DNA from: Sandaracinaceae bacterium
GTDB taxonomy: Bacteria; Myxococcota_A; Polyangia; Polyangiales; Sandaracinaceae
Reading direction: 5' to 3'
Assembly (NCBI GenBank): GCA_019637095.1
Contig: JAHBWG010000025.1
Span: 1 to 64,000 of the forward strand
Length of the DNA: 64,000 nucleotides
The notes below the pieces were generated by a model that saw only the letters and a list, made by a program, of their open reading frames with translations, was not told where the DNA came from and searched no databases. This document shows, one piece after another, positions 1 through 64,000 of this stretch (positions are counted from its first letter, which is position 1; the number at the start of each line of letters is the position of its first letter). The position numbers and the translations under genes are program-made.

Positions 1-1619
1 GGCGGGGGCGCCGGGCGCTCGGCGAGGGTCAGCGTGATCTCCCGATCCTCCCGGAGGCGCACGCGCTCCGACGCCGCGCGGTAGCCCTCCGCGGTCGCCT
101 CGATGCGCAGGCGCGAGTCTCTCGCGAGCTGGGCCGAGTACGGATTCGCGACGCGCGCGCCGTCGACGGTGAGCGTCGCGGTCGCCGGCACGGTGCGGAC
201 GGTGAGCCGGGGCAGCGGGGGCGGCTCGGGCGCGTTCTCTGCGACGGGTGCGTCGGCGGGCGGGGCCTCGGCGAGCGGGGCCTCGGCGAGCGGCGCGGCT
301 TCGGCGAGCGGCTCGGCAGCGGGCTCGGGATCGAGCCCGCGCGGAATGTCCGGCCCCGGCTCCGCGGCCGCCGGCTCCACCGGCTCCGCGCGGGTCGGCT
401 CGGCGCTCGCGGTGCTCGGCGCGGCGCTCGTCGCCGCCGCGGCAGACGGTGGCGGCGCGTCGCCGCCCGAGAACGCGACGACGAGCCCGACGACCGCGGC
501 GAGCGCGATCACGCCGCCGCCGATCAGCCAGACGAGGTTGCTCCGAGCGGCCGGCAGCTCGACCTCGGCCTCGTGGGCCGCAGGCCGTGCGGCCGCGACG
601 GGCTCGCGCGCCGGGGGCACGGGCTTGGCGCGCACCGCGGCCGGGCGTGCGCTCGCCGGGGCGGCCTCGGCCGACGCCTCGCGCGGGGGTGCGCTCGCGG
701 GCTTCGCGGTCGCCTTCGCGGGCTCCGCCGCTTCCGTGGCGGTGGTCGCCTCGGCCTCCGCGGTCCCTGCGACGGACGGCGCTGCGTCCTGCTCGGGGGT
801 CGCCGTGCTCGCGCTCGGCGCCGCGGCGCTCGGCTCGGCAGGCTCGATCGCCGCGGACGCTTCGTCCCCGCTCGCCGCGGACGGGGCCTCCTCCGTCTCG
901 GCCGGCGCGGTCGCGGGGGGCTCCGGGCTCGGCGCCACGCCGATGAGCGTCTGCTTGCCGCGTTGCCGCTTCGGCGGCGCCTCGATCTTGCCGCTCGTCT
1001 TGGCGCCCGCGATCTTCGTGGCGGGCTCGGGGTCGGCCTTCGCCGTCGGCTCGGTGTCGGCCTTCGCGGTCGGCTCGGCGTCGGACTTCGCGTCGGGCTT
1101 CGCGGTGGTCTTCGCGTCGGGCTTCGCGCCGGGCTTCGCGTCGGCCTTCGCGCCGGGCTTCGCGTCGGCCTTCGCGCCGGGCTTCGCGCCGGGCTTCGCG
1201 CCGGGCTTCGCGGCGGGCTTCGCGTCGGTCTTCGCGCCGGGCTTCGCGTCGGGCTTCGCGTCGGTCTTCGCGCCGGGCTTCGCGTCGGGCTTCGCGCCGG
1301 GCTTCGCGCCGGGTTTCGCGCCGGGCTTCGCGCCGGTCCTCGCGCCAGGCTCGCCGTCGGTCTTCGTGTTCGCGGCGGTCGTCGCGCCGCCGCCCTTCGG
1401 CTCGGCGGACCACGCGCCGTCGTCCTCGCCCTTGGTCCCGGCGGCGGGCGCGATGCTCTTCTGGAACTCCTCGCCGAGCTCCCACAACGCGAAGATCTTC
1501 GAGGCGTGCTCCTCCGCGACGGAGTCGTCGAAGTCGCCCTCGGCGGCGCTCCAGAACCCCTCTTCGCTCTCGCGCGCCCCGCGGGAGCCCTCACCGCCCG
1601 TCGCCTTCTCGCTGCTCAC
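1..1619 (-). CDS. PEGA-domain single-pass membrane protein, C-terminus cut by window edge
   Basis: At least 539 residues. The frame stays open to base 1, so the C-terminus is missing. GTG start at 1619 with a GGAGG just upstream. Order of parts: an acidic N-terminus of about 60 residues, a long low-complexity stretch of AKPG, AKPD and AKAD units (about residues 91-179), a Pro/Ala/Glu-rich region, one hydrophobic membrane segment near residues 359-384 (LVWLIGGGVIALAAVVGLVV), another Ala/Pro/Glu linker, then the start of a PEGA-type beta domain near residue 468 (LTVRTVPATATLTVDGARV). PEGA domains are surface or periplasmic beta-sandwich modules common in myxobacteria. The topology (Lys-rich cytoplasmic part, membrane helix, PEGA outside) is inferred. 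No kinase or FHA domain is visible. The function is unknown. Confidence 0.8.
   Translation of the reverse strand, partial: MSSEKATGGEGSRGARESEEGFWSAAEGDFDDSVAEEHASKIFALWELGEEFQKSIAPAAGTKGEDDGAWSAEPKGGGATTAANTKTDGEPGARTGAKPGAKPGAKPGAKPDAKPGAKTDAKPDAKPGAKTDAKPAAKPGAKPGAKPGAKADAKPGAKADAKPGAKPDAKTTAKPDAKSDAEPTAKADTEPTAKADPEPATKIAGAKTSGKIEAPPKRQRGKQTLIGVAPSPEPPATAPAETEEAPSAASGDEASAAIEPAEPSAAAPSASTATPEQDAAPSVAGTAEAEATTATEAAEPAKATAKPASAPPREASAEAAPASARPAAVRAKPVPPAREPVAAARPAAHEAEVELPAARSNLVWLIGGGVIALAAVVGLVVAFSGGDAPPPSAAAATSAAPSTASAEPTRAEPVEPAAAEPGPDIPRGLDPEPAAEPLAEAAPLAEAPLAEAPPADAPVAENAPEPPPLPRLTVRTVPATATLTVDGARVANPYSAQLARDSRLRIEATAEGYRAASERVRLREDREITLTLAERPAPP
1083..1345. repeat. In-frame 12-nt tandem array encoding Lys-Pro-Gly-Ala units
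   Basis: About twenty units of 12 nt lie inside the PEGA-protein gene. On the coding strand each reads GCG AAG followed by a variable dipeptide, giving Ala-Lys-Pro-Gly, Ala-Lys-Pro-Asp, Ala-Lys-Ala-Asp or Ala-Lys-Thr-Asp. Codon choice is nearly uniform, so the array is repetitive at the DNA level and could change length by slippage. It resembles Lys/Ala/Pro-rich histone-H1-like tails. Binding of DNA or cell-wall polymer is possible but not shown. Confidence 0.85.
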
Positions 1620-1660
1620 GACCCTCCGAGGGTACCAAAGCCCTCGGCACGCTTCACGCC

Positions 1661-2119
1661 TCATTCGTCGGGGAACAGCTCGGCGAGGCGATCGTCCCAC
1701 TCGTCGGCGACGGTCGCCATCGTGTGGAGCAGGTCCTCGAACTCCTCGTAGTCGAGCCCGCTCAGCCGTCGCAGCGCGCGCAGGTACGCGGCGTCGTTGT
1801 CCTTGTCGATCGCGAACGCGGCGTCGCTCGTCACCAGGAAGTTCAGCTCCAGCAAGCGCCGATAGAACGCCTCGCGTCCGTCCTTGGGCACGTCCATGAT
1901 GCGCGACAGGAAGAGCAGGATCCCGTGCTCCTCGAGCACGTTGATCCCGACGGTCGCCGAGCCGCGCCGCACGTCCGTGTAGCCGTCCTCGTCGAGCGGA
2001 TCGAGCTCCACCCCCACGGTCGCGCCGAAGCGGCGGAGGTAATCGTTGACCATCTCGACGGCGTCGCGATAGGTCCGCTGGGTTCCCCGGTCCTCGTAGA
2101 TCGGATCGCGCTCGCTCAT
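1661..2119 (-). CDS. YbjN-family protein
   Basis: 152 residues from the ATG at 2119, which has a GAGGAG ribosome site. An upstream in-frame ATG at 2164 is less likely because it has no clear ribosome site. The sequence matches the YbjN / type III chaperone-like fold by eye: an N-terminal helix (VEMVNDYLRRFG), a beta sheet with GSATVGINVLEEHGILLFLS, a short helix after VPKDGREAFYRRLLELN, and an acidic C-terminal helix. There is no signal peptide or membrane segment, so it should be cytoplasmic. Such proteins are thought to help fold or stabilise partners, but no client is apparent here. It is divergent from the amidase gene with 38 bp between. A second YbjN-like gene lies at 56061-56525. Confidence 0.7.
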   Translation of the reverse strand: MSERDPIYEDRGTQRTYRDAVEMVNDYLRRFGATVGVELDPLDEDGYTDVRRGSATVGINVLEEHGILLFLSRIMDVPKDGREAFYRRLLELNFLVTSDAAFAIDKDNDAAYLRALRRLSGLDYEEFEDLLHTMATVADEWDDRLAELFPDE

Positions 2120-2157
2120 GGTCTCCTCGCCGCGGGGTTCGTGGTAATCGACCTGCC

Positions 2158-3777
2158 GTGGCATCCTATCGCACGCGGGGCCGACACAGAACGCGCGTGT
2201 GCGCCGCGTTGCTCGTGGTCGCCTGCGGCGCGCCGCCGCCCGAGCCCGCGCCGGCGCCCGCCCCGCGCGCAGAGGAGGCGCCGGCGCCGCTCGGCGATCC
2301 GTTCGCCGCGCCGTTGCCCGCCCTGCGCGACGCGGCCGAGCGCGCGGCGGGCGCGGACGTGATCGCGGCGGCCGAGCTCGCGCGCGTGCTGTCGATCCGC
2401 GATCCCGACGGGGGCTGGATCGGACGGGCGCGCGAGTGGCTCGCGAGCCCAGAGCGCGATCCTTCGACCGGCGATCCGTGCGAGGTCGCGCTCGCGCTCG
2501 CGCGGCTCGAGGCGCGGGACGCGGCGAGCCCGCGCGCCGCGTACCTCGTCGCGTTCCGCGCCTCGCTCCGCTTCGCCGCGAGCGCGCCGGACTGCGCCCG
2601 CGCCGCGGGCGCGATGCTCCCCGCGCTCGAGCCGTGGCGCCCGAGCGCGGCCGAGCTCGCAGCCATCCGCGCCGACCCGGCCGCGGTCGCGCCGCCCGGC
2701 GCGCCCGAGGACCCGATCGCGCGCTGGGCCAGAGAGCACTCGGACGAGCAGGCCGCGACGCTCGAGTCGCTCGTGGTCTACGGTCACGAGGGCGGCGGCG
2801 GCGCGGCGGTCCGGGTGGTGTTGCGGCTCGATCGCATCGCCGCGTTCGAGCACGGAGAGGCGGAGGCGAGCGCGATCGCGCCGCGGCGCACCTGGCTCGA
2901 GCTCGCGTCGGTCACGGTCGGGGAGGGCGTCGCGCGATCGCTCCCGGTCGGCAGCGCCGGCCTCCGCGCCGTCGTCGTGAGCGAGGGCGCGAGCGGCACG
3001 CGCGTCGCGTTCGAGCTCGACGAGGGCGCGCGGTTCGACACGTTCGTGTTGCCCGACCCGTTCCGCGTGGTCCTCGACTTCGAGTCGGGCGGCGCGCGCG
3101 CGCGCGGGCCGGTGCGCCGGATCGTGATCGACCCCGGCCACGGCGGTGACGACTTCGGCGCCCGCGCGTTCGGCATGCGCGAGTCCGACCTCGTGCTCGA
3201 TCTCGCGCGGCGCGTGCGTGCGCTCCTGCTCGCGCGCCTCCCCGACGTCGCGGTCATCACCACGCGTGACGAGGACGCCTTCGTGTCGCTCGAGGCGCGC
3301 ACCGCCCTCGCGAACGCGGTCGACGCGGACGCGTTCGTCTCGATCCACCTGAACGCCGCGGACGAGCCGGTCGCGCGCGGCGGCGTCACGACGTTCGTGC
3401 TCGACATCACCGACGATCGACAGGCGCTGCGGCTCGCGGCGCGCGAGAACCGCACCACCCTCGCCGAGGTCTCGAGCCTCTCGCGCCTGCTCGCCTCGCT
3501 CCATCGGGAGGAGCAGGTCGCCGCCTCGCGCGCGCTCGCCGATCACGTGCACCGCGCGACGCTCGCGGCCGGCCGCGCGCACCTCGCGTCGCTCCACGAT
3601 CGCGGCGTGCGCCCCGCGCTCTTCCACGTGCTCGTCGGCGCGCGCATGCCGTCGATCCTCGTCGAGGCCTCCTTCCTCAGCCGCGAGGAGGAGGCGAGCG
3701 CGCTGCGCGGAGCCGAGTACCGCCAGGCGCTCGCCCAGGGCATCGCCGACGGGATCGTGCGCTGGGCCGCCCGATAG
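2158..3777 (+). CDS. N-acetylmuramoyl-L-alanine amidase (AmiC type), lipoprotein
   Basis: 539 residues from a GTG at 2158. The N-terminus is a lipoprotein signal with lipobox VVAC. After a Pro/Ala linker and a mixed alpha region comes an AMIN-like beta domain (about residues 205-310), then an Amidase_3 catalytic domain: VIDPGHGGDD at about residue 323 (first zinc histidine), a glutamate in the following helix (RESDLVLDLA), SIHLNA near residue 395 (second zinc histidine) and the catalytic glutamate in VEASFLS near residue 502. The family cleaves the amide bond between MurNAc and the peptide stem, splitting the septum at division. The inhibitory insert segment typical of EnvC-regulated enzymes may correspond to residues 410-470. 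Catalytic residues are intact. Confidence 0.9.
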   Translation: MASYRTRGRHRTRVCAALLVVACGAPPPEPAPAPAPRAEEAPAPLGDPFAAPLPALRDAAERAAGADVIAAAELARVLSIRDPDGGWIGRAREWLASPERDPSTGDPCEVALALARLEARDAASPRAAYLVAFRASLRFAASAPDCARAAGAMLPALEPWRPSAAELAAIRADPAAVAPPGAPEDPIARWAREHSDEQAATLESLVVYGHEGGGGAAVRVVLRLDRIAAFEHGEAEASAIAPRRTWLELASVTVGEGVARSLPVGSAGLRAVVVSEGASGTRVAFELDEGARFDTFVLPDPFRVVLDFESGGARARGPVRRIVIDPGHGGDDFGARAFGMRESDLVLDLARRVRALLLARLPDVAVITTRDEDAFVSLEARTALANAVDADAFVSIHLNAADEPVARGGVTTFVLDITDDRQALRLAARENRTTLAEVSSLSRLLASLHREEQVAASRALADHVHRATLAAGRAHLASLHDRGVRPALFHVLVGARMPSILVEASFLSREEEASALRGAEYRQALAQGIADGIVRWAAR

Positions 3778-3838
3778 CGCCCCGATTTCTTCGGTTTGCG
3801 TCGGCGTCCCGCCCTCACAATACTCCGCGCCAGCCGTC

Positions 3839-6544
3839 ATGGCCGAGGCCACCTCTCGCCCCGCGATCGATCTCGGTCGGCTCGCGCCCGACCTCAAGGA
3901 CACCTGCGGGGACTACTCGCGGACCTACCACGCGCGCCTCGCCGAGGCGGTGCGCCGCGGGGACGGCGGCGTGGCGGTCTCGCGCACCCACGCGCGCACG
4001 CTCGATGGGCTGCTCGGCGCGCTCTTCTGCGCGGCCGACGCGGCCTCGCGCGCAGCCGGCCACGCGCCGGAGGGGCGCGTCGCGCTCGTGGCGGTCGGCG
4101 GCTACGGGCGCGGGCAGGTCGGCCTGCACTCGGACGTCGACGTGCTCTTCCTCTGCGACGACCCGACCGATCGGCACGTCGCCGCGCTCGCGGAGGGGCT
4201 GCTCTATCCGCTCTGGGACGTGGGGCTCGAGGTCGGCCACGTCGTGCGCGGCGTCGAGGAGACGCTCGAGCTCGCGCGCGAGGATCTGAGCACCGCGACG
4301 ACGCTGCTCGACATGCGCCGGGTCGCCGGCGACAAGCGCATCCTCGGTGAGCTCGAGCGCGCCGCGCGCCGGAGCGTGTTCGACGCTGGCCTCGCGCGCT
4401 TCCTCGCGCGCCTCGAGGAGGATCGCGTCGCGCGGCACGAGCGCTACGGTGGCTCGCTCTACCTGCTCGAGCCCGAGGTGAAGCTCGGCTGCGGCGGCCT
4501 GCGCGATCTCGACATCGCGGGCTGGGCGGCGAGCGCGCGCTGGGGCGCGAACGACACCGAGTCCCTCGTCCGCAACGGCGCGCTCCTGCACCGCGAGGTG
4601 GAGGAGGTCGCCGCCGCGCGTGAGCTGCTCTGGCGCGTGCGCAACCTGCTGCACCTGCGCGCCGGCCGCCGCCAGGATCGGCTGACCTTCGAGGATCAGG
4701 AGGAGATCGCGACGCAGCTCGGGTTCGTCGAGGGCGTGACCCTCGCCGTCGAGCAGTTCATGCAGGCGTACTATCGGCACGCGCGCACGGTCGAGCGCAC
4801 GGCGGAGCGCATGGTGGCGCGCGCGCGCGAGGCGCGCCGGAGCGCGCCGGCCAAGCGGACCGACCTCGGCGGCGGCGTGATCCTCTTCGACGACCAGGTC
4901 ACGTTCTCGAACAGCGACGAGCTCGCGAGCGACCCGGCGCTCGCGTTCCGCTTCTACGACGCGGTCGCGAAGCGGCAGGTCGCGCCGTATCCGTTCGCCC
5001 GCGATGCGGTCGTGCGCGCGGCGGCCGAGCCGGCGTGGTGCGAGCGGCTGCGCGCGGACCGCGACGCGGCGCGCATGTTCCTGAGCGCGCTCGGCTGCAC
5101 CGCGCGGCCGCCGGTGCGGCAGGGCTCGATCCTCGCCGAGCTGCACGAGGTCGGGCTCCTGCTCGCGATGGTGCCGGAGTTCGAGCCGGTCACCGGTCGG
5201 GTGCAGCACGACGTCTACCACGTCTACACCGTCGACGTTCACTCGGTGGCCGCGGTGGATCGGCTGCGCGCGATCAAGCGCGGCGATCTCGCGTCCGAGC
5301 TCCCGCTCGCCTCGCGGCTCGCCGCCGAGCTGCCGCGCCCGATGCCGCTCTTCCTCGGCCTCCTCCTCCACGACATCGGCAAGGCGCACGGCCGCGATCA
5401 CTCGCGCCAGGGCGCGCTGATGGCGCGCCCGATCGCGGAGCGCCTCGGGCTCAGCCCCGTCGACGTGGCGCACGTGGTCTGGCTCGTCGAAGAGCACCTG
5501 AGCCTCTACAAGTGGGCGACGCGCCGCGACACGAGCGATCCCGAGGTGCTGCGCGAGGTGGCGCGGCAGGTCGGCACGGTGGACCGGCTGCGCGACCTCT
5601 ACCTCCTCACCGTCGCGGACCTCTCGACGACGAACCCGAACGCGATGACGTCCTGGAAGGCGCGCATGCTCGAGGACTGCTACCTCGCCGTGCTCGCGGA
5701 GCTCGAGGGGGGCGACACGCGGGGCGCGGCGCGGCGCGCCGACGCGATCCGCGACGAGGTGCAGGTGGGGTTCGTCGGCGACTCCGAGTCGAGCGCCCTC
5801 GAGACGTTCGTCCGACAGATGCCGGACCGCTACCTCCTCGCCAACCCCGTCGACGTGATCCGCGCCCACGCGCGCGTCGCGCGCGACCGCCGCGACGCCG
5901 CGCTGCACGTCTCCGTCGGTCCCGGCCCGAGCGCCGAGGTCTCCGAGCTCGTCATCGTCACCGACGACCGGCCCGGCCTGCTCGCAGACGTCGCGTGCGC
6001 GCTCGCCGCGCAGCGGCTCTCGATCGTCGCGGCGCAGGTCTACACGCGCGAGCGCGACGGCTTGCCGCCGGAGGCCTTCGACGTGTTCCACGTCCGCCGC
6101 ATCTCCGTCGGCGCCGAGGGCGAGCCGGTCGACGAGCCACGCCGGGCGCGGATCGAGCGCGACCTCGCGAGCCTGCTCGCTGGCGAGGTCGACCCGCGCG
6201 CGCTCCTCGCGCAGCGCCTGCGCCAGCCCGCGTGGGCGCTCAAGAAGAGCCCGGACGTCAAGACCGAGATCCAAGTCGACAACGACGCGTCCCTACGCTT
6301 CACGGTGATCGACGTGTTCACCAAGGATCGCCCGGCGCTGCTCCACACCATCGCGCGCACGCTGCGCGAGGAGGGGCTCTCCATCGCGCTCTCGAAGGTC
6401 AACACCGAGGGCGACAAGGTGCAGGACGTCTTCTACGTGACCGACGCGGCCGGCGCGAAGCTCAAGGACGCGGACAAGCTCGCGGCGCTCCCGCGCGTGC
6501 TCGCGCGCGCGCTCGAGGAGCTCGATCGGGAGGCGCTCTCGTGA
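3839..6544 (+). CDS. glnD: Bifunctional PII uridylyltransferase / uridylyl-removing enzyme
   Basis: 901 residues, close to E. coli GlnD (890). The nucleotidyltransferase motif GGYGRG at residues 87-92 with SDVDVLF at 98-104 supplies the metal-binding aspartates. An HD domain with HDIGKAHGRDHS near residue 511 does UMP removal. Two ACT domains follow near residues 702 and 821 (each with DRP(G/A)LL), which sense glutamine. The enzyme adds UMP to PII signal proteins at low glutamine and removes it at high glutamine, controlling nitrogen assimilation. No glnB, glnA or amtB lies in the window. ATG at 3839, 61 bp after the amidase stop. A weak promoter-like pair (TTGCGT, 17 bp, AATACT) lies at 3796-3824. 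The stop overlaps the start of the next gene. Confidence 0.95.
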   Translation: MAEATSRPAIDLGRLAPDLKDTCGDYSRTYHARLAEAVRRGDGGVAVSRTHARTLDGLLGALFCAADAASRAAGHAPEGRVALVAVGGYGRGQVGLHSDVDVLFLCDDPTDRHVAALAEGLLYPLWDVGLEVGHVVRGVEETLELAREDLSTATTLLDMRRVAGDKRILGELERAARRSVFDAGLARFLARLEEDRVARHERYGGSLYLLEPEVKLGCGGLRDLDIAGWAASARWGANDTESLVRNGALLHREVEEVAAARELLWRVRNLLHLRAGRRQDRLTFEDQEEIATQLGFVEGVTLAVEQFMQAYYRHARTVERTAERMVARAREARRSAPAKRTDLGGGVILFDDQVTFSNSDELASDPALAFRFYDAVAKRQVAPYPFARDAVVRAAAEPAWCERLRADRDAARMFLSALGCTARPPVRQGSILAELHEVGLLLAMVPEFEPVTGRVQHDVYHVYTVDVHSVAAVDRLRAIKRGDLASELPLASRLAAELPRPMPLFLGLLLHDIGKAHGRDHSRQGALMARPIAERLGLSPVDVAHVVWLVEEHLSLYKWATRRDTSDPEVLREVARQVGTVDRLRDLYLLTVADLSTTNPNAMTSWKARMLEDCYLAVLAELEGGDTRGAARRADAIRDEVQVGFVGDSESSALETFVRQMPDRYLLANPVDVIRAHARVARDRRDAALHVSVGPGPSAEVSELVIVTDDRPGLLADVACALAAQRLSIVAAQVYTRERDGLPPEAFDVFHVRRISVGAEGEPVDEPRRARIERDLASLLAGEVDPRALLAQRLRQPAWALKKSPDVKTEIQVDNDASLRFTVIDVFTKDRPALLHTIARTLREEGLSIALSKVNTEGDKVQDVFYVTDAAGAKLKDADKLAALPRVLARALEELDREALS

Positions 6545-7548
6545 GGGTGGCGGGGGCCGCGCTCGGCGCGCTGCTCGCGCTCGGCTGCGGCTCGGGCGGC
6601 GCAGCGTCGAGCTCGAGCGGCGGCGAGGAGGTCACCTTCGACGACGAGGCCGCCGCGAACCGCGCGCCACCGGCGAGCGAGGAGGTCACGCGCGGCGAGG
6701 GCTTGCTCGCCTCGGGCGATGCGCGCGGCGCCGAGGCGGCGTTCCGCGCCGCCATCGCCGCCGACCCGCGCGACGCGCGCGCGCAGCTCGACCTCGGGCT
6801 CGCGCTCGAGATGCTGGATCGCCGCCCCGAGGCCGAGCAGGCCTACCGCGCGGCGGTCGCGATCGACGCCGACTTCGCCGAGGCGCTCAACAACCTCGGG
6901 GTCCTCCTGCGCGAGACCGACCGCGTCGAGGAGGCGGTGCGCGTCCTGGCCGAGGCGGTGCGCGCGCGACCGGGGCTCGCGTCGGCGCAGCTCAACTACG
7001 GTCTCGCTCTCGAAGAGCTCGAGCGGAACGAGGAGGCGATGGCCGCCTACCGGCGCGTGATCGAGCTCGCGCCGCGCGAGCCGACCGCGCGGGTACAGCT
7101 CGGCCTCCTGCAGCTCGACGCGGGTGAACGAGAGCAAGCCCTCTTGACGTTGCGTCGCGCCGCGCCGCTCGCGCGGGAGAACCGCGCGCTCTTGAGCGCG
7201 CTCGGCAACGGCCTGCGGCGCGCGGGCGACGCCGCCATGGCGGCGCGCGTGCTGCGCGAGGCGGTCGAGGCGGGCGAGGAGCCTGCGCCGGCGCCCGTGG
7301 TCGCCGAGCTCGCGCTCGCCGAGTTCGCGGCAGGGCACCGGGAGGAGGCCGAGCAGATCCTCGTCCGGCTCGTCGGCGAGCGCGCCGACTACGCCGACGG
7401 TCACTACCTGCTCGCGAACATGCTCGCGGCCCGGCGCGCCTACCGCGACGCCGCGCGGCACTACGAGCGTTACCTGCGCCTCGAGCCGCGCGGCCCGCTC
7501 GCCGCCGAGGCCCAGGGGCGCCTCGCCTACGTGCGCCGCCAGCGGTGA
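6541..7548 (+). CDS. TPR-repeat lipoprotein
   Basis: 335 residues. The GTG at 6541 overlaps the glnD stop (GTGA), which implies translational coupling. The N-terminus is a lipoprotein signal with lipobox LGC (ALLALGCGSG). At least six tetratricopeptide repeats follow from residue 52 to the end, with typical A-x8-P-spaced helices such as AEQAYRAAVAIDADFAEALN and AMAAYRRVIELAPREP. TPR proteins are scaffolds for protein complexes, and the acylated N-terminus places this one at a membrane facing the periplasm. The coupling with cytoplasmic glnD is probably a matter of gene packing rather than shared function. No specific role can be assigned. Confidence 0.85.
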   Translation: MRVAGAALGALLALGCGSGGAASSSSGGEEVTFDDEAAANRAPPASEEVTRGEGLLASGDARGAEAAFRAAIAADPRDARAQLDLGLALEMLDRRPEAEQAYRAAVAIDADFAEALNNLGVLLRETDRVEEAVRVLAEAVRARPGLASAQLNYGLALEELERNEEAMAAYRRVIELAPREPTARVQLGLLQLDAGEREQALLTLRRAAPLARENRALLSALGNGLRRAGDAAMAARVLREAVEAGEEPAPAPVVAELALAEFAAGHREEAEQILVRLVGERADYADGHYLLANMLAARRAYRDAARHYERYLRLEPRGPLAAEAQGRLAYVRRQR

Positions 7549-7693
7549 GCTCGTCGCGGAGTGCTCGTCGCGGCGGCGAGATCGCGGCGGCGAGATCGCG
7601 GCGCGGCCGGGCACCGCTCGCCTCGTGGGCTGTCCTCGACGCGCGTCGCGACCCGCGTGGATCGCGAGCCCGCGTGGGCGTACTCTCCCCGCC

Positions 7694-8182
7694 ATGGCAC
7701 GACGGGGTCACGGACGGGTTGGGCTCGGGATCGAGGTGTGGGTGCTCGCGGTCGCGCTCGCGTGGGCGGGCGCCGGATGCGACAGCGACGGCCCCGGCGA
7801 CGTCGACGCCGGCGGCGGCGGCGGGAGCGACGCGGGCGGCAGCGCGCTCGACGGAGGCGGCGGCGACTTCGACGCCGGCGCGCTCCCGACCGACGGCGGC
7901 GGCGCCCCGATCGACGCGGAGATCGTCACGGACGCCGGCCCGTTCCCGCCCTCCGACGGCGGCTTCCCCACCGGCTCCGACGCTGGCTTCCCCACCGGCT
8001 TCGACGGCGGCTTCCCCACCGGCTTCGACGGCGGCTTGCTGCCGGGCTTCGACGGCGGCGGGTTCGGCTTCGACGGTGGCGGCTTCGGTGGTTGCTCGAT
8101 GGACACCGACTGCCCGTCCGGCCAGATGTGCTGCATGTTCGGCGGCTTCGGCACCTGCCTCACCACCTGCCCGGGCTTCTGA
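7694..8182 (+). CDS. Asp/Gly-rich lipoprotein with Cys-rich C-terminus
   Basis: 162 residues from the ATG at 7694. Signal peptide with lipobox GAGC. Almost all of the mature chain is low complexity: DAGGGG, DGG and a tandem run of FPTGFDGG units between residues about 95 and 135. It ends with a small Cys-rich module (CSMDTDCPSGQMCC, then TCLTTCPGF) with seven cysteines, probably disulfide-bonded. Such lipoproteins with a DAG/DGG spacer after the lipid anchor are typical of Sandaracinus-like myxobacteria. The spacer presumably holds the Cys module away from the membrane. The function is unknown. The 145 bp before it carry only a short GC-rich duplication (GCGGCGGCGAGATC twice). Confidence 0.75.
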   Translation: MARRGHGRVGLGIEVWVLAVALAWAGAGCDSDGPGDVDAGGGGGSDAGGSALDGGGGDFDAGALPTDGGGAPIDAEIVTDAGPFPPSDGGFPTGSDAGFPTGFDGGFPTGFDGGLLPGFDGGGFGFDGGGFGGCSMDTDCPSGQMCCMFGGFGTCLTTCPGF

Positions 8183-8189
8183 TCCCCGC

Positions 8190-8798
8190 TCAATCGCGCG
8201 GCGCAGAGGCGGGCGCGAAGCCTTTGGCGACGAGGAACACCTCGATGCTCTCCGAGCGGACGGCCGCGGGTCGCACGACGCGCACCTCTTCGAAGTGCGC
8301 GGCGATCGCCTTCTTGACGGCCGGGAAGTCGCCGCCTTGGAAGATCTTCGCGAGGAACGCGCCGCCGGGCGCGAGCACCGCGACGGCGAGCTCGAGCGCG
8401 CGCATCACGAGCGCTTCGCTCCGCGCTTGATCGGTGAAGCGGTGCCCGCTCGTCGACGGGGCCATGTCGCTCATCACGACGTCCCACGAGCCGGCGCCAC
8501 CGAGCTCTTCGATCGAGAGCGCGAACACGTCGGCCTGACGGATCTCCGCGTTGGTCGGCAGCGCGCCGCGAAAGGCGGTGAGGTCGTAACCGCGGACCTT
8601 GCCCTCCGGTGCGACGCGCTCGGCCGCGTAGCTGGTCCACGAGCCGGGGAACGCGCCGAGATCGAGCACGCGCGCGCCGCGGCGGAGCAGGCCCACGCGG
8701 CGGTCGATCTCCTGCAGCTTGTAGACGCTGCGGGCCGCGTAGCCCTCGCGCCGCGCCTTCTGGCCGAAGTGGTCCTGGTGGCGCTTGCGCCGCGCCAC
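8190..8798 (-). CDS. rlmE: 23S rRNA 2'-O-ribose U2552 methyltransferase (FtsJ/RrmJ family)
   Basis: 202 residues (E. coli RlmE has 209). GTG start at 8798, only five bases after the rplC stop. The SAM site is VLDLGAFPGSWT (residues 44-55). The K-D-K-E catalytic tetrad of this family is visible as K27 (YKLQEID), D111 (VVMSDMAP), K151 (FLAKIF) and E186 (SIEVFLVA). It methylates the ribose of U2552 in helix 92 of 23S rRNA late in assembly of the large subunit. Placement directly behind rplC suggests co-transcription of two large-subunit functions. In many proteobacteria rlmE is next to ftsH instead, so this order is unusual. Confidence 0.9.
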   Translation of the reverse strand: MARRKRHQDHFGQKARREGYAARSVYKLQEIDRRVGLLRRGARVLDLGAFPGSWTSYAAERVAPEGKVRGYDLTAFRGALPTNAEIRQADVFALSIEELGGAGSWDVVMSDMAPSTSGHRFTDQARSEALVMRALELAVAVLAPGGAFLAKIFQGGDFPAVKKAIAAHFEEVRVVRPAAVRSESIEVFLVAKGFAPASAPRD

Positions 8799-8803
8799 CC
8801 GCG

Positions 8804-9487
8804 TCAGCTCGCCGCGGCGGCGGGACGGCCCGCGTTCTTCTTCTTCGCCGCGCCGCGCACCGTGACGTAGCCCTCGCGTGCGCCGGGGACGGCGCCCTCG
8901 ATCAGGACGAGCTGCTCGTCGTCCATGATGCGGGCCACCTTCAGGTTGAGGATCGTGACCTTCTCGTTGCCGTACTGGCCCGCCATCTTGAGGTTCGCGA
9001 GCGTGCGGCCAGGCGTCATGTTCGTGCCGACCGAGCCGCCGTGGCGGCGGTACTCGTGGGTGCCGTGCGTGTCCGAGCCCGCGCCCGCGAAGTTCCAGCG
9101 CTTCATGACGCCGGTGAAGCCGCGGCCCTTGGTCGTGCCCGACACGTCGACGAACTGGCCCTCGACGAACACGTCCGACGGCTTCAGCGTCTGGCCGACC
9201 TCGTAGCGCGCGACCTCGTCGACCGGCAGCCGCAGCTCGCGCACGGTGCGCTTGGGCTTGACGCCCGCCTTGTCGAAGAAGCCCTTCTCGGGCTTGTTGA
9301 CGAGCTTCTCGCGCTTGTCGTCGAGGCCGAGGATCAGCGCGCTGTACCCGTCCTTCTCGAGGGTGCGCTTGCCGACCACGATGCACGGGCCGACCCGGAC
9401 CACGGTCACGCGGACGACGTCGCCATCGTCGAGGAAAATCTGAGTGTTTCCGAGCTTCTTGCCGATGAGGCCGGGGTGCGTGTTCAT
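8804..9487 (-). CDS. rplC: 50S ribosomal protein L3
   Basis: 227 residues from the ATG at 9487 (MNTHPGLIGKKLG). The longer in-frame ATG at 9541 adds an unlikely Arg-rich leader. The L3 signature is intact: FVDVSGTTKGRGFTGVMKRW, followed by the glycine-rich loop THGTHEYRRHGGSVG and TPGRTLANLKMAGQYG. L3 binds near the 3' end of 23S rRNA and starts assembly of the large subunit. The notable point is the place: L3 normally sits in the S10 operon between rpsJ and rplD, but here its neighbours are a HEAT-repeat gene and rlmE and no other ribosomal protein gene is in the window. It is either a relocated sole copy or a second copy. The C-terminal AAKKKNAGRPAAAAS tail is lineage-specific. Confidence 0.95.
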   Translation of the reverse strand: MNTHPGLIGKKLGNTQIFLDDGDVVRVTVVRVGPCIVVGKRTLEKDGYSALILGLDDKREKLVNKPEKGFFDKAGVKPKRTVRELRLPVDEVARYEVGQTLKPSDVFVEGQFVDVSGTTKGRGFTGVMKRWNFAGAGSDTHGTHEYRRHGGSVGTNMTPGRTLANLKMAGQYGNEKVTILNLKVARIMDDEQLVLIEGAVPGAREGYVTVRGAAKKKNAGRPAAAAS

Positions 9488-9555
9488 GGTCGTCTCGCTG
9501 CGAAGGACGCGCACCATGACGCGGTCGCGCCCCGCGCGCAACCCCCACCGCTCCC

Positions 9556-10605
9556 TCAGCGGGCGAGCTCGCGGGCGCGCTCGCCGACCGCGTCGTCGCG
9601 CTCGGCCATCCGCGCGAGCGCGCGGGCGGCCTCGTCGCTGACCTCGGCGAGCTTGCCGAGCGCCTCCGCGACGACCATAGGGTCCGCGCCGCGCGGGCGA
9701 TCCGCGAGCTTGGCGACATCCGGCGCGAGCGAGGCGAGCCGCAGCTCTCCGACGAGCTGCGCCGCATAGCCCCGCGCGTCGGAGCGGAGGGCGCGCAGCA
9801 CCCGCGCGAGCGCCGGCTCGCCGCGCGGATCGGCGAGGCGCACGAGCGCTGCGGCGGCCGCGGCCTTCACCGCGAGCGGCGCGAAGAGCGCGCCGGCGAG
9901 GCGCGCGAGCGGATCGGCGGCGCGCGCGACGCGCAGCTCACCGAGCGCCCAGGCGGCCTCGAAGCAGCGATCGCGATCGGTCAACAGGGACACGAGCGTG
10001 TCGGCGCCCGCCTCGTCGCCACAGCGCGCGAGCCCGATCGCGGCGGCCTCGCGCACGCGCCGCTCCGCGTCGTCGTGGAGGCGGCGCAGCGGCGGCACGG
10101 CGGCCGGCGCCTCGATCGAGCCGAGCGCCTCGGCGAGGTGCGCGCGCACCTCCGCGTCCGGGTCCTCGACGAGATCCTCGAGCCGCGCGACCGCCTCCTC
10201 GCCGAGGATGCGCGCGAGCGAGGCGACCGCCTGGAAGCGCACCTCCGGCTGCTTGCGGCGCAGGCCGCGGGCGAGCGCGTCGACCGCGCGCGCGTCGCCG
10301 ATGTCGCCCGCCGCGATCATCGCGACCTGGCGCACGGTCGGATCGCCGTCCTCGAAGCGCGCGAGGATCACGTCGAGCGAGGCGCCGTCGCGGAGGTGGC
10401 CGAGGCTGGAGAGCGCCGCGCACCGCACCGACGCGGACGGATCGTCGAGCAGCGGGCGCAGCGCGGCCCGCGCCTCGTCCGCGCGCTCCGGTGGCGCGCT
10501 CCCGAGCGCCTCCGCGGCGGCGGCGCGCGCGCGCTCGTCGCGGCTCGTCACGTCGCGCAGGGCCGCCGAGAGCTTGGGGCGGAGCGGCGGGAGCAGCGGG
10601 AGCAT
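9556..10605 (-). CDS. HEAT-repeat protein
   Basis: 349 residues. The ATG at 10605 shares one base with the holB stop (TGATG), so the two are probably translated together. Almost the whole length is HEAT / PBS-lyase-type alpha-alpha repeats, for example PSASVRCAALSSLGHLRDG, DPTVRQVAMIAAGDIGD, QPEVRFQAVASLARILG and DAEVRAHLAEALGSIEAP, about nine units in all. No signal peptide or membrane helix, so it should be cytoplasmic. HEAT solenoids bind other proteins, nucleic acid or cofactors. The position behind holB suggests, without proof, a scaffold role near DNA replication. It may instead belong with rplC and rlmE downstream, 68 bp away. Confidence 0.8.
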   Translation of the reverse strand: MLPLLPPLRPKLSAALRDVTSRDERARAAAAEALGSAPPERADEARAALRPLLDDPSASVRCAALSSLGHLRDGASLDVILARFEDGDPTVRQVAMIAAGDIGDARAVDALARGLRRKQPEVRFQAVASLARILGEEAVARLEDLVEDPDAEVRAHLAEALGSIEAPAAVPPLRRLHDDAERRVREAAAIGLARCGDEAGADTLVSLLTDRDRCFEAAWALGELRVARAADPLARLAGALFAPLAVKAAAAAALVRLADPRGEPALARVLRALRSDARGYAAQLVGELRLASLAPDVAKLADRPRGADPMVVAEALGKLAEVSDEAARALARMAERDDAVGERARELAR

Positions 10606-11579
10606 CACATCCGCGCGCCGAAGAGGAGCGAGTCGAGCACGATCTGGCGGTTGCCGTTGCGCTCGAGGGCCACGAGCGCGTCGCGGATCAGCTCCGCGCG
10701 TCGCGCCGCGCGGGCGGGTGGGGTGCGCGCGGCGCGCTCGCGGACGATGGCGGCGCGGTGGCGGAAGGCGAGCGCGCCATCGGGCAACCCGAGCCCGACC
10801 GCCGCGAGGTCGCGTGAGAAGACGAGGAAGGCGTCGAGCACGAGCGGGAGCTCCGCGCCGGTGCCCGCGAGCGCCTCCGCGGCGCGGGTCAGCGCGCCGG
10901 GGCTGCCGGTGGCGCACACGTCGTCGAGCGCGAGGGCGTGATCGAGCAGCGCCTGAGCGCCGCCTTCGGCGAGGGCGATCGCGCGGTCCGCGCGGCCGTC
11001 GGCGAGCGCGACGGCCGGCCCGCGCGCCTCCTCGGGCACCTCGCGTGCGGCGAGGATCCGCTCGAGCACGTCCGCGGGCAGCCGCCCGAAGCGCACGCGC
11101 TGACAGCGCGAGCGGATCGTCGGCAAGAGCCGGTCGGGCCGCTCGCTCGCGAGCACGAAGTGCACGTTGGGCCGCGGCTCCTCGAGCGTCTTGAGCAGCG
11201 CGTTGGCGGACTCCGGCGGGTGCTCGGGGAACGAGACGTCGGCCTCGGGGAAGATCAGGAACGCGGCGCCCGCTTCGAACGGCGCGAACTGCGCGACCGG
11301 GAGGATCTCCTCGCGCAGCGCGGTGACCTGGATGTTGCGCATCCCCTCGTCGCGCGGCCGGAAGATCCGCACGTCGGGGTGCGCGCCGGCGCGCACGCGC
11401 GCGCTCGCCTTCGCGTCGGTGTCGAGGACGGCCTCGGCGAGGGCGATCGCGGTCAGCTCCTTGCCGACGCCGCTCGGCCCCTCGAACAGGTACGCCGAGG
11501 CGACGCGCCCCGCCTCGAGCGCGCGCTCGAGGATCCCGAGCGCGCTCCCCTGCGCCTCGACGTGCGCGAAGCGGCTCAC
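10605..11579 (-). CDS. holB: DNA polymerase III delta' subunit (clamp loader)
   Basis: 324 residues. GTG start at 11579 overlapping the stop of the TetR gene (GTGA). Walker A is GPSGVGKE at residues 34-41. The Walker B position reads FLIFPEAD and lacks the usual acidic pair, as expected for delta', which does not hydrolyse ATP. The SRC motif with the arginine finger is present (IRSRCQRVRF). The four-cysteine zinc module normally found between Walker A and B is missing, replaced by an Ala/Arg stretch (DTDAKASARVRAGAHPD). Delta' is the stator of the clamp loader that opens the beta ring on DNA. The closest alternative is a tau/gamma paralogue, but the degenerate Walker B argues for delta'. Confidence 0.85.
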   Translation of the reverse strand: MSRFAHVEAQGSALGILERALEAGRVASAYLFEGPSGVGKELTAIALAEAVLDTDAKASARVRAGAHPDVRIFRPRDEGMRNIQVTALREEILPVAQFAPFEAGAAFLIFPEADVSFPEHPPESANALLKTLEEPRPNVHFVLASERPDRLLPTIRSRCQRVRFGRLPADVLERILAAREVPEEARGPAVALADGRADRAIALAEGGAQALLDHALALDDVCATGSPGALTRAAEALAGTGAELPLVLDAFLVFSRDLAAVGLGLPDGALAFRHRAAIVRERAARTPPARAARRAELIRDALVALERNGNRQIVLDSLLFGARM

Positions 11580-12190
11580 GCGCTCCCCGGCGGGGTGGCC
11601 TCGAACAGCGCGCCGGCGAAGAGCTCGACGGCCCGGACGAGCTCGTCGGGGTCGATCACCGTCGGCTCGACGAACACCTGCAGGACCAGCCCGTCGAGCA
11701 GCCCGAGGAGCAGGCGCGGGATCAGCGCGGCCGAGACGCGGGGGCGCAGCCCGTAGCTCGCCATCACCGTGACGAGGTGCTCGCTCGTCTGCGCCGAGGC
11801 GAGGCGGTAGTACGCGGCGAGCTGCGGGCGCAGCGACTCGTCGTGGAGCGCCTGCGCGAGGAGGTTCGAGATGACGTGCACCTCGTCGCTGCCCGTGCTG
11901 CGCACCAGCCAGAGCTCGCGCACCGCCGAGCGCAGCGCGGTCATCGGATCGCTGCCGGCTGCGCGCCAGGCCGCGAGGGTGCGCTCGGCGACCGCGTCGG
12001 TCGCGGCCTCGAGGACCTTCGCGACGAGCGCCTCCTTCGTCGGGTAGTGGTAGTGGATCGCGCCCTTGGACATCCCGGCCTCGTCGGCGATGTCCTTCAG
12101 GCTCGTCTGCGCGTACCCCTGCCGCGCGATCACGCGCTTGGCCGCGTCGACGATCTGCGCCGCGCTGATCGCGGACTTCTTGTAGCGCAT
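11576..12190 (-). CDS. TetR-family transcriptional regulator
   Basis: 204 residues. The N-terminal helix-turn-helix domain is clear: ISAAQIVDAAKRVIARQGYAQTSLKDIADEAGMSKGAIHYHYPTK spans residues 8-52 (shown in part: SLKDIADEAGMSKG is the HTH). The C-terminal half is the variable ligand and dimer domain, rich in Leu and Ala. TetR proteins usually repress a neighbouring gene and respond to a small hydrophobic ligand. Here it is the first gene of a tight minus-strand run (TetR, holB, HEAT), overlapping holB by four bases, so it would be co-transcribed with a replication gene. No divergent efflux or enzyme target is adjacent, so the target is unknown. Confidence 0.88.
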   Translation of the reverse strand: MRYKKSAISAAQIVDAAKRVIARQGYAQTSLKDIADEAGMSKGAIHYHYPTKEALVAKVLEAATDAVAERTLAAWRAAGSDPMTALRSAVRELWLVRSTGSDEVHVISNLLAQALHDESLRPQLAAYYRLASAQTSEHLVTVMASYGLRPRVSAALIPRLLLGLLDGLVLQVFVEPTVIDPDELVRAVELFAGALFEATPPGSA

Positions 12191-12209
12191 GAGGGGCTCG
12201 CCCTCTCGG

Positions 12210-12500
12210 CTACATTCCGGCGGGGGCCGGCTGGCAGGAGCGGAACATCGTCCCCGCCGCTTGCCGGCACTCGAAGCCCTCGGGGCAGTTCGCCTCGAGG
12301 TCGCAGAGCGCGCGGCAGAAGTAGAGATCGTCGTTCGGATCCTCCGGGGGCTCGACGCTCACCGTGCGGTCGGGCGTGCACACCGCGCCGTCGACGCAGT
12401 CGTTCTGCGCGGGCCCGCCCTCGCATCGGTCGCCGACCTCGCCGGGACCGCAGGCCGCCAAGAGGACCACCGCACCGAGCGTGAGCATGAGCCGTCGCAT
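12210..12500 (-). CDS. Small Cys-rich lipoprotein
   Basis: 96 residues. ATG at 12500 with a strong GGAGGG ribosome site. Signal peptide MRRLMLTLGAVVLLAAC ends in a good lipobox (LAAC). The mature part has eight further cysteines in a spacing typical of small disulfide-knotted secreted domains of myxobacteria (GDRCEGGPAQNDCVDGAVC, then CRALCDLEANCPEGFEC and C near the end). A related design occurs at 48373-48657. The function is unknown. The gene is 20 bp upstream-to-stop from the TetR gene on the same strand, but its own strong ribosome site suggests separate control. Confidence 0.75.
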   Translation of the reverse strand: MRRLMLTLGAVVLLAACGPGEVGDRCEGGPAQNDCVDGAVCTPDRTVSVEPPEDPNDDLYFCRALCDLEANCPEGFECRQAAGTMFRSCQPAPAGM

Positions 12501-12562
12501 TGCCGTCCCTCCGAGAAGGGCGGGACCGTAGTGGACGCGCCCGACCGAGGCAAGCCACGGCG

Positions 12563-13510
12563 CTACTCGCCGGCGGGGAGCGTCAGCGCCTCGGGGCGCA
12601 CGCGGCGGACCGCGCCCACCGTCGTCAGCAGGGTGCCGGGCGCCGAGGGGACCCTCGGGCCGCCGCTCCGATCGAACGGCAACGCGTAGAGCGTCCCCTC
12701 GTTCGCGGGGCCGGTCGGCACGACCTCGCCGCCGTCGTGGCAGCTCACCGCGCCCAGGAGCTGGCGCCCGCGCCGCGTGTCCGTGTGCACGTGCTCGACC
12801 CCGCGCTCGGCGCGCAGCAGCTCGAGCCCCACGCCGACGACCACCCAGGCGACGCAGCCGGAGGCGGGGCGAGGGGGCTCCCAGCGCGGGCCGAACGACG
12901 CGATCTCGATCACGAGGGCCTCGCGGCCGGCCTGCCAGCCGCTCGCGTGCAGCACGTGCTCGGCCTCCGCGAGCGCGAGGACCACCTCGTCGGGTAGCTC
13001 GCTCGCCGCGACGTCCGCGGGCGTGAGCCCGGGCATCACCCACGTCCGCACCCACGCCCGCCCCGTCCCGTCGGCGCGGCCGGCGCGCACCCCGCACGCG
13101 GCGAACGACACGCCGCGGTCGTGGGGCACGAGCGCGCGGTCCCCGAGCGACGCGCGGGCGATGCGGGAGGTCGCGTCGGGCACGAGCTCGACCACGCCGC
13201 AGAGCCCGTCGAGCCCGTCGGTCGTGAAGTCGAACGGCAGCTCGCGCTCGACGTGCGGAGCCTCGGCCGAGACGTAGCCGCGGGCGGCGTGGGGGGTCGC
13301 GGCGCCATCGCGATCTCCGAGCGCGGCGAACGCGCGCTGCACGTCCGCGAGCGGGCTCGGCGCGATGGGCGGGGCGACGCCGCCGTCGCAGGAGCGCAGC
13401 GCGCTGACGGTGCACCAGAGCGAGAGCAGCGCGACGACGCCGAGCACGGCCCACAGCCCCACCGCGCCGCTCCGCGCCGGGACCTCGCCGCCGTGCTCTC
13501 CGCGCGCCAC
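12563..13510 (-). CDS. Hypothetical membrane-anchored protein
   Basis: 315 residues from the GTG at 13510. A longer start at 13594 would run into glgB on the other strand and adds a basic leader without a ribosome site. One N-terminal membrane segment ([22 protein letters not shown], residues 13-34), then an exported domain with six scattered cysteines (for example [31 protein letters not shown]). No recognised domain. The text shows alternating beta-type segments but no catalytic motif. It is divergent from glgB with 64 bp between starts, so the two share a promoter region. I do not recognise the family. Confidence 0.7.
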
Positions 13511-13574
13511 GCGCCGAGCATGCGCTGCACGATGCGCGAGGCAAGCCCCGCGGGGTCTGCTACACAGGCGCTCG

Positions 13575-15460
<1,886 letters not shown>

Positions 15461-15464
<4 letters not shown>

Positions 15465-17872
15465 GCGGCCCGCGCTACGTCTGCATCCACGGGCACTTCT
15501 ACCAGCCCCCGCGGGAGAGCCCGTGGCTCGAGGCGGTGGAGCGCCAAGAGAGCGCGTGGCCGGCGCACGACTGGAACGAGCGAGTCTCGGACGAGTGCTA
15601 CGGCCCCAACGCCGCGGCCCGCATGCTCGACGGCGACGGACGCATCGTCGCCATCACCAACAACTACGCGCGCACGAGCTTCAACCTCGGGCCGACGCTG
15701 CTCTCGTGGCTCGAGGAGCACCGGCCGCGCGTCTACGCGGCGGTCCTGCGCGCGGATCGCGAGAGCCGCGAGCGCTTCGACGGACACGGCTCCGCGATCG
15801 CGCAGGTCTACAACCACATGATCCTCCCGCTCGCCTCGCCGCGCGACCGCGTGACGCAGGTGCGCTGGGGCCTCGCGGACTTCCGCCGGCGCTTCGGCCG
15901 CGAGCCCGAGGGCATGTGGCTCGCCGAGACGGCCGTCGACACGGCGAGCCTCGAGGCCCTCGCCGCCGAGGGCGTCGCCTACACGATCCTCGCGCCGCAC
16001 CAGTGCGCCCGCGTGCGCCCGCCGGGCGGTGGCTGGTTCGACACGCGCGGCCAGCGCGTCGATCCGCGCCGCCCCTACCTCGCGCGCCTCCCCTCCGGGC
16101 GCAGCATCGCGCTCTTCTTCTACGATGGCCCCATCTCGCGCGCGGTCGCGTTCGAGCGGCTCCTCGACGACGGCCACCGCTTCGCCGGGCGGCTGCTCGG
16201 CGCCTTCGACGGCCGCGACGAGGCGCAGCTCGTGCACATCGCGACCGACGGGGAGACGTACGGGCACCACCACGCGTACGGTGAGATGGCGCTCGCTGCC
16301 GCGCTCGCGCGGATCGATCGGGAGAGCGGCGTCCGCCTCGTCAACTACGGCCAGTACCTCGCGATGCAGCCGCCGGCGTGGGAGGCGGAGATCGTCGAGG
16401 CCACGTCGTGGAGCTGCATGCACGGCGTCGAGCGCTGGCGCTCCGACTGCGGCTGCAACAGCGGCACCGGCTGGCATCAGCGGTGGCGCGCGCCGGTGCG
16501 CGCGGCGCTCGACTGGCTCGCCGGCGAGCTCGCCCCGCGGTTCGAGACCGAGGGCGCGAAGGTCCTCGTCGATCCCTGGGCTGCGCGCGACGCGTACGTC
16601 GACGTCGTCCTCGACCGGAGCGAGGGCACGATCGACGCGTTCCTCGCGAAGCGCGGCGCGCCCGGGCTCGACGAAGCCGGGCGGCGCCGCGCGCTGAGCC
16701 TGTGCGAGATGCAGCGGCACGCCATGCTCATGTACACGAGCTGTGGTTGGTTCTTCGACGAGCCGAGCGGGCTCGAGACCATCCAGGTCCTACGCTACGC
16801 CGCGCGCGCGATCCAGCTCGCGCGCGACGTCTTCGGCGAGGACCTCGAGCCGCGCTTCCGCGCGCTCCTCGCGAAGGCGCCGAGCAACCGCCCCGAGTAC
16901 GGGGATGTCGACGGGATCTACCGCGAGCTCGTGCGACCCTCGCAGATCGAGCTCGCCGACGTCGCCGCGCACTTCGCCATCGCGTCCGTGTTCGACGACG
17001 TCCCCTCGCGCGCCCTGCGCGGCTACGACGCGGAGCTCCTCGAGCACGACGTCGCGGTGAGCGGTGTGTCGCGCCTCGCGACCGGGCGCCTCGCGGTGCG
17101 CTCGCGCACGACGCTCGAGGACGGCGACTACTCGTACGCCGTGCTGCACCTCGGCGATCACAACCTCATCGGCGGCTTGCGCGACTTCGAGCACCCGGCG
17201 CGGCACGTCGGGATGCACGGCGCGGTGCGCCACCCGTTCGACCGCGCGGACATCACCGAGGTCGTGCGGCAGGTGCATCGCCACTTCGGCGGCCGCACGT
17301 TCTCGCTCCGCTCGCTCTTCCACGAGGACCAGAGCGCCGTCCTCGAGCGGCTCCTCGAGGCGCGCACGCGCGCGGTCGAGCAGACGCTCGAGCAGGTCTA
17401 CGATCAGATCGCGCCGCTCATGCGGTTCCTGCAGAGCCTCGGGCAGGCGCCGCCGGGCGTCTTCCGCGCCGCCGCGGAGTACACCGTGCAGATCCGGTTG
17501 CACCGCGCGGTCGCGGCGGGGGTCGAGATCGATCTCTTGCGGTTGTCGCGCGTGCTCGAGGAGGCGATGGAAGCGCAGGTCGTGCTCGACCCCATCGCGC
17601 TCGGGGCCAGCCTGCTCGGCTCGCTGCTCGAGGTCGTCGAGGCGGTGCGCGCCGAGCCCGAGTCGCTCGCGCGCGCGCAGAAGCTCGCCGAGCTCGCCGC
17701 GTTCGTGGCGAGCTCACCGTGGAAGATGGACCTCTCGTCGGCGCAAGAGGCGCTCTTCGAGCACATGCGGGAGCACTTCACGAAGTGGCGCGCCGCCGGT
17801 CCCGACCGGGAGCCGTGGCTCGCCTCGATCACCAGCGCCGCGGTCAGCCTCCGGGTGCGTCCGCCGTCCTGA
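15461..17872 (+). CDS. GH57-family glycoside hydrolase with DUF3536 C-terminal domain
   Basis: 803 residues. The GTG start overlaps the glgB stop (GTGA). The N-terminal GH57 domain shows the [11 protein letters not shown] motif (residues 10-20), the putative nucleophile E156 in [10 protein letters not shown], and the putative acid D263 in [13 protein letters not shown]. The region from about residue 430 onward, mostly helical, fits the DUF3536 extension. GH57 enzymes are retaining alpha-glucanases, branching enzymes or amylopullulanases. Coupling with glgB implies work on glycogen: debranching, trimming or a second branching activity. An SxWSCMHG and [13 protein letters not shown] cysteine cluster lies in the middle and is typical of this subfamily. 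The exact substrate cannot be read from sequence. Confidence 0.88.
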
Positions 17873-17876
17873 ACCG

Positions 17877-18716
17877 TCAGGGCAGGATCGCTTTGGCCCG
17901 CAGGTACCCTTCGTCGACCATCGCGGCCATCCGCGCCGGGTCGAACGCGAGCGGGTCGGCGGCGAGCGTGGTCGCCGGGCGGAACGCGGTGACGTCGACG
18001 CCGCGAGCGCGCGCGAGCGCCAGCGTGTCGTCCGTGCCCTGATCGGTCATGAGGAGCACCGCGCGGCGCAGCGTGTAGTTGAACACGTCGGTGCCGGGAG
18101 AGTTGGGGAAGCGGCGCGTGATCGGGCCACGATCCGCGCGGGCCGCGCTCGTCGCGCACGCGTAGATCTTCGTCGCGCCCAGATCGAGCGCGCGCTGGAG
18201 CGGGAGCATCTGCATCACGCCGCCGTCGAGGTAGTCGGCGCCGTCGATCTCGACCGTCGGCATCAGCGCGGGCTGACAGCACGAGGCGAGCACGAACTTG
18301 CGAAGACGCGCGAGGTCGTCGGCCTCGGTCCCGTACTCCACGCGGCCGCGCTGGAGGTTCGTCGCCGCGATCTGGAGCTTCACGCCCCGGTCGACGATGC
18401 GCTGCCGCCGCGCCTCGGTGAGGTAGGACGCGATGAGGTCGCGCAGCGGATCGACGCTGTTCGCGTAGCCGTGGACGACCACGCCGAGGTCGCCGAGGAA
18501 CGAGCGGTGGAGCACGTCGCGCGTCGCGACGTTGGCGTAGAGGTCGCTGAGGAGCGAGATCTCTCCGCTCGCGACGAGCACCGCCGCGAGCGCGCCGGTC
18601 GACGTCCCGGTGACGATGTCGGGCCGGATCCCCTTGTCGACGAGGAGCCAGCGCGCGACGCCGACGCTGAATGCGCCGAGCGAGCCGCCGCCCCCGAGCA
18701 CGATCGCGATCGTCAT
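17877..18716 (-). CDS. Patatin-like phospholipase
   Basis: 279 residues. Oxyanion loop GGGGSLGAF (residues 8-16), nucleophile elbow GTSTG with S39, and the dyad aspartate in DYLDGGVMQML. These are the three hallmark motifs of bacterial patatins, which hydrolyse phospholipid or lysophospholipid acyl esters. There is no signal peptide, so it acts in the cytoplasm or at the inner leaflet. It overlaps the upstream lipoprotein gene by four bases (ATGA) on the same strand, and converges on the GH57 gene with only four bases between stops, leaving no room for a classical terminator. Confidence 0.9.
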   Translation of the reverse strand: MTIAIVLGGGGSLGAFSVGVARWLLVDKGIRPDIVTGTSTGALAAVLVASGEISLLSDLYANVATRDVLHRSFLGDLGVVVHGYANSVDPLRDLIASYLTEARRQRIVDRGVKLQIAATNLQRGRVEYGTEADDLARLRKFVLASCCQPALMPTVEIDGADYLDGGVMQMLPLQRALDLGATKIYACATSAARADRGPITRRFPNSPGTDVFNYTLRRAVLLMTDQGTDDTLALARARGVDVTAFRPATTLAADPLAFDPARMAAMVDEGYLRAKAILP

Positions 18717-19225
18717 GGGTGTCCTCCTCCGCCGCGCAGCTCGCAGGCGGCGCGCGCGAACGCTCGGGTGATCGCGCGCGCGTCGCACGCGCTCTCGCTC
18801 AGCCCCTCGCAGTCGCGGTCGGGCACGGCGACCTCGTCGTGCGCGTAGGCGAGCGCCGCGTCGAGCGCGCCATCGACGCTCGTGAAGAGCGCCGGGTGAT
18901 CCGGCGCGGGCAGCGCGACGAGGCGGGCGCGGGCGCTCGCGAGCGCGCACTCGCTCCGCGGCGGGCTCGGCGCGCACGCCTCCTGGAGCCGCGCGGCGAA
19001 GTCCTCGAACGTCTCCCGCTCGCGCGCCGACGCCGCGCGCAGCTCGGCGCGGGTCGGGACGACGACCAGGCCGGTGAGCGTCGCGGCGTAGCCCGGGGTC
19101 GCGCTCGGGAGGGCGGGCGAGGGGCACGCGAGCTCGGGGCCGCCGCACCCGCACAGGAGCGACGACGCGACCAGCGAAGGCCAGAGCAGCGAGGACCGGA
19201 TCCGCGCGCGGAGGTGCCCACTCAC
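18713..19225 (-). CDS. Hypothetical lipoprotein
   Basis: 170 residues from a GTG at 19225. Signal peptide with an acceptable lipobox (LLCGC). The mature domain is mainly helical, with Cys at residues in LACPSP, EACAPSPPRSECALA, DRDCEGLSESACDARA and AACELRG, suggesting several disulfides. No known domain is seen. The stop overlaps the patatin start (ATGA), so both are made from one message; a lipid-anchored partner of a lipase is a reasonable guess but nothing more. The alternative of a spurious frame is unlikely given the lipobox and the overlap. Confidence 0.65.
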   Translation of the reverse strand: MSGHLRARIRSSLLWPSLVASSLLCGCGGPELACPSPALPSATPGYAATLTGLVVVPTRAELRAASARERETFEDFAARLQEACAPSPPRSECALASARARLVALPAPDHPALFTSVDGALDAALAYAHDEVAVPDRDCEGLSESACDARAITRAFARAACELRGGGGHP

Positions 19226-19274
19226 GACGCGTTGGGTACCACGGATCGGCGCGCGGCGGCGGCCTCGTGACGCC

Positions 19275-20276
19275 TCACGGCGCGGGGCACCGGGCCGGCG
19301 CGGGCCCGTCCGCTGGCGCCGGCTCGCCCCACGCGCCGCCGAACGCGGTGAGGCCGAGCGTGACGCTGAGCGCGCCGCAGGCGGCGCCGGTCCCCTCGCC
19401 GCCGCGCGAGCGCGCGCGGACGTCGGCCGCGTCGCGCGCGCGGATCTCCGCTGCGGTGCGGAGCGGATCCCCGCGGCAGGGGCCGGCCGCGTCGAGCTCT
19501 GCGATCAGGTCGGCCACGCGCCAGCGGCCGCTCAGCGTGAACGCGAAGGGCGTCTCGGGCGCGAGCACCGCGGTGACGAGCAGCTCGGTGAGGCGCAACG
19601 TCAGCGAGCGATCGCCGCCGTGGAGGGGGATGACCGGGTCGCTCTCGAAGCGCGCGACGAGCACGCCACGGGCGACGTACGCGCTCGGATCGCGCAGGAC
19701 CGCGCGCCCGTCCGCTCCGACCGACGCGTCGAGCGGCGCGAACACGTCCTCGCCGATCCACCCGAGCGGGTCGCCGCGCGCTCCCCCGGGCGGGACCCCG
19801 AACACCGCGGGCGCGAGCTCGACCTCGACGGACGGGTCGTCGGGCTCGCCCGACCAGCCCGTGATGCGTACGAGCAGCGCGCCCACGCCGAGCGCCATGG
19901 ATGCGCTCAGCGCGGACTCGAGCGTGCCGCCGAGCGGGGCGAACGCGGCCGCGAGCTGCGTCGCGAACGCGTCGTCGCGGCAGCCCGCGAGGTCGCGCAC
20001 GTGCTCGCCGCGCGCGTTGGTGGGCGCGCACTCCGCGTCCCACTCGGGGGGCTCGGTGCAGCGGGCGTCGAGATCCCAGCCGCGCGTGCCGTCGTTCCTG
20101 ATCACCACGTCGCGCAGCGCGAGCGTGACCGGCGGGGCGTCGACCACGTCGGCGACCTCTGGGCGCGGCGGGGGGAGCGCGCCGACCACGCGCCGCCCCG
20201 CGTCGGCCGGCACGAACCGCGGCGCGTCGCACGCGGCGAGCGCCAGAGCGACGGACAGCATCGTGAGCGCGCGCAC
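19275..20276 (-). CDS. Hypothetical lipoprotein
   Basis: 333 residues from a GTG at 20276 with GGAGG upstream. Signal VRALTMLSVALALAAC ends in a perfect lipobox (LAAC). The mature protein contains beta-rich segments with repeated short phrases of amphipathic type (VTLALRDVVIRNDGTRGWDLDARC, SVEVELAPAVFGV, SLTLRLTELLVTAVL), suggesting a beta-sandwich, and ends with a Pro/Ala tail. Similar proteins of unknown function, which appear to store summary-like repeats around LTGWSGEPDDPSVEV, occur in myxobacteria as I recall, but I cannot name a family. Divergent from mazG with 26 bp between starts. Confidence 0.7.
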   Translation of the reverse strand: MRALTMLSVALALAACDAPRFVPADAGRRVVGALPPPRPEVADVVDAPPVTLALRDVVIRNDGTRGWDLDARCTEPPEWDAECAPTNARGEHVRDLAGCRDDAFATQLAAAFAPLGGTLESALSASMALGVGALLVRITGWSGEPDDPSVEVELAPAVFGVPPGGARGDPLGWIGEDVFAPLDASVGADGRAVLRDPSAYVARGVLVARFESDPVIPLHGGDRSLTLRLTELLVTAVLAPETPFAFTLSGRWRVADLIAELDAAGPCRGDPLRTAAEIRARDAADVRARSRGGEGTGAACGALSVTLGLTAFGGAWGEPAPADGPAPARCPAP

Positions 20277-20302
20277 CGGCCTCCATGCTACGTACTCGCG
20301 CC

Positions 20303-21082
20303 ATGGACGGCGAGCGCTTCGCGGCCCTGGTGGAGGTGATCGAGCGCCTGCTCGGCCCGGACGGCTGCCCCTGGGACCGCGCGCAGTCGCCCGAGAGCAT
20401 GCGGCGCTTCGTGCTCGAGGAGGCCTTCGAGCTCGTCGAGGCCATCGACGCCGGTGATCCCGGCGCGCTGCGCGAGGAGCTCGGCGATCTGTTGATGCAA
20501 GTCGTTTTGCTCGGGGAGCTCGCCCGCGCCCGCGGGTGGTTCACGACGGACGACGCCATCGAGGGGATCCGCGACAAGCTCGTGCGCCGTCACCCGCACG
20601 TGTTCGCGGACGCGACGGCGCGCGACGCGGCCGAGGTGCTCGAGCGCTGGGAGGCGATCAAGCGGACCGAGAAGGCGGGCCGCGGCCTCTTGGACGGCGT
20701 GCCGGTGACGATGCCCGCGCTCGCGCGCGCCGTGGCCATCGGCGAGAAGGCGGCGCGCGTCGGCTACGACTGGGCGGACGCGCAGGGCGTCCGCGCGAAG
20801 ATCGACGAGGAGCTCGCCGAGCTCGACGCGGCCGACTCGCCCGAGGCCGAGGAGCGCGAGCTCGGGGACCTGCTGTTCGCCCTCGCGAGCTACGCGCGCA
20901 AGCGCGGGCACGACCCCGAGGCGGCGCTGCGCCGCGCGCTGGCGCGCTTCACGGCGCGGATGGGCGCGGTCGAGCGCGCCGCCGCGGCGGACGGGGTGGC
21001 GCTCGAGGCGCTCGACGCCGACGCGCTCGACCGGCTGTGGCAGCGCGCCAAGGCGGAGACCGACGGACGCGATCAGCGGTAG
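20303..21082 (+). CDS. mazG: Nucleoside triphosphate pyrophosphohydrolase MazG
   Basis: 259 residues from the ATG at 20303; an in-frame ATG at 20285 is possible. Two MazG domains in tandem as in E. coli MazG (263 aa). The first has the CPWDRAQS signature, then EEAFELVEA and EELGDLLMQVV, which provide the metal-binding ExxE and ExxD residues. The second has KIDEELAELD and EERELGDLLFALASYARK. The enzyme splits dNTPs and NTPs to monophosphate and pyrophosphate, clearing damaged nucleotides, and in E. coli also limits ppGpp. The last ten bases overlap the end of the convergent gene on the other strand. Confidence 0.93.
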   Translation: MDGERFAALVEVIERLLGPDGCPWDRAQSPESMRRFVLEEAFELVEAIDAGDPGALREELGDLLMQVVLLGELARARGWFTTDDAIEGIRDKLVRRHPHVFADATARDAAEVLERWEAIKRTEKAGRGLLDGVPVTMPALARAVAIGEKAARVGYDWADAQGVRAKIDEELAELDAADSPEAEERELGDLLFALASYARKRGHDPEAALRRALARFTARMGAVERAAAADGVALEALDADALDRLWQRAKAETDGRDQR

Positions 21083-22050
21083 GTCGCGGGCGGCTCGGGG
21101 ACTGGGTCCTCGCCGCGCGCGAGCCGGAAGTTGTGCGCGCGCGCCTCGCGCTGGGCGCGCAGGAGCGAGCCGCTGCGCCGATCGGCGGCGACGTCGTCGA
21201 GCGCGCGCGAGAAGCGCGGGCGCGGGTCGAGGCGGATCGCCGCGCGCAAGGCCTCGGCCGCGCGCGCGTGGCGCTCGTCGGGCGGGAGCGACGGGTCGAA
21301 CCGCCGCGCCTGGCCGAGGTCGTACAGGACGCGGGCGCGCGCCTCGGCGCCGAGCGCGCCGAACGCCGGCGAGGCGACGAAGCGGTCGAGCGCGGCCGCG
21401 CCACGGTCCCAGAGGCCGGCGCCGATCGCGTCGAGCGCGTCGCGCACCTCGCGCACGTCGACGGCGAGCAGCTCGACGTCGACGGTCTCGCGCTGCGCAT
21501 CGACGAGCCGCGTCGCGTCCGTCGAGAGCCGCTCGAGGATGCGCAGGCGCATGCCGAGCGGATCCGTGCCCTCCTCCTCGGCGGCGAGCTCCTCGCGCTG
21601 GAGCGGCCGGCCGCTCGGTCCATCCGCGACGGTGAGCGTGAGGTGCCCTCGCACCGCGCCGAGCTCCACGACGCGCGGGTGCGGCGTGTCCAGGCAACCG
21701 AAGGCCCCGCACTCGAGGATCGGGCGCCGGCTCCAAGCGCGCCGCGCCTCCTCGAGGAGCGTGGCCTCGACGCCGAGCGCGATCGTGCCGCGCGCGACCC
21801 GTCCCGCCGCGCGGAGCGCCTCGAGCTCGGCGCCGGAGCGGAGCTCCACGCGCGAGTCTCCTCCGCGCAGGTGCTCGATCAGCCGCTCCGCGATCGCGCG
21901 CGACGCCTCGCTCTCGTCGGCGACCACCACGATGTGGGCGAACGCGCGCACCGGCATGCGGGCCGGGCGATCGATCTCGCCACCCACGCGGAGCCCGCCG
22001 CCGCAGCCGGCGGCGAGCGCGACCGCCAGCACGAGCCCGCCGAGCCTCAC
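21073..22050 (-). CDS. Hypothetical lipoprotein
   Basis: 325 residues. Signal MRLGGLVLAVALAAGC carries a lipobox. After a short Gly-rich spacer comes an alpha/beta segment (AFAHIVVVADESEASRAIAERLIEHL) that looks like the N-terminal half of a curli-assembly or TolB-type domain, predicted to bind partner proteins. The C-terminal half is helical and reads like degenerate TPR units (EARARVLYDLGQARRFDPSL, HARAAEALRAAIRLDPRPRF). Two cysteines in ILECGAFGCLDTPHP may form a disulfide. Its function is unknown. The 3' end overlaps the mazG 3' end by ten bases in convergent orientation. Confidence 0.7.
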   Translation of the reverse strand: MRLGGLVLAVALAAGCGGGLRVGGEIDRPARMPVRAFAHIVVVADESEASRAIAERLIEHLRGGDSRVELRSGAELEALRAAGRVARGTIALGVEATLLEEARRAWSRRPILECGAFGCLDTPHPRVVELGAVRGHLTLTVADGPSGRPLQREELAAEEEGTDPLGMRLRILERLSTDATRLVDAQRETVDVELLAVDVREVRDALDAIGAGLWDRGAAALDRFVASPAFGALGAEARARVLYDLGQARRFDPSLPPDERHARAAEALRAAIRLDPRPRFSRALDDVAADRRSGSLLRAQREARAHNFRLARGEDPVPEPPATYR

Positions 22051-22086
22051 GCTCGAAGTGTAGGCACCGCGCCGCGCGCTGTCCCG

Positions 22087-23451
22087 TCACGCCCCGTGCG
22101 CGTGGTCGCGCTCGGAGAGCACCGCGATCTGCCGCATGACGCGCAGGTGGATCGTGTGGACGAGGTGCTCTGCGAAGAGCGCCCAGTACGCGCGCGGGAA
22201 CACCTCGAGCTCGTACCAGGTGCGGCCGCGCAGGCGCGTGCGCTCTCCGGGCAGCCGCTCGAGCAGGAACTGACCCCGCGTCGTCGCGAAGTAGCCGTCG
22301 AGGTGTGGCGGCCGCGGCCCGTCGTACGGCGTCATCTCGCGCATCGGGTCGGGCATCTGCGCGACATCGAACGAGAGCTCCTCGGCGGGCCGCCACACCG
22401 TGATCGGCTCGACGAACTCGCCGGTCGTGAAGCGGCAGCGGCGCACCGCGCCGACGCCCTCGCCCTCGATCACCGCGCCGGTCGGTGCCGACACACCCAT
22501 GCGGAACGCGAGCTCGGTCGGCGGCGGCAGCTCCTCGAACGCGAGCACGCGGTTCCAGACGACCTCGGGCGGCGCGTCGATCTCGATCACCGACTCGACC
22601 ACGCGGTCCGGCTCGGCGGGCTGCGGTGAGACCACCTCGGCGATCAGCCAGAGCGGCAGGATCATCGCGGCCGACGCGGTGCGGGGCGCCGCCTCGTGGG
22701 CGAGGCGGACCATCACGAACCCGAGCGCCCAGCCGAGGACCGCGCTGGCGATCGCGAGCGGCGAGGCCATCAAGAGGCAGACGAGGCCCTCGATCGCGAA
22801 CCCGACCATCACGGCGAAGCCGATCCAGAGCGCGAGCATCGCGGCGACGAACGAGGGCGCCGCCTTGGGCCCGTGGAGGTGTCCGAAGGTCAGCGTCGCG
22901 ACGAACGCGCTCAGCGTCGGCGCGCCGAGGAAGAGCGCGGCGCCGTAGGTGCCGAGCAAGCCCACCGAGAGCCCGACCATCCCGAGCGAGACCACCGCGC
23001 CGACCGCGCCCGCCATCAGCAGCGCCGCGCCCATCCCGCGGCGCGGCCCGTCGGGCGGCTCGTAGCCGACGAGCGAAGGGCGCCCGTCTCGCTCGCGAGA
23101 GGGCACGACGGCGACCGCGAGGAAGAAGATCAGGTTGGCGAAGGGGACGAAGAAGAGCGCGACGAGCCAGAGCGGCAGACGCGCGTCCATCAACCGCCGC
23201 AGGGTGAGCCACACGCCGATCGCGATGAACGGGAGCGCCACGCCCCACATCGCGAGCCAGTAGGTCTCGCGCCCGCCCGGCGACATCAGCGGCGCGTCCA
23301 TCGGGCTCACGTAGTAGAGCACCGAGTACGGCTGGCCGAAGGCCCGCGCCACCGCCCAGTCGATCCCGATCTTCAGCCCGAACAGCGCGACGCCGAGGCC
23401 GAGGAACGGGAGGCGGCTCAGGGGTCCCGAGCGCTGGAGGAGAGCCTTCAT
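22087..23451 (-). CDS. Multi-pass membrane protein with C-terminal SRPBCC domain
   Basis: 454 residues. N-terminal two thirds hold about seven hydrophobic helices, the first region resembling a DUF805-type bundle (FLGLGVALFGLKIGIDWAV, LPFIAIGVWLTLRRLMDARLP, WLVALFFVPFANLIFFLAV) and then a Gly/Ala-rich set (LLMAGAVGAVVSLGMVGLSV). The last 165 residues form a START/polyketide-cyclase-like domain: VVESVIEIDAPPEVVWNRV is the standard opening strand, and FLLERLPGERTRLRGRTWYEL the late strands. SRPBCC domains bind hydrophobic ligands in a deep pocket. This fusion could be a lipid-sensing or lipid-handling membrane protein; that is inference. Upstream 46 bp to the next gene on the same strand. Confidence 0.8.
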   Translation of the reverse strand: MKALLQRSGPLSRLPFLGLGVALFGLKIGIDWAVARAFGQPYSVLYYVSPMDAPLMSPGGRETYWLAMWGVALPFIAIGVWLTLRRLMDARLPLWLVALFFVPFANLIFFLAVAVVPSRERDGRPSLVGYEPPDGPRRGMGAALLMAGAVGAVVSLGMVGLSVGLLGTYGAALFLGAPTLSAFVATLTFGHLHGPKAAPSFVAAMLALWIGFAVMVGFAIEGLVCLLMASPLAIASAVLGWALGFVMVRLAHEAAPRTASAAMILPLWLIAEVVSPQPAEPDRVVESVIEIDAPPEVVWNRVLAFEELPPPTELAFRMGVSAPTGAVIEGEGVGAVRRCRFTTGEFVEPITVWRPAEELSFDVAQMPDPMREMTPYDGPRPPHLDGYFATTRGQFLLERLPGERTRLRGRTWYELEVFPRAYWALFAEHLVHTIHLRVMRQIAVLSERDHAHGA

Positions 23452-23497
23452 GGGCGCCAGGCTACCACCACTGCTCCCGCGCCTTCGCGGGCGTTCG

Positions 23498-23956
23498 TCA
23501 GGGCACCGCGCAGGTCCAGTCGTGCCCGTCCGGGGCGACGCCGCAGTCCTCGTGGCACTGGAAGCACGTCGAGACGGTTCCGTCCGAGACGACGCGTCGA
23601 TCGGGCAAGACGTCTTGCCAGTGCCAGTCTCCGAGGGTGGGCGCGAAGCCGGCCTCGCGGGCCATCACCGTCCAGCCCGAGCGCTCGGTGCAGCCCGAGT
23701 CCGTGAACTCCTCCTTGAGCAGGATGCTCCCGTCGGGGAAGGGCGCGTCGCGGCGCTCGTAGGCGCCGAGCGCCACGGGGTTCGCCCACACGCGCACGTG
23801 CACCAGCGTGTGCTCCACGCTGAGCCGGCAGTCGCGCACCTCCGTCCACGTGGACGCGTAGTCCACGGGGAACAGGGGATCGATCGCGGGCCCCGGCGGC
23901 TCGCCCGGGCAGCCCGACAGGGCGGCCGCCAGGGCGAGGGAGAGCGCGCGCCTCAC
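23498..23956 (-). CDS. Cytochrome-P460-like c-type haem lipoprotein (copy 1)
   Basis: 152 residues. GTG start overlapping the stop of the NHL gene (GTGA). Lipobox LSGC at residue 16. One c-type haem motif CFQCH at residues 131-135. The rest fits the cytochrome P460 fold: TWTEVRDCRLSVEHTLVHVRVWANPVA, then FPDGSILLKEEF with a conserved Lys (K81), VMAREAG and the paired tryptophans DWHWQDVLP. The paralogue at 27326-27826 shares each of these features. P460 cytochromes have a lysine-crosslinked haem and oxidise hydroxylamine or bind NO; the related cytochrome c'-beta binds NO and CO. Whether K81 is the cross-linking lysine cannot be judged here. Last gene of a five-gene operon. Confidence 0.72.
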   Translation of the reverse strand: MRRALSLALAAALSGCPGEPPGPAIDPLFPVDYASTWTEVRDCRLSVEHTLVHVRVWANPVALGAYERRDAPFPDGSILLKEEFTDSGCTERSGWTVMAREAGFAPTLGDWHWQDVLPDRRVVSDGTVSTCFQCHEDCGVAPDGHDWTCAVP

Positions 23957-25179
23957 AGGACGATGACCCGCACTCGCTGGTTGTGGGTGTCGGCGATGTA
24001 GAGCCGACCGCCGTGGAGCTCGAGGCCGTAGGGCCGGTCGAGCAGCGCCTGATCGGGCGGCCCTCCGTCGCCGCCGAAGCCGCGCCGGCCGCAGATCCCC
24101 GCGACGGTCCGGATCGTCCCGGCCGGGTCGATGGCGCGCACGCACGAGTTGAAGGTGTCCGTGAGGTACAGCGTGCCGTCGTCCGCGACCGCGAGGTCCA
24201 CCGGGTTGTTGAGCTCCGCCGCCGTCGCCGGCCCGCCGTCGCCCGACGCGCCGCGCGTCCCCGTGCCCGCGTACGTGGTGACGATGCCGTCCGTGCCGAT
24301 GCGGCGGATCCGATGGTTGCGCGTGTCCGCGAGGTACATCGTCCCGTCGAGCGCGACGGCGATCCGGCCGGCCGGGTCCGCGGACTGGCCGAACGGCATG
24401 CTGAAGCGCGCCTCGAGCGCCGGCCCGCCGTCACCACCGAAGGCGGGCTGGCACGGGTTCATGCAGACCGTCGGATCCTCGCCCATCGTGCAAGAGAACT
24501 TGTCGGTCCCCGGACACGCGGAGGGCGTCGCGCCGGGCGCGCACTCGTCGACGAAGCACGCGCCAGCGACCCGGTGGATCATGCCGTCGCCCGCGATGCG
24601 GCGGATCACCTGGTTGGCCTGATCGACGACGAGGAGGTTGCCGTCGGGGTCGAACGCGAGGCCGGCGGGCAGGTCGAGCACCGCCGTGAGGGCAGGTCCA
24701 CCGTCGCCCGCGTACGCGCGGCCGCCCGTGCCGCACACGTCCTCGAGCGCCCCCGTCGCGAGGTCCACGCGCCGGATCCGGCTGTTGTGCCACGCGGCGA
24801 TGTACATGCGGCCGGGCAGGTCGAAGAGCACGCTCGTGGGGTGGTTGAACGCCGCGTCGACGGCGGGGCCGAGCGGACCGTCGCCGAGCAGCCCGGTGCC
24901 CGCGACCGTCTCGATCGCGCCGCCGACGGCGAAGGCGCGGATGCGGTGGTTGTTCCAGTCGGCGACGTAGACGCGGCCGTCGGGGCCGACGGCCATGTCC
25001 ATGGGGAGGTAGAGCTCCGCGTCGCGCGCGTCGGCTCCGTCCCCCGAGAAGCCCGCCGTGGTGCGGCCGGCGATGGTGCAGATGGTGTCGGGCGCGGGCT
25101 CGCAGTACGGGTCGCACCCGTAGGCGGCCGCGAGCGTCGCGGCTACGGCGAGGGTGGCTCGAATCGTCGGCTTGGTCAT
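23953..25179 (-). CDS. NHL-repeat beta-propeller lipoprotein (copy 2)
   Basis: 408 residues. The ATG at 25179 overlaps the stop of the preceding NHL gene (ATGA). Signal peptide with C at AYGC. Six NHL units, each with the pattern of GPDGRVYVADWNNHRIRAF, separated by the GFSGDGG(P)A connector typical of bacterial NHL proteins. An insertion between repeats 3 and 4 (about residues 185-230) carries seven cysteines (ACFVDECAPGATPSACPGTD and so on) and breaks the regular spacing. NHL propellers bind proteins, RNA or small ligands and many are exported. Here the propeller would sit beside the P460-like haem lipoproteins made from the same message. Confidence 0.85.
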   Translation of the reverse strand: MTKPTIRATLAVAATLAAAYGCDPYCEPAPDTICTIAGRTTAGFSGDGADARDAELYLPMDMAVGPDGRVYVADWNNHRIRAFAVGGAIETVAGTGLLGDGPLGPAVDAAFNHPTSVLFDLPGRMYIAAWHNSRIRRVDLATGALEDVCGTGGRAYAGDGGPALTAVLDLPAGLAFDPDGNLLVVDQANQVIRRIAGDGMIHRVAGACFVDECAPGATPSACPGTDKFSCTMGEDPTVCMNPCQPAFGGDGGPALEARFSMPFGQSADPAGRIAVALDGTMYLADTRNHRIRRIGTDGIVTTYAGTGTRGASGDGGPATAAELNNPVDLAVADDGTLYLTDTFNSCVRAIDPAGTIRTVAGICGRRGFGGDGGPPDQALLDRPYGLELHGGRLYIADTHNQRVRVIVL

Positions 25180-26324
25180 CGCGGGATCCTCAGGTAGCGG
25201 CTGTTGAGCGTGTCGGCGACGTAGAGCGCCCCGTCCGGTCCGAAGGCGATCCCCATCGGGCGGTCGAGCGCGACCTCGGTGGCGGGCTGGCCTTCTTCGC
25301 CCGCGCCCGCGGCGCCGGTGCCGACCACCGTCTCGACGAGCTGCGTCGTGGGATCCCACGCGCGGACGCGGTGGTTCTCGGTGTCGGCGAAGTAGAGGCG
25401 CCCGTCGGGGCCGAACTGGACGTCGCGCGCGTGGTTGATCTGCGCGGCCGTGCCGAGGCCTCCGTCGCCGCCGTAACCCGGCTCTCCGGTGCCGACGATC
25501 GTGTCGATGCGGTCGGCCACGAGGTCGATCCGGCGGATGCGGTGGTTGAGCCCGTCCGAGAAGTAGATGGCGCCGTCGGGCCCGAGCTCGATGCCCCCGG
25601 AGGGCTCCGGGTTGCCCCCCGCTTCGAACCGGAGCTGCGCCTCGGCGGGCGGGCCCCCGTCGCCGCCGTAGCCGGCCATGCCGGTGCCGGCGATGGTCGA
25701 GACCATGCCGTCGGGGCCGATGCGCCGGATGCGGTGGTTGCGCTGGTCGAGGATGTAGAGCGTTCCGTCGTCGGCGCGCTCGATGCTGTTCGGCTGGTTG
25801 AAGCGGACCTGCATCATCCCCGCCCCGTCGCCCGCGAAGCCCGGCCCGCGGCCGCACATCACGTGGACGAGCCCGGTCTGGACGTCGAGCACGCGCAGCT
25901 TGTGGTTGTGCCACGCGGTGATGATCAGGTTCCCGTCCCCGTCGAAGTCGAGATCGGTCGGGTGGTTGAGCTGGACCTCGAGCCCCGGCGCGCCGGGATA
26001 GACGAGGTCGGCCATGTCCGGGGCGCCGTCGCCGACGAAGTCGCCGACCAACGTCTCGACGCGCCCGTCCGGGTTCACGCGGCGGATGAGGTGGTTGTTC
26101 CAGTCGATGAAGTACGGCGTCCCGTCGGGCGCGAACTCCATGTCCATCGCCCAGTAGATGGACGTCTCGCGCGGGGTGAGCCCGTCCGGTCCGAGCCCGA
26201 GGCGGCCCGTCCCCGCGTAGCGGCACGCGATGCCCGGCGCGTCCGGGCACGTGGGCTCACAGCCCGTCGCGCCGGCGAGCGCGAGCGCCGCGGCGAGCGT
26301 CAACGACGTTTGCGATCGCATCAT
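25176..26324 (-). CDS. NHL-repeat beta-propeller lipoprotein (copy 1)
   Basis: 382 residues. Signal peptide (SLTLAAALALAGATGC) with a lipobox-like end. Six NHL repeats from residue 45 to the end, for example APDGTPYFIDWNNHLIRRV, GDGNLIITAWHNHKLRVLD and ADDGTLYILDQRNHRIRRI, with GYGGDGGPPAEAQLR-type connectors. Close paralogue of the next gene, with the same start (CEPTCPDAPGIAC versus CDPYCEPAPDTIC), so the pair arose by tandem duplication, but without the Cys-rich insertion. The stop overlaps the next start by four bases. Twenty bp separate it from the upstream gene, so the whole set is one operon. Confidence 0.87.
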   Translation of the reverse strand: MMRSQTSLTLAAALALAGATGCEPTCPDAPGIACRYAGTGRLGLGPDGLTPRETSIYWAMDMEFAPDGTPYFIDWNNHLIRRVNPDGRVETLVGDFVGDGAPDMADLVYPGAPGLEVQLNHPTDLDFDGDGNLIITAWHNHKLRVLDVQTGLVHVMCGRGPGFAGDGAGMMQVRFNQPNSIERADDGTLYILDQRNHRIRRIGPDGMVSTIAGTGMAGYGGDGGPPAEAQLRFEAGGNPEPSGGIELGPDGAIYFSDGLNHRIRRIDLVADRIDTIVGTGEPGYGGDGGLGTAAQINHARDVQFGPDGRLYFADTENHRVRAWDPTTQLVETVVGTGAAGAGEEGQPATEVALDRPMGIAFGPDGALYVADTLNSRYLRIPR

Positions 26325-26343
26325 GTTCTCCCGAGCCTTTCTC

Positions 26344-27324
26344 TCATGGCCTGAAACTTCCCGTGGGGATCGGCCTGCCGCTGCGCACGATCATCCCATC
26401 GGATAGCGGGCTCGCCAAGACCGCGCCGCCCACCGCCCACGCGCTGCCCGTCTCGTCCACCCACACCGCGTGGAACGCCTGGACGAACGGGATCTCCGGC
26501 TCGTAGGTCTGCCACACGCCTGCGTCGCGCCGGAGCATCGCCCCGTTCACGCCGACCGCGTAGCCGCCCCCGTCGCCGGTGAGCCAAACGCCGAACATCT
26601 GCGGCGCGGCCTCCGGGGTCACGTCGCGGAACTCGCCGCCGCCCGCGCGAGCGACGACCGTGCCCGTCCCGGCGCCGCCGACCGCGGCGGCCTCGCCGCC
26701 GACGGCGTGGACGGTGAAGAGCGTCCGCGAGGTGCCCGCCGCGATGGGCTGGAGCGCGGTTCCGTCCCAGCGGAGCATCGCGCCGCCGGCGCCGACGAGC
26801 AGCACGTCGTCCGCGCTCGTCCCCCAGACCTTGAAGAGCCCGCGCTCTCCGAGCTCGGGCACGTCGAGCGCGGTCCACGCGACGCCGTCCCAGCGCCACG
26901 CGAAGCCCGCGCGGTCGAAGCGCCCGCCGACCGCCCAGGCGTCGGTCGCGGACGCGGCCCAGATCCCGAACACCGTCCCGTCGCCGGGCGTGTCCATGCG
27001 CGTGAACGCGCCCGCCTCGTAGCGCAGGATCAGCCCGCCGGTGCCGCCCATGAAGATCGGTCCGCCCGGCGCCCCGTTGACCCACCAGAGGTCGCCGCGC
27101 GCCCCGGTGTGGAGGCGCTCCCAGCCGCTCCCGTCGAAGTGCAGCACGAGGGGGCCCTCGCCGTCGTCCCCGCCGACCGCGTAGACGTCGGTCGACGAGC
27201 GGCCCCAGACGCTCAAGAGGCCGGCCGGTAGATCCTCGAACACCGTGTGCCACTCGTCCTCGGGTGTGCACGCCGTGGTCGCGAGCAGCAGGCACAGCCA
27301 GACCCCGGGCGCGCGCGCGGCCAC
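26344..27324 (-). CDS. WG-SxxDVYAVG-repeat propeller-like lipoprotein
   Basis: 326 residues from a GTG one base after the upstream stop. Signal peptide ends TTAC. The mature chain has about six repeats in which a Trp-Gly pair is followed by a Ser/Asp-Ala-Val-Gly strand: LLSVWGRSSTDVYAVGG, VFGIWAASATDAWAVGG, LFKVWGTSADDVLLVGAGG, MFGVWLTGDGGGYAVGVNG, AFHAVWVDETGSAWAVGG. The alternating second strand ends in LHFDGSGWERL, WRWDGVAWTAL or LRWDGTALQPI. This repeat type is abundant in myxobacterial surface proteins and probably folds as a beta-propeller. No catalytic motif is seen. Confidence 0.8.
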   Translation of the reverse strand: MAARAPGVWLCLLLATTACTPEDEWHTVFEDLPAGLLSVWGRSSTDVYAVGGDDGEGPLVLHFDGSGWERLHTGARGDLWWVNGAPGGPIFMGGTGGLILRYEAGAFTRMDTPGDGTVFGIWAASATDAWAVGGRFDRAGFAWRWDGVAWTALDVPELGERGLFKVWGTSADDVLLVGAGGAMLRWDGTALQPIAAGTSRTLFTVHAVGGEAAAVGGAGTGTVVARAGGGEFRDVTPEAAPQMFGVWLTGDGGGYAVGVNGAMLRRDAGVWQTYEPEIPFVQAFHAVWVDETGSAWAVGGAVLASPLSDGMIVRSGRPIPTGSFRP

Positions 27325-27325
27325 G

Positions 27326-27826
27326 TCAGCCTCCCCCCGGGAACGGCGTCGGCGGCTCGAGGCCTTCCTGCGAGCACGTGAGGTCCCACCCGTAGGGCGG
27401 CGCGGCGCAGTGCCAGTGGTGGCAGGTGATGCACGTGTCCGGGATGCGTCGCGGGTCCACGATCTCCTCTCCGCGCGCGTCGAACCGGCGCCAGCGCCAG
27501 TCGAAGTCGACGCGCTGGGTGCCCTCGGGGAGCTTCTCCATCGTCACGAAGCCGACGAGGTCGCGGCAGTCCTCGTCGTAGAAGAGCTGCTTCAGGAGCA
27601 TCGCGCCCGGAGGGTACGCGCCTTCGAACGTCGTGTACGGCCCGTACGCGAGCTCGTTCGCGTAGACGCGGATGTAGGTGAGGTCGTGATCGTGGCTCAG
27701 GGTGCAGGCCTCGCGCGCCTCGGTCCATCCCTCGGGAAATCCGTCCGGGAACGGGCTCGACGGCTCCGGCTCGCACCCGGCGGCGAGCGCGACCGTGACC
27801 CCGAGGACGATCCCGGCGTGAGGCAT
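27326..27826 (-). CDS. Cytochrome-P460-like c-type haem lipoprotein (copy 2)
   Basis: 166 residues from the ATG at 27826 (MPHAGIVLGV); the upstream ATG at 27913 would run through the palindromic operator and adds an Arg-rich leader. Lipobox AAGC at residue 18. Haem motif CITCH at residues 132-136, followed by HWHC. Shared with the other copy: a His-rich turn (CTLSHDHDLTYIRVYANELA), YPPGAMLLKQLF with K79 aligned to K81 of copy 1, TMEKLPEG, and DFDWRWRRFD. First gene of the operon; one base separates it from the repeat protein. A role in NO, hydroxylamine or peroxide chemistry is a family-based guess. Confidence 0.72.
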   Translation of the reverse strand: MPHAGIVLGVTVALAAGCEPEPSSPFPDGFPEGWTEAREACTLSHDHDLTYIRVYANELAYGPYTTFEGAYPPGAMLLKQLFYDEDCRDLVGFVTMEKLPEGTQRVDFDWRWRRFDARGEEIVDPRRIPDTCITCHHWHCAAPPYGWDLTCSQEGLEPPTPFPGGG

Positions 27827-27876
27827 CGCGCGGACCGTACGCAACACGCGGGCCGAGCGCCGTCTGCGTCCTTCGC

Positions 27877-27913
27877 GTGTCACGTTGCACAGCATGACAC
27901 ACCAGGGTGTCAC
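27877..27913. promoter_or_regulatory. Palindromic operator candidate upstream of the P460/NHL operon
   Basis: A perfect inverted repeat TGACAC-N6-GTGTCA occupies 27895-27912, and a third half-site GTGTCAC lies at 27877-27883. It is in the 97 bp between the epmA stop and the first P460 gene, 50-90 bp upstream of that start. The arms extend to nine bases with one mismatch. This is the shape of a dimeric repressor or activator site. The regulator is not known. Confidence 0.55.
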
Positions 27914-27923
27914 GCCAGCGCGC

Positions 27924-28835
27924 TCAGAGGTGCGCCTGTGGGAACGCCAGGACCTCCTCGATGTGCGCGGCGCCCGTGATCGCCATCACGAGCCGGTCGA
28001 CGCCGATCGCGTTGCCCCCGCTCGGCGGCATCCCGCGCGCGAGCGCCTCGAGGAAGCGCTCGTCGAGCGGGTACACGTCGAGCCCCGCCTCGCGCCGCTT
28101 CGCGAGGTCGCGCTCGAAGCGCGCGCGCTGCTCGACCGGGTCGGTGAGCTCGCCGAAGCCGTTGCACAGCTCGAGGCCGCCGACGTACGCCTCGAACCGA
28201 TCCGCCCACCGCGCGTCGTCGGGGCACAGGCGCGCGAGCGACGCCATGGAGGCGGGCCAGCGCACGAGGAACACCGGCGCGCGCCGCGCCTCGAGCGCGG
28301 GCTCGACGCGATCGATCAACAGCTCGAAGAAGCGCGCCTCGTCGGGCAAGATGTCGTGCACGTCTACACCCGCGTGCGCGCGGAAGGCGTCCTCGACGGT
28401 GATCCGCTCCCACGGCGGCGCGACGTCGACGCCCGAGGGCAGGACGGTGCCGCCCAGCACGGCGCGCGCCGCGTGCGCGACGAGCGCCTCGGTGTCGGCC
28501 ATGACCTCCTCGGCGCCCGCGTGCGCGCGGTAGAGCTCGAGCATCGTGAACTCGGGCTCGTGGTGTCGCCCCAGCTCGCCGCGGCGGAAGCACTTGCCGA
28601 TCTGGTAGATGCGCGGGAGGCCTTCGACCAACAGCCGCTTCATCTGGTACTCGGGGCTCGTCGCGAGCCAGCGCGGCGCGCCGAGCCCGCGCACCTCGAG
28701 CGCCGCGAGGTGGACGTCGAGCCCCGGGCAGGGCACGGCGAGCGGCGTCTCGACCTCCAGGTAGTCGGCCGCGTCGAGGTGCCCGCGCAGCGCGCGCAGG
28801 ATCGCGGCCCGCGCGCGCAGGCGCTCGAGCCGCAC
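27924..28835 (-). CDS. epmA: EF-P lysine-34-type beta-lysyltransferase (EpmA/GenX/PoxA)
   Basis: 303 residues. GTG start two bases after the efp stop. It is a class II lysyl-tRNA-synthetase-like catalytic core with no N-terminal anticodon-binding domain, which defines EpmA. Motif 2 is FRRGELGRHHEPEFTMLE and motif 3 is GGNAIGVDRLVMAI, and GLELCNGFGELTDP is the lysine-site region. EpmA activates (R)-beta-lysine with ATP and attaches it to a conserved lysine of EF-P. Its target gene is directly upstream, strong support for the call. The partner lysine 2,3-aminomutase EpmB is not in the window. Confidence 0.93.
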   Translation of the reverse strand: MRLERLRARAAILRALRGHLDAADYLEVETPLAVPCPGLDVHLAALEVRGLGAPRWLATSPEYQMKRLLVEGLPRIYQIGKCFRRGELGRHHEPEFTMLELYRAHAGAEEVMADTEALVAHAARAVLGGTVLPSGVDVAPPWERITVEDAFRAHAGVDVHDILPDEARFFELLIDRVEPALEARRAPVFLVRWPASMASLARLCPDDARWADRFEAYVGGLELCNGFGELTDPVEQRARFERDLAKRREAGLDVYPLDERFLEALARGMPPSGGNAIGVDRLVMAITGAAHIEEVLAFPQAHL

Positions 28836-28837
28836 GC

Positions 28838-29401
28838 TCAGCGCTTGACGCGCTCGACGTACTCGCCGGTGCGCGTGTCGATCTTGAGCAGATCGCCCTG
28901 GTTCACGAAGAGCGGCACCGAGATGACCTTGCCCGTCGAGAGCGTCGCGGGCTTGCCCACGTTCGACGTGGTGTCGCCCTTGTAGCCCGGCTCCGTCTCG
29001 ACGACCTCGAGCTCGACGAACGTCGGCGGCGTCACGCCGATGGGCTTCTCGCCCCAGAAGAGCACGTCGACCATCATCCCGTCCTGGAGGTAGTCCGGCG
29101 TGTCGCCGAGCAGATCTCCGCCGAGGTTGATCTGCTCGTAGCTCCCGGTGTCCATGAACACCCAGGCGTCGCCCTCGGGATAGAGGTACTGCATCTGCCG
29201 CTCCTCCATCTCGGCCTTCTCGAGCTTCTCGCCGCTCTTGAAGGTCTTCTCGAGGACCGCGCCGGTGATCATGTTCTTCAGCTTCGTGCGGGTGAACGCC
29301 TGCCCCTTGCCAGGCTTCACGAACTGGTGATCGACGACGGCGTAGGGCGCGCCATCGAGGACGATCTTGAGGTTCTTGCGGATGTCGGAGGTGTCGTACA
29401 T
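28838..29401 (-). CDS. efp: Translation elongation factor P
   Basis: 187 residues, the normal length. Three-domain EF-P with the modified-lysine loop VKPGKGQAF, where K32 takes the place of E. coli K34. The C-terminal domain holds the family signature (KGDTTSNVGKPATLSTGKVI). EF-P relieves ribosome stalling at proline runs by acting at the E site. The proteome encoded here is very proline-rich, for example the Pro/Ala linkers of the lipoproteins, which makes EF-P important. Directly followed by epmA, so substrate and modifying enzyme are co-expressed. Confidence 0.96.
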   Translation of the reverse strand: MYDTSDIRKNLKIVLDGAPYAVVDHQFVKPGKGQAFTRTKLKNMITGAVLEKTFKSGEKLEKAEMEERQMQYLYPEGDAWVFMDTGSYEQINLGGDLLGDTPDYLQDGMMVDVLFWGEKPIGVTPPTFVELEVVETEPGYKGDTTSNVGKPATLSTGKVISVPLFVNQGDLLKIDTRTGEYVERVKR

Positions 29402-29422
29402 CGGGCTCGCCTGGGGAGAGGT

Positions 29423-29845
29423 TCAGTCCGTCTCGACGGACTGGGTGAAGACCACGTTCTCGGACGGGCCGACGACGTCCGGGACGCGCTCGGCCGTGAT
29501 GAGCACCGTGAAGCGCGTCATCGGCGTGGTCGCCGTCGCCCGACCGGTGCGCGAGCCCTCGTCGTACTCGAGCACGCCCGCCTTGGTGGACTGGCCGCGC
29601 GGGTCGCGGAACCACATCACGTACGTCGTGAGGTTCGCCCCGAGGCGCGTCGGCGGCGTCATGTGCTCGAGCGACGCCGTCACGAGGCGGTTGCCGCCCT
29701 CGATGCGCTCGACCTGCAGGCGGCCCTGGGCGCCCGGATCGCGCTGGGTCCCGACGATCTGGTAGCTCCACGAGCCGCCGCCGCAGCCGGGGCCCGCGAT
29801 CAGCAGGGAGACGAGGATCAGCCAAGGGGCGAGGTGTCGCAGCAT
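29423..29845 (-). CDS. Small hypothetical lipoprotein
   Basis: 140 residues. Signal peptide MLRHLAPWLILVSLLIAGPGC. The mature part reads as an all-beta domain (SYQIVGTQRDPGAQGRLQVERIEGGNRLVTASLEHM, TTYVMWFRDPRGQSTKAGVLEYDEGSRTGRATATT): alternating strands as in anti-sigma or fasciclin-like sandwiches, with the typical phrase of an exported immunoglobulin-like fold. No catalytic motif. Twenty-one bp upstream of efp on the same strand, so possibly in the same transcription unit. Function unknown. Confidence 0.7.
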   Translation of the reverse strand: MLRHLAPWLILVSLLIAGPGCGGGSWSYQIVGTQRDPGAQGRLQVERIEGGNRLVTASLEHMTPPTRLGANLTTYVMWFRDPRGQSTKAGVLEYDEGSRTGRATATTPMTRFTVLITAERVPDVVGPSENVVFTQSVETD

Positions 29846-29948
29846 CGTGCCTCCGGAGAGATCCGCTTGTATTCCGGGGCTGGGCGAGCGTCAAGCATGG
29901 GTGCGCGCTCCTTGCCGGTCTGCGCGTCGCGGGCTACGGACGCCCGTC

Positions 29949-30839
29949 ATGCGCGAGGTCGACGAGGAGATCCGCGAGATCAAGAAGGAGATCATCGAGT
30001 CTCGCGGCCTCGTCATCAAGAGCAGCAACCTGACCAACTCGCTCGCCGCCGACGTGAAGTCGATCGCGAAGCGTCAGGCCGGCTACGAGCGGCGGTTCAT
30101 CTGGAACAGCTGGATCGCGTACATCCTGTTCGCGAGCCTCTCGTTCGTGGGCCTCTGGCTCGCCACGAACTACCGCGTCGCGGAGGCCGAGCGCGAGCTC
30201 GAGCGCCTCGAGGCCGCGCTCGCGGAGGCGCGCGCCGAGCTCACGGAGGCGAACAACCAGAACGAGCGCCGGGTGCGCGCCGAGAACGCCGCCGCCGCGT
30301 TCTACCGCGCGGTGCGCGAGCGGCGGCGCACGGACGTCGTCGAGCGCTGGCCCGAGGTGCGGCGCGAGCAGCTCACGCGAGCGGAGGCGGCGTTCTTCCG
30401 CGACACCGTCGACCGCTTCCACCTCGATCTGTCGGTCGAGGCGTACCAGAGCGGCCTCGACCTCATGCGCACCGGCCGCTACGCCGAGGCCGCCGAGGCG
30501 TTCCAGGAGGCGATCCGCCAGAAGGAGGACGCGGCGCACATCCCCGGCGTCAAGCTCCAGCTCGCGCGCGCGCTCCGCCGCCTCGGGCGGCACGCGGAGG
30601 CCCGCGTGCTCGCGCAGCAGGTGGTCGATCAGACGATCGACCGCGAGCTGCAGGACGACGCGCTGCTGCTCTACGCCGCCGCGAGCGAGGACCTCGGCGA
30701 CATCGACGAGGCTCGCAACGCGCTGCGCACGTTCCTGCGGCGATGGCCGCGCGGCGCAGAGTCGGTCTCGGTCCGCCGCCACCTCGCGGACCTGAACCGC
30801 CGCGTCATGCGCGGCGAGATCACCGTCCGCACCGAGTAG
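29949..30839 (+). CDS. Single-pass membrane protein with coiled coil and TPR repeats
   Basis: 296 residues from the ATG at 29949. Parts: a charged N-terminal helix rich in Glu and Lys (residues 1-48), one membrane segment (FIWNSWIAYILFASLSFVGLWLATN, about residues 50-74), a coiled coil (RVAEAERELERLEAALAEARAELTEA, 76-105), then TPR-like helices (SGLDLMRTGRYAEAAEAFQEAIRQ and so on) to the end. The TPR part presumably lies in the periplasm as a protein-binding platform, somewhat like YbgF/CpoB or BamD-type helpers. The gene is divergent from the small lipoprotein gene. No function is assigned. Confidence 0.8.
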   Translation: MREVDEEIREIKKEIIESRGLVIKSSNLTNSLAADVKSIAKRQAGYERRFIWNSWIAYILFASLSFVGLWLATNYRVAEAERELERLEAALAEARAELTEANNQNERRVRAENAAAAFYRAVRERRRTDVVERWPEVRREQLTRAEAAFFRDTVDRFHLDLSVEAYQSGLDLMRTGRYAEAAEAFQEAIRQKEDAAHIPGVKLQLARALRRLGRHAEARVLAQQVVDQTIDRELQDDALLLYAAASEDLGDIDEARNALRTFLRRWPRGAESVSVRRHLADLNRRVMRGEITVRTE

Positions 30840-30842
30840 CGC

Positions 30843-30897
30843 CAGAGCGAGGCTCTGCGCGGTTCGGTCGATCAGGGGGTTCCGTTCCGGCGGAACC
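30843..30897 (+). terminator. Two hairpins between the TPR and esterase genes
   Basis: Six-bp stem CAGAGC/GCTCTG with a 3-nt loop at 30843-30857, three bases after the stop, and a second 7-bp stem GGTTCCG/CGGAACC with a 6-nt loop at 30878-30897. Neither has a U-run, as is usual at this GC content. They may terminate or slow transcription. Confidence 0.3.
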
Positions 30898-30914
30898 GGC
30901 CTCAGGCTCCGTGC

Positions 30915-31832
30915 ATGGCTCGAACGTCGGCTGCGCTCGTCACGTTCGTGGTCGCCCTCGGCTGCGGCGCTGCTCCGGTGCGACGGCTCGCGCACGATCG
31001 GCTCGCGAGCCCCGCGATGGGGGCGGAGATGCGCTACGCGGTCTACGCGCCGCCGGGCTTCTCGCCCGCGGAGCGCCTCCCGCTCGTCGTGTTCCTGCAC
31101 GGCGGCGGCGACGACCCCGACGCGTTCGACGCGGCGGCGATCGGTCAGGCCCTCGACGCGGCGGTCGCCGCGGGCGACGTGCCGCGCGCGATCATCGTCT
31201 TGCCCCAGGGCGACCTCGGCTTCTGGGCGAACTGGTACGACGGGAGCCACCGCTACGAGGACTGGGTGCTCGACGACCTCGTCCCGCACGTCGCGCGCGC
31301 GTTCGGCACGCGCCCGTGCCCCGAGGGCTGCCACGTCATGGGCGTGTCGATGGGCGGCGCGGGCAGCCTCCGCTTCGCGCTGAACCGACCCGGCATGTGG
31401 GCGTCGGCGACGCTGATCAGCGCGCCCATCCTCGACACCGAGCAGATGATCTCGTTCGTGCGCAACCCGCTGTTCGTCCCGCTCCTGCCGACCGACCGGA
31501 TCTGGGGGCCGGCGGGGGACGTGGATCGGATCCGCCGCGACGATCCGTACCTGCGCTGGTCGTCTCCCGACGACCTCGGCGCGATGCGCCTGATGCTCGC
31601 GTGGGGCGCGCGCGACCGCGGGGCCATCCAGGAGACGAGCGAGGCCTTCTCTCGTCACCTCGCGGCGCACGGCGTCCCGCACGAGCGGCTGGTCTTCGAG
31701 GGGGACCACAGCTGGCGGAGCTGGAGCCCGGTGATCCGAGAGGCCCTGCGCCGCCAGCTCGGCGCCGCGCTCGCGCGAGACCCGGATCCGCCAGCGCCCG
31801 CGCCCGGCGGTGGGCTCGCGCGCGCGCCGTAG
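30915..31832 (+). CDS. Alpha/beta-hydrolase esterase, lipoprotein
   Basis: 305 residues. Signal peptide with a lipobox (VALGC). Alpha/beta-hydrolase fold of the esterase D / feruloyl esterase type: oxyanion strand LPLVVFLHGGGDDPDAF, nucleophile elbow GVSMGG (serine near residue 140), the acid aspartate likely in WGARDRGA and the histidine in GDHSW. LPQGDLGFWANWYDGSHRYEDW is typical for esterases acting on acylated sugars or small esters. All three triad residues are present. Anchored to the membrane by lipid and facing the periplasm or outside. The C-terminal Pro/Ala tail is not conserved in type. Confidence 0.85.
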   Translation: MARTSAALVTFVVALGCGAAPVRRLAHDRLASPAMGAEMRYAVYAPPGFSPAERLPLVVFLHGGGDDPDAFDAAAIGQALDAAVAAGDVPRAIIVLPQGDLGFWANWYDGSHRYEDWVLDDLVPHVARAFGTRPCPEGCHVMGVSMGGAGSLRFALNRPGMWASATLISAPILDTEQMISFVRNPLFVPLLPTDRIWGPAGDVDRIRRDDPYLRWSSPDDLGAMRLMLAWGARDRGAIQETSEAFSRHLAAHGVPHERLVFEGDHSWRSWSPVIREALRRQLGAALARDPDPPAPAPGGGLARAP

Positions 31833-31843
31833 CGTCGGCGCCT

Positions 31844-32173
31844 TCAGCCCCCGCTCGTCTGCGCGCGGATCCAGTCGAGGTACCGCGCGCCGCCGGCGGC
31901 GACCTCGAGCGCGAGGATCTCCGGGACCTCGTACGGGTGGTGCGCGCCGAGCCACGCGACCACCTCGTCGAAGCGCGCGCGCCGGGTCTTGACGAGGAGC
32001 TGCACCTCGGGCTCGTCGTGCAGCTCGCCCTTCCACGAGTAGAACGATCGCAGCCCGCCGATCACGTTGACGCACGCGGCGAGGCGCGCCTCCACGAGCC
32101 CGCGGGCGAGCCGCGCGGCGACCTCGCCGTCCGGCGCCGTGCAGAGGACCACCAAGAATCCGTCGTCGTCCAT
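31844..32173 (-). CDS. cutA: CutA-family divalent cation tolerance protein
   Basis: 109 residues, the full length of the family. The small trimeric alpha/beta fold is recognisable: VVLCTAPDGEVAARLARGLVEARLAACVNV, then SFYSWKGELHDEPEVQLLVKT, HHPYEVPEILALEV and a final YLDWI. Cys34 in AACVNV is the conserved cysteine linked to Cu(II) binding. CutA forms very stable trimers in the cytoplasm; its link to metal tolerance is indirect. It converges on the esterase gene with 11 bp between stops. Confidence 0.93.
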   Translation of the reverse strand: MDDDGFLVVLCTAPDGEVAARLARGLVEARLAACVNVIGGLRSFYSWKGELHDEPEVQLLVKTRRARFDEVVAWLGAHHPYEVPEILALEVAAGGARYLDWIRAQTSGG

Positions 32174-32289
32174 GCGGCCACGATACCCTGGCTGCGACCC
32201 CGGTGGGCGCGCGCCGCGCGGAGGAGGCCGGGCGGTGGCGCGCGCGATCCCGTGCGCGAGCGCCCGTGGGTTGCGCTACGCTCGACCGG

Positions 32290-34014
32290 ATGCGGTATTG
32301 GATCGTCGCTTCGTTGGGGCTCTCGTTCGCCATGGGCTGTGACTGCGCCGGGGAGCCGCTCCCGATGGCGGACTCGGGCCCGCCCGCCGCGCTCGACGGG
32401 GGACACGACGCGGGCGCGCCGCGCGACGCGGGCCCGCTCGATCCGTGCGGGGACGGGCTCGACGGCGATGGCGACGGGCGCATCGACGAGGGCTGCGAGT
32501 GCGAGCCCGGCGAGGTCCAGCGCTGCTTCCACGGCGACGCGGCGCACGCGGGGATCGGCGCGTGCGTGTGGGGCACCCAGCGCTGCGTGCACGACTTCGA
32601 GTTCGGCGAGTGGGACGTGTGCGTCGGCTGGGGTGAGCCGTCCGAGGAGGACTGCAACGGCGTCGACGACGACTGCGACGGCACCGTCGACGAGGGCTGC
32701 GACTGCGAGATCGGCGTCACCGTCGACTGCTACGACGGGCCGCCGATCACCGAGGGCGTCGGCAGCTGCGTGCGCGGCCGGATCACCTGCCTGCCGCGGC
32801 CGGGCGGCGGCAGCGCGTTCGGGCCGTGCGAGGGCTCCGTCCTTCCGTCGGAGGAGGTCTGCGACGGGATGGGGGACGAGGACTGCGACGAGCGCATCGA
32901 CGAGGGCTGCGACTGCCTGCTCGGGACGAGCCACTCCTGCTACGGCGGCCCGCCCGGCACCGCGGGCGTCGGCACCTGCCGCGCGGGCTCGCAGGACTGC
33001 GTGATGCTGCCCGACGGAACGGTCGGTTGGAGCGGCTGCACCGGCGAGGTGCGTCCGATGGTGGAGATCTGCGCCGGGGGCGCCGACGAGGACTGCGACG
33101 GCCTCGTCGACTGCGCCGACCCTGACTGCACCGCGAGCTGCTGCGTGCCGTGGAGCGAGACGCTCCCGGTCGTGCCCGCGGAGGGCGAGATCCTCTTCCT
33201 GGTGGATCGCTCCGGCAGCATGCAGTGGCCGGCGGTCGGCACGACCCGCTCGCGCTGGCAGGAGCTCGAGACGGCGATGGGCACGGTGCTCCCGATGCTC
33301 GACGCGCTGCCGATGGGCACGCTGATGTTCCCGCGCCACACGGGCGACGCGGAGCGCGGCAACTGCATGGTCTCGCCGACCCTCGAGGTCGGGATCGCGC
33401 GCGGCACGCGGCCGTCGATCCTGTCGCTCCTCTCGACGCAGGCGCCGCGCGCAGGCGACACCCCGACGCCGCAGGCGTTCATGACCGCGTCGAACGAGCT
33501 CACGCGCATGCCGAGCGCCCGGTTGCGCTTCGCCGTGCTGTTGACCGACGGGCTGCCCGAGCCCGCGTGCGGCGCCACCGTCGACGCGACGGTGACCGCC
33601 ATCCGCGCGATCCGCACGACGCTCGGGGTCGACACGTTCGTCATCGGCATCGTCGGCCCCGACCGCGCCGGCGACACCTCCGGGATCCCCGCGCTGCAGG
33701 CGGGGCTCAACCAGATGGCCGACGCGGGCGGCCGGCCGCGCGCTGGCGCGACGCGCTACTACGAGGCGGTCGACGGCCCGGCGCTCACCAGCGCGCTGCG
33801 CGCCATCGTCGCGGCGGCCACCGACTGTCGCTTCACGCTCGCGAGCGCCCCCGCGCGGCCCAGCCGCGCGGAGGTGCGCTTCGACGGCGCGCGGGTGCCC
33901 TCGAGCGGCTGGACGCTGTCGGGCACCTCGCTCCGCTTCAGCGGCGTCTGGTGCGAGCAGATCCAGAACGGGCTCGTCTCGAGCATCGTCGTCAGCGATC
34001 CGTGCGCGCCATAG
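32290..34014 (+). CDS. VWA-domain lipoprotein with MopE-type metal-binding repeats
   Basis: 574 residues from the ATG at 32290. Signal peptide ends SFAMGC. A short DAG linker is followed by four repeats of the kind EEDCNGVDDDCDGTVDEGC (near residues 52, 116, 198 and 265), which match the MopE copper-binding repeat family. Next comes a von Willebrand A domain (about residues 300-510) with an intact MIDAS motif (FLVDRSGSM) and LLTDGLPEP, the place for a bound Mg2+ ion. The C-terminal region is a small beta domain with two cysteines. Typical of myxobacterial surface adhesins or calcium/copper-binding lipoproteins. Ligand unknown. Confidence 0.85.
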   Translation: MRYWIVASLGLSFAMGCDCAGEPLPMADSGPPAALDGGHDAGAPRDAGPLDPCGDGLDGDGDGRIDEGCECEPGEVQRCFHGDAAHAGIGACVWGTQRCVHDFEFGEWDVCVGWGEPSEEDCNGVDDDCDGTVDEGCDCEIGVTVDCYDGPPITEGVGSCVRGRITCLPRPGGGSAFGPCEGSVLPSEEVCDGMGDEDCDERIDEGCDCLLGTSHSCYGGPPGTAGVGTCRAGSQDCVMLPDGTVGWSGCTGEVRPMVEICAGGADEDCDGLVDCADPDCTASCCVPWSETLPVVPAEGEILFLVDRSGSMQWPAVGTTRSRWQELETAMGTVLPMLDALPMGTLMFPRHTGDAERGNCMVSPTLEVGIARGTRPSILSLLSTQAPRAGDTPTPQAFMTASNELTRMPSARLRFAVLLTDGLPEPACGATVDATVTAIRAIRTTLGVDTFVIGIVGPDRAGDTSGIPALQAGLNQMADAGGRPRAGATRYYEAVDGPALTSALRAIVAAATDCRFTLASAPARPSRAEVRFDGARVPSSGWTLSGTSLRFSGVWCEQIQNGLVSSIVVSDPCAP

Positions 34015-34056
34015 GCGGGCTCGACACCGCCGCGCGCGCGCCCTAGACACCGGCGT

Positions 34057-34707
34057 ATGCGCGCTGACCTCTCGCTCTTCGCCTTCATCCTCCTCGTCGG
34101 GTGCTCCGATCCCGCCGCGACCGTCCCGTCCGCGCAGGTCGAGCAGACGCCCGCGACGCCCTCCGCGCCGACGGGCGATCCGGGACCTTCGGACGATCGC
34201 CCCGAGGGCGCGCTCGCGATCGACACCGCGCGCAGCACGCTCGAGTTCGTCGGCAGCAAGGTGACGGGCAGCCACACCGGCCACTTCGGCGAGTGGAGCG
34301 GCTGGCTCGTGATCGGGGAGCCGATCGCGCAGAGCCGCGTCCGCATCGACATCCAGATGGCGACCATCGAGGCGGACGTGGACCGGCTCACGCGCCACCT
34401 GCGCACGGACGACTTCTTCGACGTCGCGCGCTTCCCGACCGCGCGCTTCGAGTCGACGGCGTTCGCGCCGGCGCCCGAGGGCACGGAGGAGGCGACGCAC
34501 CTCGTCACCGGGCGGCTCACGATCCGCGACACGACGCAGACCATCACCTTTCCGGTGAACCTCGAGACCAGCGACGCCGAGGTCCGCGCGCGCGCGCGCT
34601 TCGCGATCGACCGGCAGCAGTGGGGCATCAACTACCGCGGGATGGAGGACGACCTCATCCGCGATCAGGTGATCATCCGCTTCGACGTCCGCGCGCCGCG
34701 CGGCTGA
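34057..34707 (+). CDS. YceI-family lipid-binding lipoprotein
   Basis: 216 residues. Signal peptide with lipobox LVGC. A Pro/Ser-rich linker of 35 residues, then a YceI domain from about residue 50: ALAIDTARSTLEFVGSKVTGSHTGHFGEWSG opens the eight-stranded barrel, and TRHLRTDDFFDVARFPTARFES is the family signature. The last strand reads RFAIDRQQWGINYRG. YceI proteins are lipocalin-like and bind isoprenoid quinones or similar amphiphiles in the periplasm. The gene follows the VWA gene by 42 bp and may share its transcript. No cytochrome b561 or quinone-biosynthesis gene is adjacent. Confidence 0.92.
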   Translation: MRADLSLFAFILLVGCSDPAATVPSAQVEQTPATPSAPTGDPGPSDDRPEGALAIDTARSTLEFVGSKVTGSHTGHFGEWSGWLVIGEPIAQSRVRIDIQMATIEADVDRLTRHLRTDDFFDVARFPTARFESTAFAPAPEGTEEATHLVTGRLTIRDTTQTITFPVNLETSDAEVRARARFAIDRQQWGINYRGMEDDLIRDQVIIRFDVRAPRG

Positions 34708-34722
34708 TCGCGCGCTCGCGCG

Positions 34723-35343
34723 TCAGTACGCGACGATGCGCGGCTCGCGGCCCGGCCGCACCGTGAGGTGCGCGCGGCCGCGCCAGCCGAAGAGCGCGCC
34801 CATCGCCGCGCGCCCTGGCCCCAGGATCGGCGCGGCGACGACGAGATCGGTCGGCATCACGGTGCTCGGGAGGGCGCCGTTCGCGAAGAACTGGGCCGCG
34901 CGCGAGACGACGATCCCCTCGAGGTCGAACAGCTCGCTCACCGGCGTGTCCGCCGGCACCACGCCGCGCCGCGCGTTGGACGACAGCCGGAGCACCACCG
35001 TCGTGCGCGGCCAGGTCATCTCCGCGCGCGGGTCGTTCACGAGGCCGACCTCGTCGTGGAAAAGCGCCGCGAGCGCGCGCTCGGAGGCCTGCTCCGGGGC
35101 GCGCAGCGCGTCGACGAGGGCGGGCAGCATCGCGCGCGCCTGATCCTCGCCGCCGGCCGCCCAGACCGCAGAGAGCTCCCCCGCGAGCGCGACCTCGGCC
35201 GGCGGCGGCGCGTAGGGGAGCGGATCGCGGTCCGTCGCGGGCGCGCGCGGCCGCTCGCTCGCGGGCGCGACCGCGCCGCACGCGCCGCACAGCGCGCACG
35301 CGAGCGCGATCGGGGCGAGCCGGTGCTGCTGCCGGGACGACAC
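34723..35343 (-). CDS. Hypothetical lipoprotein
   Basis: 206 residues from the ATG at 35343. Signal peptide with lipobox (LCGACG); two Cys in a row of short spacing (CALCGAC). After a Pro-rich linker the mature part has a helix-rich half (AGGEDQARAMLPALVDALRAPEQASERALAALFHDEVG) and a beta-rich half (RTTVVLRLSSNARRGVV, DLVVAAPILGPGRAAMGALFGW). No known domain was recognised. Same strand as the amidotransferase-like gene, 16 bp after its stop. Function unknown. Confidence 0.65.
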   Translation of the reverse strand: MSSRQQHRLAPIALACALCGACGAVAPASERPRAPATDRDPLPYAPPPAEVALAGELSAVWAAGGEDQARAMLPALVDALRAPEQASERALAALFHDEVGLVNDPRAEMTWPRTTVVLRLSSNARRGVVPADTPVSELFDLEGIVVSRAAQFFANGALPSTVMPTDLVVAAPILGPGRAAMGALFGWRGRAHLTVRPGREPRIVAY

Positions 35344-35359
35344 GCAGGGTGCGCGGCGC

Positions 35360-36142
35360 TCAGAGCGCTTGAATCGTCACGTCGAGGTGCCGATCCACGA
35401 CGAGGATCGACGACGCCTCGAGCGACTCCCAGCCCGCCGGCGCTTTCTCGCCGTCGCTCGAGAGCAGCACGTAGCGGAACGTCCCGGTCGCCGACGGCGC
35501 CGTCGACGCGCGCTGCACGTAGTACAGGTGACCCCCGCGCCGCAGCGCGTAGAGCTCGCGCCCGTTGGTGAGCATCAGGTTGAGCGTCGGCGCGGGCGCG
35601 CCGACCTCCGCGCACAGCCGATCGAGCATCGCGACGGTCGAGCGGATCGCGCCGAGGACCACCTTCGGATCGGCGTCGGGCCGATCGAGCTGCCCCGCGT
35701 CGTGCAGGAACGAGAGCAGCACCGCGAACGCGTGCTCGCTGTCCGTCGAGCCGCGGATCGCGCGCTGCAGGAAGTCGGGCAGCGACTCGCAGAGGCGGGG
35801 CCGGATCGCCTCGAAGCCGTGGATCGTGCCGTTGTGCGCGAAGAGCCACGAGCGCATGCGGAACGGGTGCGTGTTGTCCGCGCGGAAGTCGCCCACGGTC
35901 GCCTTCCGGAAGTGGATGAGCACCGCATCGGACGCGACGCCGCGCGCGACGCTCTCCCAGTCGATCGGCCCGTCGCCGAGCTTGGGACGCTTCTTGTGGA
36001 GCACCTCGCCCGCCTGATAGAAGCCGATGCCCCACGCGTCGGGGCGGAACTCGGGCGGCAGCGCGATCGCCTCGTGCTCCTCGTCGAGGACGTCACCGAG
36101 CCGATCGCGGCGGTTTGCCATGTAGCCGATTAGACGTCCCAT
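35360..36142 (-). CDS. Class II glutamine-amidotransferase-fold protein without the N-terminal cysteine
   Basis: 260 residues from the ATG at 36142. The Ntn-hydrolase-type GATase fold of the YafJ class is clear: WGIGFYQAGEVLHKKRP, HFRKATVGDFRADNTHPFRM, WLFAHNGTIHGFEAIRP and GSTDSEHAFAVLLSFL match its strands and glutamine-site loops. The family normally starts Met-Cys, and the Cys exposed after Met removal is the nucleophile. Here the sequence is MGRLIGYMANRRDRL: residue 2 is Gly. Unless the start is misplaced, glutaminase activity by the usual mechanism is impossible. A frame extension upstream to 36247 does not supply a Met-Cys. The substrate-site residues being kept suggests a binding or regulatory role, or another hydrolase chemistry. 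Confidence 0.85.
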   Translation of the reverse strand: MGRLIGYMANRRDRLGDVLDEEHEAIALPPEFRPDAWGIGFYQAGEVLHKKRPKLGDGPIDWESVARGVASDAVLIHFRKATVGDFRADNTHPFRMRSWLFAHNGTIHGFEAIRPRLCESLPDFLQRAIRGSTDSEHAFAVLLSFLHDAGQLDRPDADPKVVLGAIRSTVAMLDRLCAEVGAPAPTLNLMLTNGRELYALRRGGHLYYVQRASTAPSATGTFRYVLLSSDGEKAPAGWESLEASSILVVDRHLDVTIQAL

Positions 36143-36256
36143 CGTGTGCTTGTCTTTCGTCGTGGGGAGTGCGGAGATCCTGGGCCCGTCGCTCGGGCGC
36201 CGCGCGGGACCGAGGTCCGCGCGGGCCGGCGCGCCGGGAGCGCCCATGACCGATTC

Positions 36257-36409
36257 TCAATCCTTCGAGTGCTCGCGCAACAAACGCTGCGTCCGCGCGG
36301 CGGCGCGCGAGTCACCATGCACGGTGAGAGCTCGAACCACCAACACGGCGACGATCGCGCCTGCGAGCAGCGCGATGGGGGCCGTGAAGTCGAGATCCAG
36401 GTGAGCCAC
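36257..36409 (-). CDS. Possible 50-residue membrane protein
   Basis: GTG at 36409, stop at 36257. The product is one hydrophobic helix (APIALLAGAIVAVLVVRALTV, residues 10-30) with a short acidic N-terminus (DLDFT) and a basic C-terminal tail (ARTQRLLREHSKD). It fits the pattern of a small single-pass membrane protein. It lies alone in the gap between the amidotransferase-like gene and the divergent barrel gene. No strong ribosome site is seen and the start is uncertain. It could be chance. Confidence 0.4.
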   Translation of the reverse strand: MAHLDLDFTAPIALLAGAIVAVLVVRALTVHGDSRAAARTQRLLREHSKD

Positions 36410-36433
36410 GCGGGTCGAGCCTACGCTCTAGAG

Positions 36434-39142
36434 GTGATCCCTTCCGCGGCGTTCTGCAAGGGCCTCGCGAAAGTCCTCGCTTCCGTTGCGGTTTGCGTGC
36501 TCGCCGCCGCGCCCGCGCGCGCAACGACGCCGGAGTCGTACGTGGTGCGCGCGACGATCGCGCGCGACGCCGGCGTGGTGACGGGCGAGGTCGCCGTCAC
36601 GGTGCGCCTCGATCCCTCGGAGGACGCGATCCGGCTCTGGCTCTACGGGGACCGGCTCGCGGTCGCCCCGGCCGCGATGGACGAGCGCAGCGCTCGCTGG
36701 ATCTACCCCGGCGAGATCGATCGCGGCGCGCTGCGGGTGCGCGGCGTGCGGGTCGATGGCGCGCCCGCGCGGACGCGGCGGGTGTCGTTCCCCGTCGGGA
36801 GCGCCCGGGCGCGAGACGCGGCGGGCAGCGATCTCGAGGTGCTCGTCGCGCCGCGACCGAGCGCGCGCACGGTGCGCGTCACGTTCGCGTTCGAGCTCCG
36901 CGTGCCGGATCGCTACGGTCGGCTCGGGCGCGCGCGCGGCATGCTCTCCCTCGCGGCCCCGTGGTACCCGCTCGTCGTCGGCGGCGACGACGCGTTCGAC
37001 CACGACGCGGCGCACGACGTCGAGGTGCGGCTCGACGACGGCGCGCTGTGGCTCGGCGAGCGCCGCTTCGGGCGAACCGGTCGCGTCGAGCGCGTCGCGC
37101 CGTACGTCCCGGCGGGGGCCGCGTCCGCGCTCCACGACGCGCGCGTCGAGGTCGAAGGGGTGCAGGTAGTCTTGCGGTCTCCTTCGCGGCTCTACGTCCA
37201 GCCGCCGGCGTCGGTGCGCGGAGAGGAGGGCATGATCGACCTCGGGCGCGTCGACGTGATCGGGCTCGTGCGCGCCGAGGCGCGCGAGGCGATCCGCACC
37301 GCGCGCGCGTTCGGCTTGCCGGTGCCCGCGCGCGTCGAGCTCGTCGAGATCCCGTCGCGCACGGAGCTCGTGGCGAACGCGCCCGGCGTCGTGCTGTTCT
37401 CGGATCGGCTCTTCCAGATCATCCCGCTCGACCAGACGCTCGACTTCCACCGCCAGGTGCTGCGCCGCGCGCTCCTGTCGCACCTCGCCGCGCCGCTCGC
37501 GCGGGTGGACGCGCCGGCGGATCGCGGGTGGGCGACGGACCTGCGCGCGGTCGTGCTGTCGGATCTCGACGCGGCGCGGCGGCGGCGCAACGGGCAGACG
37601 CCGCAGGACCTGCTCGGCGTCCTCTCGTTCCATCCCGCGGTCGATCAGCTCCTCTACGCGCCCCAGATCGCGTTCGAGGACGCCTACTTCGCGGCGATCG
37701 AGGAGCGCGATCCGTTCCGCGACGATCCGGTCCGCGCGCGGCGGCCCTTGTCGCGCGGGCGGCGCGTCCTCGAGGCCGCGCGCGACGCGCTCGACGAGCG
37801 CGCGCTCGCTCGCTTCGTGGCGATGCTGGTCAACGCGCGCCGCCCCGCGCGGGCCGCGCTCGCGCGCGCGGCGCCGGAGCGCGCGGAGCGGCTCGAGGGC
37901 TGGCTCGCCGCGACGGGGGAGCCGGTCAACTATCGTCTCGGCGAGCGCCGGAGCGAGCCGGCGGAGGCGGGCTTCCGCCACGTCGTGACGCTGCACCGCG
38001 ACGGCGCGGATCGCGCCGAGCCCGTCGAGGTCCGGGTCGAAGACGATCGCGGCCACACCCGGCGCGCCGTGTGGGACGCGCCCGGCGCGGTCGGGGAGGT
38101 GTCCGTCGAGATGCCGGGGCGGCTCGGCGGCGTCACGCTCGACCCGCGCCACCGGCTGCCGCAGAGCCCCGCGCTCGCGGATGGGCACCCGCGTATCGAC
38201 GACGCGACGGACCACCCGTGGCGCCTCCCGATCCTCAACGGGTTCGTGTTCAACGTCTTCGTCACCGAGGCGGACTTCGTCGGGCTCGTCGACTTCGTCC
38301 TGCGCCGCCGCTACGACCTCGAGCACGGCTTCGGGCTGCGCGCGGAGCGCACGCGGGCCTTCACGGGCGGGACGCTGCGCTACGAGCACGGCTTCGGCGA
38401 CAAGGTCCACACGAACCGGCGCCTCGCGCGGCTCGCCGCGTCGGTGAGCTTCTCGCGCCTGCACGAGTTCTTCGGCGACGCGGACCTCGGCGGCTGGCGC
38501 ACGCAAGTCGAGCTGCTCACGAGCGTCAACTCGGTGGCGTTCGCGCTCGACCCGAACGAGGGGTTCTGGGGGGCCGCCTCGGTGACCGGCGGCCTCGCCG
38601 TCCGCGACGACGGGACGCTCGGCTACACGTTCCGAGGCGGCGCGCGCGGGGGCGTCGCGATCCCGCTCTCGCTCCTCAACACGCTCGTCCTCGTCGCGGG
38701 CGGCGGCTTCACCTTCGGCGACGCGCTCGCGTCCGAGCTCCAGTCGCTCGGCGGCGACAGCCGCCTGCGCGGCTTCGAGTCGGGCGAGCTGCTCGGGCGG
38801 GGCGTCGTCTACGGCGTCGTCGAGCATCGCTTCCGCGCCTTCCGCGACCTCGCGATCAACCTCGCGCACCTGATCTGGGTCCGCGAGATCCAGCTCGCGC
38901 TCTTCGCCGGGGCCGGGGTCGTGTTCGACCGCACCGACGCGGCGACCGGCCGCCGCGACGACGCGGTCGGCGGCGCGGACGTCGGCGGCGGGGTGCGCGT
39001 CCACTACGAGTACGGCGGCGTCCAGCCCGGCGTGATCTCGATCGACGTCGGGTTGCCGCTCACGCGGCTGCTCGCGCCGCAGGCCGGGGACCGCCCGCGC
39101 AACCCCATCGGCTTCTACATCGGGTTCGACCAGTTCTTTTGA
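36434..39142 (+). CDS. Omp85-type outer-membrane barrel with degenerate M1-peptidase-like N-terminus
   Basis: 902 residues from the GTG at 36434, chosen because a good signal peptide follows (LAKVLASVAVCVLAAAPARA, cut near residue 31). The first 200 residues look like the beta-saddle domain of M1 aminopeptidases (VVRATIARDAGVVTGEVAVTVRLDP). The middle aligns to the M1 catalytic core, but the zinc site is gone: where HExxH is expected there is DFHRQVLRRAL, and GWATDL replaces the NEG motif. The last 280 residues form a barrel of the Omp85/BamA superfamily: SLGGDSRLRGFESGELLGRG carries the loop-6 (V/L)RGF motif, and the chain ends in DQFF, a proper C-terminal Phe. It ends in the outer membrane. 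A function in outer-membrane protein or lipid handling is inferred only. Confidence 0.75.
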   Translation: MIPSAAFCKGLAKVLASVAVCVLAAAPARATTPESYVVRATIARDAGVVTGEVAVTVRLDPSEDAIRLWLYGDRLAVAPAAMDERSARWIYPGEIDRGALRVRGVRVDGAPARTRRVSFPVGSARARDAAGSDLEVLVAPRPSARTVRVTFAFELRVPDRYGRLGRARGMLSLAAPWYPLVVGGDDAFDHDAAHDVEVRLDDGALWLGERRFGRTGRVERVAPYVPAGAASALHDARVEVEGVQVVLRSPSRLYVQPPASVRGEEGMIDLGRVDVIGLVRAEAREAIRTARAFGLPVPARVELVEIPSRTELVANAPGVVLFSDRLFQIIPLDQTLDFHRQVLRRALLSHLAAPLARVDAPADRGWATDLRAVVLSDLDAARRRRNGQTPQDLLGVLSFHPAVDQLLYAPQIAFEDAYFAAIEERDPFRDDPVRARRPLSRGRRVLEAARDALDERALARFVAMLVNARRPARAALARAAPERAERLEGWLAATGEPVNYRLGERRSEPAEAGFRHVVTLHRDGADRAEPVEVRVEDDRGHTRRAVWDAPGAVGEVSVEMPGRLGGVTLDPRHRLPQSPALADGHPRIDDATDHPWRLPILNGFVFNVFVTEADFVGLVDFVLRRRYDLEHGFGLRAERTRAFTGGTLRYEHGFGDKVHTNRRLARLAASVSFSRLHEFFGDADLGGWRTQVELLTSVNSVAFALDPNEGFWGAASVTGGLAVRDDGTLGYTFRGGARGGVAIPLSLLNTLVLVAGGGFTFGDALASELQSLGGDSRLRGFESGELLGRGVVYGVVEHRFRAFRDLAINLAHLIWVREIQLALFAGAGVVFDRTDAATGRRDDAVGGADVGGGVRVHYEYGGVQPGVISIDVGLPLTRLLAPQAGDRPRNPIGFYIGFDQFF

Positions 39143-39173
39143 GCGCGCGCGGGCCGCTGGTACGACGCTGGGG

Positions 39174-40061
39174 ATGGCCGCGCGGGACCTCCACGTCGAC
39201 GCGTTCCTCGCCCACCTCAAGGTCGAGCGCGGGCTCGGCCGGCTCACCATCGAGGCGTACGCGGCCGACCTCTCGGGCCTGCTCGCGTACCTCGAGGAGG
39301 AGTCGATCGAGCTCGAGGAGGTCGACGCGGCGACGCTCAGCGGCTGGCTCGTCTCGCTCGGCGGGCGCGAGCTGAGCGCGCGCTCGCAGGCGCGCCACCT
39401 CTCCGCGGTGCGAGGCCTCTTCCGCTGGTTGCTGCGCGAGCGCGCCGTCGGCAAGGACCCCACGCGGCTCATCGATCGGCCCAAGCTCTTGAAGAAGCTC
39501 CCGTCGGTGCTCTCGCGCGACGAGGTCGGGCGCCTGCTCGCGGCGCCGGACCGCGCCATCGCGCGCGGGCGCCGCGACGCGGCGATGCTCCACACGATGT
39601 ACGCGGCCGGGCTCCGGGTCACCGAGCTCGTCACGCTCGGCCTCGGCGACGCGAACCTCGAGAGCGGGTTCGTGCAGGTGCTCGGCAAGGGGGACAAGCG
39701 CCGGCTCGTCCCGATGGGCGTCCCGGCCCGCAAGCGCATCGAGGCCTACCTCGCCGACCGCGCGCGGTGGGCGCGTCCGGGGCAGCCGGCGCTCTTCGTG
39801 ACGTCTCGCGGCGGCCCGATGACGCGGCAGGCGTTCTGGAAGAACGTGAAGCGCTACGCGGCCGCGGCGGGCATCGTCAAGAACGTCTCGCCGCACGCGC
39901 TGCGGCACTCGTTCGCGACGCACCTCTTGCTCGGCGGCGCCGACCTGCGCGCGGTGCAGGCGATGCTCGGCCACGCGGACATCGCGACGACCGAGGTGTA
40001 CACCCACGTCGGCGGCGAGCACCTCGCGCAGATGCACGAGAAGTTCCATCCCCGCGGTTGA
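39174..40061 (+). CDS. xerD: Tyrosine recombinase XerD (XerC/D family)
   Basis: 295 residues (E. coli XerD 298). N-terminal SAM-like core-binding domain from residue 8 ([26 protein letters not shown]), then the catalytic domain with R148 (GLRVTEL), K172 (GKGDKRR), H241-x-x-R244 (HALRHS), H267 (LGHAD) and Y276 (TEVYTHV). All six catalytic residues are present. The Xer pair resolves chromosome dimers at dif. Distinguishing XerD from XerC by sequence alone is not safe; the length and the [12 protein letters not shown] linker favour XerD. It is not adjacent to any island, attachment site or phage gene, and sits directly before the TCA cluster, so it is a housekeeping gene. Confidence 0.9.
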
Positions 40062-40092
40062 CCCGAAGGGGCCCCCGATCTGCGGCGCGCCG

Positions 40093-40101
40093 TGGTATAA
40101 G
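40093..40101 (+). promoter_or_regulatory. Extended -10 promoter candidate for icd
   Basis: TGGTATAAG fits an extended -10 (TGnTATAAT, 8 of 9 with one mismatch). No good -35 lies at the right distance. A start near 40108 would give a leader of about 28 nt containing the strong GGAGGT ribosome site. Confidence 0.4.
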
Positions 40102-40135
40102 CCCGGACCCTACCGTTCATTGTGGAGGTCACGGC

Positions 40136-41434
<1,299 letters not shown>

Positions 41435-41447
41435 GGAGGCGCGCCGA

Positions 41448-42629
<1,182 letters not shown>

Positions 42630-42631
42630 GC

Positions 42632-43522
<891 letters not shown>

Positions 43523-43585
43523 GCGCGTCCGGGCGCTAGGGTCCGCTCCCCCATCGAGCCCCCGAAGCAAGGAGCGCGAACGCAC

Positions 43586-44566
43586 ATGAAGGATCCCGTC
43601 AAGGTCGCCGTGACCGGTGCCGCCGGTCAGATCTGCTACAGCCTGCTCTTCCGGATCGCCGCCGGCGAGATGCTCGGCAAGGACCAGCCGGTGTTCCTCC
43701 AGCTGATCGACATCGGCCCCGCGATGAAGGCGGTCGAGGGCGTCATGATGGAGATCGCCGACTGCGCGTTCCCGACGCTCGCCGGGATGGCGGCGTACGA
43801 CGACCCGATGAAGGGGTTCGACGGAACGCACTACGCGCTGCTCGTCGGCGCGAAGCCGCGCGGCCCCGGGATGCAGCGCAAGGACCTCTTGCGTGACAAC
43901 GGCCCGATCTTCACCGCGCAGGGCCGCGCGCTGAACGATCGCGCCGATCGAGACGTGAAGGTGGTGGTCGTCGGCAACCCCGCCAACACGAATTGCTACA
44001 TCCTCTACAAGAACGCGCCGGACCTCCCGAAGAAGGCGTTCAGCGCGCTCGTCCGCCTCGACCAGAACCGCGCGGTCAGTCAGGTCGCCGAGAAGACCGG
44101 CTCCTCGGTGTCCGACATCAAGAAGCTGACCGTCTGGGGCAACCACTCGACGACGATGTACCCCGACCTCTTCCGCGCGGAGATCGGCGGCCGGCCCGTC
44201 GCGTCGATCGTGAACGATCAGGCGTGGCTCGAGGGCACGTTCCTGCCGACGGTGCAGGACCGCGGCAAGGCCATCATCGACGCGCGCGGCAAGAGCTCCG
44301 CGGCGAGCGCGGGCAACGCCGCGATCGACCACATCCACGACTGGGCCCTCGGCACCGCGGCCGACACCTGGGCGTCGATGGCCGTCGTCTCCGACGGAAG
44401 CTACGGGATCCGCGAGGGCCTCATCTACGGGTTCCCGTGTCGCTGCGCGAACGGCGAGTACGAGATCGTGCAGGGCCTCGAGATCGACGCGTTCAGCCGC
44501 GCCAAGATGGACGCGACGGCGCGCGAGCTCGAGGACGAGGCCGCCGCGGTCGAAGATCTGCTCTGA
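43586..44566 (+). CDS. mdh: Malate dehydrogenase
   Basis: 326 residues, cytosolic type-2 MDH class. NAD site [21 protein letters not shown] at the start; substrate arginines in [26 protein letters not shown]; catalytic aspartate in RLDQNRA and histidine in [12 protein letters not shown]. It oxidises malate to oxaloacetate with NAD. AAGGAG ribosome site ten bases before the ATG. It completes a four-gene TCA cluster (icd-sucC-sucD-mdh); 63 bp lie after sucD. The 330 bp that follow up to ndk contain no gene. Confidence 0.96.
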
Positions 44567-44896
44567 GCTGGGCGGGGGGGGCTTCGCACCCCGCTGCGGC
44601 AAAGCCGCGGCGGGGCCCCCACCCCGGCGCGAAGAGCCGCGTTCGACCCATCGCGGGGCGATGGGGCATCGACAGCCTCTGAGGCCTCGGGGCCGTTCCA
44701 GTCCCCTCCATCGGTGCCGTCGAGGCAAGGCCGCCGGGCGCGCCCTCTTCGAGGTGGCGAGGGGCTCTCGCCCTGGGACCTGCACTCGCGGCGGACGCGA
44801 ACGCGGCGCGGTCGGACTCGCGCAGAGGCTTGCTCCGGCGGGCGGGACTGCTAGAAGGCCGCGACTTCCCACCCAGGACCCACTTCGGAGACCAAC
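44567..44896. other. Intergenic stretch between mdh and ndk
   Basis: No credible gene. It begins with a GC-rich hairpin and one copy of the ndk-flanking repeat (44589-44664), then a short motif CATCGACAGCCT (44667-44678) shared with the repeat family at 53-59 kb, and a G/C-rich remainder with the ndk ribosome site GGAG near the end. Confidence 0.6.
44589..44664 (+). repeat. ndk-flanking repeat, copy 1
   Basis: Begins with a 12-bp stem (CCCCGCTGCGGC, loop AAA, GCCGCGGCGGGG, one G-T pair) and ends with AGCCGCGTTCGACCC followed by ATCGCGGGGCGATGG. Copy 2 at 45344-45422 on the other side of ndk has the same parts in the same order. Within the repeat AAAGCCGCG and GGGGCCCC are also shared. The hairpin could end the mdh transcript. 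Confidence 0.7.
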
Positions 44897-45313
44897 ATGG
44901 CAGTCGAGCGCACCCTCTCCATCATCAAGCCGGACGCCGTCGAGAAGCAGCACATCGGCGCGATCCTCGCGCTCGTCGAGCGGGCGGGCTTGAGCATCAA
45001 GGCGATGCGCATGCTGCACCTCACCCGTCCGATGGCCGAGGGTTTCTACGCGGTGCACAAGGAGCGCCCGTTCTTCGGTGAGCTCGTCGAGTTCATGACC
45101 CGCGGCCCGGTCGTGGTCAGCGTGCTCGAGGGCCAAGACGCCATCGCGAAGTACCGCGAGCTGATGGGCGCCACGAACCCGGCGAACGCGGCCGAGGGCA
45201 CCATCCGCAAGCTCTACGCGAAGGACGTCGGGGAGAACGCCGTGCATGGCTCGGACGGCCCCGACACGGCGGCCACCGAGATCCGCTACTTCTTCCCCGG
45301 CTACGAGGTCTGA
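44897..45313 (+). CDS. ndk: Nucleoside diphosphate kinase
   Basis: 138 residues, normal size. [15 protein letters not shown] is the family start. The catalytic histidine H117 lies in [13 protein letters not shown], the exact family signature; K11, R87-type and N114-type nucleotide residues are also present. It transfers phosphate between NTPs and NDPs by a phosphohistidine and balances dNTP pools. GGAG seven bases before the ATG. Both sides are bordered by the same short repeat. Its placement beside the succinyl-CoA synthetase cluster is seen elsewhere and may reflect GTP/ATP exchange. Confidence 0.97.
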
Positions 45314-45320
45314 GTTGGCT

Positions 45321-45343
45321 GGAGGGGCTGTTCCAGCCCCTCC
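45321..45343 (+). terminator. Hairpin behind ndk
   Basis: Ten-bp perfect stem GGAGGGGCTG/CAGCCCCTCC with a 3-nt loop, seven bases after the ndk stop. No U-run follows; the next hairpin of the repeat starts at once. Likely terminator or mRNA stabiliser. Confidence 0.5.
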
Positions 45344-45422
45344 CCCCATCGCGCCAAAGCCGCGATGGGGCCCCGAGACGACCGCGGCGGAGCCGCGTTC
45401 GACCCCATCGCGGGGGCGATGG
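45344..45422 (+). repeat. ndk-flanking repeat, copy 2
   Basis: Stem CCCCATCGCG/CGCGATGGGG around the loop CCAAAGC (45344-45370), then AGCCGCGTTCGACCC at 45391-45405 and CATCGCGGGGGCGATGG. Direct orientation relative to copy 1. Length and order match; the stem bases differ in a compensated way, which supports selection for a hairpin. Confidence 0.7.
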
Positions 45423-45474
45423 CGCGATGGGACCCCCTCGGCCGCGGGCGTCGCGCGGCGGTATCCTGTACACG

Positions 45475-47471
45475 ATGCGGTCACGGGTGGCGCTCGTGCT
45501 CCTCGCCGCGGCGTGCGCGGCGCCGCGCACGCCGGTGGTCCGCGCGCCGCTCCCGCCGTCGGACGAAGGGGCGGAGCTCGCGGCTTGGCTTCCCGAGCAG
45601 GCCGACCGCTGCGTCGTGGTGCGGCCGGGGCGGCTCCCGTCGCGCCGCCGCGGCCTCTTGATGCGGCAGAGCTGGGCGGACCCGAACGTCTGGGAGAACG
45701 ACCTCGACGTCACCGCCTACGCCCGCGCGGAGGCGGCCCACCCGGACGGTCGCCGCGCGCTGCGTTCGTACTTCCGCTTCGCCGGCGATCCCGACCAGGC
45801 GCGGGCGCGCGGGCGCGCGCTCCCGTTCCGTTGGGAAGACGATCCGTGCCACGGGATCGCCTGCCGGCGACCCGCGGCGCGGTGGGTCGACGAGCGGACG
45901 GTGGAGGTCGCGCAATACGAGTGGCCGGCAGGTGGCGCCCTCGCGACGGCGACCTGCGTTCGGCTCGCGCGCGAGCTCTCCGGCGCGGTCGAGGTCGCGG
46001 CGCGCGCGCGACCGAGCGCGCCGTGGGCGCTCGCGGCGGCGCGCCTCGAGCGCACGATCCTCGCGGACCGGCGCGGCGTCGAGCTCTCGACCACGCTGCA
46101 CTTCGCGCGCGTGGCCGACGCCGAGCGGGCGCTCGAGATCGTGCGCGAGGCGAGCCCGCGCCTCGAGTCGCTCCAGCCCGTCGAGAGCCGGGAGCGCGTC
46201 GTCGAGCGCCGGGGGGCCAGCGTCCGCATCCGCGACGGGCACTCCTACACCGACCTCGAGCTCGCGCAGGCCGACGAGCGCCTCGACGCCGCGGCGTTCG
46301 TCCACCAGTCGCGCCGCGCCACCCCGCTGCCGGTCGCGGAGGTGGACGTGACGCGGCTCGACGTGGTCCGCCATCAGCTGCGGCTGCGCGAGGCCGTCCT
46401 CGCGCGGTCGCGCGGAGCCGCGCGACGGCCCGCCGCGGAGCTGCTCGCGGGGCTCCTCGAGCGCGCCGCGCACGCGCACCCGGGCGAGCACTGGCTCGCC
46501 GAGCGGCTCGCCCGCGTCTGGCTGAGCGAGACCGGACGACCAGACGCGGCGCGCGCGCTCGCGGAGCGCCGGCTCGCGACAGCCCGCGCGAGCGATCGCG
46601 AGGCGTGGGCCGCGCTCCGCCGCGAAGCGCTCGCGGGCGTCGACGCGGCCGAGCTGGCCGCCGCGCTCGTCGAGGACGGCATCGCGGACGGGGGCGCCGA
46701 AGCGCGCCGCGGCGCGGAGGATCTGCGGCGGCTTCGCGCCGATGGGATCGCCTACGAGTGGGCCGAGAGCGCGTGGCGACTCGGTCGGGAGCTGTCCGTC
46801 GAGCCGGCGCCTGTCTTATCGCAAGGAACGTTGTCGAGGCGCGGCGTGCTCGGCGCGCTCGTCACGCTCGCGCGCATCGGCGGGCTCGCGCCCGGGGGGA
46901 CGCTCCAGGTCGTGGTGACGACGGTGGCCGAGCACGCGCCGCACGCCGTGGGCCGTGCCGTCCCCGAGCTCGTGGTCACCCGCGGGCGCGCCGGCGGATC
47001 GATCGTGATCGCCCTCCTCGGCACGCTCGATCTGGTCGAGCTGCGGCGCCTCGCGGAGCAGATCGACCCGTTGGTGGGCGACGGCCCCGTCGCGTATGCG
47101 GTGTGGCTGCGGGAGCCCGGCTCCGCAGAGGGCGTACGCCTGCGCCTCGAGGGCGTCGCGCGCGCCGACGGAGTGCAGCTTCGCCGAGTGAGCGGCGCCC
47201 TCCGTGGGCTCGACGTCGCGGAGCTCGACCGTCTCGTCGCGCGCCCGCTCCACGAGCTGCCGCCCGCGCTCTTCCCCCCGCCCGAGCTCGTCCTGCGCGG
47301 CGCGAGCGTCGAGGACGCGGCGGGCCTGTGGCGCGACGCCGAGCTCGTCGAGCCGGGCGCGTGCTCGACCGCGGGGCCCATCGTCCGCTGCCGCGCGCCC
47401 GGGCGACCGGAGCGGCTGACCGAGATCATCGTCCGGCTCGCGCGCGGACGCGGTCTGCTACAACCCTCGCC

Positions 47472-47475
<4 letters not shown>
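45475..47475 (+). CDS. Large hypothetical lipoprotein
   Basis: 666 residues from the ATG at 45475. Signal peptide with AAAC lipobox (VLLAAACAAP). The exported part is mixed alpha/beta and Arg/Ala-rich. A helix-rich middle (LLAGLLERAAHAHPGEHWLAERLARVWL) resembles TPR-like repeats. The C-terminal third is beta-rich (LQVVVTTVAEHAPHAVGR, SIVIALLGTLDLVELRRL). Three cysteine pairs (DRCVVVRPG, DDPCHGIAC, GACSTAGPIVRC) are spread through it. No catalytic motif was identified. The stop overlaps the dapD start by four bases (ATGA). I do not recognise the family. Confidence 0.75.
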
Positions 47476-48299
<824 letters not shown>

Positions 48300-48307
48300 T
48301 CGGGCCT

Positions 48308-48325
48308 CCGCCCGCGTCCGGGCGG
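48308..48325. terminator. Hairpin between convergent genes
   Basis: Seven-bp stem CCGCCCG/CGGGCGG with a CGTC loop, eight bases after the dapD stop and before the convergent lipoprotein gene. No U-run. It could serve both strands. Confidence 0.35.
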
Positions 48326-48372
48326 GCGGTCGGTCGAGGCGCGCGCGCGCGGAGAGCCCGCGCCGGCTCGGC

Positions 48373-48657
48373 TCACTCGCGGGCGCCGATCCCGAATGGG
48401 TTCGCCGCGCCCTGCGTACAGATGACGACGTCCTGGCTCGTCACGCCGCCGCAGGACCATCCGCGCGGGCACTCGGAGGTGGACGCGCAGCTCCGCGTAC
48501 AGACCGGCGCCTCCCCGGCCACCCCCGCCACGCACAGACCGTGGCGGCACTCGGAGGCGTCGCCGCAGGGCTCGCCGACGGCCTTCTCACCGCGCCCTCC
48601 GCAGGCGACGGCGAAGAGGACGAGGAGGCCGGCGAAGGAGAGGGCGCGGCGGGGCAT
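48373..48657 (-). CDS. Small Cys-rich lipoprotein
   Basis: 94 residues from the ATG at 48657. Signal peptide with lipobox VAC (VLFAVACGGRGE). Eight cysteines in the mature part in a repeated arrangement, GEPCGDASECRHGLC then CTRSCASTSECPRGWSC, like two half-modules of a disulfide domain. Closely similar in layout to the lipoprotein at 12210-12500 (each has a Cys-x5-Cys-x4-Cys type core). Function unknown. It converges with dapD and is divergent from the regulatory gene at 48898, with 240 bp between. Confidence 0.75.
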   Translation of the reverse strand: MPRRALSFAGLLVLFAVACGGRGEKAVGEPCGDASECRHGLCVAGVAGEAPVCTRSCASTSECPRGWSCGGVTSQDVVICTQGAANPFGIGARE

Positions 48658-48808
48658 CGCTCGCAGCCTGCCGCCGGGGGACGGCGAGCGCAAAGACGAT
48701 CGCGTTCGTTTCGAGCGATCGCCGATCCGAGGCGGTCGATCGCGATCGAGACGCGATCGATGAGATCGCCATTCGCGCCCCGCGAGGCAGCCTGTGTGCG
48801 ATCTATGC

Positions 48809-48889
48809 TATTGAAATCACACGGGATATATTGAAGTGTCCTCGCTCTGCACATTTTCTTTGACAGGATTCTATTCCCGCGAATACATT
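48809..48889 (+). promoter_or_regulatory. AT-rich promoter with operator candidates for the MerR-like gene
   Basis: -35 TTGACA (48860-48865) and -10 TACATT (48884-48889) with an 18-bp spacer; transcription should start near 48896, two bases before the ATG at 48898. Between them TATTC-CCGC-GAATA (48872-48885) is a 5-bp inverted repeat over the -10, as in MerR-regulated promoters. Further up, TATTGAA occurs twice (48809 and 48829), exactly 20 bp apart. The segment is clearly AT-richer than the rest of the window. Confidence 0.6.
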
Positions 48890-48897
48890 CGTGCGCG

Positions 48898-49425
48898 ATG
48901 GCGGAGGGACACGGACGGACCAACTGGACCGACGCGGAGCTCGCGGCGATCGAGGGCGCCCATCCCGAGGGGATGACGGTCCAGCAGATCGTCGAGGCGT
49001 TCGCGGCGCGCGGGGACCGCTTGTCCGAGGCGACGTTCCGCAAGTACGTGCAGGTCGGCCTACTGCCGCGGAGCGTGCGCGTCGCGCGCAAGGGCAAGCG
49101 CCGCGGCTCTCAGGGGCTCTATCCGGCCGGCGTGGTCCGGCAGATCGACGCGGTCCGCCGGCTCATGGGGCAGGGGCACACGATGGAGGAGATCCAGCGC
49201 GAGTTCCTGTTCATCCGCGGCGACCTGGAGGAGCTCGCGCGGCAGATCGACAAGATCGAGGCGACCGTGCAGCGCGTGCTCGCGTCGCGCGGGGGCGAGC
49301 GGGACGCGCTCGCGGAGCGGAAGCTCGAGGAAGCGCGGGCGCTCGGGCGCGAGCTGGTGGCGCGCTTCGAGGCGATCGAGACGCGCATGTCGTTGCGCGC
49401 GCGGATGGCGCGCGCGGTGGTTTGA
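48898..49425 (+). CDS. MerR-like transcriptional regulator
   Basis: 175 residues from the ATG at 48898, nearly at the predicted transcription start. The N-terminal winged-helix domain (about residues 20-100) fits the MerR type: MTVQQIVEAFAARGDRLSEATFRKYVQVGLLPR, then a basic wing SVRVARKGKRRGSQGLYPAG and the second helix pair VVRQIDAVRRLMGQGHTMEEI. The C-terminal part is a charged coiled coil (ELARQIDKIEATVQRVLASRGG), the usual dimerisation helix. It has no metal-binding cysteines, so it is not of the metal-sensing class. Followed by a sigma-4-type gene 54 bp downstream. Confidence 0.75.
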   Translation: MAEGHGRTNWTDAELAAIEGAHPEGMTVQQIVEAFAARGDRLSEATFRKYVQVGLLPRSVRVARKGKRRGSQGLYPAGVVRQIDAVRRLMGQGHTMEEIQREFLFIRGDLEELARQIDKIEATVQRVLASRGGERDALAERKLEEARALGRELVARFEAIETRMSLRARMARAVV

Positions 49426-49479
49426 CGCTCGCCGGGCGTGGGCGCGCCCGACGGGACGACGAGGACTCTGGGAGGAACG

Positions 49480-50031
49480 ATGTCTGACGTGCAGGAAGCG
49501 GCGAGCGAGCCGACGTGGGTGCGAGAGGTCGAGCCGGCCACCGTCGAAGGGTCTCTGGCCCTCGCGCTGGAGCCCCAGCCGGACGAGGAGCCGCGGCGCC
49601 GTCGCCGTAGCCGTCGCAAGCGCCGCACGCGCGCGCGCGCGCGGACCATCTCGATCCGTCGCTTGAGCAAGACGGAGCTGAACCGCGGCAAGGTGCTCTA
49701 CCCGGAGGCCGACTACTGGAAGCCGCGGACGCGTGCGGACTGCGTCGACATGGAGCGGCCGTGCCCGTACGTCTCCTGCAAGTTCCACCTCTACATCGAC
49801 GTCCACCCCGTGCGCGGCGCGATCAAGGTGAACTTTCCGGACCTCGAGGTCTGGGAGATGACCGAGACGTGCGCGCTCGACGTCGCGGATCGCGGCGGCA
49901 TCACGCTCGAGGAGGTTGGCGAGATCATGAACCTGACCCGCGAGCGCGTGCGTCAGGTCGAGACGGCGGGCCTCGGCAAGCTCGAGGCGCTCCGCGACAT
50001 CAACCGGCTCAAGGACTACCTGGGCGAGTGA
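49480..50031 (+). CDS. Stand-alone sigma-70 region 4 protein with four cysteines
   Basis: 183 residues from the ATG at 49480, with a strong GGGAGGAA site. Arg-rich N-terminal part (residues 39-60, [12 protein letters not shown]), then a middle block [35 protein letters not shown] with C88, C95 and C100 and a fourth C131 in [13 protein letters not shown]. Last 45 residues are a sigma region 4 HTH ([30 protein letters not shown]), which binds -35 elements. Regions 2 and 3 are missing, so it cannot act as a full sigma factor. The four cysteines could hold Zn or an Fe-S cluster. It may act as an anti-sigma or promoter-binding adaptor. Confidence 0.8.
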
Positions 50032-50044
50032 TCCCGCGGGGGGA

Positions 50045-50377
50045 TCACTCCTCCTCCTCGCTCCGTCGGGGGCGCTTGCGCGTCCCCTCGATGGCGCCGA
50101 GCACGTCGCGCGTCAGGCGGCCGACCTCCTTGGTCAGCTCCTTCGCGAGGGGCTCCGCCGCGTCCCCGATCTGGCGGACTACCTTGCCGGCCTCCTTGGT
50201 GGCCGTCTTGACCGTCGGGTCCTTCTTCGCGCGCGTGAAGAGGATCGACGCGGCGTTCTTGAGGTGATCGATCGCCTCGAACAGCTCCTCCTTCGCGTCG
50301 CCCTCCTCGGCGTCCGCGCCGGTGGCGTCGACCTTCTTCGGCTCGCCCTGCTCGTCGTCCCCGCTCGGTTCCGTCAT
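50045..50377 (-). CDS. Small charged helical protein
   Basis: 110 residues from the ATG at 50377. Acidic and Lys-rich throughout, no cysteine, no signal or membrane segment. It opens with an acidic tract (MTEPSGDDEQGEPKKVDATGAD), then an amphipathic helix (FEAIDHLKNAASILFTRAKKDPTVKTATKEAGKVVRQIGDAAEPLAKELTKEVGRLTRDVL is one long helix in residues 33-93, shown here as residue range only for its length), and an Arg/Glu tail. It resembles phasin-like or apolipoprotein-like helices that bind lipid or protein surfaces. The gene ends 14 bp from the sigma-4 gene on the other strand. No family assigned. Confidence 0.6.
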   Translation of the reverse strand: MTEPSGDDEQGEPKKVDATGADAEEGDAKEELFEAIDHLKNAASILFTRAKKDPTVKTATKEAGKVVRQIGDAAEPLAKELTKEVGRLTRDVLGAIEGTRKRPRRSEEEE

Positions 50378-50385
50378 GGGCCCGA

Positions 50386-52461
50386 CTATGGGCACGCCGG
50401 GCGCCAGATCAACACCTCGTTGTTCCCCTCGCGGCATTCGAACACGAAGCCGCCCGCCTCCGTGTCGTCGTCGAGCACCGCCCAGTAGTCGACGACCTCG
50501 CCCGTCAGCACGGTCTCGAAGTAGACGGTCTCCGAGTCGCCGCGCGGTTCCAAGGTGCGCGTCGTCTCCGTCTGGCCGATCCGGTCGCGCCGCGCCGGCA
50601 CGTCGCGGTAGAAGCCGACGACGACGCCCGCGCCGACGCGCTCGAGCCCGTAGTTGGCCACGTCGATCTCGAAGCGGACGCGCCCCTCGCCGAGGCACTC
50701 GTAGCGACCGCGCCCGCCCCAGAGGTCCGGGACGGAGAGGACGTCGCCCCCTTCGCGCAGGTTCTCGCGGAACGAGTTCTGCGTCTCCCACCAGCGCGGA
50801 TCGGGGGGCGGGATCGAGCCGTCCTCGTTGACGCCGGTGATGTGGTAGGCGTGCTGGTTCCAGATGCGGCGCGCGCCGACCCAGGTCCCGCGCGGCTCGC
50901 CCCAGATCTCGACGCCGGGCTCGGTCCAGAAGTCGCGGATGAAGAACGCCTCGGCGTTCGCGCTGAAGATCACCTCCGCCTCTCCATCGTTGTCGACGTC
51001 GGCGACGATCGGGTTCTCCGTCCGCGTCCGCGAGCTGTTGCGCTGCTCGAACAGCACGCGGCCGTTCGTCCCGGAGTAGATGCGGAAGTAGAACTGATCG
51101 TTGTAGACGACCTCGGCGCGGCCGTCGCCGTTGAAGTCGAACACGATCGAGCCGGTGCCGCTCGACGAGTCGTCGCCGGCCGGCGTGCTCCAGAGCAGGC
51201 CCTCGGCCGCGCAGCCGCGCGGCCGGTCGTACGCCATGCAGTCGAGATCGTAGACGCCGTACGCGGCGCCGTGCGCGATGCCGATCTCCGGGCGTCCGTC
51301 CCCGTCGAAGTCGGAGATGGTCGGCGCGCCGCCGACGCCGACCCCCGTGCGCCCTTCGATCACGCGCGAGTAGAGGATCGCGCCCGTCGCGCCCGACAGG
51401 ATGTAGAGGTAGCCCGTGGACGAGAGCGCGACCTCCGGCCCCGGGCTCGACGGGATGATGTCCGCGACCGCGCAGAGCCCATCGCCGAGCGCCGTCTGGT
51501 TCCAGTAGATGCTGCCGTCGGCGCGGAACGCGGTCCGCCCGGCGATGACCTCCTCGACGCCGTCTCCGTCGAGGTCCGCGGCGCACGCGATCGGGCCGAG
51601 GAACTGGTTCGTCCCCCGCGTCGTCGTCGCGGCGTCACCCACCCACAGGCGGTCGCCGGTGCGTCCATCGAGGACGTTGCGGCCGGCGATGACCTCGACG
51701 ATGCCGTCACCCTCGAGGTCGGTGATCGTGATGGCGGTCCCGATCGTCCGCTCCCACCGCTCACCGCGGTCGCGCACGGTGGGGAAGGGCGAGTGCCAGA
51801 GGAGGGTCCCGTCGTGGCGGATCGCGTAGGTCCCGTCGAACACGCCCATCGCGACGAAGTCGACGTAGCCGTCGCCGTCGACGTCACCTGCCGCGACGTT
51901 GCCCGTCGCCTCGAACACGCCCGGCTCGGGCTCCGGCGGGTAGCTCACCGTCTCGCGCGTGCGCGGGTTCCAGATCCGGAGGATGCCGCGCTCCTGCCGC
52001 GCCAGCGTCGCGTAGCTGATGAAGCTGACCACCGAATCGGCGACGCCGTCGAAGGGGTCCGGGTCGACCGCCACGGGCGTCGCGCACACGTGGACCGAGG
52101 ACGAGTGCGCGAGGTTGGAGCGGTCGTCGGGCCAGCGCGTCTCGAGCCGCGGGCGGCGGAACGGGGGCGGATCGATCCGGCACGTCTCGGGGTCGGGCGG
52201 GGGGCCGAGCGGCGGCTCCGCGTCGCGGCCCATGCTGGTGCCGGCGTCGTACCCGGCGTCCCACCCCCCGTCGACGCCGGCGTCGAGGCTCGCGTCTGGG
52301 CCGGCGTCGAACGGCGTGAACGAGCCGGCGTCGGTCCCCGGCGTCCCGCTGTCGCCGTCGGTCGCGGGGCCGGAGCCGTGGAGGAGATAGCAGCCGCCGA
52401 GCCCGGCGGCGCTGGCCATCGCCTGCGCGACGACGACCACGATGCGTGCGAGGGTTCTCAC
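50386..52461 (-). CDS. FG-GAP/VCBS-repeat lipoprotein
   Basis: 691 residues from a GTG at 52461. Signal peptide with C at LGGC, then the DAG-rich linker (SFTPFDAGPDASLDAGVDGGWDAGYDAG). From about residue 120 to 520 the chain has FG-GAP-type repeats with calcium-binding loops of the form GDVDGDGYVDFV, ITDLEGDGIVEVI, AADLDGDGVEEVI, SDFDGDGRPEIGI, FDFNGDGRAEVVY, ADVDNDGEAEVIF, i.e. a seven-bladed integrin-like propeller. The last 170 residues form a separate beta domain (FEIDVANYGLERVGAGVVVGF). Binding of Ca2+ and a surface role are inferred from the repeat type. It is divergent from no close gene; its start is 131 bp from the FAH gene stop. Confidence 0.85.
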   Translation of the reverse strand: MRTLARIVVVVAQAMASAAGLGGCYLLHGSGPATDGDSGTPGTDAGSFTPFDAGPDASLDAGVDGGWDAGYDAGTSMGRDAEPPLGPPPDPETCRIDPPPFRRPRLETRWPDDRSNLAHSSSVHVCATPVAVDPDPFDGVADSVVSFISYATLARQERGILRIWNPRTRETVSYPPEPEPGVFEATGNVAAGDVDGDGYVDFVAMGVFDGTYAIRHDGTLLWHSPFPTVRDRGERWERTIGTAITITDLEGDGIVEVIAGRNVLDGRTGDRLWVGDAATTTRGTNQFLGPIACAADLDGDGVEEVIAGRTAFRADGSIYWNQTALGDGLCAVADIIPSSPGPEVALSSTGYLYILSGATGAILYSRVIEGRTGVGVGGAPTISDFDGDGRPEIGIAHGAAYGVYDLDCMAYDRPRGCAAEGLLWSTPAGDDSSSGTGSIVFDFNGDGRAEVVYNDQFYFRIYSGTNGRVLFEQRNSSRTRTENPIVADVDNDGEAEVIFSANAEAFFIRDFWTEPGVEIWGEPRGTWVGARRIWNQHAYHITGVNEDGSIPPPDPRWWETQNSFRENLREGGDVLSVPDLWGGRGRYECLGEGRVRFEIDVANYGLERVGAGVVVGFYRDVPARRDRIGQTETTRTLEPRGDSETVYFETVLTGEVVDYWAVLDDDTEAGGFVFECREGNNEVLIWRPACP

Positions 52462-52592
52462 AAGCCTCTCGGGGAAGGGGGGTCGCCCGCGGACACTCAA
52501 TGCGTGTGCCAGCGGCGCTTCCGTGTCTTTGCCCCAGAACACCGCGGGATCAAGCCGGCACCCGGCCTCCGGCGCCCGGTCCGTCAGCTTTC

Positions 52593-53345
52593 TTACGCCA
52601 CGACGCTTGCGGCGACGCGGTTCGCGAGCACGCCGACGCCTGCGATCTCGACCTCGACCTGCTGCCCGCCGGTGAGCGGGCCGACCCCTTCGGGGGTCCC
52701 GGTGAGGATCACGTCCCCGGGCTCGAGGGTCATGACCCCGCTCGCGTAGGCGACGAGGTGCGCGATGGAAAAGAGCATGCGGTCGGTGCGCGCGCGCTGG
52801 CGGACCTCGCCATCGACGCGGGTGACGAGCTCGAGGGCGTCGAGCGGTGGCGGCTCGGTCTCGATCCACGGGCCGATCGGGCAGAAGGTGTCGAACCCCT
52901 TCGCGCGCGTGAACTGCACGTCGCGTTGCTGGAGATCGCGCGCCGTCACGTCGTTGGCGCAGGTGATCCCGAAGACGTACGCGGCCGCATCCGCCTCGCG
53001 GATGCGGCGCCCGCGCCGGCCGATCACGACGGCGACCTCGCCCTCGAAGTCGACGCGCGCGCTCTCGGGCGGCAGCTCGATCACGCCGCCCGGCGCGAGC
53101 AGGGAGCTCGGCGGCTTGAGGAACAAGAGCGGCTCGGTCGGGACCGCGTGGCCGAGCTCCTCGGCATGGGCGCGGTAGTTCCGGCCGATGCAAATGATCT
53201 TGCTCGGCGCGACCGGCGCCTCGAGCGCCGCCGCGAGGAGGGTCTCGCCGGTCTCGCGGCCGCCGAGCCAGGGCGGTGCGTCGAGGCGGTGGGAGAGCTC
53301 GCCGTCGAGGCGAGCCCAGCCGCGCGCGGTGCGGGCGATGCGCAT
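52593..53345 (-). CDS. Fumarylacetoacetate-hydrolase family protein
   Basis: 250 residues. FAH C-terminal-domain fold: KIICIGRNYRAHAEELG, then FLKPPSSLLAPG, the metal ligands in DFEGEVAVVIGRR (first two glutamates), GITCANDVTARDLQ (aspartate) and the closing motif VILTGTPEGVGPLTGGQQVEVEI. Members cleave or decarboxylate beta-keto acids such as acylpyruvates, or isomerise 5-carboxymethyl-2-hydroxymuconate. The ligands are intact. No pathway genes are adjacent, so the substrate is not clear; acylpyruvase/oxaloacetate decarboxylase is the most common type. The start lies 18 bp from the inverted-repeat element at 53363. Confidence 0.9.
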   Translation of the reverse strand: MRIARTARGWARLDGELSHRLDAPPWLGGRETGETLLAAALEAPVAPSKIICIGRNYRAHAEELGHAVPTEPLLFLKPPSSLLAPGGVIELPPESARVDFEGEVAVVIGRRGRRIREADAAAYVFGITCANDVTARDLQQRDVQFTRAKGFDTFCPIGPWIETEPPPLDALELVTRVDGEVRQRARTDRMLFSIAHLVAYASGVMTLEPGDVILTGTPEGVGPLTGGQQVEVEIAGVGVLANRVAASVVA

Positions 53346-53362
53346 GGGGGGGAGGATATCTC

Positions 53363-53518
53363 AAGGCCTGTCGATGAATCTCCCGTCGCCCCGCGGCCGA
53401 TGCGGGCCCATCCGCGGCGTTGCCGCTCGTCGCCGTGCTTTTCGCACGACTCCTCGCGTCGCCTTGCGGCTGGACCCACCTCGACCCCGGTGCTCGGTCC
53501 GATTCATCGACAGGCCTT
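53363..53518. repeat. 156-bp imperfect palindrome with perfect 18-bp ends (copy A)
   Basis: The ends AAGGCCTGTCGATGAATC (53363-53380) and GATTCATCGACAGGCCTT (53501-53518) are perfect inverted repeats. The middle is also partly palindromic, centred on CGTGC-TTTTC-GCACG. It lies in the gap between two genes and includes the last base of the downstream gene stop codon. The first 12 bases of the arm recur, slightly changed, in the elements at 55253 and 59154. Confidence 0.8.
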
Positions 53519-54744
53519 CAGCGCTGCACGATGACGACGCGCGTGTCGTCGTCGAGCAGGATCGCGCCGCTCTCGCCCCCGCACGCCCAGCACGTGGTCC
53601 AGAGCAGCTCGCGGCGCTGGCCGGGCGTGCGAAGCACCGCGATGGGGGTGTCGCGCTCGTCGAAGAGGAAGCTCGCGGCGTGGTGGAACGCGCCGTCCGG
53701 CGTGGGGTAGAGCGCCGCGAGCAGCCCGACGCCGCCGCTCTGTCCGGACACGATCCAGACCTCCTCGCCCGTCGTGGGCGACCACGCGAACGGCCCGGGC
53801 GCGACGCTCCAGGCAACCGTCTCGGGGCTCGCGCCGCCGCGGGCGAGCGCGCGCGCCGCGACCTGCTCCGTGTGAGGTGCGAACTCGCCCGCGTAGCGCG
53901 CGAGCTCGGGCACGGCGGCGAGGATCTCGCGCCACCGATCCGTCTCGAGCGCCAGGTCGCGGAAGGTGCGGCGGACGCCGACGTCGGGGTACGAGAGCGC
54001 GGGCGGCTCGCCGCCGCAGCATCGGAACGCGAGCGGACGCGGCGGCGCGTTCGGATCGGTGGCGTGGCGGCTGCCGCAGCGGTGGGCCGCCTCGGAGTGC
54101 TCGGGGCGGCCGCCGCGTGCGACCGCGGTGCGGGCCAGGTGTGCGAGTCGCTCGTCGGCGTCGGAGGCGGTCCACTCCGGCGCGCGGACCCCGAGGTCGA
54201 ACACGCCGGTGGACGACGGACACGCGGTCGGCGACGCCACGCACGCCGCGAGGTCGAGCGCATCGCCGGTCGCGAAGGGCTCGTCGGTGTCGCCGCGGCA
54301 CGCCCGCTCCCACTCGAGCTCGTGGCAGAGGCGACGGCCGCGAGCCTCACACGCGCGCGCCGCTTCGGCCCGCGTCGCGACCAGCTCGGCGGGCCGCGCG
54401 GGATCGTTCGGGAAGGGGAGCGCGTCCACGTCGAAGCCGGCCACCTCGACGGCCACCAGGTCCGCCTCGGCTGCCGGGTTGCGCCCGGGCCAGCCGGGGC
54501 GGCTCCCGACGCGGAGCGTCCCGGCCGCGATCGCGACGACGTCGCCGGCGTGAGGAGCGGGCGGGCGCGGGCGAGCCGCCGCTTGGGGCGGCGCCGTCGC
54601 CGCGGCCTCCCACGCCTGCGGGGGAGCCGAGGGCGCGGCCGCCGCGGGCTCCTGCTCGATCCGTCCGGGCGCCCCGGCGTCGAGTGCTGGGGGCGGCTCG
54701 GCGCAGGCGACGAGCAGGACGAGGAGCGGGGCGGTCCGAGGCAC
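53518..54744 (-). CDS. FGE-fold (sulfatase-modifying-factor-like) lipoprotein
   Basis: 408 residues from a GTG at 54744. Signal peptide with lipobox LVAC (VLLVACAEP). After a Pro/Ala linker comes a formylglycine-generating-enzyme-type domain (residues 65-245): MA-type opening VAIAAGTLRVGSRPGWPG, ATRAEAARACEARGRRLCHELEWERACRG, a degenerate GVFDLGVRAPEWTAS where GNVWEW would be, and RGGRPEHSEAAHRCGSRHA with FRCCGG. The catalytic CxxxGNVWEW motif is lost, so it is unlikely to make formylglycine. The last 150 residues are beta-rich and end in a Cys pair (CWACGGESGAIL). A sensing or scaffold role is possible. Confidence 0.75.
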   Translation of the reverse strand: MPRTAPLLVLLVACAEPPPALDAGAPGRIEQEPAAAAPSAPPQAWEAAATAPPQAAARPRPPAPHAGDVVAIAAGTLRVGSRPGWPGRNPAAEADLVAVEVAGFDVDALPFPNDPARPAELVATRAEAARACEARGRRLCHELEWERACRGDTDEPFATGDALDLAACVASPTACPSSTGVFDLGVRAPEWTASDADERLAHLARTAVARGGRPEHSEAAHRCGSRHATDPNAPPRPLAFRCCGGEPPALSYPDVGVRRTFRDLALETDRWREILAAVPELARYAGEFAPHTEQVAARALARGGASPETVAWSVAPGPFAWSPTTGEEVWIVSGQSGGVGLLAALYPTPDGAFHHAASFLFDERDTPIAVLRTPGQRRELLWTTCWACGGESGAILLDDDTRVVIVQR

Positions 54745-54821
54745 CTCGCGACGGTATCGACGGGGCGCCGGGGGTCAACTTTTCGCGTGCGCCACGCCCG
54801 CGCGCGACCCACGATGGACGC

Positions 54822-55203
54822 GTCGGAGCGGCCCAGGTGGTCGCCGGCTCGCCTCCGGGCGAGCGGGAGGAAAGTCCGAGCTCCACAGGGCAGGATGCCA
54901 GCTAACGGCTGGTAGGGGTGACCCTCAGGAAAGTGCCACAGAGAGTAGACCGCCGCGGCGCGCGAGCCCCGCGGTAAGGGTGAAAGGGTGAGGTAAGAGC
55001 TCACCGGGCCGGCGGTGACGTCGGTCGCACGGCAAACCCCATCCGGAGCAAGACCGAATAGGGAAGCGTTCGAGGGCGGCCCGCCCGAGCTTCTGGGTTG
55101 TGTCGCTCGAGATGCGCGGCAACGCGCATCCTAGATGAATGATCACCGCCCGCGACCCCGGCGACGGACGCGGGAACAGAACTCGGCTTATGGTCCCTCC
55201 GAC
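54822..55203 (+). ncRNA. rnpB: RNase P RNA (type A)
   Basis: About 382 nt. All universal blocks are present and in order: GAGGAAAGTCCGAGCTCC, ACAGGGCAGGATGCCAGC with CTAACGGCTGG, GTGACCCTCAGGAAAGTGCCACAGAGAGTAGACCGCC (residue block 54919-54955), GGTAAGGGTGAAAGG, ACGGCAAACCCC, GGAGCAAGACCGAATAGGG, TCCTAGATGAATGATCACC and ACAGAACTCGGCTTAT. The P1 helix can be paired between GTCGGAG at 54822 and CTCCGAC at 55197-55203. It is the catalytic RNA that cuts tRNA 5' leaders. It lies between the FGE-like gene and an unrelated gene and is transcribed alone. Confidence 0.96.
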
Positions 55204-55208
55204 CCGGC

Positions 55209-55230
55209 GGCGTCTCGCTCGCGAGACGCC
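55209..55230 (+). terminator. Hairpin behind rnpB
   Basis: Ten-bp perfect stem GGCGTCTCGC/GCGAGACGCC with a 2-nt loop, six bases after the end of the RNase P RNA, followed by GTTGGCATTT. A Rho-independent terminator with a weak U-run. Confidence 0.65.
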
Positions 55231-55252
55231 GTTGGCATTTCCGAGGCCTATC

Positions 55253-55362
55253 AAAGGCTGTCGATGAGTCGAGCCATCGAGCGCCGGCGCCATCGAGGCC
55301 AGCCCGTCGCGCAGCGACGGGCGTCGGCCGAGGGGGCCCATCGTTGGAACCTGCTCCTCCGC
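55253..55362 (+). repeat. Interspersed repeat, copy B
   Basis: About 110 bp starting AAAGGCTGTCGATGAGTC, containing TCGCGCAGCGACGG (55307-55320) and CCCATCGTTGGAAC (55337-55350) and ending TGCTCCTCCG. Copy C at 59154-59248 is its inverted counterpart with the same blocks in the same order. It fills the space between the rnpB terminator and the end of the convergent gene at 55367. Confidence 0.75.
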
Positions 55363-55366
55363 CAGC

Positions 55367-56014
55367 TCAGCCGCGACGCGCCCAGCCGGCGCTGAGGATG
55401 TCGCGGTCGTGGAGCGCCTCGACGCGGTAGAGGTGCTTGGCGCGGATGCTCGTGAAGCGGTCGAGGCGCATGCGCATGCGCAAGAGCCCGTCGAGGATCG
55501 GCGCGCGGTCGCCGTCGAGCGGTGTGATCGCGTCGAGCAGCGCCGCGAGCGGCTCGTGCGTCTCGGGCGGGTGGAACACGAGCCCCGGGCTCAGGTGCAG
55601 CGCGTCGAGCGCGAGGATGCGGCCGTCGAAGGTGTCCCCGACGGCGAGGGCGGGGCCGAGCACCTCGAACCGGCCGCCGCAGAGCCGATCGTCGAGCGCG
55701 AGCGTCGCCCCGTCCGCGCCGACCTCGCGCACCGTGTAGAGGCTCCGCGCGCTCCGAGCGCACGCGCGCGCGAGCGCCCGGTCCTCGGGCGACGGACGGG
55801 CCTGTGCCTCGAGCCATCGCTCGGCGCCGCCGTGGTCGCAGAGGTACCACTCGAAGAAGGCGCGGATGCGCTCTTCGTACCAAGGGTCGCCCACCTCGAA
55901 GGCGCCGGTGCGCTGGTGGAACACTTCGCGCGCGCGGTCGAGCGCGTCGCCGCCCCGGCCGGTCAGGTCGCCGATCCAGAGCTCGATCCGTCGATCGTCG
56001 AGCACAGCGGGCAC
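55367..56014 (-). CDS. Hypothetical protein
   Basis: 215 residues from the GTG at 56014. A longer frame to 56122 would overlap the YbjN-like gene. No signal or membrane segment. It is a mixed protein with an N-terminal helical part (IELWIGDLTGRGGDALDRAREVFHQR), an aromatic block (DPWYEERIRAFFEWYLCD), and a beta-rich block (GGRFEVLGPALAVGDTFDGRILAL). HPPETHEPLAALLDAI and DGLLRMRMRLDRF end it. Probably cytoplasmic. I do not recognise the family. Similar composition is common among myxobacterial proteins of unknown function. Confidence 0.6.
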   Translation of the reverse strand: MPAVLDDRRIELWIGDLTGRGGDALDRAREVFHQRTGAFEVGDPWYEERIRAFFEWYLCDHGGAERWLEAQARPSPEDRALARACARSARSLYTVREVGADGATLALDDRLCGGRFEVLGPALAVGDTFDGRILALDALHLSPGLVFHPPETHEPLAALLDAITPLDGDRAPILDGLLRMRMRLDRFTSIRAKHLYRVEALHDRDILSAGWARRG

Positions 56015-56060
56015 CTTGTACCTTGACAGGGCGCGAGGGCGCGGCGGAAAACGGTCGGCG

Positions 56061-56525
56061 ATGTCGACGGACGAGGCCAAGCGGGAGGTGGAGCGGGCGA
56101 GCGCGCTCGTCGAACAGACCATCCGAGCGCTCGGGATCGACCCGACCTCGAGTCGGCGGGATCGGGACGGGCACGTGGTCTACGCCCTGCGTCGCGGCAG
56201 CGCGCGCATCCTGATCGCGATCCACGCGCCGAGCGGCGAGCTCACCGAGGGCCGCATCCGCGTGGTCGCGCCGGTCGTGGTGCTGCCCGCCGCGGATCGC
56301 CAGCTCGAGCTCCTGCGCCACCTCCTCACCGCCAACGCGACCGACCTCGTCGGCGCCGCGTTCGCGATCAGCGGGGACGACGTGGTCGTGGTCGCCGAGC
56401 GCGCGCTCCGCGACCTCGACGCCTCGGAGGTCGACGCGATGGTCCGCAACGTCGGCCGCGTCGCCGACCGCTACGACGACGAGCTCTCGACGGCGTTCTC
56501 GCTCAAGCGCTCGAGCGACGCCTGA
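56061..56525 (+). CDS. YbjN-family protein
   Basis: 154 residues from the ATG at 56061 (MSTDEAKREVERASALVEQ). The pattern is that of the YbjN / type III secretion chaperone-like fold: a first helix, ALRRGSARILIAIHAPSG and RIRVVAPVVVLPA strands, a helix (ADRQLELLRHLLTANAT), then AFAISGDDVVVVAERALRDLDASEVDAMVRNV. Cytoplasmic, no signal peptide. Eleven bp before the barrel gene, so it is in the same operon as the barrel and the 13-haem cytochrome. Compare the other YbjN-like gene at 1661-2119, only distantly similar in sequence. Confidence 0.75.
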   Translation: MSTDEAKREVERASALVEQTIRALGIDPTSSRRDRDGHVVYALRRGSARILIAIHAPSGELTEGRIRVVAPVVVLPAADRQLELLRHLLTANATDLVGAAFAISGDDVVVVAERALRDLDASEVDAMVRNVGRVADRYDDELSTAFSLKRSSDA

Positions 56526-56536
56526 GCAGGACTGCG

Positions 56537-57931
56537 ATGAGCCGGCTCGTCCGGGGCTCGGCCTTCGCGCTCACGCTCTCGCTCGCCACGCCGGCCGCTG
56601 CCTTCGACGTGCGGATCGACAGCGACACGAGCTTCCAGGTCTACGAGGTGCGCTCGCCGGGCGCCCGCGCGTTCATGGCGCGGCGCAGGCTGCTCTCCCA
56701 CCTCGCGCTCACCGTCGGACAGGACCTGACGGAGCGCCGCGACGATGGGACCGCGATCCGCTTCGCCGCCGGCGCGCAGCTGCGCCTCGAGCAGGAGTTC
56801 GGCGAGACGTGCCTGGTCGACCGCGATCTCTGCGTCCGCGCGACCGACGCCGAGGACCCGGGCGCGTGGCAGCCGCTGGCCGCCGACACGCGCCTCGACG
56901 TCCCTGCGGTCTGGGCAGAGATCTCGGGGCTCCCGCTCGGGACCTCGGCCCGCGTGGGCCGCCAGCTCGTGCTCGACGCGCTCGGCTTCGCGCGCTTCGA
57001 CGGCGCGTCCGCGCGGGTCATGCCCGCGTCGTGGATCCGCGTCGAGGCGCTCGCGGGGTGGCTCGTCCGCGGGACGACGATCGCGGGGACGGCGCGATCG
57101 GATCCGCAAGGCGCGTTGCGATTGGCGAGCGCCGTCGACGTGCCCTGGGCGGAGCCCGGCGTCGACAGCTGGGTGGCCGGCGCGAGCGTCGCGGGTGGGC
57201 CGGGCCGGGCGCTCCAGGCGTCGGCGACGTTCCGCCACGCGTGGGAGCCAGGCGGCGCGGTGATCTCGCGGCTCGGCGGCGCGCTCTCGTCGCAGCCGCT
57301 CTCGTGGCTGCGCCTCGACGCGGTCGGCGTGTGGGACTTCCTCACCGCGGAGCTCATCGAGGCGTCGGCGCGTACGAGCCTCGGGGACGGTCCGCTACGC
57401 GTGCACGCCGGCGCCTCGAGGCACGTCCCGCGGTTCGACCCGGGCACGATCTGGGCGTGGTTCGCCGTCGCGCCGATCGCGCAAGCGGAGTTGTCGGTCG
57501 ACTGGACGGTGACGGCGGACTTCGCGATGGGCGGCGCCCTGCGCGGGCGGCACGCGGAGCTCGGCGATCGGCAGACGGACGACCTCGACGGAGGCCTCGA
57601 CGGCTGGGTGCGCGGGCGCTGGGAGGGCTTCGAGCTCAGCGTCTCGGGGTTCGGCTGGTCCGGCGCCCTCGGCCCGCTCGCCGGCGTCTCGCTCGACGTG
57701 CGCCGCCGCTTCTTCGGGTTCATCGAGATCGCGCTCGACGTCTCGGTGTGGCACTTCGACGACCCGAACCGAGCGGACCTCTACGGCGCGGTGGTCTCCG
57801 AGGTGCTCGAGGCGCGCTTCCGCGTCACGAACGAGGTGCTCGTGGTGGCGGAGGTCCAACACGCGGCGAGCCGGGTCATCGGGCATCGCTTCCGCGGCGT
57901 GCTCGCCTTGCGAGTGGAGACGTGGCGGTGA
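56537..57931 (+). CDS. Predicted outer-membrane beta-barrel protein
   Basis: 464 residues. Signal peptide (SAFALTLSLATPAAA, cut before FDVRI). The remainder is built from amphipathic strands of 8-12 residues ending in aromatic girdles, such as LSHLALTVGQDL, AQLRLEQEFG, ARVGRQLVLDAL, WIRVEALAGWLVRG, ASATFRHAWEPGG, WLRLDAVGVWDFL and FIEIALDVSVWHF; the end VLALRVETWR lacks a final Phe but has Trp next to last. Two cysteines (ETCLVDRDLC) lie in a loop. Its stop overlaps the start of a 13-haem cytochrome (GTGA). The pair resembles porin-cytochrome conduits. That is context-based; the barrel call itself comes from strand pattern only. Confidence 0.65.
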   Translation: MSRLVRGSAFALTLSLATPAAAFDVRIDSDTSFQVYEVRSPGARAFMARRRLLSHLALTVGQDLTERRDDGTAIRFAAGAQLRLEQEFGETCLVDRDLCVRATDAEDPGAWQPLAADTRLDVPAVWAEISGLPLGTSARVGRQLVLDALGFARFDGASARVMPASWIRVEALAGWLVRGTTIAGTARSDPQGALRLASAVDVPWAEPGVDSWVAGASVAGGPGRALQASATFRHAWEPGGAVISRLGGALSSQPLSWLRLDAVGVWDFLTAELIEASARTSLGDGPLRVHAGASRHVPRFDPGTIWAWFAVAPIAQAELSVDWTVTADFAMGGALRGRHAELGDRQTDDLDGGLDGWVRGRWEGFELSVSGFGWSGALGPLAGVSLDVRRRFFGFIEIALDVSVWHFDDPNRADLYGAVVSEVLEARFRVTNEVLVVAEVQHAASRVIGHRFRGVLALRVETWR

Positions 57932-59148
57932 GGCGGCGTCCGCTCCTCGTGCTGCTCGTCGCGCTCGGCGCCGTCACCGCGGCGGCGTGGCTCTCCGAGG
58001 TGCGCGCCCAGAGCCGGGCGCCGCGCGCCGCGCTCTCGCGCGCGGCGATGCCGCCCGACCCGCGCGGGCCCTCGCCGCTCGTGTACCCGCCTCAGCGCAT
58101 CGCGCTGCGCATGGATCATTCGCTGCCCGCGCATCGCGAGCTGCGCTGCGTGCGCTGTCACCGCGGCGCCGGCCTCAGCGAGCGCGCCGCGGACTCGCTG
58201 ATCCCGCGCGAGCAGAGCTGCGCGCCGTGCCACGACGCGGACCTGGATCGCGAGGCGCCCACGGCGGCCCGCTGCGGCCTCTGCCACGTCGGTTACCGCG
58301 ACGGAGAGGCTCCCGCCGTCTCGGACTTCCCGACGGCGCGGCTGCGCTTCTCGCACCGCGCACACGTCGCGCGCGGCATGCGGTGCCTCAGCTGCCACGA
58401 GGGCGTCGAGCAGGCCCGCGTGGCCGACCGCCGCCACCTCCCGCGCATGCGCTCCTGCTTCGAGTGCCACGGCCCGCCGGGCTTCGCCGCGGAGGCCTCC
58501 GCGCCGAGCGCGTGCCCCACCTGTCACCTGACCGAGCCCGACGGCCGGCTTCGCGCGCGCTTCCCGGAGGGCGACATGAACCCGCCGGGGTGGCTGCTCG
58601 ACATGCGCCACGACCACGAGTGGCTGGTGCGGCACCGCTGGGTCGGCGCCGATCAGGGCGCGGCGTGCGCGAGCTGCCACGAGGAGTCCGAGTGCGCCGA
58701 GTGCCACGACGGACAGGTCCGCTTGCGACGCATCCACCCCGGCGACTACCTGACGACGCACGTCGCGCAAGCCCGGCGCGACCAGCCGCGCTGCACGTCC
58801 TGCCATCAGGTCTCGACGTTCTGCACCGAGTGCCACGCGCGGCTCGGGCTCTCGCCGCTGAGCGCGCCGTCCGTGCGCGCGACCGAGCGCTACCACCCGC
58901 CGCCCGCCGTCTGGGTGCGCGGGCCCATCCGGCACGCGCTCGAGGCGCGGCGCGCGATGAGCACGTGCGCGAGCTGCCATGCGGAGCGCGACTGCGTCGT
59001 CTGCCATGGCGCGCTCGGCATCGGCGCCGGCCTCAGCCCTCACCCGCCGTCCTTCCTCGCGAGCTGCGGCGCGGCGCTCGCGACGAACGCGCGGGCGTGC
59101 GTCACGTGCCATGGAGACCTCGACGCGCTCCGGCGTCGCTGCCTCTGA
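57928..59148 (+). CDS. 13-haem c-type cytochrome
   Basis: 406 residues. GTG at 57928 overlapping the barrel gene stop. Signal peptide or anchor (LLVLLVALGAVTAAAWLSEVRA). Thirteen CxxCH motifs at about residues 74, 98, 116, 153, 177, 196, 247, 256, 289, 299, 347, 356 and 391. Most are preceded by the FSHRAH- or MDHSLPAH-type His pairs typical of bis-His class III / MtrA-like cytochromes. Closely packed pairs (247/256, 289/299, 347/356) suggest stacked haems. With a barrel upstream, it could form the core of a trans-outer-membrane electron conduit. Alternative: periplasmic electron shuttle to a reductase. Confidence 0.85.
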   Translation: MRRRPLLVLLVALGAVTAAAWLSEVRAQSRAPRAALSRAAMPPDPRGPSPLVYPPQRIALRMDHSLPAHRELRCVRCHRGAGLSERAADSLIPREQSCAPCHDADLDREAPTAARCGLCHVGYRDGEAPAVSDFPTARLRFSHRAHVARGMRCLSCHEGVEQARVADRRHLPRMRSCFECHGPPGFAAEASAPSACPTCHLTEPDGRLRARFPEGDMNPPGWLLDMRHDHEWLVRHRWVGADQGAACASCHEESECAECHDGQVRLRRIHPGDYLTTHVAQARRDQPRCTSCHQVSTFCTECHARLGLSPLSAPSVRATERYHPPPAVWVRGPIRHALEARRAMSTCASCHAERDCVVCHGALGIGAGLSPHPPSFLASCGAALATNARACVTCHGDLDALRRRCL

Positions 59149-59153
59149 CTCTT

Positions 59154-59248
59154 CGGAGGAGCACGTTCCAACGATGGGGCCCAACGGCCGTCGCTGCGCG
59201 ATGGCCTGGTCTCGAGGTCGTGCGCGCGCCCGATCAGTCGACAGCCTT
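59154..59248 (-). repeat. Interspersed repeat, copy C (inverted)
   Basis: Reverse complement of the layout of copy B. It starts at 59154 with CGGAGGAGCACGTTCCAACG and ends with GTCGACAGCCTT at 59248. Shares with copy B the blocks TCGCGCAGCGACGG and CCCATCGTTGGAAC in the same order. It lies just after the 13-haem cytochrome gene stop and before the glycosyltransferase stop. Confidence 0.75.
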
Positions 59249-59260
59249 CGAGCCTGCGCG

Positions 59261-60652
59261 TCAGGGCCGGCCGGGATCCGTGTCGGGGACGACGAGCCCC
59301 GGGCTGGTGTCCGTCGGCGGAGGAGGAGGCGGCGGCGCGCGCGGGCGCGTGCCCTCGACGTGGGGCTCCGCGGGCGACTCGGTCTCCGCGGTGTCGATGT
59401 CTCGGCGCCGCGGCGGCGGGAGCGAGCCCTCGCCGGTGTCGGGTGTCGCGTCGAGCAGCTCGAGCGCGCCGGTCTCGAGCTCGATCAGCCCGGTGACCTC
59501 TTCGAACTCCTCGAGCCACGGATCGTGGAGCTGCGAGCCGGGGGCGATCCGCTCGTAGAGCGCGCGCACGTGTCGGCGCCGCGCGCCCGAGCTCAGCTCG
59601 TCGCGTACGCGCCGATAGCCGGCGCCGGTGATCCGCTCGCGCAGCGTCGCGTCGCGCAGCACCTCGAGGATGGCGTCCGCGAGGGCCGCGGGATCGCCGG
59701 GCGGGTAGAGCAGCGCCTCGACCTCGTCGCGTACGAGCTCGTCGACGCCGGGGACCGCCGCGGCGACCACGGGGCGGTGGCAGGCGAGGTACTCGAGGAG
59801 CGGCTGCGGCAGCTCGGCGCAGCCGGCCGCGAGGCGGCCCGCCGAGGGCGCGAGGCAGACGTCGGCGGCGGCGACGATGGCGGGGAGCTTCGCGGCGGCG
59901 GGCTCGCCGCGCACGTCGACGACGCCGTCGAGGCCGCGCCGCTCGACCTCGTCGCGCAGCGCGGCGCGGCGTGCGGGGGATCGGTCGCCCGCGAAGAGCG
60001 CGCGCACCTTGCGGTGCGCCGAGACGCGCGCGATCGCGTCGAGCACCGTGTCGACGTCGCGCGAGGGGACGAACGTGCCGAGGAAGAGGATGCGAGGCAC
60101 CCCGAAGGAGCCGACGGCGCCCCAGTCGTAGCCGCCGACGTCGACGCCTGGGCGGACGACGTCGACGCGGCCGGCGAGCGCGCGGCTGCGTGTGAGCGCG
60201 GTACGTGACGCGGCGGTGGCGACGAGGACGCGGTCGGCGGCGGCGGCGGTCGCTTCGTGCGCCTCGAGCCAGGCGAGCGAGTCGCCCTCGGGGAACGTCG
60301 TCAGCTCGTAGACGAGCGTGTACCCGCGCGTGGGCTTGCGCTCCGCCGCCGCCACGCCGGCCCAGGGGTCGAGGACGTGGACCACGTCGTACGGCTCGGC
60401 CTCGATCTGCCGCGCCACCGCGCGGGCGTAGAGCGCGCGCTGTTCGTCCTCGCCGGCGTGCCCGACGGGGACGCGGAACATGCGCGCGTCGCCGATGCGC
60501 TTGATGTGCGGCAGGTCCTCGGACTTGAGGGTCACGAGATCGAGGTCGCCGCGCAGTCCGTCGATCATCGACTGGAGCGAGGCGCCATGGGGCCGCGCGC
60601 CCGGGACGGTGGCGAACGCGGCGCCCAGGATCCGGAGCCTCGGACCGGTCAT
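59261..60652 (-). CDS. Glycosyltransferase family 4 protein
   Basis: 463 residues from the ATG at 60652; a longer in-frame start at 60697 is possible. The N-terminal Rossmann half (ILGAAFATVPGARPHGASLQSM) recognises the acceptor; the C-terminal half shows RILFLGTFVPSRDVDTVLDAIARV, then ADVCLAPSAGRLAAGCAELPQPLLEYLACHRPVVAAAVPGVDELV, the donor site with the EX7E-type glutamates (LPQPLLEYLA). This is the GT4 signature. GT4 enzymes transfer sugars in surface polysaccharide synthesis. A Pro-rich tail (PPPPPPPTDTSPG) follows the domain. No other polysaccharide gene is nearby. Confidence 0.9.
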   Translation of the reverse strand: MTGPRLRILGAAFATVPGARPHGASLQSMIDGLRGDLDLVTLKSEDLPHIKRIGDARMFRVPVGHAGEDEQRALYARAVARQIEAEPYDVVHVLDPWAGVAAAERKPTRGYTLVYELTTFPEGDSLAWLEAHEATAAAADRVLVATAASRTALTRSRALAGRVDVVRPGVDVGGYDWGAVGSFGVPRILFLGTFVPSRDVDTVLDAIARVSAHRKVRALFAGDRSPARRAALRDEVERRGLDGVVDVRGEPAAAKLPAIVAAADVCLAPSAGRLAAGCAELPQPLLEYLACHRPVVAAAVPGVDELVRDEVEALLYPPGDPAALADAILEVLRDATLRERITGAGYRRVRDELSSGARRRHVRALYERIAPGSQLHDPWLEEFEEVTGLIELETGALELLDATPDTGEGSLPPPRRRDIDTAETESPAEPHVEGTRPRAPPPPPPPTDTSPGLVVPDTDPGRP

Positions 60653-60702
60653 CGACGCGAAGTTACCACGCGCACCGGATGCGGGGGCGTTGGGCAAACC
60701 CC

Positions 60703-60732
60703 TTGCACCGGCGGACCCCCGGCGGCTACAAC
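60703..60732 (+). promoter_or_regulatory. Promoter candidate upstream of the 84-residue protein gene
   Basis: -35 TTGCAC (60703-60708), 18-bp spacer, -10 TACAAC (60727-60732). A start near 60739 gives a leader of about 31 nt that contains GGAGG and the GTG at 60770. Confidence 0.5.
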
Positions 60733-60769
60733 CTCCGGCTGTCGGCGTACGCCAACACGGAGGACGCGC

Positions 60770-61024
60770 GTGAAAGAGCTTGCCCGGTTCCTACTTTCGA
60801 ACGCACAGCTCGATTTCTCGGGCGAGGTCTCGATCGATCAGATCCGCCAGTTCCTGCGAGAGGACGACTCCCGCGAGGCGCGGACGCTCCTGGCGAAGCT
60901 CATCGAGGACAAAGGCGTCGACGACATGCTCGTGACGGTCGCCGACTGCCTCAAGGAGCACATCCCGAACGGGATCGACGAAGAGGTCATCCGCCAGCAG
61001 CTCCAGTTCTACAGCGAGAGTTGA
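60770..61024 (+). CDS. Small acidic cytoplasmic protein
   Basis: 84 residues. GTG at 60770 with GGAGG. A compact helical protein without cysteine except one (VADCLKEH); it opens with KELARFLLSNAQLDFSGEV and ends QQLQFYSES. Many acidic residues (IDQIRQFLREDDSREARTLLAKLIEDKGVDD). Soluble, presumably regulatory or structural. It overlaps the following lipoprotein gene start. The strong promoter and ribosome site show that it is a real gene. Not recognised. Confidence 0.75.
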   Translation: MKELARFLLSNAQLDFSGEVSIDQIRQFLREDDSREARTLLAKLIEDKGVDDMLVTVADCLKEHIPNGIDEEVIRQQLQFYSES

Positions 61025-61809
61025 GGCCGGCAGCGCTCGCGCTGGTCGCGCTGGCCACGGCGGCGTGCGATCTGCCGAGCTCGCGCGAGCTCGGCACGGG
61101 CCCGGTGGTGGTCGCGAGCGAGCCTGCCGACGGCGCGACCGGGGTCGACCGCAACGGGCCGTTCCGGTTCGGCTTCGATCGTCCCATCTTCCCTCGCGAC
61201 GCCCACCGCGGGCGCGTCCGCATCCAGAGCGGCGCGCGCGGCGCGTTCGTGTCGGTGTGGCTCGAGCCGGTGGCGCGGGCTCTCTCGATCGAGCTCGAGG
61301 ATGGGCCGCTCGCGCCCGACGTCCGCTACCGGATGATCGCCGAGGGCATCCACGATCTCTCGCTCGTTCCGATGGCGGAGCCCGTCGAGATCGTGTTCGG
61401 CACCGGGCCCGACGCGTCGCCGCCCTCCGCGCGCACCGAGACGTTCGAGGCGGTCGCGCCGACGCTGGCGCGCTGCGCGTCGGCGGGCTGTCACGGCGCG
61501 GAGGCGCCGGCGCTCGGCCTCGACCTCTCGAGCGCCGAGGGGATCCGCGCGACCGCCATCGGGGTCGTCGCGGAGCGCTCGCGCGTCGGGACCCAGGCCG
61601 ACCGCCCGTGGCACGGCGCCCCGACCCTCGCGGGGCTCGCGCGCATCGACGTCGTGGGCGGGGTGGGGCGGCCCGCCCAGAGCTTCCTGATGTACACGCT
61701 GCTGGAGGAGGGCGGCGCAGGCCACTACGAGCCGCTCGCGGATGCTCCGTCGCGCGAGGAGCTGCTCCGACTCTCGTACTGGATCCGCGCCGGCGCGCCG
61801 ACCCCGTGA
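61021..61809 (+). CDS. Lipoprotein with a CxxxxCH motif and an Ig-like N-terminal domain
   Basis: 262 residues from a TTG at 61021 that overlaps the preceding stop (TTGA). TTG was chosen because it gives a proper lipoprotein signal (RPAALALVALATAACD). The first domain, VVVASEPADGATGVDRNGPFRFGFDRPIFP, fits a bacterial Ig-like (Big_5) type. Later RCASAGCHG gives a CxxxxCH motif, known as an atypical c-haem site in some multihaem proteins (for example in Geobacter and myxobacteria), and LMYTLLEEGGAGHYEPL is typical of the cytochrome-like exported proteins of this group. Haem binding is not proven. The TTG start and the haem are uncertain. Confidence 0.7.
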   Translation: MRPAALALVALATAACDLPSSRELGTGPVVVASEPADGATGVDRNGPFRFGFDRPIFPRDAHRGRVRIQSGARGAFVSVWLEPVARALSIELEDGPLAPDVRYRMIAEGIHDLSLVPMAEPVEIVFGTGPDASPPSARTETFEAVAPTLARCASAGCHGAEAPALGLDLSSAEGIRATAIGVVAERSRVGTQADRPWHGAPTLAGLARIDVVGGVGRPAQSFLMYTLLEEGGAGHYEPLADAPSREELLRLSYWIRAGAPTP

Positions 61810-61858
61810 GCGACCATTCGAGTGCCGACCTCCGCGATCCGGGCTAAGGTCGGCGCCG

Positions 61859-62764
61859 ATGACCACTCCCGCCCATCTGCGTGTGGTGCCCGTCATCCTC
61901 CTGGGGCTCCTCTCGCTCGGCGCGAGCTGCAGCGGCGACGCGGACGACCGCGCCGGGAGCGGCGGCACCGGGAGCGAGGGCAGCGAGCGCCCGCCGGCCC
62001 GTTCGCGGGTCGAATCGCTCGAGCCCGTCGACATAGGGGAGCTCACGGGCTCGGAGCGGCGGATCTGGGTCGAGCTGATCAACGACCAGCTGTCGCCCTG
62101 CGGCGAGCCGATCAGCGTGGGGCGCTGCGTGGCCGAGCAGCGGTCGTGCCGCGCCTGCGTGCCGGCCGCGCGCTACCTCGTGCGGCTCATCCAGGAGGGC
62201 TACGAGCGGCAGGAGATCGAGGCGCTCTACGAGAGCCGCTACGGCGCGAGCACCCGCGTCGAGCTCGACATCGAGAACGCGCCGAGCCGCGGCTCGCCGA
62301 TGGCGCAGGTGACGATCGTCGAGTTCTCGGACTTCGAGTGCCCCTACTGCGGCCGCGCTCACCCCATGCTGCAACAGGTCTTGCGCGAGTTCGAGGGGCG
62401 TGTCCGGCTCGTCTTCCTGCACTTCCCGCTGAGCAACCACCCGCACGCGATGCCCGCCGCGCGAGCCGCGGTGGCCGCGGGCAACCAGGGCCGGTTCTGG
62501 GAGATGCACGACCTGCTCTTCGAGCATCAGCAGCAGCTCGAGCCCGAGCACCTCGATCGTTACGCCGAGGAGCTCGGCCTCGACATGGCGCGGTTCCGCG
62601 CCGATCTCGAGTCCTCGCGCACGCAGGGACGGATCGAGGCGAACAAGGAGATGGGGCGCGCCGCGGGCGTCGAGGGGACGCCGGCGATCTTCGTCAACGG
62701 CCGCCGCTACCGCGAGCCGCCGCAGCAGCTCGCCGAGTATCTGCGAGAAGCGCTCGATGAATGA
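61859..62764 (+). CDS. DsbA-like thioredoxin-fold protein
   Basis: 301 residues. Signal peptide (LRVVPVILLGLLSLGASC) with a possible lipobox. An N-terminal region with several cysteines (LSPCGEPISVGRCVAEQRSCRAC, residues 79-100), then the DsbA fold from residue 150: VTIVEFSDFECPYCGRAHP with the active-site CPYC at 161-164, LVFLHFPLSNHPHAMPAARAAVAA and the cis-proline loop GTPAIFVNG. CPYC is typical of thiol oxidases/isomerases in this class. It lies 50 bp after the CxxxxCH lipoprotein and 62 bp before a TlpA-like gene. Likely works in oxidative folding or haem-attachment chemistry in the periplasm. Confidence 0.88.
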   Translation: MTTPAHLRVVPVILLGLLSLGASCSGDADDRAGSGGTGSEGSERPPARSRVESLEPVDIGELTGSERRIWVELINDQLSPCGEPISVGRCVAEQRSCRACVPAARYLVRLIQEGYERQEIEALYESRYGASTRVELDIENAPSRGSPMAQVTIVEFSDFECPYCGRAHPMLQQVLREFEGRVRLVFLHFPLSNHPHAMPAARAAVAAGNQGRFWEMHDLLFEHQQQLEPEHLDRYAEELGLDMARFRADLESSRTQGRIEANKEMGRAAGVEGTPAIFVNGRRYREPPQQLAEYLREALDE

Positions 62765-62825
62765 CCCCGTCCTTGGATAGGATGGGGTTGAATCGTCCCC
62801 CCACTCCGTCGTCCAAGGGAGCGTC

Positions 62826-63344
62826 ATGAACCGGTTGTCCCGCATCTTCCGCCCCATCCCCTCGGTCCTCGCGGCCACCGCCGTCTGCGCCATCGCCGCC
62901 TCCGCGTACGCCCTGGAGGTCGGCGCGCGCGCGCCCGAGATCGGTCTGCGCGACACCGAGGGGAACAACGTCACGATCGCTTCGTTGCGCGGCAACGTCG
63001 TGCTCGTCGATTTCTGGGCATCGTGGTGCGAGCCGTGCGCGGAGGAGATGCCCGTGCTCGAGCGCCTCTACACGACGTACCGCAGCCAGGGCTTCCGGGT
63101 CGTCGCCGTCTCGCAGGACCGCACCGCCGAGAACATGCAGAGCTTCCTGCGGCAGCACCGCGTGTCGTTCCCGGTCGTGCACGACGCGCAGCACGCGGTC
63201 GCGGGCCGCTACTCGCCGCCGCGCATGCCGTCGAGCTACATCATCGATCGGCAGGGTGTCGTGCGGCACATCCACGAGGGCTACCGCGCTGGCGACGCGC
63301 GCACGATCGAGCAGCACGTGCGCGCGCTCCTCGCCCAGCGCTGA
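62826..63344 (+). CDS. TlpA-family thioredoxin-like protein
   Basis: 172 residues. Signal peptide (LAATAVCAIAASAYA, cut before LEVGARAPE). TlpA/ResA fold: APEIGLRDTEGNNVTIASLRGNVVLVDFWASWCEPC has the CEPC active site at 68-71, VVAVSQDRTAENMQSFL and the cis-proline loop MPSSYIIDRQGVVRHI. The TlpA family reduces disulfides and is often linked to cytochrome c maturation. Here it is close to a DsbA-like protein and to predicted haem proteins, which supports this role. SD GGGAGCG lies just before the ATG. Confidence 0.9.
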   Translation: MNRLSRIFRPIPSVLAATAVCAIAASAYALEVGARAPEIGLRDTEGNNVTIASLRGNVVLVDFWASWCEPCAEEMPVLERLYTTYRSQGFRVVAVSQDRTAENMQSFLRQHRVSFPVVHDAQHAVAGRYSPPRMPSSYIIDRQGVVRHIHEGYRAGDARTIEQHVRALLAQR

Positions 63345-64000
63345 TCAGCCGCGCCCGCCGAGGCGCGCGGCGTAGAGGAACTCGGCGAGCTTCTCCGCGA
63401 TGTACTGAAGGATGTTCGCGTCGGTGCGGCTGAACTGCATCTGCTCGAGGCGGTTGATGAGCTGGACCGCGCCGAGCAAGCGCCCCTGGTGGCTGAGCGC
63501 CACGACCGCGAGCGTCTCGACCTCGAGGCCGATTCGTCCGTCCACGCCGGGATCGAAGCGATCATCGTTCGCTGCGTCCTCGACCAAGAACGGGTGGTTG
63601 GGCGACAGCGCCGCGACGCCGAGCAGGCCCGAAAGGCGCGGTACGCCCTCGCCCTGCCGCTCGTCGGCGCCCGGTCCGGCCAGGGCGACGAAGCGCAGCT
63701 CGTCGGTGTTGATGTCGTACAGACACACGCCCCGCGCCTCACTCGGGATGAGGTCGTCGAGCAGCTGCATGACGAAGTCCACGCCCTCCATCGGGGTGGT
63801 GAGGAAGAAGAGGTCCTGGAGCGCCTCGAAGGCGATCGCGAGCCGGTCGTCACGCGGGGGAGGCTGCGAGACCCGCGGCGGAGGTGCCGAGGCCCGGGGG
63901 GGCGGCGGGACCGAGGGCGCGGGCCCGCGCGGCTGAGCCGCGTCCATCGGTGGCGTGGAGGGCGCCACCGCGGGCGGAGGCGCGGAGGTGGTCGCGGGCG
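63345..64000 (-). CDS. GAF-domain protein, N-terminus cut by window edge
   Basis: At least 218 residues. The frame stays open to base 64000, so the N-terminus is outside. A Pro/Ala-rich stretch is followed by a GAF domain (from about 150 residues before the end): ALQDLFFLTTPMEGVDFVMQLLDDLIPSEARGVCLYDI, then ELRFVALAGPGADERQGEGV, GLLGVAALSPNHPFLVEDAANDDRF and VVALSHQGRLLGAVQLINR. GAF domains bind cyclic nucleotides, haem or other small molecules and often precede kinase or cyclase output. No output domain is visible in this window. The adjacent TlpA gene ends one base before its stop, convergent. Confidence 0.75.
   Translation of the reverse strand, partial: PATTSAPPPAVAPSTPPMDAAQPRGPAPSVPPPPRASAPPPRVSQPPPRDDRLAIAFEALQDLFFLTTPMEGVDFVMQLLDDLIPSEARGVCLYDINTDELRFVALAGPGADERQGEGVPRLSGLLGVAALSPNHPFLVEDAANDDRFDPGVDGRIGLEVETLAVVALSHQGRLLGAVQLINRLEQMQFSRTDANILQYIAEKLAEFLYAARLGGRG

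Follow-up and report, generated by a model that had tools for sequence, protein, structure and literature searches.

Relation to known porin-cytochrome systems

Most work on extracellular electron transfer concerns anaerobic bacteria that reduce metals and bacteria that oxidise iron. The MtrAB, PioAB and MtoAB systems follow a two-component logic, in which a signal-bearing barrel is combined with a chain of c-type haems. The MtrAB type has 10 haems, its barrel is predicted to comprise 28 strands, and MtrAB alone is reported to pass electrons across liposome membranes (PMC4245776). In the porin-cytochrome (Pcc) system of Geobacter (OmbB-OmaB-OmcB), OmaB carries 8 haems and the OmcB-type partner carries 12, and Pcc porins have 18-22 predicted strands (PMC4245776). 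Additionally, Shi et al. (2014) described two-gene group IV Pcc clusters in Anaeromyxobacter, which encode cytochromes with 12 or 14 haems and contain no outer-membrane cytochrome gene, and argued that they could bridge the membrane even in the absence of an outer partner (PMC4245776).

The locus described here lies in a 64 kb window, the whole stretch of DNA that was analysed (contig JAHBWG010000025.1 of a Sandaracinaceae bacterium), and contains the gene of a predicted outer-membrane barrel followed by that of a 13-haem c-type cytochrome. We propose, with a probability of about 0.8, that the two products form a stand-alone conduit for electrons across the outer membrane. As in Pcc, a porin-like barrel gene adjoins the gene of an exported multihaem c-type cytochrome, and the 22 strands of the barrel model fall within the Pcc range; the outer-membrane multihaem cytochrome that is usual, not obligatory, in Pcc clusters is not found near the pair of the window and is present in a sister clade of the family. 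Among published systems, the two-gene Pcc of Anaeromyxobacter comes closest in architecture, since it belongs to the same phylum and likewise consists of a porin-like protein and a periplasmic multihaem cytochrome; compared by description, its cytochromes have 338-344 residues (PMC4245776), whereas the one found here has 406 residues with 6+7 haems. No Anaeromyxobacter locus is present among the named-genome matches. The Geobacter system, also compared by description, shares the porin-like protein and the adjacent periplasmic multihaem cytochrome, and the likeness extends to the sister clade, in which large multihaem genes also lie beside the barrel. However, the Geobacter system includes an OmcB-type partner, and the pair in the window has no such gene nearby.

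The first-pass annotation had likened the locus to the porin-cytochrome pairs of Shewanella (MtrAB) and Geobacter; a sequence kinship with MtrAB is not borne out by the HMM comparison. The profile TIGR03509 (MtrB/PioB) has no match at E≤1 among 36 members of the barrel family, nor in the source genome, and a relationship to MtrB/PioB is rejected on this basis. The profile TIGR03508 (ten-haem MtrA/DmsE type) scores 17.2 bits against the cytochrome, below its cut-off of 192.2, and MtrA itself (6r2q_A) yields a weak match over part of the length, so that a relationship to MtrA was likewise set aside. The 13 haems and 22 strands also differ from the 10 haems and 28-strand barrel of the MtrAB type. 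The N-terminal half of the cytochrome (residues about 50-186) matches ActA of alternative complex III and QrcA, which are periplasmic subunits of inner-membrane complexes and, unlike the cytochrome described here, have no barrel partner. In the titles and abstracts of the open-licence papers searched, extracellular electron transfer is not described for Sorangium, Sandaracinaceae or Polyangia, and those retrieved for porin-cytochrome together with Myxococcota concern other organisms or themes.

Gene organization of the locus

Three open reading frames follow one another on the forward strand, as had been noticed in the first reading of this DNA: a YbjN-domain protein of 154 residues (56061..56525; PF10722, E 2.5e-12), the porin-like barrel of 464 residues with an N-terminal signal peptide (56537..57931), and the cytochrome of 406 residues with an N-terminal signal sequence (57928..59148; PF14522, E 1e-16). 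The first two genes are separated by 11 bp, and the stop of the barrel gene overlaps the start of the cytochrome gene in a GTGA (57928..57931), an NTGA overlap that is frequent in relatives. The cytochrome starts with the GTG of this overlap, and an alternative in-frame GTG at 57922 would give a protein of 408 residues. The GC fractions at the three codon positions (0.74-0.75/0.55-0.61/0.94-0.95) and the dN/dS values of 0.11-0.43 between relatives show, as sequence statistics, that the genes are real and under selection.

No signal peptide is seen in the YbjN product, and its gene adjoins the pair only in the family of the window (f1), in f5 and in one f12 locus. Because this adjacency is confined to some families, a place for YbjN in the conduit is unlikely, and its earlier inclusion as a third member is rejected; it is probably a local companion gene outside the conduit.

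Predicted structure of the barrel

The barrel protein of the window has no Pfam or NCBIfam family match, and among its relatives (n = 36) notable Pfam matches are confined to six members, which show weak similarity to a generic outer-membrane barrel. An AlphaFold2 model built on the alignment of relatives (mean pLDDT 82.8, pTM 0.75) reveals an open barrel of 22 strands, which agrees with the signal peptide and outer-membrane barrel previously read from the sequence and does not indicate a soluble protein. Hydrophobicity alternates in 22/22 strands, strongly in most, and hydrophobic residues occupy 69% of the positions on the lipid side and 28% on the lumen side, the faces being assigned by hydrophobicity alone. 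With this assignment, the conserved strand arginines R51, R83, R139, R233, R338, R451 and R453 point into the lumen, and R50 and R142 do not.

The closest folds to the model are open barrels, namely pilus ushers and porins, with the highest TM-scores to wide-pore ushers. The barrel could alternatively serve to secrete or assemble the cytochrome, which would then end fully outside the cell. The wide open shape and the ushers among the best structural matches would agree with such a pore, and the conserved overlap of the genes is what a dedicated exporter might show; however, a barrel of 464 residues is too small for an usher plug and periplasmic domains, and the sister clade has further large multihaem proteins, encoded separately, as candidates for an outside position. 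A role in export is accordingly regarded as highly improbable.

Haem architecture of the cytochrome

Exactly 13 CxxCH motifs are counted in the 406 residues of the cytochrome, as had been claimed, and only 2 others occur in all six frames of the window, which is far beyond chance. The description of this protein as having one of the highest haem densities for its size was overstated, since one haem per 31 residues is high and not extreme, and neighbouring clades reach 26 motifs in a 640-residue frame. The cytochrome matches the Cytochrome_C7 and Cytochrom_c3_2 families, and its architecture is 6+7 haems, in which an ActA/c7-like half is joined to a seven-haem core. The N-terminal half (haems 1-6; 58093..58542, forward strand) gives profile matches over residues about 50-200 to 3ov0, 6lod, 6f0k (ActA), PpcA and c7 cytochromes and is modelled confidently. 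The C-terminal half is modelled with low confidence, and a fold search with the whole cytochrome model recovers the ActA-like part and nothing beyond.

The core (residues 226-406, haems 7-13; 58603..59145, forward strand) is the better conserved part, with a mean pairwise identity of 0.53 against 0.41 for the N-terminal half. Its seven haems are matched by seven distal histidines that do not vary within the order, and among 57 sequences from across the phylum these histidines are invariant or at least 90% conserved; Cys380 and Cys405 are also invariant in the order. The N-terminal half contributes three further invariant distal histidines, which brings the number to 10, and an invariant Met174, and its haem ligation therefore appears less certain than that of the core.

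With three invariant distal histidines and Met174, some haems of the N-terminal half may be differently ligated, as could be the case if the complex were a surface reductase or oxidase, its cytochrome acting directly on a specific small molecule at the outer face or within the barrel. The uncertain ligands, however, sit in the half that is absent from the minimal form of the protein (see below), and the conserved distal histidine of every core haem fits electron transfer rather than catalysis. Profile comparisons reveal no full-length similarity to a known multihaem enzyme either, and we consider an enzymatic function very unlikely.

Conservation and distribution of the pair

Of 57 genomes from the same family and order, 39 carry the barrel, and nearly every barrel match in the order is adjoined by a 13-haem (rarely 12-haem) frame. 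From a collection of named genomes, 80 cytochrome loci were retained; the barrel gene is directly upstream of the cytochrome gene in 77 of them, in the remaining three, the cytochrome frame begins at the edge of the contig, and all loci but one have 13 motifs. The carriers include Sorangium cellulosum, Polyangium, Minicystis rosea, Nannocystis and Sandaracinaceae. A four-base stop/start overlap joins the two genes in 69 of the 77 named loci; within the order, 32 of 38 loci show an NTGA overlap. Across the phylum, the profile of the cytochrome core matches 146 of 284 sampled Myxococcota genomes; several genomes (among them G157, G236 and G264) have a second, diverged copy of the core.

This phylum-wide pairing, together with the 77 of 80 named loci, rejects a coincidence of two unrelated genes, and plasmid-borne spread was set aside, as no plasmid match is found. 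The distances of barrel and cytochrome are correlated (r 0.82, Mantel p 0.0005), which is expected of joint vertical descent and is by itself no proof of contact.

A tree built from 67 rows of the seven-haem core separates two clades of 18 and 49 loci with a support of 100/100. The loci of the 18-locus sister clade have extra large multihaem genes nearby, with up to 34 motifs and often directly upstream of the barrel gene, which is the Pcc layout; in the 49-locus clade, to which the two-gene pair of the window belongs, no large extra multihaem genes are present in the flanks examined. Frames with 26 and 34 CxxCH motifs (L124:9676-11595 and L133:4138-7659, respectively) adjoin distant relatives of the pair. 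Within the 49-locus clade, six loci, in six genomes of one family, encode the seven-haem core alone with the barrel; this form has a single origin. The most economical interpretation makes the seven-haem core the working partner of the barrel and the six-haem half an extension on the periplasmic side. Some genomes (e.g., G157 and G236) contain both forms. As one clade keeps the core alone with a barrel, the core probably fills the barrel.

The distribution also bears on the explanation that the cytochrome is a soluble periplasmic store or shuttle of electrons and that the barrel is an ordinary porin, co-transcribed by chance. It is opposed by a pairing that is kept phylum-wide and in every named locus with a long enough contig, by the retention of the barrel in the core-only forms, and by the invariant strand arginines, which suggest a conserved lumen content and not a generic pore. 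Although the c7-like N-terminal half, the lack of a match of the barrel to a known conduit family and the ordinary porins among the best matches of its model would agree with a store or shuttle, we hold this explanation to be unlikely.

Host genome and neighbouring genes

The source genome encodes three haem-copper oxidases and an ActA-like pentahaem protein, and a genome-wide search finds no NapC/CymA-type quinol dehydrogenase, no RuBisCO and no MtrB/PioB protein. Judged by its gene content, the host looks like an aerobic heterotroph, and the three oxidases suggest that, as an aerobe, it has no evident need to respire extracellularly. No outer-membrane or extracellular multihaem cytochrome gene is found near the pair, in agreement with the first-pass annotation, which had found no extracellular decahaem partner in the window. 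A decahaem protein with a lipoprotein-type signal (G000:C21:16422-19355; L253:4135-7356, in the same genome) was considered as the missing partner and is unsupported, since its occurrence is patchy: 11 of 47 relatives have it at E≤0.001, including two of the barrel-less family f11.

Farther along the forward strand of the window, an 82-residue protein (60776-61021) that has no Pfam match above cut-off is widely conserved in the order, and in some families its gene comes directly after that of the cytochrome, in the same orientation. A further gene (61039-61806, forward strand) encodes a protein that resembles a lipoprotein and combines a bacterial Ig-like domain with an atypical CX4CH motif (CASAGCH). 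This protein is encoded close to the pair in several families of the order as well; in locus L055, a relative has CxxCH at the equivalent position, and the protein may thus bind haem. This gene is followed by a row of DsbA-like and TlpA/AhpC-like thioredoxin proteins (61859-63341, forward strand), which are conserved neighbours in several relatives and possibly have a role in cytochrome maturation.

Proposed mechanism and implications

The predicted barrel, the phylum-wide coupling of the two genes and the Pcc-like extra multihaem genes of relatives all point to a trans-outer-membrane conduit. In such a conduit, barrel and cytochrome would form one outer-membrane complex, with the 22-strand barrel as an insulating sheath and the seven-haem core threaded through it as a chain of bis-His haems. 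The six-haem half, which probably faces the periplasm, would stay there and exchange electrons with periplasmic carriers, fed for example by alternative complex III, and with its 13 haems the cytochrome may extend to the surface by itself, with no need of a separate extracellular cytochrome. Electrons would more readily be expected to flow outward to an extracellular acceptor (about 55%) than inward (about 35%; other, 10%), and outward flow at low oxygen is slightly favoured.

The new elements are the breadth of the family, the 6+7 design and the occurrence in aerobic myxobacteria. If the Anaeromyxobacter Pcc belongs to the same family, the present loci are a large extension of a known family and not a new variant. 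More tentatively, and at somewhat less than even odds, the pair may be a phylum-wide, mainly vertically inherited stand-alone wire, composed of the barrel and the 6+7-haem cytochrome and reducible to seven haems, through which aerobic myxobacteria that live as predators or degrade cellulose exchange electrons with the environment. The minimal form with seven haems hints at the part of the cytochrome that must sit within the barrel, and the pair is directly testable because cultured species carry both genes. If true, the presence of such a wire in Sorangium, Polyangium, Minicystis and Sandaracinaceae would widen the range of extracellular electron transfer to large-genome, oxygen-respiring social bacteria, and would raise the question of the partner with which these bacteria exchange electrons.
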